64,000 nt of DNA from an uncultured SAR86 cluster bacterium. GTDB lineage: Bacteria; Pseudomonadota; Gammaproteobacteria; Magnimaribacterales; AG-339-G14. The stretch spans positions 124,001 to 188,000 of the forward strand of contig CABZAV010000001.1 in the NCBI GenBank assembly GCA_902523885.1, read 5' to 3'. Positions 1 through 64,000 of this stretch are shown piece after piece. The notes below the pieces were generated by a model, which searched no databases, was not told the origin of the DNA, and was given only the letters and a program-made list of their open reading frames with translations. Positions within the stretch are counted from its first letter, which is position 1. Each line of letters opens with the position of its first letter. The position numbers and the translations under genes were made by a program.

Positions 1-377
1 TACATCTCAAGGGACCGGCAAATCTTCCCAGAGCTACACTCAACATCCCTCTTTTTTTCATAAATTTTCTGGCTTGAAAAATATAATGATGATATTTTTC
101 AGGAATCCAATCTTCTACTTTATTACCAATGAGTTTCCCAATAAAAAAACTTACGGTGTCACCCATAATCATTCCTAAAGAAGCCCAAAAGACTATTACA
201 ACCGGACTTATGTTTATTGATGCTGCAAGTGCGCCTATGCCAGGAATGATAAGAGTCGCCGGTGTAAAAAGACCTAAAATGATTAAAGATTCTACAAAAA
301 CCAAAAGAAACATCATTAAATTGATCCAGTTTGGATTTTCTTCTAAAAATTCTAATATAGAACTGAACTCGAACATC
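1..377 (-). CDS. DedA family membrane protein (partial, runs off window start)
   Basis: My reverse-strand reading gives MFEFSSILEFLEENPNWINLMMFLLVFVESLIILGLFTPATLIIPGIGALAAS...GDTVSFFIGKLIGNKVEDWIPEKYHHYIFQARKFMKKRG..., DedA/SNARE-associated pattern; not in the ORF track because it is truncated. Confidence 0.8.
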
Positions 378-421
378 AAATTTTGTTTCTAAGACTTATA
401 ATAGTTGCAATAATACCTCAC

Positions 422-1684
422 ATGAAAGATAAAAATAATATTTCTGATTTGAAAGCTATCTTAGATAGTGCGCAAGCTACAAAAGAAGAGCTCAGAAGCG
501 CTTCTAAAAATCAAAAAGATGAATCTTTAAAAAAAGCTGCAGAAAGCATTGATTCCAGTAGGGAAACTTTAAAAGCTGCTAACGAAAAAGATATGGAGGC
601 TGCGAGCACTTTAAACTTACAAGATAGCTTTATTGATAGATTAAAGCTAGACGATAAACGAATTGATTCAATGATTTCTGGATTAAAAAAAGTTATTGAT
701 TTGAATGATCCTGTTGGAGAAATGACAGATAAATCTAAATCTCCTTCAGGATTTTTAGTTAGCAAAATGAGAGTTCCTTTAGGAGTGATTGGAATAATTT
801 ATGAATCTAGACCAAATGTAACCGCTGATGCATCTGCGCTTTGTTTGAAATCAGGAAATGCTTGCATTTTGAGAGGAGGAACAGAAGCATCTGAGACTAA
901 TCAAGCTATTGAAAAATGTATGATTGATGGACTTGTTGCAGTTGATTTGCCAAGTAAAGCGATACAGTTATTAAAAAATCAAGATAGAGAGCTAGTAACT
1001 CAATTAATCAAATCCGAAAATCAAGTAGATTTGATCATTCCAAGAGGTGGGAAAAGTTTGATCAAAGTGATCGCAGAGGATTCCATGGTCCCGGTATTAA
1101 AGCATTATGAAGGTTTATGTCACGTATTCGTTGATGAAAATGCTGACCTAAATAAAGCTATTGATATTTCTTTGAACGCCAAAGTTTATAGATATGGAAT
1201 TTGTGGCGCAATGGAAACTCTTTTAGTTGCTAAATCTATTGCAAATGAATTTTTGCCTCTGATCTTCGATGAGTTTAAAAAATACGAAGTTGAACTGAGG
1301 GGATGTGAAAAGACTAATGAAATTTTAAATATAAACTTAGCAACCGAAGAAGATTGGAAAACTGAATATCTTGAACCGATTCTTTCTATAAAAGTTGTGG
1401 ACGGTATTAGTGAAGCTATTAGCCATATAAATCATTTTGGTTCTGGGCATACAGATTGCATCGTTACCGAAGATGATTCTGCAAAAAAAACATTTTTGAC
1501 TAATGTTGATTCTAGTTCTGTGATGCATAATTTACCTACTTGTTATGCCGACGGCTTTGAGTACGGTTTAGGGGCTGAAGTAGGAATATCTACAGACAAA
1601 CTTCATGCAAGGGGTCCCGTAGGTCTTGAGGGTCTTACAAGTCAAAAATTCATTGTTGAAGGATCCGGTCAATTAAGAAAATAA
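422..1684 (+). CDS. proA: glutamate-5-semialdehyde dehydrogenase (gamma-glutamyl phosphate reductase)
   Basis: Residues VPLGVIGIIYESRPNVTADASALCLKSGNACILRGGTEA and HARGPVGLEGL; start moved from 383 to the ATG at 422 (MKDKNNIS). Confidence 0.93.
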   Translation: MKDKNNISDLKAILDSAQATKEELRSASKNQKDESLKKAAESIDSSRETLKAANEKDMEAASTLNLQDSFIDRLKLDDKRIDSMISGLKKVIDLNDPVGEMTDKSKSPSGFLVSKMRVPLGVIGIIYESRPNVTADASALCLKSGNACILRGGTEASETNQAIEKCMIDGLVAVDLPSKAIQLLKNQDRELVTQLIKSENQVDLIIPRGGKSLIKVIAEDSMVPVLKHYEGLCHVFVDENADLNKAIDISLNAKVYRYGICGAMETLLVAKSIANEFLPLIFDEFKKYEVELRGCEKTNEILNINLATEEDWKTEYLEPILSIKVVDGISEAISHINHFGSGHTDCIVTEDDSAKKTFLTNVDSSSVMHNLPTCYADGFEYGLGAEVGISTDKLHARGPVGLEGLTSQKFIVEGSGQLRK

Positions 1685-1691
1685 TATTTGA

Positions 1692-2324
1692 ATGTCTAAA
1701 ACCATAGGAATTTTCGGGGGAGCTTTTGATCCTGTTCATATTGGACATTCTAAATTAGTGCTAGATATTCAAAATATTATTGATTTTGAAAAAATATTTG
1801 TAGTGCCATCGGGGAATCCAGTCTTCAAAGATTCTCATTTTATTGATTCAGAAAAAAGAATTGAAATGCTTAATATAGCTTTCAAAGATATTGAAAATGT
1901 TTACATAGATAATCGAGAAACTTTGAAAAAAGGAGTTTCTTTTACCATTGAAACTTTAAAGGAATATCGAAGCGAATATAGAAAAGAACAACATTTTAGT
2001 TTAATTTTAGGGCATGACGCTTTTGCCTCTTTCAAAAATTGGAAGAATTGGAGTGAGATACTTAATCTTTCTTCTCTAATTGTAGTTAGTAGACCGAATT
2101 GTGATTTTCTAGAAGGTTATTTGGATGATTTCAAAAAAAATATTACATTATCGAATTCTGATTTTTTAAGCGGGCATGGAAAAATTAATTTTTTGGAAAC
2201 TTCTCTGCTTGATATTTCTTCCAGTGATGTTAGAAAAACAATTAATAATCAAGATTTTAAGCAAGATATTTTAGATGCAGATGTTTATGAGTACATTAAA
2301 AAAAATTCTCTTTATAAAAACTAA
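1692..2324 (+). CDS. nadD: nicotinate-nucleotide adenylyltransferase
   Basis: IGIFGGAFDPVHIGH nucleotidyltransferase motif, ISSSDVR; located between proA and rsfS. Confidence 0.92.
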   Translation: MSKTIGIFGGAFDPVHIGHSKLVLDIQNIIDFEKIFVVPSGNPVFKDSHFIDSEKRIEMLNIAFKDIENVYIDNRETLKKGVSFTIETLKEYRSEYRKEQHFSLILGHDAFASFKNWKNWSEILNLSSLIVVSRPNCDFLEGYLDDFKKNITLSNSDFLSGHGKINFLETSLLDISSSDVRKTINNQDFKQDILDADVYEYIKKNSLYKN

Positions 2325-2648
2325 ATGGATAAAAAACTAAAAAATCTTATAAAAAAAAATTTAGAGGAATTAAAAGCTATCGATACCAAAATTTTAGATC
2401 TTTCTAAAATTGATGCTTTTACAGATCAACTAATCATTACTACTGGTACTTCAAAGCCCCACATATCTGCAATTTCTAAAAAAATTACCGAAGTTTTAAA
2501 AACAAATAAAGTTAAAGTTTATGGATATGAAGGCAGAGGTTCGAAAGATTGGGTATTGATAGATTTAGGAGAAGTTGTATTGAATATTATGTCATCCTCT
2601 GCAAGAGAATTATACGATCTAGAAAGTTTGTGGGACCCCAATTTGTAA
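2325..2648 (+). CDS. rsfS: ribosomal silencing factor RsfS
   Basis: GYEGRGSKDWVLIDLGEVVLNIMSSSARELYDLESLW typical of the RsfS/YbeB family. Confidence 0.92.
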   Translation: MDKKLKNLIKKNLEELKAIDTKILDLSKIDAFTDQLIITTGTSKPHISAISKKITEVLKTNKVKVYGYEGRGSKDWVLIDLGEVVLNIMSSSARELYDLESLWDPNL

Positions 2649-4456
2649 TGTCTATTTTCGATAATAAAAAAGAGACAAATGAGACATATAGAATTGTTAT
2701 TTTTTTAAGCCCTTTTTTAATTTTACTTTTTTTAGCTTCTTTACAGATATTAAACCTTTCTTATTTTAACGCTGACACATTTAAAACTCAGTCAGAATCA
2801 AATAGATTGTACCAATCAAAAATTATCCCCCAAAGAGGATTTATTTTTGATTCAAAAAATACACTGCTAGTTGAAAATAATATCCAACAAGATTTAGAAA
2901 TTAATCCTAGCTTTATAGAAAATCCTAGAATTTTTTTAAAACAAATTGCTGATTTGCTTGAACTAAATTTAAATAAAATCGAAAGTGATTTTTATATCAG
3001 AGCAACGGGTAAAAGTCCTAATGAACCATACATTTTAATTAAGGATTTGAATGAAAAACAAATTGCAAAACTTAGTGTTAATTTAAAAAAAATTAAAGGA
3101 GCTGAAATTATCTCTTCATTTTCAAGAAATGTGATTCATAAGGAAATAATGGCTCCAGTCATTGGGTATGTTGGAAATATTTCAAGAGAGGATGTTTTTA
3201 ATAATCCGGAATTGTCACAATTTAGAAGTTTAAAAATCGGCAAGACTGGCGTTGAGAAAGATTTTGATTCAATTCTTCGTGGAAATATGGGTTACAGAAT
3301 TCAGGAAAGGGACTCAAATGGCAAATTAATTAGAAATATTTCGTTAGAACCACCTATTAAAGGAAAGGATTTACGACTATCGATTGATTTAGATCTTCAA
3401 AAAAAGCTTTTTTCTGATTTTAAAGGCAGAAAAGGAGCTTTAGTTGCCATTGAGCCTAAAACTGGGTTAATTAGAGCCCTTATAAGCTCTCCAACCTATG
3501 ACCCAAACTTGCTAAATACAATTAATGATTATGAAGAAGTAAAAAACCTATTTGCTGACAAAGACAGCCCTCTTTTCAATAGGGCTTTATCAGGACAATA
3601 TCCTCCAGCATCAACATTAAAACCTTTTGTAGGAATGGCTGCCTTAGAAGCTCAAACGATTTCTTGGGAAAAACAAATCACTGATTCTGGTGAGTATTAT
3701 GTCGAAGGAGATGAGAGGCCTTATAAAGGTTGGAAAGAGGGTGGACATGGAAATGTCGATATGAAAAAAGCAATTGTAGAATCATCAGATGTTTATTTTT
3801 ACTCCTTAGCGTATGACCTTACGATAAATAATCTTTCTCCTTTTTTGGAGAAATTTGGTTATGGAAAGCAAAGTGGATTGACCGAAAATGAAGCTAAAGG
3901 AATTTTGCCATCAAGAAAATGGAAGTTGGGATATATCGGTGAAGCATGGTTTAAAGGAGACACTATAAATATGGGAATTGGGCAAGGTTATATTACGGCA
4001 ACTCCGATACAAATTGCGTTAGCTTATGCAGCCTTGGCAAACAAAGGAGAAATAGTTAAGCCAAGAATTATCGAAAAGGTTGGAAACGATTCCACGGAAA
4101 AAGTTTCAAAATTAAGTATATCTCTTAGTGATAATAAAAATTGGAAAAGAATAGAAGAAGCCCTGTTAGGAGTTGTGGAGGCTTCAAACGGAACGGCTAA
4201 TAATATTTATGATAGAAGTATTAGAATCGCAGGAAAAACTGGAACAGCTCAAGTGAAGAGTATTGGTGAGACAGAATATAAATTTCTTAGAGAAGACGAG
4301 TCACTTAGAGATCATGCGTTATTTGTTGGATATGGACCAGTCGAAGATCCAAAATTAGTTGTAGTAGCAATAATTGAAAATGGCGAATCCGGCAGCGCTG
4401 TGGCTGCTCCTCTTGTCAGAAAAGCGATTAATTTATATTCAAAAAATGAGAAATAG
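2648..4456 (+). CDS. mrdA: penicillin-binding protein 2 (peptidoglycan D,D-transpeptidase)
   Basis: PASTLKPFVGMAALE (SxxK), SSDVYFY, KTGTAQ motifs; start placed at ATG 2648 overlapping the rsfS stop. Confidence 0.93.
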   Translation: MSIFDNKKETNETYRIVIFLSPFLILLFLASLQILNLSYFNADTFKTQSESNRLYQSKIIPQRGFIFDSKNTLLVENNIQQDLEINPSFIENPRIFLKQIADLLELNLNKIESDFYIRATGKSPNEPYILIKDLNEKQIAKLSVNLKKIKGAEIISSFSRNVIHKEIMAPVIGYVGNISREDVFNNPELSQFRSLKIGKTGVEKDFDSILRGNMGYRIQERDSNGKLIRNISLEPPIKGKDLRLSIDLDLQKKLFSDFKGRKGALVAIEPKTGLIRALISSPTYDPNLLNTINDYEEVKNLFADKDSPLFNRALSGQYPPASTLKPFVGMAALEAQTISWEKQITDSGEYYVEGDERPYKGWKEGGHGNVDMKKAIVESSDVYFYSLAYDLTINNLSPFLEKFGYGKQSGLTENEAKGILPSRKWKLGYIGEAWFKGDTINMGIGQGYITATPIQIALAYAALANKGEIVKPRIIEKVGNDSTEKVSKLSISLSDNKNWKRIEEALLGVVEASNGTANNIYDRSIRIAGKTGTAQVKSIGETEYKFLREDESLRDHALFVGYGPVEDPKLVVVAIIENGESGSAVAAPLVRKAINLYSKNEK

Positions 4457-5552
4457 TCCGTTAAGTTTTTCTGTAAATTTAAAAATCGATAAGAGTCAAA
4501 ATAATTCTTCTCAATTTGATTATTGGATTTTATTTAGCATAATTTTTCTTTGTTCTTTTGGATTGGCGATGATTTATAGTTCTAGTAACTCACTAGAGAT
4601 GACTATAAGGCAGGGCGCTTATTTTTTTTTAGGGCTTATAGGAATGCTACTTTTAGCATTTTCAAATTTCAGAAAAATGGAAGTTTTTTATTTGCATAGT
4701 TTTTGGCCAGCTTTATTCCTTCTTATTATTGTTTTATTTTTTCCATCAGAAAATTCTAAAACTAGTAGATGGATAGATTTAGGCTTATTCACATTTCAGC
4801 CTTCAGAGCTAATGAGATTTATTTTACCAATTTCTGCTGCGTCCTTTCTAACTAAAAATTTAAAGACCAAAATGAAAGATATGTGGCTTGTAATTTTTGT
4901 TACTTTAATTTGTTTCTATTTAGTTGTCATTCAGCCTGATTTAGGGACTTCTATTATTATTTTATTAGCCGGCTTATTGCCAGTTGTCATTTCAGGTTTT
5001 CCTTGGATTTATATCCTTTTTGGAGGATTTTTAGCCACGTTATCTTTACCTTTAATTTGGATGAGTTTATACGATTATCAAAAACAAAGAATATTAACTT
5101 TATTTAATCCCGAAGCTGATATTTACGGAGCAGGCTGGAATATAGTTCAATCAAAAATAGCCGTTGGCTCAGGCGGATTATTTGGTAAGGGTTTTTTAAA
5201 TGGCTCTCAAAGTCAATTAAACTTCATACCAGAAAGTCATTCAGATTTTATTTTTTCTGTTATCGCAGAAGAGTTTGGTTTGTTAGGCATCAGCATTCTT
5301 TTTCTTATTTATGGAATCTTAATTTACAGATTATTGATGGTCTCATTTTACAGCTCTAATAAATTTGCAAAAATTGTTTCAGGGACTTTATCAATAATTC
5401 TTTTAGCGTATATTTCTATTAATATCTCTATGGTAATAGGCTTGCTTCCAGTTGTAGGGATGCCTTTGCCATTTTTAAGTCAGGGAGGAACTGCATTGGT
5501 AGTAAATTTGTTAACGATTGGCATTATCTTATCGCTCAGAAAAGAGGTTTAG
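4446..5552 (+). CDS. mrdB: rod shape-determining protein RodA (SEDS glycosyltransferase)
   Basis: FQPSELMRF, QPDLGTSI, FIPESHSDFIFSVIAEEFGLLG, GMPLPFLSQGGTALV; start at ATG 4446 overlapping the mrdA end. Confidence 0.93.
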   Translation: MRNSPLSFSVNLKIDKSQNNSSQFDYWILFSIIFLCSFGLAMIYSSSNSLEMTIRQGAYFFLGLIGMLLLAFSNFRKMEVFYLHSFWPALFLLIIVLFFPSENSKTSRWIDLGLFTFQPSELMRFILPISAASFLTKNLKTKMKDMWLVIFVTLICFYLVVIQPDLGTSIIILLAGLLPVVISGFPWIYILFGGFLATLSLPLIWMSLYDYQKQRILTLFNPEADIYGAGWNIVQSKIAVGSGGLFGKGFLNGSQSQLNFIPESHSDFIFSVIAEEFGLLGISILFLIYGILIYRLLMVSFYSSNKFAKIVSGTLSIILLAYISINISMVIGLLPVVGMPLPFLSQGGTALVVNLLTIGIILSLRKEV

Positions 5553-6524
5553 ATGAAGACATTTTTTTACCTGTTTGCGGTTCTGTTTCTTAGTCATTTA
5601 TCCTTTGCTAATTATCTTGATAGAGACGATGTTCAAGATTTTATAGATTTCATGCATATTGAACATGGCTTTTCTAAAGAGTATGTTTCTAAAGCTTTAT
5701 CTCAGGCAAGTAAGCAGCAAAAAATAATAGATTTAATGAATAACCCTTCTGAAAAAGTAACTTCTTGGGATGATTATAAAAAAAGGGTTTCAATAACTAG
5801 AATTCAAAATGGAATAAGATTTATAAAGGCTTATAAAAAGTGGTTTATAAAAGCCGAAGAGGAGTTCGGAATACCTCGAGAAATAGTAGCAGCAATAATT
5901 GGGCTAGAAACTAATTATGGCGGCTACAAAGGAAATACGAGAGTAATTGATGCGCTAGCTACAGCTGCATTTGACTACCCAAGAAGAAGAAACTTTTTTA
6001 AAACTCAATTAGAAGAGTTTTTTTTATTAACCAGAGAGGAAAATTTTGATCCTCTTGTCATCAAGGGCTCTTACGCTGGAGCCATGGGTTTTGCACAATT
6101 TATGCCTGATAATTATAGAAGACTTGCAGTAGACTTCGACGGCGATGGAAAAAAAGATATTTTGAGTAATCCAGCAGATGCAATTGGAAGTGTTGCTAAT
6201 TTCTTGAGTTCTACCAAAGGAAATAAGAGAGGTTGGGAAAGAAATGGATTTATTGCTATCGAGGCAGATCCAAAAAAAAGAAATAAATCTATAAAATCGT
6301 CCTTTAAGTTAAGGTCTTACGAAGATTTAGATATTAAAGCAAAAGAAAATTTTGATTTTTATGATGAGTATATTCAGATTTCATTATTTCCAAATGACGA
6401 TTCAAAAGATGAATTTTGGCTTGGAGATAAAAACCTTTACGCAATAACAAGATATAATCCTAGCAGCAAATATGCAATGACTGTCTTTCTTTTAAGTGAA
6501 CAAATAGCAAAAATAGGAAATTAA
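5553..6524 (+). CDS. mltB: lytic murein transglycosylase B
   Basis: FGIPREIVAAIIGLETNYGGYKGNTRVIDALATAAFDYPRR...GSYAGAMGFAQFMPDNYRRLAVDFDGDGKKDI. Confidence 0.9.
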   Translation: MKTFFYLFAVLFLSHLSFANYLDRDDVQDFIDFMHIEHGFSKEYVSKALSQASKQQKIIDLMNNPSEKVTSWDDYKKRVSITRIQNGIRFIKAYKKWFIKAEEEFGIPREIVAAIIGLETNYGGYKGNTRVIDALATAAFDYPRRRNFFKTQLEEFFLLTREENFDPLVIKGSYAGAMGFAQFMPDNYRRLAVDFDGDGKKDILSNPADAIGSVANFLSSTKGNKRGWERNGFIAIEADPKKRNKSIKSSFKLRSYEDLDIKAKENFDFYDEYIQISLFPNDDSKDEFWLGDKNLYAITRYNPSSKYAMTVFLLSEQIAKIGN

Positions 6525-6526
6525 AT

Positions 6527-7678
6527 ATGAAAAAAATAGCTCTGGTTTTTCTTTTAATTACACAAAATATTTTTTCTCAGGCTTTAATACCAAATCCTCC
6601 AGAGGTTTCTGCAACAAGTTTTCTTCTTATTGATGCAAAAACTAAAACAGTCATAACATCAAACGAACCAAATCAATCAACTGGCCTTGCTAGCATCACT
6701 AAAATAATGACCTCTTATGTGGTGGCTGATCAAATTTCTAAAGGGTTTATAACAGAAGATACTATGGTAGACATAAGTGAAGAATGCTGGCGCATGGAAG
6801 GATCACGAATGTTTATAAAAGAAGGAACCGAAGTATCCATTTCAGAATTACTTAAAGGAGTAATTATACAATCTGGAAACGATGCTAGTTGTGCATTGGC
6901 AGAAAAAATAGCAGGCTCTCAATCCGCATTTGCAGATCTAATGAATAATTATGCTCGACAATTAGGTTTAGATAATACGAATTTTGTAAATCCAACAGGG
7001 CTTCCTGATATTAATCACTACTCTACGGCTAATGATATTGCAAAACTCAGCATAAGATTGATAGAGGATTTTCCTGACAACTATGCCTTATTCAAGGAGA
7101 AGGAATATACTTTCAATAATATAAGGCAATTAAATAGAAATAGTCTTTTATGGCAAGACGACTCAATAGATGGAATAAAAACCGGACACACAAATGATTC
7201 AGGTTATTGTTTAGTTGCTTCGGCAAAAAGGGATGAGATGAGGCTGATTGCAGTAACTTTAAATAGTGCTTCTGAGAAAACAAGATTACAAGACAGCAGA
7301 CGGCTACTAGATTATGGTTTTAGGTTTTTTAAAACCAAAAAAGTCTTGTCAAAGTCTCAGGAAGTCTCAACTGTTGATGTCTGGGCTGGATCAAAAGATA
7401 AATTGTCTATTGGCCCAAAAGAGGATATTTATCTGACACTGACAAAACCTCAATTTAAAAATATAGAGATGATAGTTTCTAAAAATCTTGGAATAACTGC
7501 TCCGATTGAAGAAGGAGATATGATAGATAGGTTGGATATTTCAATAAACAATGAAGTTAACTCTTCTTTTGATTTAGTTGCTCTTGAAAACATTAATACA
7601 GAAGGATTCATATGGCCGTATCTAGAATCATTAGCTTTTTATGTATATTCTTTTTTCATGCAAGATGAAGTTAAATAA
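6527..7678 (+). CDS. dacA: D-alanyl-D-alanine carboxypeptidase (PBP5/6-like)
   Basis: STGLASITKIMTSYVV (SxxK), SGNDASCALAE (SxN), IDGIKTGHTNDSGYCLVASA (KTG); signal peptide. Confidence 0.9.
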   Translation: MKKIALVFLLITQNIFSQALIPNPPEVSATSFLLIDAKTKTVITSNEPNQSTGLASITKIMTSYVVADQISKGFITEDTMVDISEECWRMEGSRMFIKEGTEVSISELLKGVIIQSGNDASCALAEKIAGSQSAFADLMNNYARQLGLDNTNFVNPTGLPDINHYSTANDIAKLSIRLIEDFPDNYALFKEKEYTFNNIRQLNRNSLLWQDDSIDGIKTGHTNDSGYCLVASAKRDEMRLIAVTLNSASEKTRLQDSRRLLDYGFRFFKTKKVLSKSQEVSTVDVWAGSKDKLSIGPKEDIYLTLTKPQFKNIEMIVSKNLGITAPIEEGDMIDRLDISINNEVNSSFDLVALENINTEGFIWPYLESLAFYVYSFFMQDEVK

Positions 7679-8512
7679 ATGTCAGTCTGTTATTTAAATG
7701 GAGAATTTCTAAATTTAAAAGATGCAAAAATTTCTCCCCTAGATCGAGGATTTCTATTTGGCGATTCTATATATGAAGTCTTTGCCGCCTACGATAAAAA
7801 AGTTTTTAAAATTGAAGAGCACCTTGATAGATTTTTTGTTAATTTAAAGGAAATTAAGTTAACGTCTAATATCTCTCGTCAAGAATTAAAAAACATCATT
7901 GAATTAGTAATCCAAAAAAATGAACTAAGTAATCAAATCATTTATTTGCAAATCTCGAGAGGTTACGAAGCAATTAGAAACCATATACCAAACATCAAAT
8001 CCGAATCGACCGTTTTCATTTGTTCTTTTCCTTTAAAAGATTTGCCAAACCAAAATTCAAATAAAGTAAAAATAAGTTTAAGAGAGGACTTTCGTTGGAG
8101 AAAAAGTAATGTTAAATCTACGTCTCTGCTGGCAAATGTACTTTATAAAATTCAGGCGAATGAAGAAAATTTTGATGAAATCGTTCTTTACGATAATGGC
8201 TTCATTACTGAGGGCTCTGTTAGCAATGTGTTTTGTGTAAAAGATAAGAAAGTAATTACGCCTTCTTTACAGAATAATATCCTTCCAGGAGTCACAAGAT
8301 CAGTAATAATTGATATCGTCAAAAAATTAAAAATTCCTATTTCGGAATCAAGAATGAGTGTTGAAGATTTAAAGATCGCTGATGAAACCTGGATTACAAA
8401 TACAACCAAAGGAATACTTCTGGTCTCTGAAATTGACCAAAACAAAGTCACTTGTGTAGGTGAAATTTTTAAAAAAGTACAAGAAAAATTTATCCAAGAA
8501 ACTCTGGCTTGA
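7679..8512 (+). CDS. dat: class IV aminotransferase, probable D-amino-acid transaminase
   Basis: YLNGEFLNLKDAKISPLDRGFLFGDSIYEVF, EGSVSNVFCV, LPGVTRSVII; fold type IV PLP enzyme next to dacA. Confidence 0.75.
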   Translation: MSVCYLNGEFLNLKDAKISPLDRGFLFGDSIYEVFAAYDKKVFKIEEHLDRFFVNLKEIKLTSNISRQELKNIIELVIQKNELSNQIIYLQISRGYEAIRNHIPNIKSESTVFICSFPLKDLPNQNSNKVKISLREDFRWRKSNVKSTSLLANVLYKIQANEENFDEIVLYDNGFITEGSVSNVFCVKDKKVITPSLQNNILPGVTRSVIIDIVKKLKIPISESRMSVEDLKIADETWITNTTKGILLVSEIDQNKVTCVGEIFKKVQEKFIQETLA

Positions 8513-9410
8513 TAAATTCAATAATTATTCTTTCAGCACTTTTCCAAAAATTATCATTGCCTTTTTTAAAATTGACATCCAAAGAAGCTATCTTTTTTTT
8601 GAAATAAATAATTTGATTTGTGTTTAATTTATTTGTTTTTAATTTTAGATTATCTAGGTAATCAAATGGTCCACTAAACTTAGAAGTTGAATCTTCTTTC
8701 AAGAAAGAAATTCTCTCTATTTCTCGAAAAAGGCCCCAAATAATAAGGGCTTCAGATCCTCTTTGAAGTTTAAGATGCTCAAGTATTTTTAGAGATTCCT
8801 CAAGATCTCCTTTTAAGATGGAATTAGATAAATTAAAAATGTCGAAATTTGAGTTTTCAGAAATGAAATTACTCTCAGAATTGTTGTTTAAGGTTTTAAT
8901 CATTTTCAGTTCTTGATAGGAAGAAACTAAATTTCCTTGAGTTTTTTCAATTATTAGATCAATTTGTTCTTCAGAAATCGAGATATTAAATCTTTTCGAA
9001 AGATTCTTTAGCCAAGCTTTTTTTTGGTTGGGCCATATTTTTTGAACTTCAACCTCTTCACTATAATTTAAAAGTTTTTTAAACCAGACTCTGCTTTTGA
9101 TTCTCTCTATTCCTATTACAGAAATAACTAAGCTGGTTGTTTCTGACAAGTTTTTACAGAATTCTTCTAATAATTCTCCTTCGCTTTTAGATGGAGAATT
9201 TTCTAGCCTGAGATCGATTATTTTTTTTGAAGAAAATAAGTCACTGAGTTGTTCTGTCATTAACTCTTCATAAGAAAAAGAATTTTTGGAAAAAAAAATT
9301 TTTCTCTCTTCAAAGCCATTTTTTTTTAATTCAAAGACTAATCTGTTCCTTTCAAGCTCTATAAGAAAATCTTCCGGACCATGAACAAGAAATATATTTT
9401 TTTTAATCAT
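8490..9410 (-). CDS. holA: DNA polymerase III subunit delta
   Basis: MIKKNIFLVHGPEDFLIELERN..., YLDNLKLKTNKL; order holA-lptE-leuS; start set at an internal Met. Confidence 0.75.
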   Translation of the reverse strand: MIKKNIFLVHGPEDFLIELERNRLVFELKKNGFEERKIFFSKNSFSYEELMTEQLSDLFSSKKIIDLRLENSPSKSEGELLEEFCKNLSETTSLVISVIGIERIKSRVWFKKLLNYSEEVEVQKIWPNQKKAWLKNLSKRFNISISEEQIDLIIEKTQGNLVSSYQELKMIKTLNNNSESNFISENSNFDIFNLSNSILKGDLEESLKILEHLKLQRGSEALIIWGLFREIERISFLKEDSTSKFSGPFDYLDNLKLKTNKLNTNQIIYFKKKIASLDVNFKKGNDNFWKSAERIIIEFIKPEFLG

Positions 9411-9876
9411 TGAAGTATAAATAAAGAAAATTTCTGAGTTGATTTTGAGCTTCAAAAAAGAACATTAATTGAAGTTCTTCCATTTTTTTTTCATTTGATA
9501 ATATTTTATTTGTATCATATGGAAAAATTTCCGAAGAACGAAAATTAAATTCTCTGCTTTTACTAGACTTAGTAATTTGCATTGAAATTTCATAATCCAT
9601 CGTTCCGGTTGCAGCAAAGAAATTTCTATCTGTAGCTCCAGTATATTTAGTAATTGTATGTTCAAGAATAGTTATATTTATATCAGCATCCTTCGAATCT
9701 GAAAATTGGAAGTTTAAAAAACCACTTTTCTTCCGCATTTCATTTATAAATTGATTATTTAATAAAGTCTCTTCGTAAAAAATAAAAACTTCAAAAGGTT
9801 CTTTCTTAGAAGAATCTATTGGAGAAAATCCACAAGAAATCAGGATGAAAGAGATTAAAACAATTAAGGGCTTCAT
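9403..9876 (-). CDS. lptE: LPS-assembly lipoprotein LptE
   Basis: Lipobox LIVLISFILISCGF, position between leuS and holA, LptE-like length (157 aa). Confidence 0.72.
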   Translation of the reverse strand: MKPLIVLISFILISCGFSPIDSSKKEPFEVFIFYEETLLNNQFINEMRKKSGFLNFQFSDSKDADINITILEHTITKYTGATDRNFFAATGTMDYEISMQITKSSKSREFNFRSSEIFPYDTNKILSNEKKMEELQLMFFFEAQNQLRNFLYLYFND

Positions 9877-9879
9877 TTA

Positions 9880-12270
9880 TTAAACAACAAAATTGATAAG
9901 TTTTTTTTCTATGAAAATAGTTTTTTTAATTTTTTTATCAATGATAAATCTTTTAACATTTTCTAATTCCTTGGAAAGCATAATAATTTCTTTTTCAGAT
10001 TTCTCTTCGTCTAATTCTAATGACCCTCTCAATTTCCCATTTACTTGAATAATTAATTTATAAGTCTTTTCCTCCAACAAATTAGAATCAAAAGTAGGCC
10101 ATGCTTCACTATAAATTTCTCTTCCATTTTGTAAAACATTCCAAAGTTCATGTGTTATGTGAGGACTTATTGGGCTTAGCATTAGAAGAGATGAATCTAT
10201 TATTTTTTTAAATAGTTTTCTTTCTTCCTCAGGAATTTCACTTTTTTGCAATTCTTTTGGTACTGCATTCATTAGTTCCATTATTGCTGCTATAGCTGTA
10301 TTAAATGAATTTCTTCGTTCGAAATCATCCGATACCTTTTTTATAGTTTGATTTAATTTTATTTCTAACGGTTTTAAGTCTAGTGAAGAATTTAGGGCAA
10401 GACTTTTTTGGTTTTTTAGAATAGATGCAAGTTTCCATAACTTGTTTAAAAATTTAAATGATCCTTTTACTCCATCATTAGACCATTCTAAGGATTGCTC
10501 AGGCGGAGAAGCAAACATTGAGAAAAGTCTTACTGTATCGGCACCGTAACGATCAATAAGCTCTTGAGGATTTACAGTATTACCTTGAGATTTTGACATT
10601 TTATTTCCATCCTTAAGGACCATGCCTTGACACAATAGCTTATGGAAAGGTTCTCTAAATTTTACTAGACCCAAATCATTCAAAGCCTTAGAAAAAAATC
10701 TTGAATATAATAAATGCAAAATAGCATGTTCTATTCCTCCGATGTATTGATCTACTGGTAACCAATAATCAACTTCTTCATCAAAAATTTTTTCTGAAGA
10801 TTTGTGAGATGCAAATTTTGCAAAATACCACGAAGATTCAAGGAAAGTATCGAATGTATCAGTTTCTTTAATATATTCATTTCCATTTTTTACTAAAACC
10901 TCAGAGTTTATTTCTTCTTGATTTAGATCCGAAAATGGGATGACATCAGCGGAGTCTTTCTTATTTATCATCATTGGAATAGGTGCGCCCCATTTCCTTT
11001 GTCTTGAAACTCCCCAATTTTTAAGTCGGTAATTTACCTTTTTAGATCCAAAATTATTATCTTTGGCCAGCTTTAAAATCTTTTCAAAAGCTTTTTCAAA
11101 ATCAAGGCCATCAAGTTCATTTCCTGAGTTAATAAGTAAACCTTTTTCTATAAGAGCTTTATCAAGTTCAAGTGCTCCTTCACCTGTGTCAATGACCTGC
11201 TTTATTTCAATATTATATTTTTTGGCAAATTCAAAATCTCTCTGATCGTGACCTGGAACAGCCATTAATGCACCAGATCCATAATCCATCAAAACAAAGT
11301 TAGCAACCCAGACTTCTATTTCTTCTTTTGAAATGGGGTGTTTAGCTTTGATATTTAATTTAAATCCTTTTTTGTCTTCAGATATCCTCTCTGCTTCAGA
11401 TGTAACTCCCTTAGAATTATTCTTTAACCATTCTTCAAGATTTTTATCCTCTTTAGCTAAATTGGTAACAATAGGATGCGCAAGAGAAAGCGCAAGAAAA
11501 GAAACTCCCATGATGGTATCTGGTCGAGTCGTAAAAACCTCAATATGTTCTTTATTTGACAGACTAAATTTGAATTCCATCCCGATCGATTTACCAATCC
11601 AATTTTTTTGCATTGTTTTTACTTGCTCAGGCCAATCTTTTAAAGAGTCAAGTTCAGAGAGAAGTTCTTCTGCATAGTCGGTTATTTTAAAAGCCCACTG
11701 ATCTATAGTTTTTTTTTCAACATCTGCTCCTGATCTCCAGCCTTTACCATCAATTACTTGTTCATTTGCCAAAACCGTTTGGTCTACTGGATCCCAATTT
11801 ACTTCTGTTTTTTCTCTTATAACTAATCCTTTTTTATACATTTCGCAGAAAAGCCACTGCTCCCACTTGTAATATTCCTCGTCGCAAGTTTTTAGTTCTC
11901 TTCGCCAATCATAGGCAAATCCTAAAGAAGAGAGCTGTCTTTTCATAAATTGGATATTGTCCTCAGTCCATTTTTTTGGTGAGACATTATTTTGAATAGC
12001 GGCATTCTCTGCTGGAAGACCAAATGCGTCCCATCCCATAGGCTGCATAACATTCATACCTTTCATTCTCTGATATCTAGAAATTACGTCTCCGATTGTG
12101 TAATTTCTTACATGCCCCATGTGCAATTCTCCTGAGGGGTAAGGAAACATACTTAAACAGTAATATTTTTCTTTTTTATTATCAGGATTAACTTCAAAAG
12201 ATTTATTTTTTTCCCAGTAAGCTTGAGCTTTTTTTTCTAAATCAGCAGGATTATAGGAATCTTCTTTCAT
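9880..12270 (-). CDS. leuS: leucyl-tRNA synthetase
   Basis: CLSMFPYPSGELHMGHVRNYTIGDVISRYQRMKG (HIGH-like), KMSKSQGNTVNPQELIDRYGADTVRLF (KMSKS). Confidence 0.97.
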   Translation of the reverse strand: MKEDSYNPADLEKKAQAYWEKNKSFEVNPDNKKEKYYCLSMFPYPSGELHMGHVRNYTIGDVISRYQRMKGMNVMQPMGWDAFGLPAENAAIQNNVSPKKWTEDNIQFMKRQLSSLGFAYDWRRELKTCDEEYYKWEQWLFCEMYKKGLVIREKTEVNWDPVDQTVLANEQVIDGKGWRSGADVEKKTIDQWAFKITDYAEELLSELDSLKDWPEQVKTMQKNWIGKSIGMEFKFSLSNKEHIEVFTTRPDTIMGVSFLALSLAHPIVTNLAKEDKNLEEWLKNNSKGVTSEAERISEDKKGFKLNIKAKHPISKEEIEVWVANFVLMDYGSGALMAVPGHDQRDFEFAKKYNIEIKQVIDTGEGALELDKALIEKGLLINSGNELDGLDFEKAFEKILKLAKDNNFGSKKVNYRLKNWGVSRQRKWGAPIPMMINKKDSADVIPFSDLNQEEINSEVLVKNGNEYIKETDTFDTFLESSWYFAKFASHKSSEKIFDEEVDYWLPVDQYIGGIEHAILHLLYSRFFSKALNDLGLVKFREPFHKLLCQGMVLKDGNKMSKSQGNTVNPQELIDRYGADTVRLFSMFASPPEQSLEWSNDGVKGSFKFLNKLWKLASILKNQKSLALNSSLDLKPLEIKLNQTIKKVSDDFERRNSFNTAIAAIMELMNAVPKELQKSEIPEEERKLFKKIIDSSLLMLSPISPHITHELWNVLQNGREIYSEAWPTFDSNLLEEKTYKLIIQVNGKLRGSLELDEEKSEKEIIMLSKELENVKRFIIDKKIKKTIFIEKKLINFVV

Positions 12271-13610
12271 TAATTTATATCTAAAACTTTTTCTAAGTAG
12301 TTTATAGATATATTTGCTTTTCTAAAGTTCTCTTCGCTTAAAATAATTTCTTGTAGTTCTTTGTTCGTATCTATTCCTTCAACAAAAAATTCTTCTAAAG
12401 CAAAGGACATTCGACACAAAGCTTCTTCTCTGTCTTTACCCTGTGTACAAATTTTTGCTATCAAAGCATCATAATAAGGAGAAATAATGCATCCGTCATA
12501 AACGTGAGAATCGACTCTCACTCCAATACCCCCTGGCTTACCCCATTCTGTTATCTTTCCTGGAGACGGAATAAATGTTTTTGGATGTTCAGCATTTATT
12601 CGACACTGAATTGCATGACCACGAACACTAATTTCTTCTTGTTTTATTTCAAGTTCTTCACCTGCTGCTATTCCAATTTGAAGCTTAACTAGATCATAAT
12701 CGGTAATCATTTCCGAAACAGTATGTTCAACCTGTAATCTAGTATTCATTTCTATGAAATAAAATTCTTCATCTTTGTATAAAAACTCAAAAGTTCCAGC
12801 ACCTTTGTATTTCATTTTTTTACAGCATTCAGTACACAATTTAAATAATTCTTGTTTTTTTTCTTCAGGAATATTTAAAGCTGGAGCTTCTTCAACAATT
12901 TTTTGATTTTTCCTTTGAATCGAACAATCCCTTTCATAAAAATGAAGTGCATTTCCAAAATTATCTGCTAAAACTTGGACCTCAATATGTCGAGGGCTAT
13001 CAAGAAATTTCTCTAAATATATTTCATCGCTTCCAAAACTGTTTAAAGCCTCTTGCTGAGTCAATTTCATTTTTGGAATTAAATCCTTTTCTTCATAGAC
13101 TATTGAGATTCCTCTTCCTCCGCCTCCAGCCGCTGCTTTTATCATTATTGGATAACCAATTTCTTTAGCTTTTGACAAAGTTTCCCTGTTGGTAGCCGAA
13201 ACCCTCCCGCTTCCTGGTACGCACTGTAAACCAGCATCAACAGCCATCTCTTTTGCTGAAATTTTATTACCCATAATTCTTATAGATTCTGGATCTGGAC
13301 CGATGAACGTGTAGCCACTTGCTATTACTTGTTCAGCAAAATGATCATTCTCCGCTAAAAAGCCTACCCCTGGATGAATAGCCTCAGCATTAGTTAATTC
13401 ACATGCACTTATAATTGCAGGAATATTCAAATAACTTTTTGATGACTCAGGAGGACCAATGCATACAGCCTCATCAGCCATTTTTACATGTTTTAAATCT
13501 TTGTCAGCCTCTGAATATATTGCAACCGTGCCGATACCCATTTCTTTGCATGCTTTAAGAACTCTAAGAGCAATCTCACCTCTATTGGCGATTAAAATTT
13601 TTGAGAACAT
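12270..13610 (-). CDS. accC: acetyl-CoA carboxylase biotin carboxylase subunit
   Basis: FSKILIANRGEIALRVLKACKEMGI, IKAAAGGGGRGI, FIEMNTRLQVEHTVSEMITDYDLV. Confidence 0.96.
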   Translation of the reverse strand: MFSKILIANRGEIALRVLKACKEMGIGTVAIYSEADKDLKHVKMADEAVCIGPPESSKSYLNIPAIISACELTNAEAIHPGVGFLAENDHFAEQVIASGYTFIGPDPESIRIMGNKISAKEMAVDAGLQCVPGSGRVSATNRETLSKAKEIGYPIMIKAAAGGGGRGISIVYEEKDLIPKMKLTQQEALNSFGSDEIYLEKFLDSPRHIEVQVLADNFGNALHFYERDCSIQRKNQKIVEEAPALNIPEEKKQELFKLCTECCKKMKYKGAGTFEFLYKDEEFYFIEMNTRLQVEHTVSEMITDYDLVKLQIGIAAGEELEIKQEEISVRGHAIQCRINAEHPKTFIPSPGKITEWGKPGGIGVRVDSHVYDGCIISPYYDALIAKICTQGKDREEALCRMSFALEEFFVEGIDTNKELQEIILSEENFRKANISINYLEKVLDIN

Positions 13611-14072
13611 TTATTCTTCTATTACAAAAAGAGCTTCCCCATATTCAACTGGCTCAGCATCAGAAATTAAGATTTCTTTGATTATTCCGTTGTAATCTGA
13701 TTTAACCTCATTCATCATTTTCATAGCTTCGATGATGCATAACACATCACCTTCAGAAACTTTATCTCCGACTTTAACAAACGGCTCAGCTCCAGGATTA
13801 GGAGAGCTATAAAAAGTTCCAACCATAGGAGAATTTATACTTTTTCCGTCTATGACTTTGGTCTCGGCTGTTTCAGAAGTCTCTTTTTTAGTTTCTGTCT
13901 CTGAAGAAGGAGATTCCATTACTTGAGGTGAGGGAGTAATCTTTTGGGGGGCTTGAAAAGATCCTGCAGATTTAACCAATTTAACCGATTCTTCACCTTC
14001 TTTAATTACAATTTCATTCAAAGAAGAATTTTCTAGCATTTCAATTAATTTTTTTACTTTTCTAATATCCAT
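13611..14072 (-). CDS. accB: acetyl-CoA carboxylase biotin carboxyl carrier protein
   Basis: Biotinylation motif IIEAMKMMNEV; SPMVGTFYSSPNPGAEPFVKVGDKV. Confidence 0.96.
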   Translation of the reverse strand: MDIRKVKKLIEMLENSSLNEIVIKEGEESVKLVKSAGSFQAPQKITPSPQVMESPSSETETKKETSETAETKVIDGKSINSPMVGTFYSSPNPGAEPFVKVGDKVSEGDVLCIIEAMKMMNEVKSDYNGIIKEILISDAEPVEYGEALFVIEE

Positions 14073-14080
14073 AATAACTC

Positions 14081-14515
14081 CTAGGTTTTTTCCATTGCCA
14101 AATTTAAGGCTGCCTCGTACCCTTTATCTCCAAATCCAGAAATAATTCCTAACGCAATATCAGAAAAGTAAGATTTTTCTCTAAAACTTTCTCTGCCGTA
14201 TATATTACTTATGTGAATTTCAATCATAGGAATGTCCACGCCTAAAATTGCATCTCTCAATGCAACACTTGTGTGCGTAAAGGCTCCAGGATTAAATAAT
14301 ATACAAGAGACTTTATTTTTTTTTGCGTCTTGAATTGCATTTACTAATTCGTGTTCAGCATTGCTTTGAAAACATGAAAGATTGATAGAATTGTTTTTAG
14401 CTATTTCTAGAAGATTTGACTCAATTTCCTCTAAAGTAAGTGAACCATAGATTTCTTTTTCTCTAGTGCCTAAGAGATTTAAGTTAGGCCCATTTAGTAA
14501 AAGAATGCTTTTCAT
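14081..14515 (-). CDS. aroQ: 3-dehydroquinate dehydratase, type II
   Basis: [51 protein letters not shown]. Confidence 0.95.
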
Positions 14516-14551
14516 AGAATTTTAAAGAATTTGACGAATTTTAATGATTTT

Positions 14552-14998
14552 TTAAAGAAATTCAAAGAAAATATTTGATTTATTATCCTTTTTGATTTTA
14601 ATGTTTTTTGAAATTTTTGGGTAACAAATAATATTTTCTAAACATCCTTGGTAAGTAAGTGTCAAGGATTTGTTGGTATATTTATCTAAGTTTCTTACCA
14701 ATAAGTCCAAATTATTCCTATATATTAAGCTTTCTCCTAGAAATTCATCTTCAATTTTTAATAGTTTCCCAATACTCTCATAGGAGATATCGTTTTGGCC
14801 ATCTTTTAAAGACAATTGTTCTGAGTATATATAAGATTTTTTATTTATTAATATGGAAATAATAAGATCGTCTTCATATTCTCTTGATGAAAGTTTGAAT
14901 GAATCTTCAGAGGACAATATTTCAGAAGAAAAAAAATTTTCCGATGAAGAGTGAATATTCAGGGTTAAGAATAAAAAAGGAATGAGTATTTTTTTCAT
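14552..14998 (-). CDS. stand-alone DsbD N-terminal (alpha)-like domain protein
   Basis: Signal peptide; EDEFLGESLIYRNNLDLLV and TLTYQGCLENIICYPKISK match the DsbD-alpha pattern (C-x5-C); ends after 148 aa with no transmembrane or thioredoxin domain. Confidence 0.75.
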   Translation of the reverse strand: MKKILIPFLFLTLNIHSSSENFFSSEILSSEDSFKLSSREYEDDLIISILINKKSYIYSEQLSLKDGQNDISYESIGKLLKIEDEFLGESLIYRNNLDLLVRNLDKYTNKSLTLTYQGCLENIICYPKISKNIKIKKDNKSNIFFEFL

Positions 14999-15094
14999 TG
15001 GAATATAACTTTTCTTTAAATTGATTGTCTAACAGTCTACTCAACTAAATATTCTGATGATAAAGTCTCAAAATAACAATCTATTCTTTTAATA

Positions 15095-16759
15095 ATGTCA
15101 AAAAAACGGAAATATTCTTCCTCTTTAGTTGATGGTCCGCTTCAAGCAACATCTAGGTCAATGCTGAGGGCAACAGGATTTAGCGATGATGATTTTTCTA
15201 AACCGCAAGTTGGCGTAGCTTCAACTTGGTCAATGGTTACGCCTTGCAATATGCATATTAATGATTTGGCCTCGCTAATATGTAACTCTATTGATGATGA
15301 AAATTTGAAATCTGTGCTTTTTAATACAATCACGATCTCTGATGGAATATCAATGGGAACATTAGGAATGAGATATTCTTTAGTTTCAAGAGAAGTAATA
15401 GCTGATTCAATCGAAACGGTTGTTGAATGCCAGTCATTTGATGGAGTTGTTGCAATAGGTGGATGCGATAAAAATATGCCAGGTTGTCTGATAGGACTTG
15501 CAAGATTAAACAGACCTTCCATCTTTGTTTACGGTGGCTCAATCAGACCAGGTAAAAATCATACTGACTTAGTAACGGTCATGGAAGGTATTGGAAGTTA
15601 TAGTAGTAATAAGATTTCAGAAAAAGAATTAATTGCAATTGAAAAAACCGCACTACCTGGCCCTGGTTCTTGTGGAGGTATGTATACAGCAAATACTATG
15701 GCATCTGCAATAGAGGCTTTAGGCATGAGCTTGCCTGGAAGTAGCTCTCAAGATGCTATTTCAAAAGAAAAAAAACTAGATTGTAAAAGTATTGGAAAAG
15801 CTATCGACAATCTCTTAGAAAAAGACATAAAACCATCAGACATAATGACGCGCAAAGCATTCGAAAATGCTATCAGAGTAATTATTGCGCTTGGCGGATC
15901 TACAAATGCAGTTTTGCATTTAATTGCAATGGCTAAAAGTATTAATGTTGAGTTAGATATTGATGATTTTGAAAAAATAGGGAAAAAAAGTCCGCTGCTG
16001 GCAGATCTTAGACCATCAGGACATTATTTAATGTCTGAATTAAATGAAATAGGAGGTATTCAGCCATTAATGAAAACTCTTTTGGATGCGGATTTATTAC
16101 ATGGAGATTGTCTTACAGTTACTGGTAAAACTATTTCTGAGAATCTTAAAGATGTTGAACCATACCCTGAAAATCAAAAAATAATCTCGTCTTTGGATAA
16201 ACCTATAAAAAAAGATAGCCACTTGAAAATTTTAAAAGGAAATTTAGCAGAAGAAGGTGCAGTAGCTAAAATAACAGGTAAAGAAGGATTGAGATTTATT
16301 GGAAAAGCAAAAGTTTTCAATTCAGAAGAAGAAACTTTAGATGCAATTTATGGGTCTGAAATTAAGTCGGGAGATGTAATTGTTGTTAGATACGAAGGCC
16401 CAGTAGGAGGACCTGGAATGCGAGAAATGTTAAAGCCTACTTCAGCTATTATGGGACAGGGATTAGGCGATAAGGTTGCTTTTTTAACTGATGGTAGATT
16501 TTCCGGCGGTTCTCATGGGTTCGTTGTTGGTCATATCACTCCTGAAGCTGCAACTGGAGGTTTAATAGGTTTGTTAGAAAACGGAGATGAGGTGACAATT
16601 GATGCAGTAAAAGGAACTATTGATGCAAAATTAACTGAAGATGAAATTACCTTGAGGAAGAAAAATTGGATCAATCCAAAACCAATCCCGAGCAAAGGAG
16701 TTCTTTCAAAGTATGCAAGAAGCGTTAAATCAGCTTCTGAAGGAGCAGTAACTGATTAA
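15095..16759 (+). CDS. ilvD: dihydroxy-acid dehydratase
   Basis: [68 protein letters not shown]. Confidence 0.96.
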
Positions 16760-16803
16760 TCAATTAAACTTGTAAAAAAAAATTACTGCCTCATAATATT
16801 TCT

Positions 16804-17127
16804 ATGTCTAAAACAATTGAGCTTACAGACGATAATTTTGAACATGAAATCTCTAATACAGAGGTTCCCATATTAGTTGATTATTGGGCCGAATGGTGCG
16901 GACCTTGCAAAATGGTTGCTCCAATACTGGAAGAGGTAGCTCAAGATTTAGATGGGAAACTACTTATAGGTAAAGTTGACGTTGATCAAAATAAAGATTC
17001 TGCTTTAAAACAAAAAGTAATGAGCATTCCTACATTAGTTTTATTTAAAAACGGGGAGCCTGTTGATCAAAGGATAGGCGCATTAACGAAAACACAATTA
17101 GAGGATTTTTTAAGCCAACATATTTAA
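16804..17127 (+). CDS. trxA: thioredoxin
   Basis: VDYWAEWCGPCKMVAPILEE; next to rho. Confidence 0.96.
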   Translation: MSKTIELTDDNFEHEISNTEVPILVDYWAEWCGPCKMVAPILEEVAQDLDGKLLIGKVDVDQNKDSALKQKVMSIPTLVLFKNGEPVDQRIGALTKTQLEDFLSQHI

Positions 17128-17150
17128 CTAGTTAAGCTAGACTAGTTTTT
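17126..17150 (+). terminator. possible rho-independent terminator downstream of trxA
   Basis: AACTAG-TTAAGCTAGA-CTAGTTTTT: 6-bp stem followed by T run; stem is weak and overlaps the stop codon. Confidence 0.35.
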
Positions 17151-17224
17151 CAATAGATGTTTAAATACATTTCTTAGCTTACCGCTAACAATTTCCAGAT
17201 TTCAATTTTATTAACATAAAAAGT

Positions 17225-18487
17225 ATGCATTTAGGCGAACTTAAAGCAAAACCCATAGACGAACTTCTCTCTATTGCAGGAGAGATGGGTATCGAAAATA
17301 TTGCGAGATCAAAAAAACAAGACGTAATTTTTAGTATCCTAAAAAAACACTCAAAGTCTGGTGAGGATATAGAAGGAGAAGGAGTGTTAGAGATTCTGAA
17401 TGATGGGTTTGGATTTTTAAGGTCCCCAACTGGATCTTATGTTGCTGGACCAGACGATATTTATGTTTCTCCTAGTCAAATTAGACGTTTCGGTCTAAAA
17501 ACTGGAGATTCTATTTCTGGAAAGATCAGACCTCCAAAAGATGGTGAAAGATACTTTGCCCTTTTAAAAATAGATCTCATTAATTTTGAAGCAACAGACA
17601 AAACAAAAACAAAAATTGCTTTTGAAAATTTAACCCCATTATTTCCTGAAGAAAGAATTGTTATGGAATCCGGCAATGGAACTACAGAAGACCTATCTGC
17701 AAGAATTATTGACTTAATTTCACCAACCGGAAAAGGACAAAGAGGACTTATTGTATCTCCACCTAAGGCAGGAAAAACTTTATTGCTTCAGAGTATCGCT
17801 CATTCAATTGAAAAAAATAGCCCTGAAAGTACTTTAATGGTTTTACTTATCGATGAGAGACCTGAAGAAGTTACTGACATGATTAGAACGGTCAAAGGCG
17901 AAGTAATAGCCAGTACTTTTGATGAGCCTCCTTCGAGACATGTCCAAGTTGCGGAAATGGCAATTGCTAAAGCAAAAAGATTAGTCGAGACAGGAAATGA
18001 CGTAATAATTTTATTAGATTCGATTACTCGTTTAGGAAGAGCATATAATTCCACGCAGGCTTCTTCTGGAAAAATATTAACTGGTGGAGTGGATGCAAAT
18101 GCCCTTGAAAAGCCAAAAAGATTTTTTGGTGCTGCTAGAAACATTGAAGGCGGTGGCAGTTTAACGATCATAGCTACAGCACTTATAGATACTGGTTCTA
18201 GAATGGATGAAGTTATTTATGAAGAATTTAAGGGAACCGGAAATCAAGAAATCCACTTAGATAGAGCTATTGCAGAAAAAAGAATTTTTCCCTCTATCAA
18301 TATAAGAAGATCTGGAACTAGACGAGAAGAATTAATTACAGAAGAGGTCGACTTAGCTAGGATAAATATTTTGAGAAAACTTTTGCATGATATGGAAGAT
18401 ATTAATGCTACTGAATGGCTAATAGATAAGTTAAGAAAGCATAAAACTAATAATGAGTTTTTTGATTCTATGAAAAAATCAAAATAA
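17225..18487 (+). CDS. rho: transcription termination factor Rho
   Basis: [75 protein letters not shown]. Confidence 0.97.
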
Positions 18488-19045
18488 ATTTTTAATTAAT
18501 CTGTAAGATTTTCCGCCAAAACTCTTTTCTCTAATAATTTCTTGACCTTCAAAAAGAAAATCAATTTTTAAATTTTTTTCAGTTTCTAAATAGATAATTG
18601 TCTTTTTATCTAAATAGTTATTTTTTTTTAAAAGTTTAAAAATTTTTTCTGCAAGACCATTTTTAAATGGAGGATCAACAAAGATAACGTCTATTTTTTC
18701 TCCGGAGTAGGGTTTTTTTAACCATTCTAAACAATCAACATTATGTAGTTCTATTCTTTGATCTATGTCAAATGATGTTAAATTTTCATTTAAATTTTTA
18801 AAAGTTTTAATATCTTTTTCAATAAAAAAAACTTTTTTGGAACCTCTAGATAAAGATTCTAAGCCCATGGCTCCAGTTCCTGAAAATAAATCTAAACAAG
18901 TAAAGTCAAAAAGATCTTGACCAAGCCAGTTGAAGATCATTTCTTTGGCTCTGTCGGGAGTGGGCCTCAAAGTAGAATCTAAATTAAAAAGTATTTTTTT
19001 CCCTTTCCATTTTCCTCCAATAATTCTTACTTTTCCTGTTTTCAT
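18479..19045 (-). CDS. rsmD: 16S rRNA (guanine(966)-N(2))-methyltransferase RsmD
   Basis: [12 protein letters not shown]...[16 protein letters not shown]...[19 protein letters not shown]...DVIFVDPPF. Confidence 0.92.
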
Positions 19046-19103
19046 TTAATTAATTTAAGTAATTTATTCGTGACATAATAACTGATCTAATTTGTATGAT
19101 TCC

Positions 19104-19559
19104 ATGGAAAAAGAATTTTTAGAAATATTGAGAACATTATCTCAAACCGTTTTTGTTTTATCTGCTGATAATGAAAAAGAAAGACATGCAATGACGGTTT
19201 CTTCTGTAGCATCTTTAAGTTTAAATCCACCATCAATGATGGTTGGGGTAAATAAAGATGCGTCAATAAATAATGTTTTACGAAAGGGCTCAAATTTTTG
19301 TTTAAATCTTTTAAAAAACTCTCAAAGTAAAATTGCGGATACCTGCAGTGGAGTAGAAGAGGGTGAAGAGCGATTTAAAAATGATCCTTGGATTTCAAGT
19401 AATCCAGTTTTTTTAGACGAAGCGCAATCCAATATTTTTTGCAAAGTTGTAGAGATAATTCCTTTTTCAACTCACTCAATAGTTGTTGGAGAGGTTTTAA
19501 AATTAAATCATTCCGGAAAAATGGAACCATTGATTTATCAGAACGGCGATTATATTTGA
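19104..19559 (+). CDS. flavin reductase-like domain protein
   Basis: HAMTVSSVASLSLNPPSMMVGVNKDASINNVLRKGSNFCLNLL, flavin reductase (FMN-binding) pattern. Confidence 0.8.
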   Translation: MEKEFLEILRTLSQTVFVLSADNEKERHAMTVSSVASLSLNPPSMMVGVNKDASINNVLRKGSNFCLNLLKNSQSKIADTCSGVEEGEERFKNDPWISSNPVFLDEAQSNIFCKVVEIIPFSTHSIVVGEVLKLNHSGKMEPLIYQNGDYI

Positions 19560-19753
19560 CTGCATTCTTTCTTCATACAAGTCCATTTTCCTTCTATTTT
19601 TTTTGCCTTTGAAATCTCAATATAAGTTGAACAAATTGAACACTTAACTAAAGAATTGCTGGATTGATTGATATCAAGATCCTCATTTTTAAAGAAGTAC
19701 GATATTGAAAGAATAATTAAAACAAATAGTGAAATTAGAATAAGGTTTAACAC
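19550..19753 (-). CDS. small membrane-anchored protein with Cys pairs, PP0621-like
   Basis: N-terminal TM helix then VKCSICSTYIEISKAKKIEGKWTCMKKEC. Confidence 0.5.
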   Translation of the reverse strand: MLNLILISLFVLIILSISYFFKNEDLDINQSSNSLVKCSICSTYIEISKAKKIEGKWTCMKKECSQI

Positions 19754-19766
19754 TTTTTAAGTTTGT

Positions 19767-20537
19767 TTAACTTGGATTCAGATTTTTTTTAAACCTACTT
19801 AGGGCCTCCTCAACGTCTTTCTTCAAAACATCTTGTCCTAATTCTTCATAGGCAATGATCATTATTTCAAGCGCTCTCTTAACCTGAGGAGTTTTTGGCA
19901 TATGTTTTAAAACATAATCGGCTCTTGTGAGAGCAGCAACGAAAGCTTTTCTTTCCAGATAAAACTCTGCAACGTAAATCTCTTGTTTAGCAATTAAATT
20001 TCTCAAATAGATCATCCTCTGTTTGGCATTTCCTGCATATTCACTTTCTGGAAATCTAGTAATGAAGTCACTTAAGTCTTCAAATGACTCTTTGGCTTCT
20101 GAGAGCTCTCTTTTATGCGTCATTTCGCCTAAGAATGGGGCACTAGCAAATAAATCTTTATCATTATTAAACTTAGCAAGTCCTTTTATATAGTAAGCAT
20201 AATCAACGTTGGGGTGTCTTGGGTGCAAGCTTATAAATCTTTCAGCTGCCAATATGGCTTGGTCATAATTTACGCTTTTGTAATAGGCATAAACAAGCTC
20301 AATTTGTGCTTGTTCCGCATATTTACCAAAAGGAAATCTCTTTTCAAGAGTTTCTAGGGTCAATATTGCTGAAATAAAATTGTTAGTTTTTAATCTTCTC
20401 TGAGCTTGGTCATAAAGTTTTTTCTCAGCAATATCCTTTGTTATAACTTCCTGATCGGAAGCACAGCTTATGAAAAAAACTGGAATTAGCAGAGCAAGAG
20501 AAAGAACTAAAATATTTAGTTTTTTAAAATGTTTCAT
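19767..20537 (-). CDS. bamD: outer membrane protein assembly factor BamD
   Basis: Lipobox VFFISC, TPR-like YDQAQRRLKTNNFISAILTLETLEKRFPFGKYAEQAQIELVYAYYK; divergent from rluD. Confidence 0.92.
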   Translation of the reverse strand: MKHFKKLNILVLSLALLIPVFFISCASDQEVITKDIAEKKLYDQAQRRLKTNNFISAILTLETLEKRFPFGKYAEQAQIELVYAYYKSVNYDQAILAAERFISLHPRHPNVDYAYYIKGLAKFNNDKDLFASAPFLGEMTHKRELSEAKESFEDLSDFITRFPESEYAGNAKQRMIYLRNLIAKQEIYVAEFYLERKAFVAALTRADYVLKHMPKTPQVKRALEIMIIAYEELGQDVLKKDVEEALSRFKKNLNPS

Positions 20538-20571
20538 AAATATAGATTATCCTATGTAAGAGATTATATAT

Positions 20572-21522
20572 TTGAAAATGGAAAATTACGTAATAAAAAT
20601 AGTTCCTTCAGATCATTCAGGTCAAAGACTAGACTCAGTAATTGCAAAGTTATTTCCAGATTTTTCGAGATCTAAATTAAAAAATTGGATAGATTCAGGT
20701 TCTGTCTTTGTAAATGATAACCCTTTAATAAAACCTAGCAAAAAAGTAAATGGCGGCGAGGAAATCAAAATTTTCATTGAAGAAGAAAAAATGGTTTCTG
20801 CAGAACCGCAAGATATTCCATTTGAAGTAATCCACGAATCGATAGATTTTTTAATAGTTAATAAAGACGCTGGAATGGTCGTTCATCCTGGAGCAGGAAA
20901 CCATAAAAATACTTTATTAAATGCTCTTTTATTCAAATTTCCAGAGGTAGAAAATCTTCCAAGAGCAGGAATTGTTCATCGGTTAGATAAAGAAACCTCG
21001 GGTTTAATGATTGTTGCTCGAAGTCAAAATGCTTACAAAAACTTGTCTGAGCAAATTTCACAAAGGTTGGTCAAAAGAACCTATCAGGCTTTTGTGGTTG
21101 GAAATGTATCCAGATCAGGAAGAGTTGAAGAGCCTGTTGGCAGACATCCGCGCAATCGTCAAAAGCAAGCTGTTACTGATAAAGGAAAATATGCATTAAC
21201 TAAATATTCCATTGTAAAAAAATATGGAAATTACACTCATTTAGAAGTTAATTTGGAAACTGGAAGGACGCATCAAATTCGTGTCCATATGAGCCACATC
21301 GGGTTTCCATTAATTGGCGATGTTCTTTATGGCAGAAAAAAAAGATTTGCAAAATCAACTAATTCTGACTTGAGGGAAGTAATTGAAAAATTTCCACGTC
21401 AAGCTTTGCATGCTTCTAATCTATCTTTTGAAGAATTGGATAAGAAAAAAATAGTGAGTTTTAAAAGTCCATTGCCTGAAGACATATTAAATTTAGAAAA
21501 AAACTTAAAAAACTTAACTTGA
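20572..21522 (+). CDS. rluD: 23S rRNA pseudouridine synthase RluD
   Basis: S4 domain, RAGIVHRLDKETSGLMIVARS, GRTHQIRVHMSHIGFPLIGDVLYG. Confidence 0.92.
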   Translation: MKMENYVIKIVPSDHSGQRLDSVIAKLFPDFSRSKLKNWIDSGSVFVNDNPLIKPSKKVNGGEEIKIFIEEEKMVSAEPQDIPFEVIHESIDFLIVNKDAGMVVHPGAGNHKNTLLNALLFKFPEVENLPRAGIVHRLDKETSGLMIVARSQNAYKNLSEQISQRLVKRTYQAFVVGNVSRSGRVEEPVGRHPRNRQKQAVTDKGKYALTKYSIVKKYGNYTHLEVNLETGRTHQIRVHMSHIGFPLIGDVLYGRKKRFAKSTNSDLREVIEKFPRQALHASNLSFEELDKKKIVSFKSPLPEDILNLEKNLKNLT

Positions 21523-21529
21523 ATTTTTC

Positions 21530-21557
21530 TTGACTTGGCATAAAGGGGTGTCAAAAT
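21530..21557 (+). promoter_or_regulatory. candidate sigma70-type promoter upstream of ilvB
   Basis: TTGACT (21530) - 16 nt - CAAAAT (21552); pattern only. Confidence 0.3.
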
Positions 21558-21597
21558 TCGGTTCCTTGTAACGTTTTCAACTATTTTGTAACTGCAA

Positions 21598-23336
21598 ATG
21601 GATAAAAATATGACTTCTGGTGGAGAGGCTTTAATTAGGGCACTGTCAGATGAAAAAATAGACATCATTTTCGGCTATCCGGGCGGTGCCGCTTTGCATA
21701 TATATGATGCAATTTATCAACAAGATAAAGTTCAACACATTTTAGTTAGACATGAGCAAGCAGCCGTCCATGCAGCAGACGGATTTGCTAGAGCTACTGG
21801 CAAAACTGGAGTTGCTTTAGTGACATCAGGTCCAGGAGCTACAAATGCCATCACAGGTATCGCAACCGCTTACATGGATTCAATTCCTTTAGTTGTTATT
21901 TCAGGACAAGTCGCCAGTCATCTAATTGGAACTGATGCTTTTCAGGAAACAGATATGATTGGTATTTCAAGACCAATTGTTAAGCACAGTTTTTTAGTAC
22001 AAAGCGCCGAAGAAATTCCAGCAATAGTAAAAAAAGCTTTCCACATTGCTTCGTCAGGTAGGCCGGGACCTGTAGTTATTGATGTTCCAAAGGATATGAC
22101 CGATCCTAAAGTTGAGTTTGAATATAAATTTCCAAAGGATCTTTACCTGAGATCTTATCCAATTTTAGGCGAAGCAGATCCAACAGAAGTATCTGATGCC
22201 GTCAAAATGCTCAAAGCAGCTAAAAAACCAGTTATTTATTCTGGTGGTGGCGTGATTCAATCAGACGCTTCTGAAGAGTTAGTAAATTTATCTAAAATGA
22301 TTGGAGCCCCAGTTACTAATACTTTAATGGGTTTAGGAGCATTTCCTGCAACGGATAATCAATTTATCGGTATGTTAGGTATGCATGGCACATATGAAGC
22401 AAATATGGTTATGAGTGAAGCTGATCTCATTTTCAATGTTGGCGCAAGGTTCGACGATAGAATTACCAACAACCCAAAAAAGTTTGGTCTGGAAGCAAAA
22501 AAAATTCACATTGATTCTGATCCTTCTTCGATAGATAAAATTATTAATGTCGATGTTGCTTTACAAGGTGATGCAAAACTTGTTTTGTCACAACTTTGTA
22601 AAGAATTTGAGAATTCCAAATTGAAAAACACAGATCTTAAGCCTTGGTGGGGTCAGATTAATGAGTGGAAGGAAAAGCATGGTTTGAATCACGATATGTT
22701 AAATTTAGAAAACCAAAAAGATATAATTCTTCCACAACAAGTTATTCAGTCGCTCTATAAAGTTACTAAAGGAAAAGCTTTTATAACTTCTGACGTTGGG
22801 CAACATCAAATGTTTGCTGCTCAGTACTATAAATTTGACGAACCAAGAAAATGGATAAACTCAGGAGGTCTGGGAACTATGGGATTTGGGTTGCCCTCAG
22901 CAATGGGAGTCAAGTTTGCGTTTCCAGATGCAGATGTCGCTTGCGTCACTGGAGAAGGAAGCATTCAAATGTGTATTCAAGAGCTTTCAACCTGCAGTCA
23001 ATACGGACTTCCCGTAAAAATTATAAACCTTAATAATAGGGCTTTGGGTATGGTCAAGCAGTGGCAAGATATGCAATACGGAGGCAGATATTCAAGTATT
23101 TCTTACGAAGATTCTCTTCCAGATTTCGTTAAATTAGCTGAATCGTTTGGGCATGTGGGCTTGAAGGTAGAAAAGTTTTCTGAATTGAATGCTGCTATGG
23201 AAGAAGCTTTTTCCCTTAAAGATAAATTGGTTTTTTTAGATGTTTTAATCGATCCAGATGAACATGTTTATCCAATGTTAGAAGCCGGTGGCTCAATGTC
23301 AGAAATGAGAATTAGCAAAAAAGATAAAACTTTCTA

Positions 23337-23337
<1 letters not shown>
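21598..23337 (+). CDS. ilvB: acetolactate synthase large subunit
   Basis: GGEALIRALSDEKIDIIFGYPGGAALHIYDA, VRHEQAAVHAADGFARATGK, GLGTMGFGLPSAMG. Confidence 0.95.
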
Positions 23338-24895
<1,558 letters not shown>

Positions 24896-24913
24896 TAAGT
24901 ATTTTTTAAAAAA

Positions 24914-25786
24914 ATGATTTTCTTGGATGGAGCCTTAGGCAGCATTCTTCTTCAAAGAGCCAATAAATCATCCACTGGCTTATGGTCGGCCCAATTTTTG
25001 CTCAATGATCCAGCAGCGGTTACAAAGCTTTATGAAGAATACGTGAGTATTGGCTCAAATTTGATAACGACCAATACCTACTCAACTATTCCAAGTTATT
25101 TAGATAAAGAAAATATTTCTGCTCAAATGTCAGAACTTATTGATATTGCTGGCAGGCTTGCAAGAGAAGTTGCCGATAAACACGAAAATGTCAGGGTCGC
25201 GGGATCGCTTCCTCCTTTAGAAGAGAGTTACAGACCTGATTTAGTTTTAGAAGAAACTAAAGCTTTGCCAATTTATAAAACTTTAATTGAAGGCTTGTTG
25301 CCCTATGTAGATATTTTTCTATGTGAGACTATTTCATCAATTCAAGAAACCAAAAATGTTTTAAAGGCACTAGATTTGTACAATAAAAATATTCCCATTT
25401 GGCTTTCATGGACTCTGAAAGAAGATAAAAAAAATGTTTTGCGAAGTGGAGAATCTATCGAAGAGGCTTTTGCTTTTGCAGAGCAATATAATCCTGAGGC
25501 TTATTTATTCAACTGCACAGATCCTAATGCTATCTCATCTGGTTTGGAAGTATTAAGAAATCTTACCGATAAACCTATTGGCGGTTACCCTAATGTTTTT
25601 TCAGTTCCTGATGGTTGGACTTTGGATAATGATGTTGAGACATTGAAGAACGATTTGACCAAGGAAAGTTTTTCAAGTTTTTGCCAAGCTTGGCAGGAAA
25701 AGGGCGCATCGATTTTTGGCGGTTGTTGCGGCATTGGCCCGGAACTTATGGCTGAGATGATTGCGACACTGAAGCAGCAAAATTAA
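24914..25786 (+). CDS. homocysteine S-methyltransferase family protein
   Basis: LDGALGSILLQR, TNTYST, FNCTDP, FGGCCGIGPELMAEM (Zn-binding Cys pair). Confidence 0.85.
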   Translation: MIFLDGALGSILLQRANKSSTGLWSAQFLLNDPAAVTKLYEEYVSIGSNLITTNTYSTIPSYLDKENISAQMSELIDIAGRLAREVADKHENVRVAGSLPPLEESYRPDLVLEETKALPIYKTLIEGLLPYVDIFLCETISSIQETKNVLKALDLYNKNIPIWLSWTLKEDKKNVLRSGESIEEAFAFAEQYNPEAYLFNCTDPNAISSGLEVLRNLTDKPIGGYPNVFSVPDGWTLDNDVETLKNDLTKESFSSFCQAWQEKGASIFGGCCGIGPELMAEMIATLKQQN

Positions 25787-25841
25787 ATTTTCGCTTACTA
25801 TCTAAATCTATTTCTTGTACTATTGTCGTCCCATTTGTAAT

Positions 25842-25918
<77 letters not shown>

Positions 25919-25920
25919 AA

Positions 25921-25947
25921 AAAACTTTTAAAACTTTTAAAACTTTT
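25921..25947. repeat. three perfect tandem copies of 9-nt AAAACTTTT
   Basis: Counted directly at 25921-25929, 25930-25938, 25939-25947, between the tRNA-Ile 3' end and the convergent hydrolase stop. Confidence 0.85.
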
Positions 25948-27080
25948 TATCTAAATAATGAGAAGTATTTTCTAATTTCACCAATGAAAATTTCTGGTTT
26001 TTCAAATGCAGCAAAATGTCCACCGGAATCTAAAACGTTGTAATAAGAAAGATTTGTATATCTCTTTTTAAGCCAGCGTTCGGAGGCTCGAAAGATTTCT
26101 TTTGGATAAACGCTGACACCAGTTGGCGTTGTAACTTCTTCGCCATCAAAGTCACCAAAACTCTCCCAATAGAGTCTAGCCGAAGATGTGGCGCTTTCAG
26201 TTAACCAGTAAAACATCACATTGGTAAGCAAATCATCTCTTGAAATCACATTTTCAGGATCGCCATTGCAATCCGTCCATTGGTAAAATTTTTCTATAAT
26301 CCAAGCTGCTTGTCCTATTGGAGAATCAGTTAATCCATAACCAAGAGTTTGAGGTCTAGTTGACTGTTGTTTTGAGTAACCTGAATCCCAATCTTGATAA
26401 AATTGAAATCCTGCTAAAGCGGATTGCTCAAGTTTGGTTAAATCATTCATGGTTTCCATGTCAGGTGCAACGATCGCCATATTTAAATGGATAGCTTCAC
26501 AGTTTTCGTCTTGCATACCTAAGGCAGTAGTTACAGCTGAACCCCAGTCTCCGCCTTGAGCAAAATATTTTGTGTAGCCCAGTTCTTTCATAAGTTGTCT
26601 GAATGTATCTGCAATTTTTTCAACCCCGAAACCAGGAGTTGTTGGCTTGCCTGAAAATCCAAAACCCGGTAGCGACGGTGTTACTATATGAAAAGCATCT
26701 TTTGGGTCTCCTCCGTTTAGGGTTGGATCGGCTAAAGGCTTGATAACCTTAAGAAATTCAACGATAGAGCCCGGCCAACCATGTGTAATGATCAAAGGCT
26801 TAGCTTCAGAATGAGGAGATTTAATGTGAATGAAATGAATATCTAAGTCATTAATTTTTGCTGTGAATTGGGGAAACGCATTTATTATTGCTAGTTCTTT
26901 ATTCCAATCGTACTCATTTAACCAATAAGAATGAATTTCTTTCATGTAAGACAATGGTATGCCTTGCGTCCAATCTGACGGGGTCTCTTTGTCAGGCCAT
27001 CTTGTGAGCTCGAGTCTCTTTTTTAAATCATCAAGTTTTTCTTCAGGTATGTTTATTGAGAAATCTTTTATTGTTGTCAT
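25947..27080 (-). CDS. epoxide hydrolase family alpha/beta hydrolase (EHN domain)
   Basis: FSINIPEEKLDDLKKRLELTRWPD (EHN), LIITHGWPGSIVEF, FAQGGDWGSAVTTALG, GGHFAAFEKPE. Confidence 0.88.
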   Translation of the reverse strand: MTTIKDFSINIPEEKLDDLKKRLELTRWPDKETPSDWTQGIPLSYMKEIHSYWLNEYDWNKELAIINAFPQFTAKINDLDIHFIHIKSPHSEAKPLIITHGWPGSIVEFLKVIKPLADPTLNGGDPKDAFHIVTPSLPGFGFSGKPTTPGFGVEKIADTFRQLMKELGYTKYFAQGGDWGSAVTTALGMQDENCEAIHLNMAIVAPDMETMNDLTKLEQSALAGFQFYQDWDSGYSKQQSTRPQTLGYGLTDSPIGQAAWIIEKFYQWTDCNGDPENVISRDDLLTNVMFYWLTESATSSARLYWESFGDFDGEEVTTPTGVSVYPKEIFRASERWLKKRYTNLSYYNVLDSGGHFAAFEKPEIFIGEIRKYFSLFR

Positions 27081-27081
27081 T

Positions 27082-28983
27082 TTAATTTTTACTGGATTTT
27101 TCTTGGCATGATGGAGGCAAATTTATAGTTGGATTGCTATCAAAAAAACCAGATGGAATTAATTGGAATCCACAATATTCGACTGGCATTACAGGCCAAT
27201 CTTCTGGTCTAGGCACATGCGTTACTCCGAAAGTATGCCAGGTCACTAGATCACACTTGCTAATATCTCTATCGCTTGCAGTCATTTCATCTAAACCCCC
27301 TTGACCTTGATGCATTACTGTAAATCTGCCACCACCAGAAATTTCACCTTTTTCAAAAGGCGTTGCCCATAAATTATATTTTGCAAAAGAAGCTCTTTTT
27401 CCTGTGGGAGAATCGAAATCAGACAATAGCACAGGAGAATAACCTGGTAAAAATTTATAGGCTGATTCACCGCCAATAGAATTCTTTTTATTTGGGTTAG
27501 TTATTTTCCATACTCTACTTTTTTCCGGGGCAATGTTTCTTTTTGCCTCTGACTCTTTTTTTAGGTGATTTGAGATTGCTTGGAATTGTGTTCCATGTGG
27601 ATTTTTATTTCCAATTGTAACTCTTTCTGCATTTGTCTCGATCAGTTTATTTTGACCGCCGTCTAAAAACCAATCTATCCTCACGTTGAAAAGATGTTGA
27701 TGAATAGGAGAAACCAGTTCTTCCGTAATTTTCATATCTTGCTCTGGATTATGAATTTCTTCGTTGTGGGCACTTATTCCCACAATTCCTGTCAACTTCA
27801 TTTCTAATTCAATTGTTCCATCTAAATAAAAGTACCAAAAAATTCCGTAATCGTAATTACCTACTGTAGAAAAAGAACTAATCACTAATCTTCTGGATCT
27901 TCTTACCTCGCTGTGGCCTTCGCCAATTAAATGAGAATGTTTCCATTGAATTCCATAATCCTCCTCATGTAAACAAATTGCATTTTTTATCGTTTCAACA
28001 GAGCCATCAAAATTCAATTTATTAGTATTAAAGTAATAAATTTCTCCGAGACAATCACATCCTAAAGTCAAAGAATTAGACAATGATCCAAAGCCATACT
28101 CTGTGCCATCGTGTACAGCTTTCCAAGAATGCATTGGATCGGCAGAGCCGTAAGGAACAACCATATCAGACATGCTTGCACGGTAAAAAATCTCTCTTTT
28201 ATTCAAATTTAAATTATGAATTACTAATCCTTCGATAGGATCAATTGAAACTCTTAGGTTCCATCCTTCCCAACTAATTTCATTATTAGAGACTTCGAAA
28301 CCTGGTCCATCGGGTTGAGTAATAGAAATATCTTTGGGTCTATTTCTAAAAACTTCTTGAGAAGCAGCATCATACTTTGCTGATTGCTCGGGTAAGTTGC
28401 TTATCCCTTGATCTTCAATTTCAACAATACAATTATCTGTTAGATCGACATGAGAAATTAGTCCAGATATTGGTCTGGCGTAGGCATTGTCTTCTGGGTT
28501 CTCTTTTAAAAAAGAGATTGTTTTAAGAGCTCTGTGACCTTCTTTAATTTTTTCATGCGTTATCCCTCCGCCCGGCCAAGGATCAATTTGAATAAGACTA
28601 AGATCTGTAATTCCTCTTTTTTCTAAAGCGGCTTGATATTCGTCATTTTCTAAAGTTAATTGGATAGCGGTCTTAATTTCTAACATCGTATAAGTCGGGC
28701 CTGCAGCATCGGGAATAACATTGAGCGAAGTAACTTTTTCTTTATTCAAATCGATGGATGCTTCGAACCCTTTTGACGATGAATCGATGCCAATAATCTT
28801 TGTTTTCCTAGAAAAGGTATCACCGACTTTGAAATTTTTTACAAAATTTTTATCGGGTTCTTCTAGACTGATATAGCTAAAGACTGAGTTTTCATCAGAA
28901 TTATTATCTGATTTAAAAATATTTACAGATTTTTTTATTTCGTCTTCAGAAAGAGAATCTAATGGATGCATAGTATTATTCAT
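27082..28983 (-). CDS. copper-containing primary-amine oxidase
   Basis: VGNYDYGIFWYFYLDGTIELEMKLTG (NYD/E topaquinone motif), HQHLFNVRIDWFLDG (HxH copper ligands), HVPRPEDWPVMPVEYCGFQLIP. Confidence 0.93.
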   Translation of the reverse strand: MNNTMHPLDSLSEDEIKKSVNIFKSDNNSDENSVFSYISLEEPDKNFVKNFKVGDTFSRKTKIIGIDSSSKGFEASIDLNKEKVTSLNVIPDAAGPTYTMLEIKTAIQLTLENDEYQAALEKRGITDLSLIQIDPWPGGGITHEKIKEGHRALKTISFLKENPEDNAYARPISGLISHVDLTDNCIVEIEDQGISNLPEQSAKYDAASQEVFRNRPKDISITQPDGPGFEVSNNEISWEGWNLRVSIDPIEGLVIHNLNLNKREIFYRASMSDMVVPYGSADPMHSWKAVHDGTEYGFGSLSNSLTLGCDCLGEIYYFNTNKLNFDGSVETIKNAICLHEEDYGIQWKHSHLIGEGHSEVRRSRRLVISSFSTVGNYDYGIFWYFYLDGTIELEMKLTGIVGISAHNEEIHNPEQDMKITEELVSPIHQHLFNVRIDWFLDGGQNKLIETNAERVTIGNKNPHGTQFQAISNHLKKESEAKRNIAPEKSRVWKITNPNKKNSIGGESAYKFLPGYSPVLLSDFDSPTGKRASFAKYNLWATPFEKGEISGGGRFTVMHQGQGGLDEMTASDRDISKCDLVTWHTFGVTHVPRPEDWPVMPVEYCGFQLIPSGFFDSNPTINLPPSCQEKSSKN

Positions 28984-29113
28984 TTTTTCAACTTTTAAAT
29001 CTTAAAAAAATACACTTTTTTGATAATTATTTTTTTAGTAAGATCAATTCTAAAGATCAGCGGGGAAATTTCCATCATTTAACAAAAATTTATTTCGTTA
29101 TCATTCAATTGCT

Positions 29114-29377
29114 ATGCACAAAAAAAATACAACATACTGGAAATCAAATTTAAAAATTGTCATTTCTTTGCTGACAGTATGGTTTTTGGTATCTTTTGGA
29201 TTCGGAATAATTTGGTCAGATGCCTTAGATAATATTCAAATCGGTGGCTTCAAATTAGGATTCTGGTTTGCCCAACAGGGCAGTATTTTTGTTTTTGTAA
29301 TCATAATTTTCATTTATGTGTTTTTACTCAATAGATTAGATAAAAAACATTTTTCTAAATCTTCAGAGGACGATTGA
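29114..29377 (+). CDS. DUF4212-type small subunit of sodium/substrate symporter
   Basis: YWKSNLKIVISLLTVWFLVSFGFGIIWSDALDNIQIGGFKLGFWFAQQGSIFVFVIIIFIYVFLLNRLDKK; directly precedes the symporter. Confidence 0.88.
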   Translation: MHKKNTTYWKSNLKIVISLLTVWFLVSFGFGIIWSDALDNIQIGGFKLGFWFAQQGSIFVFVIIIFIYVFLLNRLDKKHFSKSSEDD

Positions 29378-31126
29378 ATGGAAACACAAACGCTCACCTA
29401 TTTATTTGTCGGTGCCTCTTTTGCACTTTATATAGGCATTGCTTTTTGGTCGCGTGCAAAATCCACTAATGATTTCTACGTGGCTGGAAAAGGAGTCAAT
29501 CCGATAGCAAATGGAATGGCAACTGCGGCTGATTGGATGTCTGCTGCTTCTTTTATTTCTATGGCTGGATTGATTGCCTTCCTTGGTAAAGACGGTTCGG
29601 TATATTTAATGGGATGGACGGGGGGCTATGTCTTATTGGCTTTGTTATTAGCTCCTTATTTAAGAAAATTTGGTCAATATACAGTGCCAGATTTTATAGG
29701 AACTCGTTATTACTCAAATACTGCAAGATTAGTTGCGGTGATATGCCTTATTTTTGTTTCCTTTACTTATATCGCTGGTCAAATGAGGGGAGTCGGTATA
29801 GTTTTCTCGAGATTTTTAGAAGTAGATATCGATCTTGGAGTGATCATTGGCATGATAATTGTATTTTTTTATGCAGTTATGGGAGGCATGAAAGGTATTA
29901 CTTATACTCAGGTTGCCCAATATTGTGTAATGATTTTTGCCTACCTAGTACCAGCAATTTTTATTTCTATTCTAATCACAGGAAACCCAGTCCCCCAATT
30001 AGGCTTTGGTGATACTTTAGTTGGTTCTTCAACTTTTTTATTAGACAAATTAGATCAAGTTACAACCGATCTTGGCTTCGGTGCATATACAGAAAATACT
30101 AAAACAAATATAGATATCTTTTGTATAACAGCTGCATTGATGTTTGGTACTGCTGGCTTACCTCATGTAATTGTTAGATTTTTCACTGTACCTAAAGTTA
30201 GTGACGCCAGAAAATCAGCTGGTTATGCATTAATTTTTATAGCTCTTTTATATACAACTGCTCCAGCTGTTGCAGCCTTTGCAAGAATTAACTTTGTTGA
30301 TTCCATTCAAAATGTTGAATACTCAGCCGCTCCAGATTGGTTTAAAAATTGGGAGAACATTGGATTAATTGCTTGGCAGGATAAAAACAATGATCAATCT
30401 ATTCAATATTCATCGGGAAATGCTTTGGAAGGAGTTAGACCTGATTATTCAGACCGCAGAGGTACAAATGGAGAAAGAATTTTAAATAACAGACCAAATG
30501 ACAACAATGCTAATGAAATTTATATTGATCGCGATATTATGGTGCTTGCCAATCCAGAAATTGCAAAATTGCCTGGATGGGTTATTGCATTAGTAGCAGC
30601 TGGAGGTTTGGCAGCTGCTCTTTCAACAGCTGCTGGATTGTTGCTTGTCATATCATCATCTGTCTCTCATGACTTGTTAAAAAAAACCTTCATGCCAAGA
30701 ATAAACGAAAAACAAGAACTTCTTTTTGCTAGAATTGCCTCAGCCGTAGCGATTGTTATCGCAGGCTTATTTGGAATTTATCCTCCTGCTTTTGTTGCAC
30801 AAGTTGTGGCTTTTGCTTTTGGATTGGCAGCCTCGACAATTTTTCCAGCGCTTTTGATGGGAATTTTTTCAAAAAGACTCAACAAAGAAGGAGCCATTAC
30901 GGGAATGATCTTCGGCTTAATTTTTACTTCTTCTTATATAATTTATTTTAAGTTTATAAATACTTCCTTAAACTTCTCAGAAAATTGGTTGTTAGGAATT
31001 TCTCCAGAGGGAATAGGCTTTGTTGGGATGTTGATAAATTTTGCAATTGCCTTTTCTGTCTCAAGCATTACAAGCAATCCACCGAGAGAAATAAATGAAA
31101 TGGTAGAAAACATAAGAAAACCTTGA
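29378..31126 (+). CDS. sodium:solute symporter (SSS family, acetate-permease-like)
   Basis: DFYVAGKGVNPIANGMATAADWMSAASFISMAGLIA, GTAGLPHVIVRFFTVPKVSDARKSAGYAL. Confidence 0.9.
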   Translation: METQTLTYLFVGASFALYIGIAFWSRAKSTNDFYVAGKGVNPIANGMATAADWMSAASFISMAGLIAFLGKDGSVYLMGWTGGYVLLALLLAPYLRKFGQYTVPDFIGTRYYSNTARLVAVICLIFVSFTYIAGQMRGVGIVFSRFLEVDIDLGVIIGMIIVFFYAVMGGMKGITYTQVAQYCVMIFAYLVPAIFISILITGNPVPQLGFGDTLVGSSTFLLDKLDQVTTDLGFGAYTENTKTNIDIFCITAALMFGTAGLPHVIVRFFTVPKVSDARKSAGYALIFIALLYTTAPAVAAFARINFVDSIQNVEYSAAPDWFKNWENIGLIAWQDKNNDQSIQYSSGNALEGVRPDYSDRRGTNGERILNNRPNDNNANEIYIDRDIMVLANPEIAKLPGWVIALVAAGGLAAALSTAAGLLLVISSSVSHDLLKKTFMPRINEKQELLFARIASAVAIVIAGLFGIYPPAFVAQVVAFAFGLAASTIFPALLMGIFSKRLNKEGAITGMIFGLIFTSSYIIYFKFINTSLNFSENWLLGISPEGIGFVGMLINFAIAFSVSSITSNPPREINEMVENIRKP

Positions 31127-31184
31127 ATTTAAGACACTCTCTTAGCCATTAACTTATTCATAAATAAAATATATATTTACTTTA

Positions 31185-32267
31185 ATGAAAATTTTGAGAA
31201 CTCCTGATAAATACTTTGAAAAGCTCAAAGATTATCCTTTTGAACCAAACTACACCACGATAAAAACAGAGGATGGAAGTGATCTGAGAATTCATCACAT
31301 AGATGAAGGCCCAAAAGATGGCCCAGTCCTTTTAGCAATGCATGGACAACCTGTATGGAGTTATCTTTACTCAAAGATGATTCCTTTTCTAACGAATGCT
31401 GGTATTCGAGTCATCGCTCCTGATTTGCCTGGATATGGAAAATCCGATAAGCCTGCAGAAAGAGAAGACTACAGCTATCAAAAACAAGTAGATTGGATGA
31501 CAGATTGGCTTACTGCCAATGACTTTAAAAGTCTTACTTTTTTTGGTCAAGATTGGGGCGGGTTAATCGGATTGAGAATGGTCGCAAACGAGCCAAGTCG
31601 ATTCGATAAGGTTTCGATGGGCAATACTGGGTTGCCTTACAATCCTGAGGCACCCAAAGAAGTTTTAGAAAAAATAAAAGAGTTTAGAGAAAGCAATCTC
31701 AAGCTAACTCCCATATCGATGGCTAAAGAAATTAGCGAAATGGATGGGAAAAGTTTGTCCCAAGAAGATACAGAATTTCATCCTGCATTGAAATTTATGT
31801 ATTGGCAAAAATTCTGTTGGGATACAGTTGATTTACCAACAGGCCTCTTGATGACGAACATGATGGAAAAAAATTCCAGATTAAATTCAGCGGCATATTA
31901 TTTATTTGTTTCACTAGGGTTAGGAAAATATTTTCCTTTCAAATCCGACGTTGCTAAGGCATATGAAGCACCATTTCCCGACCCAAGTTACAAAATGGGG
32001 CCTAGAGCTATGCCAAGTCATGTTCCTACAATACCGGATCAGTCACTTGAAGCACAAAGAAAAGCAAGAGAAGTATTTAAAAATTGGGACAAACCTTTTT
32101 TGAGTGTATTTGCTGGTGATGACCCTGTTACCAACGGAATAGAAAGAGATGTTTTGTCAATGTGCCCCAATGCAAAAAGCGCCCCTCATATAGGTGGCGG
32201 TCATTTTTATCAATGGACGAGACCCAAAGAACTATCAAACTTATTAATTAATTTTATCAACACTTAA
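31185..32267 (+). CDS. haloalkane dehalogenase-like alpha/beta hydrolase
   Basis: MHGQPVWSYLYSKMIPFL, IAPDLPGYGKSDKP, FFGQDWGGLIGLRM (nucleophile Asp), IGGGHFYQW. Confidence 0.85.
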   Translation: MKILRTPDKYFEKLKDYPFEPNYTTIKTEDGSDLRIHHIDEGPKDGPVLLAMHGQPVWSYLYSKMIPFLTNAGIRVIAPDLPGYGKSDKPAEREDYSYQKQVDWMTDWLTANDFKSLTFFGQDWGGLIGLRMVANEPSRFDKVSMGNTGLPYNPEAPKEVLEKIKEFRESNLKLTPISMAKEISEMDGKSLSQEDTEFHPALKFMYWQKFCWDTVDLPTGLLMTNMMEKNSRLNSAAYYLFVSLGLGKYFPFKSDVAKAYEAPFPDPSYKMGPRAMPSHVPTIPDQSLEAQRKAREVFKNWDKPFLSVFAGDDPVTNGIERDVLSMCPNAKSAPHIGGGHFYQWTRPKELSNLLINFINT

Positions 32268-32278
32268 GGAGAATAATC

Positions 32279-32890
32279 ATGTTGAAACTTCATTATGCGC
32301 CAAACTCAAGAGCCGAAAGAGTCTTGTGGTTATTAGAGGAATTGGAATTACCCTACGAGTTAAACTCGATGCCTTTTCATCCAGAAGCACTTAAGTCAGA
32401 TGAACATCGCAAAAGACATCCCCTTGGAAGAATACCGGTTTTAGAAGATGGTGAAGTGAGTATTTACGAATCCGGTGCAATAATCGATTATGTGCTGGAA
32501 AAGCATAAAAATGGTGGTTTAAAGCCTTCAGTCGATTCTTCTGAGTATCCATATTACTTACAATGGTTCCATTTCTGTGAGGGTATGATTGCCCAACCAA
32601 TGAATACCATTGTTGTTCATACTATTCTTCTTCCACCCGAAAGAAGAGACGAAACTGTTCTGGGCCAAGCACAGCGTTTAGCTTCTAAATCCTTAGCTGC
32701 GATCGAGACAGCTCTAGATGGCAAAGAGTATTTGGTGGGAGATTTTTCTGGTGTTGAATTTATGACTGGTCATTGCTGTACTAAATTATCTGATTTGGGA
32801 TGTGTAACAGATGAAATGCCAAACTTAAAAGCATATGTTGAAAGAATTAAGGCAAGACCAGCTTTTCAAAAAGCTACTTCAACAACTTAA
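32279..32890 (+). CDS. glutathione S-transferase
   Basis: KLHYAPNSRAERVLWLLEELELPYEL, YESGAIIDYVLEKH. Confidence 0.88.
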   Translation: MLKLHYAPNSRAERVLWLLEELELPYELNSMPFHPEALKSDEHRKRHPLGRIPVLEDGEVSIYESGAIIDYVLEKHKNGGLKPSVDSSEYPYYLQWFHFCEGMIAQPMNTIVVHTILLPPERRDETVLGQAQRLASKSLAAIETALDGKEYLVGDFSGVEFMTGHCCTKLSDLGCVTDEMPNLKAYVERIKARPAFQKATSTT

Positions 32891-32901
32891 AAGGCCTAGA
32901 T

Positions 32902-33315
32902 ATGAAAGTAGAAAATAAAGTAAATCCTAACGAAGAACAAATGGCAGGATTTTTAGAAGGAGATAATGATTCTCCTATAGAAATGGTGAATCTTCTTAAG
33001 TTCAAAGAAAAAGCGGAGTACGAAGATGGAAGGGAAACAGATCTTTCTGGAGAGGAAGCATATGCAATTTATGGCCTAGAAGTAATGGAACATTTAAAAA
33101 AAGTTGGTGCCGAATCGGTTTTTTTTGGCAAAGTCGAACGCCTAATGCTTGGGGAAGTAGAAGAGTTATGGGATATGGTGGCTATCGCTAGATATCCATC
33201 CAGAAAGGCAATGTTGAAAATGATCACAGATCCAGATTACATAGAAAGTGCTAAACATAGATCTGCAGGATTAAAGGGACAATTAAATATAGAGACCAAA
33301 ACAGGTAATAGTTAA
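32902..33315 (+). CDS. DUF1330 family protein
   Basis: IEMVNLLKFKEKAEYEDGRE..LSGEEAYAIYG..., MVAIARYPSRKAMLKMITDPDYIESAKHRSAGL. Confidence 0.8.
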   Translation: MKVENKVNPNEEQMAGFLEGDNDSPIEMVNLLKFKEKAEYEDGRETDLSGEEAYAIYGLEVMEHLKKVGAESVFFGKVERLMLGEVEELWDMVAIARYPSRKAMLKMITDPDYIESAKHRSAGLKGQLNIETKTGNS

Positions 33316-33316
33316 T

Positions 33317-34357
33317 TTGGAGCCTTTAACTTTAATAGGTGCACCTCCGTCACCCTATACTAGAAAAATGATTGCCTTAATGAGGTATCGTCACATTCCC
33401 TATAATATTATTTGGGGAGATCCACAAAGTTTGCTTTCAGGCGAGTTCAAAAATCTTGGCATTGATCCACCTAAACCTGTTTTGCTTCCAACTTTTATAC
33501 TTCCGGATGAAAAGGGAATTCTAAAAGCAGAGACAGACTCAACTCCATTAATTAGAAGATTTGAAAGCGAGTACGAAGATAGAAAATGTCTTCCAGGAGA
33601 TCCTGCCTTAAATTTTTTAAATTTCCTTTTGGAAGATTTCGCTGATGAATGGGTTACTAAGTTTATGTTTCATTATCGTTGGCATTTCGACGAAGACGCT
33701 GATAATGCCGGTACTTTGTTGCCTCTAGCTCAGACAACTAATCTGCCTGACGAAATTCATCAATCAGCAAAAAAATATATTTCTGAAAGACAAATTGAGC
33801 GACTTAGAGTGGTTGGTTCCAATGATACAACGGCTCCAATTATTGAAGCTAGTTACAAAAGATTTTTGAGTATTTTAGAAAAACATTTTAAAAATTCTCC
33901 TTTCTTATTAGGACAAAGAGCAAGTTCAGCAGATTTTGGTCTTTATGGGCAATTGAGTCAGCTTATTGGCTTTGATCCTACGTCTAGAAAAATTGCCCAT
34001 GATCTATCTCCTAGAACAGTAGCTTGGATCAATGTCATTGAAGACTTATCTGGATTGGAAATTTCTGAGGAGGGATGGACTAAATTAGAAGACTTGCCAG
34101 AAAGTATTTTTGACCTTCTCAACGAGGTAGGCCGAGGCTATGTACCGGCTCTTTTAACAAACAAAGCAGCACATGAAGAAGGTGAAAAAACATGGGAAGC
34201 TGAAATAGATGGCTGTCCTTGGGTTCAACAAACATTTCCCTATCAATCAAAATGCTTGAAATGGATAAACGAAGAATATCTAAAACTTGATGAAATGGAT
34301 AGAAGCAGAATTGACAACGTGCTTAAAGACACAGGCTGTGAAAAATTATTTCTCTAA
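33317..34357 (+). CDS. glutathione S-transferase-like protein (TTG start)
   Basis: LTLIGAPPSPYTRKMIALMRYRHIPYNI thioredoxin-like GST N-terminus; FLLGQRASSADFGLYGQLSQL GST C-domain. Confidence 0.75.
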   Translation: MEPLTLIGAPPSPYTRKMIALMRYRHIPYNIIWGDPQSLLSGEFKNLGIDPPKPVLLPTFILPDEKGILKAETDSTPLIRRFESEYEDRKCLPGDPALNFLNFLLEDFADEWVTKFMFHYRWHFDEDADNAGTLLPLAQTTNLPDEIHQSAKKYISERQIERLRVVGSNDTTAPIIEASYKRFLSILEKHFKNSPFLLGQRASSADFGLYGQLSQLIGFDPTSRKIAHDLSPRTVAWINVIEDLSGLEISEEGWTKLEDLPESIFDLLNEVGRGYVPALLTNKAAHEEGEKTWEAEIDGCPWVQQTFPYQSKCLKWINEEYLKLDEMDRSRIDNVLKDTGCEKLFL

Positions 34358-34824
34358 TGAAATTAATCAATAATTTATTTCCAAAAGATGCTTCCTTATA
34401 CAACGGGAGTAAAATAGCTTTTTATGGTTTTATTCTCTTTCTGGCTTTGATGACTTGGCGGGCAATCATACATATGTTCTTTTGGGAGACCGGACTGCAT
34501 GACATTGCAAATGTAATTGTTCTTGAAGGAAAGCCTGATCCAATGATTCCTATCTATTTATTTTTTTCCTTGTGGGGTCTTCAACAAATCTTAACATGCC
34601 TCATTAGCTTAATAGTTCTATTGAAATATCAAGGCCTGATTCCCTTAATGATTTTGATTTTTGCGCTCGAATGGTGGATAAGAACTTTTTACAGTTTGAT
34701 GGGAATGCCATCGATTATTGTTGGATATACTGATGGTGTTACACCAGGGGCAGTTGGAGCACCATTTGCAGGTGTTTTGCTTTTAATAATGTTAGCTCTG
34801 TCTCTGCGATCTAAAAATGCTTAA
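34357..34824 (+). CDS. hypothetical integral membrane protein
   Basis: Four hydrophobic segments; overlaps neighbours (starts at stop of upstream GST, ends inside sulfatase start). Confidence 0.6.
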   Translation: MKLINNLFPKDASLYNGSKIAFYGFILFLALMTWRAIIHMFFWETGLHDIANVIVLEGKPDPMIPIYLFFSLWGLQQILTCLISLIVLLKYQGLIPLMILIFALEWWIRTFYSLMGMPSIIVGYTDGVTPGAVGAPFAGVLLLIMLALSLRSKNA

Positions 34825-36466
34825 AAAAATCCTCTATATTTCAGGTACGCTTTTATTAATTGTCTCCATCGTCTGGGAATACAAGGTAAATATATTAATT
34901 TGGACCATTCCAACATTGATGAACATAGCTAATCCGGTTCAAGAAAATATTCCTACGAATTGGTCTACTGGGCCAAGCGAAATTCAAAAAAGAACAGACG
35001 AAAGACCAAACATAATCTTAATATTAGCTGATGACATGGGTTACAACGACATATCTCTGCATAATGGCGGAGCTGCAGATGGCTCTCTTAAGACACCAAA
35101 CATTGATTCGTTAGCTCAAAGCGGAGCTTGGTTTTCTAGAGGCTATGCAGCTAATGCAACTTGCGCACCGTCAAGAGCTTCAATAATGTCAGGTAAATAT
35201 CCAACAAGATTTGGATACGAATTTACTCCTGTTCCAGATGCATCAAGATTTATCGTTAGTTGGTTAGTTGAAGAAGATGATCCTGTTTTGAGAGCGAGAA
35301 TCGATTCGGAGTTAGCGAATAGTCTGCCTAGTTTTATGGAAATGGGCATGCCAACAGAACAAATAACAATTGCTGAGGTTCTACGGGATGCTGGTTATTA
35401 CACTGCTCACATTGGCAAATGGCATTTAGGACACGCCTACGGAATGGACCCCCAGAGTCAAGGATTTGAAGATTCCTTAACTTTGGCAGGAAGCAGTTAT
35501 TTGCCGGAAAACGATCCTAAGGTGATAAATGCAAAATTTGATACGAATATAGACAGAATGGTTTGGACAAGTAGTCAATATGCAGCCAGGTTCAACGGCG
35601 GTGATCTTTTTAAACCTGACAAATATGTCACTGACTACTATACCGATGAAGCATTGAAAGTTATTGAAAAAAATCAAAATAGACCGTTTTTTTTATATTT
35701 AAGTCATTGGGCAATTCATAATCCCCTCCAAGCGTTGAGAAGTGATGTGGAGCAGATGACTCATATGCCTGATCATAACCTTCAAGTTTATTCTGGGATG
35801 ATTGCTGCATTAGATAGAGGTGTTGGAAAAGTTATAGACAAACTTAAAGAGTTAAAAATTTATGGAAAAACTTTAATTATCTTTACAAGCGATAATGGAG
35901 GCGCAAATTATATTGAGTTAGAAGATATCAATAAGCCTTACCGAGGTTGGAAAATAAGTTTTTTTGAAGGCGGAATAAGAGTGCCATTTATATTTAGCTG
36001 GCCAAATGAAATAAGTTCAGATGTAAAAATAGATAGCGCGATACATCATTTTGATATCTTTTCTACGATTGCTTCTGCAGCAGGTATTAATACTGATAAT
36101 TTAAATTTGGATGGAGTGAATCTATTGCCTTATATTAAAAAAGAAAATTTAGACAGACCTCATAAAACACTTTTTTGGCGCTCTGGAAATCATCAAGCTG
36201 TCTTGCATGAAAATTGGAAATATATAGTTAGCAAAAAAGAAAACTTTAGCTGGTTATTTGATACTGCTAATGATCCACTTGAAAAAAATAATTTAATTAA
36301 AAGTTACCCAGAGAAAGCGTTGCTAATGAAAGGGCTTTTGGCAGAACATAATTCCAAACAAAGCGAGCCTTTATTTCCTTCTGTCTTCGAAATGCCGATT
36401 TTAATTGATAAGTTTGAAGGTCAAGAATTTAAAAAGGGTGATGAATATATTTATTGGTCAAATTAA
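34817..36466 (+). CDS. arylsulfatase-type sulfatase (type I FGly motif)
   Basis: RPNIILILADDMGYNDISLHNGG, TCAPSRASIMSGKYPTR (C-x-P-S-R), GKWHLGHAYGMDPQSQGF, TSDNGGANY. Confidence 0.92.
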   Translation: MLKKILYISGTLLLIVSIVWEYKVNILIWTIPTLMNIANPVQENIPTNWSTGPSEIQKRTDERPNIILILADDMGYNDISLHNGGAADGSLKTPNIDSLAQSGAWFSRGYAANATCAPSRASIMSGKYPTRFGYEFTPVPDASRFIVSWLVEEDDPVLRARIDSELANSLPSFMEMGMPTEQITIAEVLRDAGYYTAHIGKWHLGHAYGMDPQSQGFEDSLTLAGSSYLPENDPKVINAKFDTNIDRMVWTSSQYAARFNGGDLFKPDKYVTDYYTDEALKVIEKNQNRPFFLYLSHWAIHNPLQALRSDVEQMTHMPDHNLQVYSGMIAALDRGVGKVIDKLKELKIYGKTLIIFTSDNGGANYIELEDINKPYRGWKISFFEGGIRVPFIFSWPNEISSDVKIDSAIHHFDIFSTIASAAGINTDNLNLDGVNLLPYIKKENLDRPHKTLFWRSGNHQAVLHENWKYIVSKKENFSWLFDTANDPLEKNNLIKSYPEKALLMKGLLAEHNSKQSEPLFPSVFEMPILIDKFEGQEFKKGDEYIYWSN

Positions 36467-36502
36467 TTTGTAATAAGTTTAAAAATTAAAGAAAATAGAA
36501 AT

Positions 36503-36715
36503 ATGTTATCCAATTTAATTGAAGTAATATTTAACCATTTAACTAATTGGGGAGTTTTTTGGTTTGGTTTTTTGTTTTTCGGGAGTATTTTTGGTGCAAT
36601 ATTGACTTTAATTTTCTCTGCATATGATTCAAAAACCTTAATTCTTGCGGGTTATTTTTTAGGAGCGATTTTCGGATTGATAGCTAATTATAAGGAATGG
36701 TCATGGATCAACTAG
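36503..36715 (+). CDS. small hypothetical membrane protein
   Basis: 70-aa ORF with two hydrophobic segments, overlaps the downstream desaturase start. Confidence 0.5.
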   Translation: MLSNLIEVIFNHLTNWGVFWFGFLFFGSIFGAILTLIFSAYDSKTLILAGYFLGAIFGLIANYKEWSWIN

Positions 36716-37647
36716 TAGAGCAAAAAAATTTGTTTCAAAATCATCAGGAAGAAAATTTAGATCTTTCTTTGGAAGCTGAGAAAAAAATAGCTAGGTCATT
36801 TATGGGCCGAATAGAATGGGAAATGATAGCCATTGGATTAACTCAATGCCTATTTTGGTTTGGTGTTTGGGCGATGGTCTTGAATGGTTTTATGCCTCTC
36901 TGGGCAGGATGTCTCACTTTGATAATTTCTACAACTTTTGCCTATTTGCCCTCACACGCTGGACAGCATGGCCATTTATCTGGAAACAAAAAACATTTAG
37001 ATTGGTTAAATTTTTGGGTAGGTCAGATTTCTTTGATACCTCTAGCTCAATCGCATGAAATTTTAAAAATAACTCATCTAAAACATCATGCTCACACCAA
37101 CGATCCAAATAATGATCCTGACTATAATCATACTCACACTAGCGGTTGGTTTAAATCGGCTTTAGCTGTGCACCTTCAAACTGGCACTAGAGACGAAAGA
37201 TTAAATAACATGATCGAAAAGTGGACGGAGACAGATCCTGAATTTAAAGCCGCAAGCGAAAGAGGAGGAATGGTTCTAGTTGGTTTTTACATATTACAGA
37301 TTGTTGCTGCAATTAATTTTCCTCTAGAAACTTTGCTTCTGTGGTGGCTTCCACGAAAACTGGCTACCTCATATTTGGGCGTAATATTTTCTCATATGCC
37401 CCATAAGGGTCTTCCAGTAGGAAGACACTCTGATACTAGATTTTGGTCGAATGGAATCGTTAGATTCTTCAATCACTCAATGCAAATACATGCCATGCAT
37501 CACATGTATCCAAAAATTTGTCATCATGATGAGCCAAAAGCAATAGAAGCTTTAAGGCCTTTTATGGTTGCTAGAGGCATACCTGGAGCAGATAGAATAC
37601 CAGAGAGAATTACGAACAATCCTCTTACAAAATTGAAAACAGTATAA
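36697..37647 (+). CDS. fatty acid desaturase family protein
   Basis: SHAGQHGHLSG, ITHLKHHAHTNDPNNDPD, MQIHAMHHMYPKICHHDEP His-box motifs. Confidence 0.85.
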   Translation: MVMDQLVEQKNLFQNHQEENLDLSLEAEKKIARSFMGRIEWEMIAIGLTQCLFWFGVWAMVLNGFMPLWAGCLTLIISTTFAYLPSHAGQHGHLSGNKKHLDWLNFWVGQISLIPLAQSHEILKITHLKHHAHTNDPNNDPDYNHTHTSGWFKSALAVHLQTGTRDERLNNMIEKWTETDPEFKAASERGGMVLVGFYILQIVAAINFPLETLLLWWLPRKLATSYLGVIFSHMPHKGLPVGRHSDTRFWSNGIVRFFNHSMQIHAMHHMYPKICHHDEPKAIEALRPFMVARGIPGADRIPERITNNPLTKLKTV

Positions 37648-37650
37648 AAA

Positions 37651-38907
37651 TTAACTTGAGAAACTTAATTTTGGTAGATACTTCAATAAAGTAACTAAGA
37701 CAATATTGAATATCGATTGAAAGATAAACAATTGCGTTACTATCAGCTCACTATTAACTAAATTTCCAAATAAGAAAAAAATAATCACAGCTGACGATCT
37801 TAAAATTTCTGGCAAGAAGCTCAATTCGTATTTTTCCATACTCATCAAAGCTATGGTCGAAGTAATCAAGAGAGTAATTGCAAAAACACTGGTGTCTTGA
37901 AAGGATTGGCTTGCAACTGAAGCAGTAACAGCCGCCGATAAAACCATAATGAAAAATAATTGAATCCAACTATAAATTTTTACTTCAAAAGAAGTTGAAG
38001 GATTGTAAGGCTCAAAATTATCCAAGTCATTTTTATAAATAGGATAATTTGTCTTTACGTCATCTGGTCGCCAGTTTGGCCTTGAAAACCAGACTCTTAT
38101 TTTGTCTTTTATAGATTTAGTTCTGGTGGAGTCCTTAATCATTTCTGCAAATATGTCCAAATTGGCTTTGAAAGGATTCCAACTGCTTAAAGGCTTTGCA
38201 GTTCCATATATAGGTTTTAATTCATCCAGCTCTTCTTTATAAGTACCAAAGAGCCTATCCCATAAAATGAAGACGCCTCCGTAGTTGGCATCTACATAAT
38301 GTTTGTTTTGAGCATGGTGAATTCTATGATTTGAAGGAGAAACAAAGACATATTCATACCAACCAAGTTTAGGAATGTGTTCTGTATGAACCCAAAATTG
38401 ATAAACAAGATTTATTCCCGCTACTGTGACAAAAACTTCCGGAGGAATTCCAACTATAAAAATGGGTAAATAAAATATCCACTTCCAAAGAAAACCTGTA
38501 CTTGTTTGTCTAAGCGCCGTTGATAAATTGAATTCTTCTCCATGATGATGAACCACATGAGTTGCCCATAATACTTTTACTTCATGATGCAACCGATGCA
38601 TCCAGTAGTAACAAAAATCATATAAAAAGAATGCAAATATCCAAACCCATAAAGAGGAAGCAGAAAATAATTTTAGATTGTAGTATTGAGCAACGTAGGC
38701 AAAAGCTGCTCCTTGCAGGCCCAACCCAAGTAAAGGAATGTACCTACTAATAAGACCTAGACTTATACTTGTAAAAGAATCGTTTAAGCGGTAATTATTT
38801 TTGCCTGTAACTAAACCGTATACCAACTCAATAAAAATTAGCACAAAGAAAGCGGGTACGGCTAACGTTATAATTATTGAAGAATCGAATGAGCCAACTT
38901 TTTCCAT
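37651..38907 (-). CDS. sterol desaturase / fatty acid hydroxylase family protein
   Basis: DFCYYWMHRLHHEVKVLWATHVVHHHGEEFNLSTALRQ, SPSNHRIHHAQNKHYVDANYGGVFILWDRLFGTY. Confidence 0.9.
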   Translation of the reverse strand: MEKVGSFDSSIIITLAVPAFFVLIFIELVYGLVTGKNNYRLNDSFTSISLGLISRYIPLLGLGLQGAAFAYVAQYYNLKLFSASSLWVWIFAFFLYDFCYYWMHRLHHEVKVLWATHVVHHHGEEFNLSTALRQTSTGFLWKWIFYLPIFIVGIPPEVFVTVAGINLVYQFWVHTEHIPKLGWYEYVFVSPSNHRIHHAQNKHYVDANYGGVFILWDRLFGTYKEELDELKPIYGTAKPLSSWNPFKANLDIFAEMIKDSTRTKSIKDKIRVWFSRPNWRPDDVKTNYPIYKNDLDNFEPYNPSTSFEVKIYSWIQLFFIMVLSAAVTASVASQSFQDTSVFAITLLITSTIALMSMEKYELSFLPEILRSSAVIIFFLFGNLVNSELIVTQLFIFQSIFNIVLVTLLKYLPKLSFSS

Positions 38908-38982
38908 GGAAGAATTTTAGTTTAAATATATGAAAACACAAAAATTTATTGCTTTTGACAAAAAGTTAACTAACCTTAGAAC

Positions 38983-39561
38983 ATGTCATTCACTTTGCAA
39001 TTGGGCCAGAAAGCTCCAGAATTTAACCTAATTTCTACAAGCAATGAAAATGTTTCCATTACAAGCTTTGATTCTAAATTTTTAGTCATTTTTTTTACAT
39101 GCAATCATTGTCCTTATGTTACCGGATCGGATGAGGTAACTAGACAAACTGCAAATAAATTCAGAGATAAAGACGTGAGCTTTATCGCTATCAACTCAAA
39201 CAGCGCAAATACATATGAAGAAGACAGCTTTGAAAATATGATTTTGAGAATGGAAGAATTTAATTTTCCTTGGGTTTATTTACATGATGCCGATCAGGAA
39301 ATTGCACTGAAATATGGAGCTCTCAAAACTCCGCACTTCTATGTTTTTAATGAACAAAGGAAATTGATCTATACCGGTAGGGGAGTGGATTCACCGTTAG
39401 ATGCAAATAAAATTAAAATCAACAATCTTGAATTAGTTCTTGATGAGCTTACTTCAAATACATTAATATCTATTCCCATCACAAACCCAATTGGGTGTAG
39501 TTTAAAATGGGAAGGTAAGGATGCTCATTGGATGCCACCTGAGGCATGTGATCTTGTATAA
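38983..39561 (+). CDS. thioredoxin-like (AhpC/TSA-type) protein
   Basis: LGQKAPEFNLIST, LVIFFTCNHCPYVTGSDE (CxxC), LKTPHFYVFNEQRKLIYTGRG. Confidence 0.8.
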   Translation: MSFTLQLGQKAPEFNLISTSNENVSITSFDSKFLVIFFTCNHCPYVTGSDEVTRQTANKFRDKDVSFIAINSNSANTYEEDSFENMILRMEEFNFPWVYLHDADQEIALKYGALKTPHFYVFNEQRKLIYTGRGVDSPLDANKIKINNLELVLDELTSNTLISIPITNPIGCSLKWEGKDAHWMPPEACDLV

Positions 39562-39577
39562 ATTTTAAGGAGTAGAT

Positions 39578-40276
39578 ATGACAGATTTAGCCACACTAAC
39601 GAAGCAAGGAGATGTTTCAATAATTAAACTTGATGATGGAAAAGCCAATGCTTTTTCTCTGGACATGTTGGAGAGCCTCAATGCTTGTTTGGCTGAAGTA
39701 CCAAGGGACTCAGGATCTTTGATAATCACTGGGAGAGAAGGCCTTTTTTCTGCTGGATTTGATTTAAAAACTCTTGCATCCGGAGACGTGGAAGCTGCAC
39801 AAAAGATGGTTAAGCTTGGTTTCAATACACTCCTAGACTTATATTCATTTCCTAGACCTATCGTGGCTGCAATTTCTGGCCATGCCGTCGCACTTGGAAT
39901 TTTTGTTGCTTGTTGTTGTGATTATAGGATTGGAATTGAAGGAAAGTTTATCTGCCAAGCCAATGAAGTTAGAAACAACATGGACATTCCTGTGCAGATT
40001 ATGGAGATAGTTAAAGATAGACTTGATAAAAAGCATTTTTATAAAGCGATATATCATGCGGAAGTTTACCCAATGCACGAAGCCATTTCTGCTGGGTACA
40101 TTGACGAAATTGTGCCTCCAGCAAACTTGATGGAAAAAGCTTTAGAAAAAGCTAAAGATTTAGCAACTTTAGGCCATCCTTACTATATGAACACCAAAAA
40201 TGTGTATCAAGCCGATGTCGTTGCTAAAATTAAAGAAGGAATTGAAGGGGCGAGACCGCCAGGACAAACTGCTTAA
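39578..40276 (+). CDS. enoyl-CoA hydratase/isomerase (crotonase) family protein
   Basis: DDGKANAFSLDMLESL, ITGREGLFSAGFDLKTL, PRPIVAAISGHAVALGIFVACCCDYRIG. Confidence 0.87.
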   Translation: MTDLATLTKQGDVSIIKLDDGKANAFSLDMLESLNACLAEVPRDSGSLIITGREGLFSAGFDLKTLASGDVEAAQKMVKLGFNTLLDLYSFPRPIVAAISGHAVALGIFVACCCDYRIGIEGKFICQANEVRNNMDIPVQIMEIVKDRLDKKHFYKAIYHAEVYPMHEAISAGYIDEIVPPANLMEKALEKAKDLATLGHPYYMNTKNVYQADVVAKIKEGIEGARPPGQTA

Positions 40277-40277
40277 A

Positions 40278-41288
40278 TTATTTTTTTTCTAAAAGATAAT
40301 GGTTAACAAACCATTCGTTACCATCATTAATTTTAAAAAATTCTTCGACGGTTAGAAAAAAAATTCGCCATCTTTGAAACCACAAATTTGCATCGTCGTA
40401 ATGCTTTGCAAACATAGCTAAAGTTTCTTTTTTATTTTTATAGTGATTCGATAGCCAGTCTCTCGATGTAAGAGAATAATGTTTGCCGTTTACTTTCCAA
40501 TCTTTTATGACAGTCATATCATTGGAAAAATAATTAAAGATATCTTGTGACGGCATTATTCCTCCTAAAAAGAAGAATTTAGTCATCCAGTCAGCATCAC
40601 CGGAAATTTCATAAGGATACAAAAAATCTTTATGACAAAAAATATGAACAAATAGTTTGCCTTTTTCTGTAAGCATATTAGCTACTTTTGAAAGAAGCTT
40701 TTCGTAATTTCTCATATGCTCAAACATTTCTATTGAAACAATTCGATCAAATTTATCTTCTAGATTTAATTCGTTTATATCTACTTTTAAAGCAGTGATA
40801 TTATTTAAGCCTCTTGATATTGCTTCGGTGGTAATAAAGTCTATCTGGTCTTGAGAATTGCTAATGGAAGTAAAAGAATTTTTAGGAAACCTTTCTGCAG
40901 CAAATAAACTAAAACTTCCCCAGCCACAGCCCAAGTCTAGAATCTTTTGACCATCACAAATTTCAGCTCTGCTGAGATAAAGCTCAAGCATTTTTTCTTC
41001 TGCTTCGACCAAGGTTTCTTTTTGAGTTTCATATAAACAACAGGAATATTTTAAATTCTTGCCCAACACCTTAGTAAAAAATGATGGTGGAACTTCGTAA
41101 TGCTGTTCGTTAGCTTCAAGAGTTTGTTCGGCTATAGATCCTTCTTTGAAAGAAGCTGTAATATTTGATTTTTCAGACAACAAGGACTTATCTTCTAATC
41201 TACTCAAGCTAAGTTTTCTTATTGCAATTCTTAATAAGAAGTCTGGAATAAAGCCTTTTTCAGCTAACCATAATCCTAATCTCATCAT
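40278..41288 (-). CDS. SAM-dependent methyltransferase, Cfa superfamily, coclaurine N-methyltransferase-like
   Basis: NEQHYEVPPSFFTKVLGKNLKYSCCLYE, GQKILDLGCGWGSFSLFAAERFP, SNSQDQIDFI, KLFVHIFCHKDFLYPYE; start set at internal Met overlapping the upstream cfa stop. Confidence 0.78.
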   Translation of the reverse strand: MMRLGLWLAEKGFIPDFLLRIAIRKLSLSRLEDKSLLSEKSNITASFKEGSIAEQTLEANEQHYEVPPSFFTKVLGKNLKYSCCLYETQKETLVEAEEKMLELYLSRAEICDGQKILDLGCGWGSFSLFAAERFPKNSFTSISNSQDQIDFITTEAISRGLNNITALKVDINELNLEDKFDRIVSIEMFEHMRNYEKLLSKVANMLTEKGKLFVHIFCHKDFLYPYEISGDADWMTKFFFLGGIMPSQDIFNYFSNDMTVIKDWKVNGKHYSLTSRDWLSNHYKNKKETLAMFAKHYDDANLWFQRWRIFFLTVEEFFKINDGNEWFVNHYLLEKK

Positions 41289-42448
41289 TTTACTTTTAGT
41301 AAGTATTGCGAAACTTCTAATTGACCATTCAAGAAACCTCCTCTGCAGTATGCTAAATACATATCCCAAGTTCTTTTGAATTTTGCATCAAATCCCATTT
41401 CTTCTATATCACTCCAAGCGATCTGAAAATTTTCATACCAAGTTTCCAATGTTTTTGCATATGATTTTGCAAAATTAGTAGTTTTTATATTTTCTAAATC
41501 AAACTTTCTTGCTTCATCAACAAACAATTGATCTGATGCTAATTCTCCGCCTGGAAAAATATAAGTCTGAATAAAATCTGGCCATTTGTCATAACCTTCA
41601 AAGTAATCTTTAGTCATTGTTATTGTTTGAATGACAGCTTTAGCATTTGGTTTGAGGACATTTTGAATTTTTTGAAAATATGAATTCCAATACTCAGAAC
41701 CAACTGCCTCAAACATTTCGATAGAGACGACAGCGTCAAATTCCCCCTCAAGCAATCTGTAATCAATTAATTCAATATCCGGAACTGTTTCTAAATTTTC
41801 GATCCTATCCTTAGCAAATTTGAATTGACTTGGCGAAATAGTTATACCTTTAACTAAATAGCCTTCCTTTGATGCATGTTCTAAAAAACCTCCCCAGCCA
41901 CAACCTATTTCTAAGATACGAGATCCAACCGGAAGATCCAAGGTATCTAGAATTAATTGGTATTTAGCTTTTTGGGCTTCTTCAATTGTTTCATTTTGTT
42001 CTTTATAAAAGGCAGAAGAGTAGGTCATGGTTTTATCAAGCCACATAGAATAAAAATCATTTCCTAAGTCATAATGTGCTTCAATATTTTTTTTGCTTCC
42101 TGAAATTGAATTTTTATTTAGTCGGTGTTGAATTTTTGTGAAGATTCTCCCTAAAACTTTTCCGTCAACAATTGTACTTATTGAAGAATAGTTTTTAGTG
42201 AGAAATTCCATTAAAAATATTAAGTTTGAAGTTGACCAATAATTCTTGATATAACCTTCGGTGAAACCAAGACTGCCTCTGGTGAATAAAAGCCAAATAC
42301 CTTTCCAAGAAGTAATAACCAAGTCTGCTTTTTCGGATCCTTCTCCAAGTTGAAGCATGGTTTTATTGGGAAAAGTGATTATTAAAAAACCAGATTCTAA
42401 ATTAACAATCCTTTTCTCAAGCCATTTTTTAAAAAATTTAGTCAACAT
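41285..42448 (-). CDS. cyclopropane-fatty-acyl-phospholipid synthase family protein
   Basis: NIEAHYDLGNDFYSMWLDKTMTYSSAFY, GSRILEIGCGWGGFLEHASKEGY, TISPSQFKFA, QTYIFPGGELAS. Confidence 0.88.
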   Translation of the reverse strand: MLTKFFKKWLEKRIVNLESGFLIITFPNKTMLQLGEGSEKADLVITSWKGIWLLFTRGSLGFTEGYIKNYWSTSNLIFLMEFLTKNYSSISTIVDGKVLGRIFTKIQHRLNKNSISGSKKNIEAHYDLGNDFYSMWLDKTMTYSSAFYKEQNETIEEAQKAKYQLILDTLDLPVGSRILEIGCGWGGFLEHASKEGYLVKGITISPSQFKFAKDRIENLETVPDIELIDYRLLEGEFDAVVSIEMFEAVGSEYWNSYFQKIQNVLKPNAKAVIQTITMTKDYFEGYDKWPDFIQTYIFPGGELASDQLFVDEARKFDLENIKTTNFAKSYAKTLETWYENFQIAWSDIEEMGFDAKFKRTWDMYLAYCRGGFLNGQLEVSQYLLKVK

Positions 42449-43169
42449 AACCCTTGCCGTTATGAGCGAACACCTTAACTTTTTTCATCCAAAGGAATAA
42501 TGCTTGAAGGTGAATCCTAGCTAAAACTAGAGAAGAATTAATAAAAATTGAAAAGAAAATAAATAATTTATTTTGCCATGAAAAGTTTATTCTTTGCCCG
42601 GACAAATTAGATAAAATCTCAAGTTCTCCTTTAGGATTGTATTCATTGATCTTTATATCTAATGGATCACCAGAAATTTTAAATTGATAAAGTCCTTGTT
42701 TATCGGCAAAGGGCGATACATACATTTTTTTTTGAATTGGTATCCATTTTTTTCCATCAAGAATATTTAGTGAGTCATGGACGTAATAAATTTGCCTTTC
42801 ATGAAAGGTATTTGTTACTTCAGCTACCATCATTAAATCATTTTCATTTTTTTTTAAAAACCAAAAACATACAGGGTTGAAAGTTTTGAGAAAATGAAAG
42901 TCAGGAGTCTTTAAAAGATTTATTTTTAGATTTTTCTTCGAGATATTATTTTCTTTAATGTATTTAAGAATATTATTTAAAATCTTTTTTGAATCGTCAT
43001 TTTTTAAAAAAGAAAAATTAAAGAAAGTAGATTCAATATGATCGACCTTGTCTTCTTGAAAATCATAAATATTTTCTAGAAAGATACTTCGATAGGGATA
43101 GTCAAAACCATGTTTTTTTGATTTGACTCTTTTATGAGAAACAATTCCTTTAAAAAAATATTTTTTCAT
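42438..43169 (-). CDS. DUF1365 family protein
   Basis: GIVSHKRVKSKKHGFDYPYRSIFLE, FNPVCFWFLKKNENDLMMVAEVTNTFHERQIYYV, SPFADKQGLYQFKI. Confidence 0.9.
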   Translation of the reverse strand: MKKYFFKGIVSHKRVKSKKHGFDYPYRSIFLENIYDFQEDKVDHIESTFFNFSFLKNDDSKKILNNILKYIKENNISKKNLKINLLKTPDFHFLKTFNPVCFWFLKKNENDLMMVAEVTNTFHERQIYYVHDSLNILDGKKWIPIQKKMYVSPFADKQGLYQFKISGDPLDIKINEYNPKGELEILSNLSGQRINFSWQNKLFIFFSIFINSSLVLARIHLQALFLWMKKVKVFAHNGKGYVD

Positions 43170-44368
43170 ATATCTCTACTATTAATGAGCTCGCAGATTG
43201 CTTGTGAAGATTTTATGCCATCTTCATGAAAACCGTAACCCAAATAAGCACCCGTAAAATAAGTATTTTTTTCAGATTGGATTTCTTTAAATTTCTTTTG
43301 ACCCCTTAGAGCTTTAAAATCAAATATTGGATGTTCGTATTCCATCTCGTTAAAGATTAAATTAGGTTTAGGAAAATCTCCTAAGGTGACAAAAATATTT
43401 TTGCTAGTATTAATTTTTTGAAGATTATTCATCCAGTAAGTAACGTATTCGTAATTTTCGTCCTTGTACACATTCCAAGAACACCATTGTTTTTTATCCT
43501 TTGGCATTAAACTTTCATCTCCATGCAAAATAGTTATATTTTTTTGATATTTGATTGAATCAATAGCATTTTTTTCTTTCTCATTTAAATCATCAATGCA
43601 TTCCACTATCTGATTTGGGTGATTTGCCATTATCAGTAAATCGAATTCATATGATTCATCTTTATTCGAAATGAATATTTTATTGTCGGATCTATTAATT
43701 TTGACTTCTGAATTAAGCCTTACATCAAAGACTTTTAAATCCAATAATTTCTCAACGTAAGTATTACTTCCTCCCAAAACCGAATACCACTGCGGACGGT
43801 CATAAAGATTTAATAAACCATGATTATTCAAGAAATTATTCATTGATTCGGCTGGGTAGTTTCTTATCTCTTTGGAAGTGGAAGACCAAATTGCTGAAGT
43901 CATGGGAAGCAAGTAACTTTCAACAAAAAGATTAGAGAATTTAGAGGTTTTTAGCCACTTACCAATATTTTCTTTGCTTTTGAGATTTTTAGCTAAAAAA
44001 TTAAATCTCACAATATCGATCAGTAGCTTTATTTTTTTTAAATTTGTTAGAAAAGAAAAATTAAAAAACTCTTTAGAATTCCAAATTAGGAATTTTGAAT
44101 TTACTGAAAAAGACATCTCTGTTTGATATAAATCAATGTCAATTTCATTAAAAAATTCCATTAGATTTTTATAATTCTTATCATTAAGTACAATAAATCC
44201 TGAATCAACCTTTATTAAGTTTTCAAGTTCTAGTTGATGAGTATGGGTATGACCACCCAATCTGTCAGAGTTTTCAAAAATAGTTACTTCGTGATTTTTG
44301 CCTAAAAAGTAAGCGGCAGACAATCCACTAATTCCCGAGCCAATAACAGCAATTCGCATGAGACACAT
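43166..44368 (-). CDS. FAD-dependent amine oxidase-type oxidoreductase
   Basis: RIAVIGSGISGLSAAYFLGKNHEVTIFENSDRLGGHTHT; VDSGFIVLNDKNYKNL; YFTGAYLGYGFHEDGIKSS; adjacent to DUF1365. Confidence 0.88.
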   Translation of the reverse strand: MCLMRIAVIGSGISGLSAAYFLGKNHEVTIFENSDRLGGHTHTHQLELENLIKVDSGFIVLNDKNYKNLMEFFNEIDIDLYQTEMSFSVNSKFLIWNSKEFFNFSFLTNLKKIKLLIDIVRFNFLAKNLKSKENIGKWLKTSKFSNLFVESYLLPMTSAIWSSTSKEIRNYPAESMNNFLNNHGLLNLYDRPQWYSVLGGSNTYVEKLLDLKVFDVRLNSEVKINRSDNKIFISNKDESYEFDLLIMANHPNQIVECIDDLNEKEKNAIDSIKYQKNITILHGDESLMPKDKKQWCSWNVYKDENYEYVTYWMNNLQKINTSKNIFVTLGDFPKPNLIFNEMEYEHPIFDFKALRGQKKFKEIQSEKNTYFTGAYLGYGFHEDGIKSSQAICELINSRDI

Positions 44369-44444
44369 TTTAGGTCATTTATCTGTTTATATAAGGAATA
44401 AAAATAGAAGAGATTTATGTTTTTAATATATAATTCTTCGCCTT

Positions 44445-44520
44445 GGGGCTATAGCTCAGCTGGGAGAGCGCCTGATTTGCATTCAGGAGGTCCGCGGTTC
44501 GATCCCGCGTAGCTCCACCA
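44445..44520 (+). tRNA. tRNA-Ala (anticodon TGC)
   Basis: GGGGCTATAGCTCAGCTGGGAGAGCGCCTGATTTGCATTCAGGAGGTCCGCGGTTCGATCCCGCGTAGCTCCACCA: cloverleaf, encoded CCA. Confidence 0.97.
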
Positions 44521-44525
44521 ATTCC

Positions 44526-45824
44526 TTACAAAAAAATAAACTTTGATATAAAAATTAAGGTAAGAAACCAGGCTCCAGAAGAAATTTTAGTTATTTCTCC
44601 ATTGCCTACTTTTAAAACGACATAAGACAGAAATCCCAAAGCTATTCCATCTGCTATGGAAAAAGTTAGGGGAATCATCACAATAATGATTAGCGCAGGT
44701 AATAAGTCGACCAAATTTGACCAGTTTAATTTTTCCATTCCGCTCATCATTAAAATAGCCACATAAATTAAAGCTCCTGCAGTTGCATAAGCCGGAACAA
44801 TTAGTGCTAGGGGAGAGAGAAATATTGCCAATAAAAAAAACAATCCTATGAAAACAGCAGTAAGACCGGTCCGTCCGCCTGCCTCTACACCGGCAGAACT
44901 TTCCACGTAACTTGTCACAGGAGAGCATCCCACAAGTGCACCTAAAAAACTTGCACTGCTGTCTGCTTTCAAAGCTTTATCGAAATTACTTGCATCTCCA
45001 GAATCATTAGTAAGATTTGCTCTGTCAGCTACTCCCAAAAGAGTTCCTGTTGTGTCAAAAAGATTAACAAATAAAAAAGACATGATAATGGTTATCATCG
45101 TCAAATCCAACGCACCTAAAATATCAAGTTTTAATAGGACTGGATCTATTGATGGCGGCATAGAAACTACGCCATTAAATTGAACTAAATCTAATAATAG
45201 GGCAGATAGCGTAACAGCAAGTACGCCTAATAAAATTGCACCTGGAATTTTTCTAATTGCTAAAACAGAAATCAAAATAAAACCTAAAGCAGCTAACAAC
45301 GTTTCAATACTTGAAAAATCTCCTAATTTTAAAAAAGTCGCATCATTGCTAATAATAATGCCACCATTTTTGAGACCAATGAATCCAATGAAAAGTCCAA
45401 CACCAGAACCCATTGCAATTCTTAAATTCAACGGAATACTTTCAATCATCCAACTTCTTAATCCTGTTATGCTCATTAAGAAAAATAAAACTCCAGCTAA
45501 AAAAACAGCTCCAAGAGCCACTTCCCATGCATAGCCCATTTCACCAACTACGGTAAAAGTAAAAAATGCGTTTAAACCCATTCCAGGAGCCAAGCCAACT
45601 GGCCAATTTGCGAACAATCCCATAAGAATGCAGGCCAGCGCAGCGGCAAGGCAGGTTCCTACAAAAACAGCTCCTTGGTCCATTCCGGTAAGCGACATTA
45701 TTTGAGGATTGACAAAAATAATGTATGCCATAGTTATGAAAGAGGTGAATCCACCTAAAAATTCACTTTTTAAATTAGTTTTATTTTCTTTAAGCTTGAA
45801 AATATTCTCTAATAAGCTATTCAT
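44526..45824 (-). CDS. NCS2/AzgA-type purine (adenine/guanine/hypoxanthine) permease
   Basis: EFLGGFTSFITMAYIIFVNPQIMS, GLAPGMGLNAFFTFTV, DTTGTLLGVADRANL, SSAGVEAGGRTGLTAV. Confidence 0.92.
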   Translation of the reverse strand: MNSLLENIFKLKENKTNLKSEFLGGFTSFITMAYIIFVNPQIMSLTGMDQGAVFVGTCLAAALACILMGLFANWPVGLAPGMGLNAFFTFTVVGEMGYAWEVALGAVFLAGVLFFLMSITGLRSWMIESIPLNLRIAMGSGVGLFIGFIGLKNGGIIISNDATFLKLGDFSSIETLLAALGFILISVLAIRKIPGAILLGVLAVTLSALLLDLVQFNGVVSMPPSIDPVLLKLDILGALDLTMITIIMSFLFVNLFDTTGTLLGVADRANLTNDSGDASNFDKALKADSSASFLGALVGCSPVTSYVESSAGVEAGGRTGLTAVFIGLFFLLAIFLSPLALIVPAYATAGALIYVAILMMSGMEKLNWSNLVDLLPALIIIVMIPLTFSIADGIALGFLSYVVLKVGNGEITKISSGAWFLTLIFISKFIFL

Positions 45825-46036
45825 TTTCTTTCCAAGTATACCTTTTGTATTGAATCATTAAGGATTTCGATTATAAGATTTTTAAATAAAATATTTTGCA
45901 CTTTCATTTAACAAAAAAATATTATTTTTTGCATAAAAACAGTGCATTTATGAAAAAATGAGTAAATTTTCTTTCGCAAATTGGATAATTAAACGTGACA
46001 TAATTAAATTAGGAGAAAGTCTTCAAAACTAAAATT

Positions 46037-48451
46037 ATGAAACAAATTAAACTAATTAAAAACTTAGCTTTTATAGCTATTTTATCAATCTTCACTCCTT
46101 CAATTCTGTCTCAAAGCGATGGTTTTTTTGAAGATGTAGTCGTAACCGCTGAAAAGAGAAACGAAAGTCTTCAAAGCGTTTCGCAAGCAGTAACTGCTTT
46201 AACATCTGCCGAAATAGAGACCAAGGGAATAGAATCAATCGTCGATTTAACTTCAATTGTTCCTGGCGTAACAGTTGCGAAAAACGAAGGTTATAAAACT
46301 ATTATATCCATAAGAGGTATTGGTAATGAAACAAATCAAAATGCAATTGCTGCACCATCGGTTGCTTATCATATTGATGGCATATTTGTTGCCTCACCTT
46401 TTGCCCTTCAAACCGATTTTATAGGTATTGATCGGATAGAAGTTTTGAGAGGACCTCAAGGCACTTTATTCGGTCAGAACTCCACAGGTGGGGCTATAAA
46501 TGTGATAACTAAAACACCTTCATTAACTGATTCTTCTAGTTCCGCTTCATTAACATTAGGGGAGTACGAACTTAATAAATTTACTGGTTATATGAGCGGG
46601 CCTATATCTGAGAATGCAGCTCTCAGTTTTTCTTTTATAAATACTAAAAGAGATGGATTTTCAACAAATTTATTTAATGGCCAAGATTTAGACGATGATG
46701 ATAGTTATAGCATTAGAAATGATCTTTTCGTTGAACTTGATGATACTTCTTCTTTGAGATTTTTTGGACAATATGCCAACGTAGATAGTAATGGTTCTGC
46801 CATGAAAGGGATAGATGATACTACTGTTGGTGCAAGAAATTTAAGACAAGATACAGCCTCTAAATTAAAGCTTACTTCCTCCGTTATTGCGGGCATTTAT
46901 GAGAAGGACTTAGGATTTGCAACTTTAAAAATTTCAGCAAGCACTCAAAGTGATGATATTTTTGTTGAAAGAGATAATGATCGACACGTATACGGAACAC
47001 CTGCACCTTCAATACCAGGTGACAGCTTAAATACTCAAGCTGATACTTACACAAGAGCAGAATTTTTACCTGAAATTTCTGAAGTTGATTCGGAAACCTT
47101 TGAATTCAACTTGGTTTCCAATGAGCCAATTATGGATGGAAAGCTTGATTGGGCAGTTGGTGCTTTCTACATGAATCAGGATATAAAAAATATCATTAGA
47201 GAGTATTTAGATAAAGGTGCAAATACTATCCCAAGTAGTCCAGCGAACGTTATTATGTATGAGTGTGGTAGTGTTTATGCTTTAGCTGCTCCTAATTGTT
47301 TTGATCCAGCTACCGGAGATCCTTATGTAGCTGATTTAGGTTTTGTTACGGATGCTTTACCAACGAGGGAATCAAAATCAATTTACGCACAAACAACTTA
47401 TAGCTTTGATGAATCTTTAAGGCTTATTTCAGGTTTTAGATGGACCGAAGATATTTTTGAATCTCTCGTTTCAAATTTTTATGGCGCTGAAACGCCGCCT
47501 TTATTAACAAATAAAGATCTAGATAATGACGAAGTAACTGGAAAGATTACGTTGGAGTATGATGTAGATTCGGATACTATGGTTTACTTGTCTCAAACAA
47601 GGGGTTTTAAACCTGGCGGCTCCAATTTAACTTTTGGCCGAACAAAAGCAGGAGATGCTTCAAGAAATGCATTTATGGTCTCCATTAATCAGGGTTTCTT
47701 ATCAGCGGATCTTATAGATCCAATGGTATTGCCAACCTATGGACCTGAAATTCTAGATGCTACGGAAATAGGAATCAAAACAGATTTTCTTGATGGCCGC
47801 GCTAGAGCAAACATTGCTATTTTTGATTATTCTTATGAAGATCTCCAAATTCAGGCAACAGATCCAGATATATATAGAGGTGGAGTTGTAAATTTACCCG
47901 AATCGGAAGTTCAAGGACTTGAAATTGAATTTACGGCTTCATTATCTGATTCTCTAATTTTAGATGCTAATTTAGCTTTTCTTGATACCGAAATAACTAA
48001 ATCGTATATGTATCTTGATAATGTCTTAGCTCAGCAATATACTTTTGGATTTGAGACAGAAAGAGAAGCTGCGGCTCAAGATATAATCGGAAATGAGCTT
48101 CCTAAATCTCCTAAATTTACTGCCGATGTAAGTTTAATCTATACAGCAGACCTTTCTTCCGGAGATGTCTTCAACTCTGCAATACAATTTGTCAAAAGAG
48201 GAAAATTTTTCCAGAGAGTAGCTAATAATACAAAACACGGTGCTAACGATGTTGTTGATGGATATGATATTTTTAATATTAGGGCTGGAATTGATTATGC
48301 TAGCGGTTGGGGTTTTGACATCATGGTCACAAATGTCGGTGACGAAGATGGCATGAACTCAGCAATGACCGATGTATTTGGTGTGGGTGCAACTGGTAGA
48401 GAACTCATTCCACCAAGGCAAATTATGACAAAAATAAGTTATGATTTTTAA
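46037..48451 (+). CDS. TonB-dependent receptor
   Basis: Signal peptide, VVVTAEKRNESLQSVSQAVTALTSAEIE plug, DRIEVLRGPQGTLFGQNSTGGAINVITK, C-terminal ...MTKISYDF. Confidence 0.95.
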   Translation: MKQIKLIKNLAFIAILSIFTPSILSQSDGFFEDVVVTAEKRNESLQSVSQAVTALTSAEIETKGIESIVDLTSIVPGVTVAKNEGYKTIISIRGIGNETNQNAIAAPSVAYHIDGIFVASPFALQTDFIGIDRIEVLRGPQGTLFGQNSTGGAINVITKTPSLTDSSSSASLTLGEYELNKFTGYMSGPISENAALSFSFINTKRDGFSTNLFNGQDLDDDDSYSIRNDLFVELDDTSSLRFFGQYANVDSNGSAMKGIDDTTVGARNLRQDTASKLKLTSSVIAGIYEKDLGFATLKISASTQSDDIFVERDNDRHVYGTPAPSIPGDSLNTQADTYTRAEFLPEISEVDSETFEFNLVSNEPIMDGKLDWAVGAFYMNQDIKNIIREYLDKGANTIPSSPANVIMYECGSVYALAAPNCFDPATGDPYVADLGFVTDALPTRESKSIYAQTTYSFDESLRLISGFRWTEDIFESLVSNFYGAETPPLLTNKDLDNDEVTGKITLEYDVDSDTMVYLSQTRGFKPGGSNLTFGRTKAGDASRNAFMVSINQGFLSADLIDPMVLPTYGPEILDATEIGIKTDFLDGRARANIAIFDYSYEDLQIQATDPDIYRGGVVNLPESEVQGLEIEFTASLSDSLILDANLAFLDTEITKSYMYLDNVLAQQYTFGFETEREAAAQDIIGNELPKSPKFTADVSLIYTADLSSGDVFNSAIQFVKRGKFFQRVANNTKHGANDVVDGYDIFNIRAGIDYASGWGFDIMVTNVGDEDGMNSAMTDVFGVGATGRELIPPRQIMTKISYDF

Positions 48452-48512
48452 TTGAAATCTTAGATTTTAATTAATTAAATAAATAGGCTTTTCCTTTATG
48501 ATGCAATAAATA

Positions 48513-49076
48513 ATGGAAAAGCTATTTATTAAAGCAAACGAATTATTAGAAGATTCCTTCAATCTCGCTTGGAAAATATACGAAAGTGGTTACAAACCTA
48601 ACTATATTGTTGGTGTTTGGAGAGGCGGGGCTCCCGTTGGGATTGCCGTACAAGAATTTTTAAATGTGCTGGGTATTAAATCTGATCATATCGCAATAAG
48701 AACTTCTTATTACTCGGGAATAGATGAGCGAAAAGCTAACGTTCAAGTTTACGGTTTGAATTACATCATAAATAGAGTTAAGGCAGAGGATAAACTTTTA
48801 GTTGTCGACGATGTGCATGATACCGGTAATTCGATTAACCAAATAATCTTAGATCTCAGAGAAGCATGCAATAAGAATACTCCAGATATTAAGGTTGCAA
48901 CTCCTTACTTTAAACCTAATAAAAACCAAACAGACAGAAAACCTGATTTTTTCATTCATAAAACCGATCAATGGCTTATATTTCCTCATGAACTTGAAGG
49001 ATTAACTTTTGAAGATATAAAAGAAAACAAGCCCGAATTAAAAAATCTTATAGAGCAAATTAAATCTAAAATTTAG
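48513..49076 (+). CDS. purine-type phosphoribosyltransferase
   Basis: PNYIVGVWRGGAPVGIAVQEFL, LLVVDDVHDTGNSINQII (PRPP-binding motif). Confidence 0.85.
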   Translation: MEKLFIKANELLEDSFNLAWKIYESGYKPNYIVGVWRGGAPVGIAVQEFLNVLGIKSDHIAIRTSYYSGIDERKANVQVYGLNYIINRVKAEDKLLVVDDVHDTGNSINQIILDLREACNKNTPDIKVATPYFKPNKNQTDRKPDFFIHKTDQWLIFPHELEGLTFEDIKENKPELKNLIEQIKSKI

Positions 49077-49094
49077 TTAGATTAAATGAATAAA

Positions 49095-49511
49095 TTAAGC
49101 AGTCACCCGAGGCTGAGAATTCCAACTATAGAGTAAAGCGTAAAACCAAAAACCATTCATCAAAGGTTCAATAATGGCGTCAATGGCCGCTAAGCTCAAA
49201 TCAACTCCGATTATAAAAAAGCTCCAAGAAGTAGCAATTAAAAAATGTCCGGTAGTATAAACCACAGCAAGAAGGGCAGGTTTAAGCTTATCGTGAGCGT
49301 ATTTATGTAGCAAGAAGAACCAAAAGCCATTAATTATCGGCTCTATTATTGCGTCAGCTGATGCCAATAAAAAGCTTGTTTGAAATATAATTGCTGCACA
49401 AGCCCATGCAATAACTACATGTCCAACTGTATAGACAATTGAAAGACCAAAGCTGCTCAAAGAGTGAATTAAAGTATTCACTCTACTCAGTTTTATAACC
49501 AAACTTTTCAT
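49095..49511 (-). CDS. DUF2061-like membrane protein with internal duplication
   Basis: VYTVGHVVIAWACAAIIFQTSFLLASADAIIEPIINGFWFFLLHKYAH and VYTTGHFLIATSWSFFIIGVDLSLAAIDAIIEPLMNGFWFYALLYSW align with each other. Confidence 0.6.
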   Translation of the reverse strand: MKSLVIKLSRVNTLIHSLSSFGLSIVYTVGHVVIAWACAAIIFQTSFLLASADAIIEPIINGFWFFLLHKYAHDKLKPALLAVVYTTGHFLIATSWSFFIIGVDLSLAAIDAIIEPLMNGFWFYALLYSWNSQPRVTA

Positions 49512-49607
49512 ATTAAATATTTAAACATTTTGTAAAAAAGATACAAGATCAAAAAGGGTGCATTTAAAATAATTATTTAATTATTATTTAAAATTATTTA
49601 ATAAATT

Positions 49608-50498
49608 TTAGATCTTAGAGAGCCTTTTTTTAAAAATTGAAATTAACTCTTCTACTTTCTTTAATCCCGTATAAGTTGGCCTTATGATGACTGCCAGCTC
49701 TCTATGGGGACCTGGTTCATCCAGTTTAGTTTTTACTAAATTAGGAATTGTATCTACAGCTTGGTTAATAGCTAATTTAGGTACCAATGTTTTTCCCATT
49801 TTTCCTGCAACCAATTGAATTAATGTGCTCATGGAGGAAGACTCCATAGCAAATCTTTTTTTAGGAGATATTTTGCATGCTGAAAGAATATGTTTTTTTA
49901 AACAATGCCCATCTTCAAGAAGAAGCAAATTTGTTGAGTCAATATTTTTAGCTTTTATCTTTTTTCCATAATGAGGAAGCTCATCTTTATGAGAAATTAA
50001 GTAAAGATTTTCTTCCCAAAACTTTAAGGCTAGCAAACCTTTCACATCAAACGGCAATGCCAAGATGGCCATATCAATTTCACCCTCCTTAACTTTATTC
50101 ACTAATTGATTTGACTGAGCTTCTATAATTTTTAAATTTAAATTTGGAAATCTTTTATTTAACTCTGGCAGCACCAAGGGAAGAAAGTAAGGACCTACAG
50201 TAGGAATAATTCCTAGTGAAATAGAAGAGTTTGCAATTGAGTTACTTTCGCTTAGATTATAAATATCTTGCATTTGAATTTTAACTTCTTTTGCTTTTTT
50301 TAAAATTTTTTCTCCAGATTTTGTAACTATTACTTTTTTGTTATCTCTCTCAAAAATTTGGGTCCCTAGTTGTATTTCCATCTCGTTAATTGCATTACTT
50401 AAAGTAGAAGGTGAAACAAAACATTCGTCTGCTGCCTTTTTAAAATGCAGATTTTTTTGAACGCTTAATGCGTAATTTATTTGTTTGAGAGTAATCAT
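49608..50498 (-). CDS. oxyR: hydrogen peroxide-sensing LysR regulator OxyR
   Basis: LysR HTH; LLLEDGHCLKKHILSACKI retains the redox Cys pair with 8-residue spacing as in E. coli OxyR (C199/C208); divergent from katG. Confidence 0.88.
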   Translation of the reverse strand: MITLKQINYALSVQKNLHFKKAADECFVSPSTLSNAINEMEIQLGTQIFERDNKKVIVTKSGEKILKKAKEVKIQMQDIYNLSESNSIANSSISLGIIPTVGPYFLPLVLPELNKRFPNLNLKIIEAQSNQLVNKVKEGEIDMAILALPFDVKGLLALKFWEENLYLISHKDELPHYGKKIKAKNIDSTNLLLLEDGHCLKKHILSACKISPKKRFAMESSSMSTLIQLVAGKMGKTLVPKLAINQAVDTIPNLVKTKLDEPGPHRELAVIIRPTYTGLKKVEELISIFKKRLSKI

Positions 50499-50599
50499 TT
50501 GATGTTCATTATAATCGAATATAAAATTCATTTTAAGTATATTTAGTAAATATAAAAAGAATGCTAAATTTTATTTAAATAAATAATTTGGAGTTATAA

Positions 50600-52741
<2,142 letters not shown>

Positions 52742-52782
52742 GATTATCTATTAAATAGATAATTAGAAGGGAGATTAATAAG

Positions 52783-54681
52783 ATGCACGATCTTGTTATA
52801 AGAAATGGTCTTATCGTTGATGGTTCAGGAAAGAAACCATTCATCGGTGATATAGCAATTGATAATGAAAACATATCATTAATCTCCAGTTCTATAAAAG
52901 AAAGAGGGAAAGAGGAGATTGATGCTGAAGGGAAGTTAGTTACGCCCGGATGGGTTGATATTCATACTCATTATGACGGACAAGTTTGTTGGGATCCTTA
53001 TTTGACCCCATCGAGTTGGCATGGAGTTACGACTGCTGTCATGGGAAATTGTGGAGTAGGCTTTGCCCCAGTTAGACCAGGTGAAGAAAATTTTTTAATA
53101 CAGTTAATGGAAGGAGTTGAGGATATTCCAGGATCAGCCTTGCATGAAGGAATAGAATGGGGGTGGGAAACTTTCCCAGAATTTTTAGATGCGATAGATA
53201 AAAAAGATTTCGTCATGGACCTTGGCTTCATGATCGGACATGGTCCTTTAAGAAGTTATGTTATGGGACACGATAGATGTCAGAATCAAGTCGATGCTTC
53301 TGATTTAGAAATAGATAAGATGTCTGAACTTGTAACGGAGGCTATCAATGCCGGGGCTTTAGGATTTAGCACCTCAAGAACTATTTTGCATAGAGACATT
53401 TACGGAAAATATGTTCCTGGAACTGAGGCTAGTTCTGAAGAGATGAGAGCGCTTGCTTTTGGTGTGGACAAGGCTGGCGAAGGAACTTTAGAAATAACTT
53501 CTGATTGGCTAGATGAAGAGATTGAGATGTCTTGGATGAAAGAATATGTGAAAAAAAGTAATTGTGGATTGACTTTTTTACAGACGAATGGAGATGCAGT
53601 TAAAACCATTTTATTTTCAGAAGAGCATTATTTGAAGGGCAAAAATATTCGACCCCAATTTCCTGGAAGAAATGTAGGCTTAATGTTTGGCTTTGAAAGT
53701 TCTCTTAATCCTTTTATGCAATATCCGACTTACAGAGAAATAGCTCATCTACCTCATGAGCAAAAATATGAAATCATGAAAGATCCTGATTTTAAAAATA
53801 GATTGTTGAGTCAAAAACCTGATCTTAAATCAGAAATAGATAAAAGACTTGCTGAACCCGATAATACTAAAACTAGAGAAGAGATTGAAAAAGATGCAGA
53901 ACTTCTATCAAGTCTAACTACAAATTATAAGACTCAATTCATTTTAGGGACTCCTCCAAATTACGAACCTAAACAAGAAGACAGTATTGCTGCAATTTCC
54001 TCAAACAAAGGTATTTCCGAACTAGAAGTAATGTTTGATGAAATGATGAAGAATAATGGCACAAATTTAATTTACGCTGCTTTTACTCCATACGATGATT
54101 ACAAACTTAATTTTGTAGAACGAGCTTATGGACTGAAATCTTCTGTTGCTGGGGGAAGTGACGGGGGAGCGCACTGTGGATTAATATGTGACGCAAGCAT
54201 GCCAACGACTAACTTATCTCATTGGGCTAGAGATCGCGAAGCTGGAAAAAAGGTTCCTCTTGAAAAGTTAGTGAGGAAACAAACAAAAGATACAGCTGAA
54301 ACTTTTGGATTATTTGATCGCGGCGAAATTAAGTCAGGAATGCTGGCCGACATTAATGTTATAGATTTTAAAAAATTAAATGTTAGTCACCCAAAAATGA
54401 TCCATGATTTGCCTCTTGGAGGAAAGCGTTTGGTTCAGGATGCCACAGGATATGTTGCTACAATAAAGAGAGGTCAAATAGTGAGTGAAAATGGAAGAGC
54501 AACGGGCTCTCTTCCTGGAAATTTAATTAGAGGAAAGCAGACGTGTAAGGTTAAATCTGAAATCTCTAAAGTTTCTCTGTTTGACAGAACAGTAAGGTTA
54601 ATTTTGATAAAATTAGCTCAAATGTATTGGAAATTTAATAAGAAAACAGTTAAATCAACTATTGTTTCCTCGTCTAGTTAG
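52783..54681 (+). CDS. amidohydrolase family protein (N-acyl-D-amino-acid deacylase-like)
   Basis: DLVIRNGLIVDGSGKKPFIGDIAI, VTPGWVDIHTHYDGQVCWDPYLTPSSWHGVTTAVMGNCGVGFAP, GGSDGGAHCG. Confidence 0.85.
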   Translation: MHDLVIRNGLIVDGSGKKPFIGDIAIDNENISLISSSIKERGKEEIDAEGKLVTPGWVDIHTHYDGQVCWDPYLTPSSWHGVTTAVMGNCGVGFAPVRPGEENFLIQLMEGVEDIPGSALHEGIEWGWETFPEFLDAIDKKDFVMDLGFMIGHGPLRSYVMGHDRCQNQVDASDLEIDKMSELVTEAINAGALGFSTSRTILHRDIYGKYVPGTEASSEEMRALAFGVDKAGEGTLEITSDWLDEEIEMSWMKEYVKKSNCGLTFLQTNGDAVKTILFSEEHYLKGKNIRPQFPGRNVGLMFGFESSLNPFMQYPTYREIAHLPHEQKYEIMKDPDFKNRLLSQKPDLKSEIDKRLAEPDNTKTREEIEKDAELLSSLTTNYKTQFILGTPPNYEPKQEDSIAAISSNKGISELEVMFDEMMKNNGTNLIYAAFTPYDDYKLNFVERAYGLKSSVAGGSDGGAHCGLICDASMPTTNLSHWARDREAGKKVPLEKLVRKQTKDTAETFGLFDRGEIKSGMLADINVIDFKKLNVSHPKMIHDLPLGGKRLVQDATGYVATIKRGQIVSENGRATGSLPGNLIRGKQTCKVKSEISKVSLFDRTVRLILIKLAQMYWKFNKKTVKSTIVSSSS

Positions 54682-54693
54682 TACTTAACTAAA

Positions 54694-55293
54694 ATGTTTG
54701 TTTTAGGTATAACGGGTGGCATAGGCTCAGGTAAAACTGCTGTCACAGATATTTTTTCTGAATTCAATATAGACGTTATAGATGCTGATATTGCTTCAAG
54801 GAAAGCGGTAGAAAAAGGATCTTCCTGCCTCAAAGAAATAGAAGATCATTTTGGAAGTGAAATGATTTTAGAGGACGGTAGCTTGGATAGGCAAAAACTT
54901 AGAGAAGTCATATTTGATAAAGAAGAAGAAAAAGACTGGCTGGAGAAATTATTACATCCTCAAATTTTAAAAATAATTAATAGCGAGCTAGCTGAATCAA
55001 AAACAATTTATACAATTCTTGTTTCTCCTCTATTATTTGAAACTGGACAAAATAAATTATGTTCTAGAACTTTATTAGTCGATGTCGAAGAACAATTACA
55101 AATTTCCAGAGCTTCTAAAAGAGACAATGTTTCAGAGGAACAAATCAAGAACATTATCGAAGCTCAAATGTCTAGATCAGATAAATTAGGTCTTGCGAAC
55201 GATATAGTGACAAATAACGGCTCCCTAGAAGACCTAAAAAAAGAAATAATTTCTTTACATAATAATTATTTAAAATTGAGCAATAAAAAGTGA
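54694..55293 (+). CDS. coaE: dephospho-CoA kinase
   Basis: LGITGGIGSGKTAVTDIFSEFNIDVIDADIASR; VSPLLFETG. Confidence 0.93.
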   Translation: MFVLGITGGIGSGKTAVTDIFSEFNIDVIDADIASRKAVEKGSSCLKEIEDHFGSEMILEDGSLDRQKLREVIFDKEEEKDWLEKLLHPQILKIINSELAESKTIYTILVSPLLFETGQNKLCSRTLLVDVEEQLQISRASKRDNVSEEQIKNIIEAQMSRSDKLGLANDIVTNNGSLEDLKKEIISLHNNYLKLSNKK

Positions 55294-55445
55294 AATGTCA
55301 GCATTGTAAAAAAAAATTTCAGGTTAAAGATAAAAAATATTTACCATTTTGTTCTTCAAGATGTAAATCTTTAGATTTATCGAATTGGTTATCTGAAGTT
55401 AATAAGATTTCTGGTTCAGGAATTCCGGAACAAGATAAATTTTAA
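55290..55445 (+). CDS. yacG: DNA gyrase inhibitor YacG (zinc-binding)
   Basis: GTG-start 51-aa ORF not in the track: VKCQHCKKKFQVKDKKYLPFCSSRCKSLDLSNWLSEVNKISGSGIPEQDKF; C-x2-C...C-x3-C and adjacency to coaE. Confidence 0.85.
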   Translation: MKCQHCKKKFQVKDKKYLPFCSSRCKSLDLSNWLSEVNKISGSGIPEQDKF

Positions 55446-55975
55446 AAAAAGCAATTAATCCCTGAAATTCCTGTTCCACCATGATTAATAGACTCACTCA
55501 AGTCTTCTATTTTGACTCCGCCTAAAGCATAACTAATTCCATTAAAATTTTTAGCAAGTTCTCCAAATTTTTCCCAGCCAATTTCTTTATTGCCATGTTT
55601 ATCTTTAAGAACTGGTGAAATCAATATGTAATCACATTTCAATTGATTAGCTTTTTCTACTTCATTTTGATTGTGACAGGAGGCGCCCAATAAAAAATTA
55701 CATTCACGCTTTTCTTTATAATTCATTAGATCAATCGAAGTTAAATGAATATTTTTTTTATTGTTAATGTCATTTCTAGAATTATAGATAACAATTGAAT
55801 TACTTTTCTTAGATGAGTTTTCTATTTCTTCTAATAAGTCTTGAGTATAAAAAGCCTCGTCTAATCTAATAATTAAGGCTTTTTTTACACCTTCAAAAAA
55901 ATTTTCAACCTTTTTAAGAAAATCTTCTTTTGGATGAAGAGGCGTTATACCAATGTACTTAACTTCGGTAATCAC
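55442..55975 (-). CDS. stand-alone thiamine-phosphate synthase-like (ThiE/TENI) domain protein
   Basis: GASCHNQNEVEKANQLKCDYILISPVLKDKHGNKEIGWEKFGELAKN...SYALGGVKIEDL...GGTGISGI. Confidence 0.75.
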   Translation of the reverse strand: MITEVKYIGITPLHPKEDFLKKVENFFEGVKKALIIRLDEAFYTQDLLEEIENSSKKSNSIVIYNSRNDINNKKNIHLTSIDLMNYKEKRECNFLLGASCHNQNEVEKANQLKCDYILISPVLKDKHGNKEIGWEKFGELAKNFNGISYALGGVKIEDLSESINHGGTGISGINCFF

Positions 55976-57134
55976 TATTTATTGATATATATTCTTTCGA
56001 AAGATCAGAGCCTAAAACAGTAAATGAGTTTTTAGATTTTCCGATTGATAATTCCAAATTAATTTTTCTTTTTTTAAATTCTCTTTGCCCTAAATTTTCC
56101 TTATAATTTTTGGATAAATTTCCATTTTTTAGAACAAAATGTTTCCCAATTTTAAGGGACAAATTTTCGATCTCAAACTCATCAACCTCTGCATTTCCAG
56201 CAGCTGCAATTATTCTCCCCCAATTAGGATCCTCGCCGTAAGCTGCAGTTTTAACTAAAGGTGAGTTAGCTATCTTCATCGCAACTTTTCTACAATTAGC
56301 TTCAGAAGATAACCCTGTAACTTTTATGTTAAGTAATTTTGTTGATCCTTCGCCATCTAACACTAGCTTTTCAGACAATTTGCTAAAAACTGAAAAAATA
56401 TCCTTTTCTATTTTTTTAGAATAATTATTATAATTAATTTTGTTCGAGCCAGTTGCAATAAGAATACTAGAATCACTAGGCGATTGATCGCCATCAATAG
56501 AAATAGCGTTTAAGGTCTTATCACAAATCCTTTTGTGTAATTTTCTCAAAGTAAGCTCTGGAATCTTCAAATCTGTAAAAACGTAGCTAAGCGTAGTAGC
56601 CATGTTTGGTTCTATCATTCCAACACCTTTTGCGATGCCGACTATGTGATACTTTTTGGAACCCGCTTTAAAAGAAAGTTTAATTATTTTACTCTTCGTA
56701 TCTGTGGTCATAATGGCTTTTGCAAAATCATCCCATGAATTTTTACTCAAATTGTTAAAACATTTGTTGAAAGCCGAAGAAAGTTGCTTTACATCTAAAA
56801 GTTGTCCAACGACACCTGTTGAGAAAGGTAATATTTGGGTAGCTGAAATATTAGTTAAATTAGATATTTCTTTAATAAGTTTTTTTGCATCAGAAACTCC
56901 CTTTTTTCCTGTGGCTGCATTCGCATTACCTGCATTTATTGCCAGCATCTTTTTGCCTTTCATTTTCGTTTCAAGTTGATTTAGGCATATTTGAACAGAA
57001 GCGGATTTAAATTTGTTTGAAGTGAATAAACCTGAAATCTTTGCAGCAGAATTCAATTCAACTAACGTAGTATCTAAGCGATGCCCATAAGTTGTTTTTG
57101 TTGAAGCACAACCTATTTTTATTTGCTCTATCAT
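55959..57134 (-). CDS. argJ: bifunctional glutamate N-acetyltransferase/amino-acid acetyltransferase
   Basis: NAGNANAATGKKG, GVGMIEPNMATTLSYVFTD, ISIDGDQSPSDSSILIATG, EDPNWGRIIAAAGNAE. Confidence 0.94.
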   Translation of the reverse strand: MIEQIKIGCASTKTTYGHRLDTTLVELNSAAKISGLFTSNKFKSASVQICLNQLETKMKGKKMLAINAGNANAATGKKGVSDAKKLIKEISNLTNISATQILPFSTGVVGQLLDVKQLSSAFNKCFNNLSKNSWDDFAKAIMTTDTKSKIIKLSFKAGSKKYHIVGIAKGVGMIEPNMATTLSYVFTDLKIPELTLRKLHKRICDKTLNAISIDGDQSPSDSSILIATGSNKINYNNYSKKIEKDIFSVFSKLSEKLVLDGEGSTKLLNIKVTGLSSEANCRKVAMKIANSPLVKTAAYGEDPNWGRIIAAAGNAEVDEFEIENLSLKIGKHFVLKNGNLSKNYKENLGQREFKKRKINLELSIGKSKNSFTVLGSDLSKEYISINSDYRS

Positions 57135-59746
57135 TTTCTTTTTTTTCGATTTGCTTTGGCTTGCATTCTTCTTAACTTTCTATTTCCTTCTAAAGTTGAA
57201 GGCTTTTCAGCGACTTTTTGACTTTCTAATTCTTTTGTATCAAATAATGATGGGGTGTCAGGACGCTGAGAAACCATTTTTTTCGATTCAGGTTGAGACA
57301 AATTATTTTCGTTAGAAGAAATCGTTATTTTTGATAAGTATCTTATTGATTCAAATTTAATATTTTCTAATAACCCCTGAAACATTTCGAAAGATTCTCG
57401 TTTGTATTCTAATCTAGGGTCTTTACCCGCATAACTTCTAAAACCAATATTTTGCCTTAACTGTTCCAAAGAATTGATATGATTTTTCCAAGATTGGTCT
57501 ATAACCTGCAAGACTATTTGCTTTTCTACCTCACTAAAAATATCTTTATGTAAATCTGATTTCTCATCATATTTTTTTTGCAAGGATATAATTATTTCTT
57601 CATTTGATTTTTCTAAATCTAATTCTTCATTATCTAAAATATCTTTAACAGCGATTCTTAAATCGTATTCATTTTCTAAAACCTCTTCGAAGTCTTTAAT
57701 TTTCCAATTAGATTCAATTTCATATTCTGGTATAAATTTTTGAAACAGATTAGACATAACATCTACTCTCATAGTTCTTACAAGTTCAGATATGTTGTCT
57801 TCTTGCAATATTTCTTTTCTTTGCTCATATATTACTTTTCTTTGTTCGTTCAGCACATCATCAAATTCAAGAATCCTTTTTCTAATATCAAAATTTCTTC
57901 CCTCAACTCTTCTTTGAGCTCTTTCTATAGCATTTGTTAGCATTCGATGCTCAATTGCCTCTCCTGGTTGCATTCCACCAATGGATTTCATTAAATTTTT
58001 CATTCTATCGGGTGCAAAAATTTGCATCAAAGGATCTTCTAGAGATAAAAAAAATTGAGTAGAACCAGGATCGCCTTGACGTGCGCACCTACCTCTTAGC
58101 TGGTTATCAATTCTCCTAGACTCATGTCTTTCAGTGCCAATGACATGTAAGCCCCCTGTATTTAAAACTTGATTTTTATTTTCTAAATTCTCTGGGAGTC
58201 CTCCTAATACTATATCGGTTCCTCTCCCAGCCATATTTGTTGCAATCGTTACGGATCCTGATCTGCCGGCTTGGGCAATTATGTCTGCTTCTTGTTCATT
58301 TTGTCGGGCATTTAATACTCTGTGGTCTATTTTCTTTTCTTTTAATTTTTGTGAAATTAATTCAGAGGTTTCTACTGATATTGTTCCGACCAAGATAGGA
58401 TTACCTTGTTTATTAACTTCAATTATATTTTCAACGATTGCGTTATATTTCTCTTCAAGAGTCAAAAAGATTTTGTCTTCTCCATCAACCCTAATCATAG
58501 AAAGATTAGTAGGAATTGCCACAGTTTCTAAACCATAAATTTCTTCAAATTCAGCTGCTTCAGTTTTTGCTGTACCTGTCATGCCAGAAAGAACTTCGAA
58601 CGATCTAAAGAAATTCTGAAAAGTTGTTGAAGCAAGAGTTTGACTCTCAACTTGAATTTGAAGACCTTCTTTCATTTCTAAAGCCTGATGAACTCCACCG
58701 GATAGCCTTCTACCTGGCATCGCTCTTCCAGTATTAGTATCAATAAGTACAATTTTTTTATCATTTACTAAATAGTCTATGTTCTTTTGAAAAAGTAGGT
58801 TTGCTCTCAAAATTGAGGTGAGCATATCTAAATGTTTTAAATTTTCTGTGGCATATAGAGTATCCGTAGTAGCGATGATTCCACTTTCTTTAAGATTTTT
58901 TTCAATTTTTTCATGACCTTGATTTGAAAATTCTATTGAATTAGAAGCAAGGTCAATTTGGTAATCGCCTTTCTTTTCAACTTCTCCAGTTTCTGGATCT
59001 ATGATTTCTTCTTTTAGAGAAGGAATGATTTTTCTTAGCTCTCTGTATAAAGAAGAATTATCCTCAGCAACACCGCTGATAATTAGAGGGGTCCTGGCCT
59101 CATCAATTAAAATAGAATCAACCTCGTCAACTACTGCAAAGTAAGGATCTCTCATAGCTTGATGTTCTTTTTTTAAAATCATGTTATCTCTTAGAAAATC
59201 AAAACCAATTTCATTATTTGTTACATATACAACGTCATTTGAGTAAGCATCTTTTCTTGAAATTTGGTCTAAATCAGATAGAACGTAACCTACGGTCATA
59301 TTTAATTTCTCATAGATTGGACGCATCCATAAAGCATCTCTTTTAGCAAGATATTCATTTGCAGTAATTACTAAAGTACTTTTTTCAGTTAAAGCATTTA
59401 AGTAGCAGGGAAGAGTGGCAACCAAAGTTTTACCTTCACCAGTTGCCATTTCAGCGATTTTTCCATCATTAAGAATTATTCCACCCAATAATTGGCAATC
59501 ATAATGTCTCAGACCTATAGATCTTTTGCTTGCTTCCCTAACAGCGGCAAATGCCTCGGGTAAAATACTCTCTAAAGAATTTCCTTCTGATAGAGATGTC
59601 TTAAATAAATTAGTTTTAGATTTTAACTCTTCATCAGACAAGACTTCGAATTCTTTTTCAAGACCATTTATTGTTGCAACAGTTTTTTCAGCATTCTTTA
59701 AAGCCTTTTTATCTTTATCGCCAAATACAAAGCTTAAAAATGACAT
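57131..59746 (-). CDS. secA: preprotein translocase subunit SecA
   Basis: MATGEGKTLVATLPCYLNAL, DEVDSILIDEARTPLIISG, ATNMAGRGTDIVLGG, RIDNQLRGRCARQGDPGSTQFFLSLED. Confidence 0.97.
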   Translation of the reverse strand: MSFLSFVFGDKDKKALKNAEKTVATINGLEKEFEVLSDEELKSKTNLFKTSLSEGNSLESILPEAFAAVREASKRSIGLRHYDCQLLGGIILNDGKIAEMATGEGKTLVATLPCYLNALTEKSTLVITANEYLAKRDALWMRPIYEKLNMTVGYVLSDLDQISRKDAYSNDVVYVTNNEIGFDFLRDNMILKKEHQAMRDPYFAVVDEVDSILIDEARTPLIISGVAEDNSSLYRELRKIIPSLKEEIIDPETGEVEKKGDYQIDLASNSIEFSNQGHEKIEKNLKESGIIATTDTLYATENLKHLDMLTSILRANLLFQKNIDYLVNDKKIVLIDTNTGRAMPGRRLSGGVHQALEMKEGLQIQVESQTLASTTFQNFFRSFEVLSGMTGTAKTEAAEFEEIYGLETVAIPTNLSMIRVDGEDKIFLTLEEKYNAIVENIIEVNKQGNPILVGTISVETSELISQKLKEKKIDHRVLNARQNEQEADIIAQAGRSGSVTIATNMAGRGTDIVLGGLPENLENKNQVLNTGGLHVIGTERHESRRIDNQLRGRCARQGDPGSTQFFLSLEDPLMQIFAPDRMKNLMKSIGGMQPGEAIEHRMLTNAIERAQRRVEGRNFDIRKRILEFDDVLNEQRKVIYEQRKEILQEDNISELVRTMRVDVMSNLFQKFIPEYEIESNWKIKDFEEVLENEYDLRIAVKDILDNEELDLEKSNEEIIISLQKKYDEKSDLHKDIFSEVEKQIVLQVIDQSWKNHINSLEQLRQNIGFRSYAGKDPRLEYKRESFEMFQGLLENIKFESIRYLSKITISSNENNLSQPESKKMVSQRPDTPSLFDTKELESQKVAEKPSTLEGNRKLRRMQAKANRKKRK

Positions 59747-59763
59747 GTTGTATTTTATAAAAA

Positions 59764-60684
59764 TTATCCCGAACTAGGATCAATTATCGGTTCAATATAT
59801 CTTATTTCAGGGGCATCACCGTCTGAAGATATTACTTCCCAAGCATCTGGCAATTCCAATAATCTGTTCAGTAGTAAATTGTTAAGTGAATGACCTGATT
59901 TGTAACCTTCAAATTCGGCTACGATGTTGTATTGAAGTAAATATAGATCTCCTATTACATCTAATATTTTATGTTTAACTAATTCCTCACTTGATCTGAG
60001 TCCTTCATCGTTTAATATTTCATCTTCTCCAATTACAACAGCATTTTTCTCACTACCACCTAAAGCAAGATTATTCTTTTTCATATAGTCAATATCACTA
60101 ACAAAACCGTATGTTCTAGCTCTAGAAATTTCTTTTAAAAAAGTAGTTGAATTAAAATCAACCGTTGATGTGCTGTTATATTTTTTTTGTTTTTCGTTAT
60201 CATAGACCAAGGCGTAAGTTACTTTAAATCCGTTGTAGGGAGCCAACTTTGCATATGCTCCATCAGGCGTTTCGACCTTGATTTCTTCTTTTATTTTTAT
60301 GAATTTTTTTGGTTTAGATTGCTGTTTTATTCCTGCAGATTGAATCAAAAAAACAAATGGGCTCGCACTACCATCCATAATAGGCACTTCCATGTCATCA
60401 ACCTCAACAATTACGTTGTCTATTCCTAAACCAGCAAATGCAGACATTAAATGTTCAATAGTTGCTATTTGGGTTTCTCCTTCCACTAAAGTAGTTGCTA
60501 AAGTAGTCGCTCCTACATTATCAACAATAGCTTTGATTTCAACTTGTGGATTTAAATCTATTCTTCTGAAGATAATTCCGGTGTCCTCATCTGCTGGAAA
60601 TAAATTTAATTTTATTTGTCTTCCAGAGTGCAATCCTACACCGGTTGCGCTGATAGGATTAGTGAGTGTTCTTTGGACTAACAT
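59764..60684 (-). CDS. lpxC: UDP-3-O-acyl-N-acetylglucosamine deacetylase
   Basis: QRTLTNPISATGVGLHSG, IEHLMSAFAGLGIDNVIVEVDDMEVPIMDGSA, HKILDVIGDLYLL, GHSLNN. Confidence 0.96.
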   Translation of the reverse strand: MLVQRTLTNPISATGVGLHSGRQIKLNLFPADEDTGIIFRRIDLNPQVEIKAIVDNVGATTLATTLVEGETQIATIEHLMSAFAGLGIDNVIVEVDDMEVPIMDGSASPFVFLIQSAGIKQQSKPKKFIKIKEEIKVETPDGAYAKLAPYNGFKVTYALVYDNEKQKKYNSTSTVDFNSTTFLKEISRARTYGFVSDIDYMKKNNLALGGSEKNAVVIGEDEILNDEGLRSSEELVKHKILDVIGDLYLLQYNIVAEFEGYKSGHSLNNLLLNRLLELPDAWEVISSDGDAPEIRYIEPIIDPSSG

Positions 60685-60695
60685 CTTTTATTATT

Positions 60696-61397
60696 TTAAG
60701 TTCTTTGTCTTTTCGCTTCAAATAGAATAACAGATGTTGCATTAGAGACGTTAAGGCTTTCCAATCTCGAATCAATAGGAATTTTAATTTGTCCATTGGC
60801 TTCATTTGCTAAAAATTTTTGAATTCCTTTTTCTTCTGAGCCAAATATTAAAGCTTTAGGGCCTTTAAAATCTACGTCAAAATAATTTTTATTGGCTTCA
60901 CCCGAACATGCATAAACTTCAACAGAATAATTTTTTAATATTTTGACTGTATTTCGTAAATTGCTAACAACGATCACAGGAATTATTTCTGAAGCAGCTT
61001 TAGATACTTTCCTAACGGTAGGGGTGAGATGACAAGCTCTATCTTTAGGAATAATAACTGCATCAACACTAGCCCCAAGAGAACTTCTTAAAATAGATCC
61101 TAGATTTTGCGGATCTTGTATATGATCTAAAACAACTAAGAGAGGATCTTTTTTTCTCATAATATTGTTTTCTAAAAAGTTTATATCTTCCATTTCTCTT
61201 GGATAGAAATAAGCTTCAAACCTTTTAGTTTTATCAAAGGTTATTGCAGTAGAATTTTTTTCTGCAAGAGAAATAATATTCAGAATTCTTGAATCTTTAG
61301 ATTCTCTTTTTACTATAATTCTTTCAATTTTTTTTGGGCTATTCTCCAAAAGAGTTTTGATAAAATTAATATCCTGGGTGTTTAATGATCTACTCAT
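60696..61397 (-). CDS. rlmB: 23S rRNA (guanosine-2'-O-)-methyltransferase RlmB-like SpoU family
   Basis: LLVVLDHIQDPQNLGSILRSSLGASVDAVIIPKDRA, IFGSEEKGI, IPIDSRLESLNVSNATSVILFE; adjacent to rnr. Confidence 0.88.
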   Translation of the reverse strand: MSRSLNTQDINFIKTLLENSPKKIERIIVKRESKDSRILNIISLAEKNSTAITFDKTKRFEAYFYPREMEDINFLENNIMRKKDPLLVVLDHIQDPQNLGSILRSSLGASVDAVIIPKDRACHLTPTVRKVSKAASEIIPVIVVSNLRNTVKILKNYSVEVYACSGEANKNYFDVDFKGPKALIFGSEEKGIQKFLANEANGQIKIPIDSRLESLNVSNATSVILFEAKRQRT

Positions 61398-61399
61398 AT

Positions 61400-63325
61400 T
61401 TAACGCAATGAAAGATTTACTCTTCCTTTGAAAGACTCAACAGACTCGATTTTTACCTTTAGAATATCTCCAACATAAAAACTTTTTTCATTTTTTGTTG
61501 ATTTCATTGATATTGATGCTTCATCAAAGATTAGATAGTCCTTCTTGCTCAACTTACTTACATGAATAAAACCCTCAATATTCAATTCTAATATTTTTAC
61601 AAAAATACCGAATTCAAATGCAGAAGTTATAGAGCCTTCAAAGTTTTTGCCAATATAATTTTCAGCACATTTACACTGTAAGTACTTAATTTCTTTTCTG
61701 CTGATTTTTTCTGCATTTCTATCTTTTATTGAAATATCTTCCGCAATATCAGTCACAGCATTAAGTGTGTAAGGGAAAGAATTACTTTTTATAAATTTTC
61801 TCTTTGAAGAACGAGAATTTATATTTTGAGATATTAGTTCTTTAAGGCATCTATGTACGACTAAGTCAGCATACCTTCTTATTGGAGATGTAAAGTGTGT
61901 ATATTTATCTAAAGATAATGCGAAGTGAGAAGACAGTTTTGGATCATACTTTGCAAGAGACATGCTCCTTAAAATTTGAATCATTATAACTTCAAAAATT
62001 TTTTTTGTTTTTGCAGCTTTCATCCAAGAAATTAAATTCTCCCTTGTTTTATAGGAGTCCATGTTATTTTTGATTTGCCTACTTGTCAGAAAATTCTTTA
62101 GATTGATAATTTTAAGTGGGTCTGGCTTTTCATGTGATCTATATATCGAGGGAATTTTTGATTTACTAATCAATTCAGCAGCACAAACATTAGCAAGTAT
62201 CATGCATTCTTCAACGAGTTGATGAGAATGATTTCTCTCTAGCGGCCTAAAATTCTTAATTTTTTGTTTGTCGTAAAAAGGATAATATTCTGGTAAATCA
62301 AAATCTATGGCATTTCTTTTTGATCTATTTGCTGAAAGGAGTCTATAAATTTTTTCTAAAGATCCTAAACTTATAGAAACTTCCTTAGGTAAAGCAGTTT
62401 TCTCTTTTTCAAATTGGGCCCCCAATTTTTCATATGTTAGCCTAGCCTTAGAATTAATAATTGAATTATAAAATCTAAAGTTTTTTAATTGGCCCTTATT
62501 ATCTATTTCGATTTCACAAGTAAGCGTTAATTTATCTTCACCAGGCCTTAAAGAACAAAGATCGTTAGAAATTTTTTCAGGCAACATTGGGACAACCTTT
62601 CTTTTAAAATAAATTGACGTCCCTCTATTAAGTGCCTCCAAATCTAAGGCAGATTCAAAATCAACATATTCGGCAACATCTGCTATTGATACGAACAAAA
62701 CGAAACCTGAATTTGTTTCTTTTGCAAAAAGAGCATCATCAAAATCTTTCGCAGATTTTCCATCGATAGTTACGAAAGGTAGATTCCTAAGATCTTCGCG
62801 GATATCACTGTTGTTATCTACAAAAGATGTATCAAGCCTATTTGTTTCTGAGATTACAGATTTAGGCCAATTTACTTCAATTTCCGAGCCCTCTAAGGCA
62901 ACTTCAAAAGCCTCTTCAAAAGGATCTGATACTTTTTTAGACGAAATAATTTTTGCAGAAGGTTTATATTTTAAACTAGGTTGTTTAGTAATCTTTGCTT
63001 CACAAATGTCACCAATTTTTTTTGAGTTGGATATTTTTGAATCTACTAAAACATCAAGGTGATAAGAAGAATCAATAGAGGAAAGGTAATGTCTTTTTTT
63101 GTTGTAGTTAAGGACTCCTTTTATTGTTTTAGTATTCCTTTCAAGCACTTCAATTATTTTTGCTCTGTCCTTAAGTGTTATAGAACACTTTACTTTGTCA
63201 TTTGGAAAAACCTTAAACATTTCTCTTTTTGGTAGGAAATATTTTTCATCATCTGATACCACTAAGATGCCTTTACCTGATTTATTGAGTTTAACTCGAC
63301 CTATTAAGAATTCTTTTTTTGACAT
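61400..63325 (-). CDS. rnr: ribonuclease R (short form)
   Basis: FVTIDGKSAKDFDDALFAK, RGTSIYFKRKVVPMLPEKISNDLCSLRPGEDKLTLTCEI, HFTSPIRRYADLVVHRCLKE, C-terminal S1 domain. Confidence 0.92.
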   Translation of the reverse strand: MSKKEFLIGRVKLNKSGKGILVVSDDEKYFLPKREMFKVFPNDKVKCSITLKDRAKIIEVLERNTKTIKGVLNYNKKRHYLSSIDSSYHLDVLVDSKISNSKKIGDICEAKITKQPSLKYKPSAKIISSKKVSDPFEEAFEVALEGSEIEVNWPKSVISETNRLDTSFVDNNSDIREDLRNLPFVTIDGKSAKDFDDALFAKETNSGFVLFVSIADVAEYVDFESALDLEALNRGTSIYFKRKVVPMLPEKISNDLCSLRPGEDKLTLTCEIEIDNKGQLKNFRFYNSIINSKARLTYEKLGAQFEKEKTALPKEVSISLGSLEKIYRLLSANRSKRNAIDFDLPEYYPFYDKQKIKNFRPLERNHSHQLVEECMILANVCAAELISKSKIPSIYRSHEKPDPLKIINLKNFLTSRQIKNNMDSYKTRENLISWMKAAKTKKIFEVIMIQILRSMSLAKYDPKLSSHFALSLDKYTHFTSPIRRYADLVVHRCLKELISQNINSRSSKRKFIKSNSFPYTLNAVTDIAEDISIKDRNAEKISRKEIKYLQCKCAENYIGKNFEGSITSAFEFGIFVKILELNIEGFIHVSKLSKKDYLIFDEASISMKSTKNEKSFYVGDILKVKIESVESFKGRVNLSLR

Positions 63326-63403
63326 TTATAAAGAGTATAATTTTTGTTAAAGCAAAGTATTAATCATAAGAGTTAACTTAAGATAATAAATTATAGATTT
63401 ATA

Positions 63404-63883
63404 ATGAATAGTACACCCGATATTAGTGATAAGTTTCCTGATTTAAAATTTTTGAATATTCAATTTAAAAGTTTTGGTGCAATTAACTTTTTTTCTGGAC
63501 AGATTGTTACTGCAATTTGTCCGGAAGACAATTCAAAAATAAAGAAAATATTAAATGAACCTGGAAATAAAAAGGTGTTAATTGTTGATGGACAGGCTAG
63601 TTTTAAAGTGGCACTGCTTGGAGATTTAATTGCTGATGCGGCAGTAAAGAACAATTGGTCAGGAGTAATTATAAATGGCTGCGTAAGAGATGTAGAGATT
63701 TTGAAAAACATTGATTTAGGTATATTAGCTATTGGAGCTGTCCCAAGAAAAAGTGAAAAGTTAGAAAGAGGTTCACTTGGGGAAGACATAAGGATAGGAG
63801 ATATTCGGATTACTGATGGCAACTGGGTTTATGCTGATAAAAATGGCGTAATAATTTCGAAAAATGAACTGGAGTTGGATTGA
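63404..63883 (+). CDS. rraA: ribonuclease activity regulator RraA family protein
   Basis: VLIVDGQASFKVALLGDLIADAAVKNNWSGVIINGCVRDVEILKNIDLGILAIGAVPRKSEK. Confidence 0.92.
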   Translation: MNSTPDISDKFPDLKFLNIQFKSFGAINFFSGQIVTAICPEDNSKIKKILNEPGNKKVLIVDGQASFKVALLGDLIADAAVKNNWSGVIINGCVRDVEILKNIDLGILAIGAVPRKSEKLERGSLGEDIRIGDIRITDGNWVYADKNGVIISKNELELD

Positions 63884-64000
63884 ATAAAATTAGCTTGCTT
63901 TTGATTCTTTCTGCTTTTTTCTACATTACAATTTCTATTTTTCAAATATCAGCGGTCGCCGATGCTATAAAACTAATTTTAATGATTGATAACACTTTCT
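63880..64000 (+). CDS. hypothetical protein, partial (TTG start, hydrophobic N-terminus, runs off window)
   Basis: Open frame MNKISLLLILSAFFYITISIFQISAVADAIKLILMIDNTF.. overlapping the rraA stop by 4 nt. Confidence 0.4.
   Translation, partial: MNKISLLLILSAFFYITISIFQISAVADAIKLILMIDNTF

Follow-up and report, generated by a model that had tools for sequence, protein, structure and literature searches.

A free DsbD alpha domain conserved at the dsbD locus of SAR86 bacteria

The N-terminal or alpha domain of DsbD (nDsbD) is a periplasmic redox hub: reduced by cDsbD, it delivers electrons to DsbC, CcmG and DsbG (PMC7347389). The redox potential given for nDsbD is about -229 mV (PMC3526765). In E. 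coli, the cysteine pair C103/C109 of this domain is shielded by a cap loop, D68-E69-F70-Y71-G72 (PMC7347389), and the order of electron flow has been established as beta, gamma, alpha (PMC4460558; PMC3526765). Natural separation of the domains is also represented by DsbD2 of L. pneumophila, a transporter without an alpha domain (PMC4491210), whereas in the SAR86 case described here it is the alpha domain that remains. For the related transporter ScsB, a role in CcmG reduction was stated in 2015 as not yet analysed (PMC4491210; PMC4460558). The literature searched yielded no description of a free nDsbD in SAR86.

The window, that is, the whole stretch of 64,000 nucleotides analysed, comes from a SAR86 genome of 1.11 Mb that is 88% complete. 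On its minus strand, an ORF of 148 aa with an ATG start was located at positions 14552-14998, in which a hydrophobic signal peptide is followed by a single domain with the motifs EDEFLGESLIYRNNL and YQGC-LENII-CYP. The HMM search proposed in the initial annotation returned a match to DsbD_N (PF11412) at 3.1e-13 over profile positions 3-116 of 119, with a score of 50.2 bits, twice the curated Pfam cut-off of 25 bits; no other Pfam domain was detected in the ORF. The NCBIfam DsbD model (PRK00293) was matched at 1.8e-20, covering profile positions 3-142 of 574 only. Among PDB entries, phmmer recovered E. coli DsbD-alpha (3pfu, 1jpe and 1l6p) at about 2e-10, and the best matches were aligned without gaps over 112 residues. 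Neither a membrane beta domain (DsbD_TM) nor a thioredoxin-like gamma domain with a CxxC motif was found in the ORF, and its stop codon lies 36 bp from the aroQ start, which therefore leaves no room there for a remnant of either. The initial description of a protein with a signal peptide and DsbD-alpha hallmarks that ends after 148 aa, with no membrane or thioredoxin-like domain, was thus confirmed at each of these levels.

Structure prediction, likewise suggested at the outset, led to the same family. An AlphaFold2 model computed from 36 orthologues reached a mean pLDDT of 87.5, and in a Foldseek search all 18 PDB matches at E < 1e-3 were nDsbD chains, with TM-scores of 0.67-0.81 by target length, including chains from complexes with DsbC (1jzd) and with cDsbD (1vrs). 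The absence of an nDsbD fold, named in advance as an outcome that would speak against the assignment, was not observed. The orphan shares with nDsbD of E. coli (1jpe, 1l6p, 3pfu) and N. meningitidis (6dps) the predicted Ig-like fold, the C-x5-C pair, the D-x-F-x-G cap loop, the signal peptide and the locus order of full-length dsbD. In contrast to the DsbD domain, it is free, soluble and unfused to beta and gamma.

The redox pair of the orphan, C119/C125, corresponds to E. coli C103/C109, and its cap loop, D84-E85-F86-L87-G88, to E. coli D68-G72; Y56 and Y58 belong to the same set of active-site residues. In 36 diverse SAR86 orphans, Y58, D84, G88, G118, C119 and C125 were invariant (Y42, D68, G72, G102, C103 and C109 of E. 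coli in the gapless PDB alignment), and Y56, Q117 and Y126 were nearly so. The window protein retains F86 (E. coli F70) and differs from E. coli DsbD in carrying leucine at the position of Y71. Outside these residues the domain is highly variable, with a mean column identity of 35% across the 36 orphans. The profile match, the predicted fold, and the invariant cysteine pair and cap loop place the protein in the DsbD-type family PF11412, and both the tree and HMM comparison separate it from the ScsB-type alpha domains. An HMM built from the orphans and DsbD alpha domains recovered DsbD alphas at about 1e-38 and no SAR86 ScsB alpha.

Downstream of the orphan, and on the same strand, aroQ (type II dehydroquinase, 14081-14515), accB (biotin carboxyl carrier protein, 13611-14072), accC (biotin carboxylase, 12270-13610) and leuS (9880-12270) complete a conserved block; upstream lies the divergent ilvD (15095-16759, plus strand). 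In the first set of 61 SAR86 genomes, the alpha-only ORF occurred 42 times, the window copy included, in families f1, f2 and f3. At all 41 loci besides the window, for which the flanks were read, it stood directly upstream of aroQ, and at 38 of them accB-accC-leuS followed. Three f3 loci (L064 909-3961, L066 830-3891 and L070 4131-7180) have leuS directly after aroQ, with accB and accC missing between. In most SAR86 loci ilvD was also near the orphan; an ABC transporter or other genes sometimes intervened. Among 15 sampled full-length DsbD loci of other gammaproteobacteria, 11, from ten families, had aroQ-accB-accC directly or shortly downstream of dsbD, aroQ being the gene that follows dsbD in the ancestral gammaproteobacterial order. 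The placement of the orphan at the ancestral dsbD locus, upstream of aroQ-accB-accC, in the initial annotation was therefore correct. In the betaproteobacterial Methylopumilus, dsbD is followed by a TlpA-like gene and then by aroQ.

In a tree of alpha domains, based on a short alignment with weak deeper forks, the SAR86 alphas formed one clade (support 99/95, 98% of bootstraps) that fell among the alphas of canonical DsbD, with the ScsB-type alphas in a separate group. Because full-length dsbD occupies the same locus elsewhere and the orphans fall among canonical DsbD alphas, it is well supported that a full-length dsbD at this locus lost its beta and gamma parts in situ. An assembly or frameshift artefact, with beta and gamma continuing in another frame, has practically no probability: aroQ begins 36 bp away, and the same arrangement recurs at 41 loci of separate genomes. 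It is also very improbable that the orphan is a decaying remnant without function. Such decay would fit the clean loss of two domains, an evolution faster than that of the neighbouring genes and the loss of the gene in one family; against it, dN/dS is far below 1, and the ORF is intact over 20 genera with an invariant active site. Among four close relatives, dN/dS of the orphan was 0.13-0.24 (NG86) and 0.18-0.31 (YN00). The gene is under purifying selection, looser than that on aroQ or accB, both of which it outpaces. We are accordingly highly confident that the SAR86 gene is a maintained free nDsbD, and its product seems complete and functional. The "clean domain erosion" first proposed holds insofar as beta and gamma were lost at the dsbD locus; it does not hold as recent or ongoing erosion, since the gene is maintained and pre-dates the family split.

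Conservation of the truncation was evident across the SAR86 order, as the follow-up proposed in the initial annotation had asked: the orphan was found in 124 of 160 genomes and in 20 of 21 genera, and no copy among the 160 genomes sits in a frame long enough for a full DsbD. Eight f1/f2 genomes without the orphan were tested (G002, G019, G027, G035, G036, G046, G049 and G058). Most of these absences are explained by incomplete assembly, because aroQ was also not found in six of the eight, or lies at or near a contig end (G058, possibly G049). G019 yielded a partial orphan copy in the 160-genome survey. The case of family f4 (genus g7) is different: aroQ-accB-accC is present in the assemblies, preceded by a hemB-like gene and not by the orphan, and the loss is real. 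At three f4 loci (L143, L147 and L149), a hemB-like gene and a thioredoxin gene were observed upstream of aroQ. A tree of accC+aroQ, in which the other gammaproteobacteria served as outgroup, placed f4 beside f3, less surely than the remaining families as its branch is long; this position implies that the truncation preceded the divergence of the SAR86 families and that f4 lost the gene secondarily. The truncation thus took place before at least three SAR86 families diverged. SAR86 presents no new system: a known reducing system was rearranged long ago at the level of its domains, and the arrangement has been conserved.

The only other DsbD_N match and the only DsbD_TM match in the window genome fell in one 672-aa protein on contig G000:C4. 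Its N-domain matched PDB entry 6c29 at 3.5e-13 and no other PDB entry; this file, titled "Putative metal resistance protein", we take to be P. mirabilis ScsB. The likeness to ScsB includes a larger N-domain with C-x3-C, DsbD_TM and a gamma domain with CxxC; the orphan itself is not of this type and groups with DsbD alphas. The NCBIfam DsbD model covered the membrane and gamma parts of the C4 protein and not its N-domain, and a DsbD-type alpha HMM gave no match to the N-domain of this protein or of its SAR86 homologues. The C4 protein combines DsbD_TM with a CxxC thioredoxin-like domain, and all six redox cysteines were invariant in 12 homologues; judged from its sequence, it is a predicted complete alpha-beta-gamma transporter of the ScsB type. 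Exactly one DsbD_TM protein was present in 56 of the 61 SAR86 genomes, and none was found in the remaining five, all of which are incomplete assemblies. The sole DsbD_TM match always lay in a ScsB-type protein, and no separate DsbD_TM-only protein (CcdA) was detected in the 61 genomes. The CcdA-like electron donor suggested initially is therefore not seen in SAR86, in which the likely donor is the single ScsB-type three-domain transporter. A full-length DsbD elsewhere in the genome together with a non-conserved orphan had been named as grounds for rejection; a full-length relative of DsbD does exist elsewhere, but the orphan is highly conserved. A small candidate TlpA/ResA-like lipoprotein with CxxC, possibly an extra ScsB client or relay, is encoded some 14 kb away from the gene for ScsB (L154 6469-6912, G000:C4 about 26468-26911).

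Candidate clients were present as well. DsbC was found in 51 of the 61 SAR86 genomes and DsbE/CcmG family matches in 60, above the cut-off in 52. In the window genome, CcmG is encoded inside the ccm cluster and DsbC on another contig; no gene linkage of the orphan to scsB, dsbC or ccmG was observed, these genes lying on other contigs. Family f4, which lacks the orphan, has retained ScsB and CcmG, and mostly DsbC; possession of those clients thus does not require a free nDsbD.

Since a candidate donor and candidate clients of nDsbD are present, the missing part is the DsbD beta-gamma portion, and SAR86 seems to keep the DsbD client interface with a different electron importer. In the path we propose, cytoplasmic thioredoxin would reduce the ScsB-type transporter, and electrons would move from ScsB beta to ScsB gamma. 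The periplasmic CxxC (gamma) domain of ScsB would then dock to the free nDsbD and reduce C119-C125, and the free nDsbD would in turn reduce DsbC and CcmG, with the ScsB alpha domain serving other clients in parallel. We consider it fairly probable that ScsB imports electrons which then reach DsbC/CcmG through the free nDsbD, the docking and transfer steps being deduced from the parts encoded. Against this path count the lack of linkage between the partner genes, the retention of ScsB and the clients in f4 after loss of the orphan, and the faster evolution of the orphan relative to aroQ or accB. More tentatively, SAR86 may possess a hybrid relay, composed of ScsB and a diffusible nDsbD adaptor for DsbC/CcmG, with a similar split into nDsbD and CcdA having arisen again in other gammaproteobacteria.

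Two other functions were considered, both of them unlikely. The orphan could be a second-tier relay fed by another donor, for instance a periplasmic thioredoxin of the TlpA/ResA type that is itself reduced by ScsB. A TlpA/ResA-like CxxC protein is encoded in the window genome, and a gene of this kind stands between aroQ and dsbD in several other bacteria, or between aroQ and the alpha-only gene in the gammaproteobacterial genome G137; however, the SAR86 orphan locus has no TlpA-like gene, and the gamma domain, the usual reductant of nDsbD, is already part of the ScsB protein. Alternatively, the orphan could act on its own in the periplasm, as a chaperone or thiol buffer that no membrane transporter reduces any longer; this would agree with the lack of linkage to any transporter and with the variability of the domain outside its active site. 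A plain chaperone would not need the cysteines or the cap-loop residues, and so the invariance of both cysteines, D84 and G88 over deeply diverged families, with YQGC nearly invariant, counts against this function; its probability is as low as that of the additional thioredoxin donor. Reduction by ScsB stays the preferred reading.

The SAR86 protein is within known chemistry and known folds, and annotation is likely to label its gene a DsbD fragment. With a naturally detached, widely conserved nDsbD, two questions can be put cleanly: does the DsbD hub domain need its tether, and can transporters of the ScsB or CcdA type feed it? For the role of ScsB in CcmG reduction, SAR86, an abundant uncultured ocean group whose only transporter of this kind is ScsB, suggests a specific answer with two proteins.

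Alpha-only genes upstream of aroQ were also found in four other gammaproteobacterial families (G115, G137, G160 and G197). The sole DsbD_TM protein was CcdA-sized in G115 (246 aa), G160 (258 aa) and G197 (244 aa), and the separation of alpha from its transporter therefore recurs; the SAR86 transporter, in contrast, is ScsB-type. G137 carries a ScsB-like split operon and another small DsbD_TM protein. CcmG was present in all four genomes and a clear DsbC in three. Since G137, G160 and G197 fall outside SAR86 on the accC+aroQ tree (support 100/99), from which G115 is absent, separate truncations in SAR86 and in the other alpha-only families are likely; on the short alpha alignment, a single clade of SAR86 and other alpha-only genes was not rejected (AU p 0.136). 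In G137 (L089 4348-5555 and L114 335-2136), the alpha-only gene shares an overlap with a gene for a TlpA/ResA-like thioredoxin, and the latter gene is followed by aroQ; elsewhere in this genome a ScsB-like alpha (193 aa) and a beta-gamma protein (400 aa) are encoded by two adjacent genes. G220 and G143 have short frames that were not accepted as alpha-only genes, because a DsbD_TM domain follows directly at a contig edge; the matches in Methylopumilus and Sulfurospirillum (beta- and epsilonproteobacteria) were also set aside, being full-length DsbD. Many full-length DsbD proteins of other gammaproteobacteria (L092, L094 and L098-L104) carry two tandem DsbD_N domains and are about 740-820 aa long.
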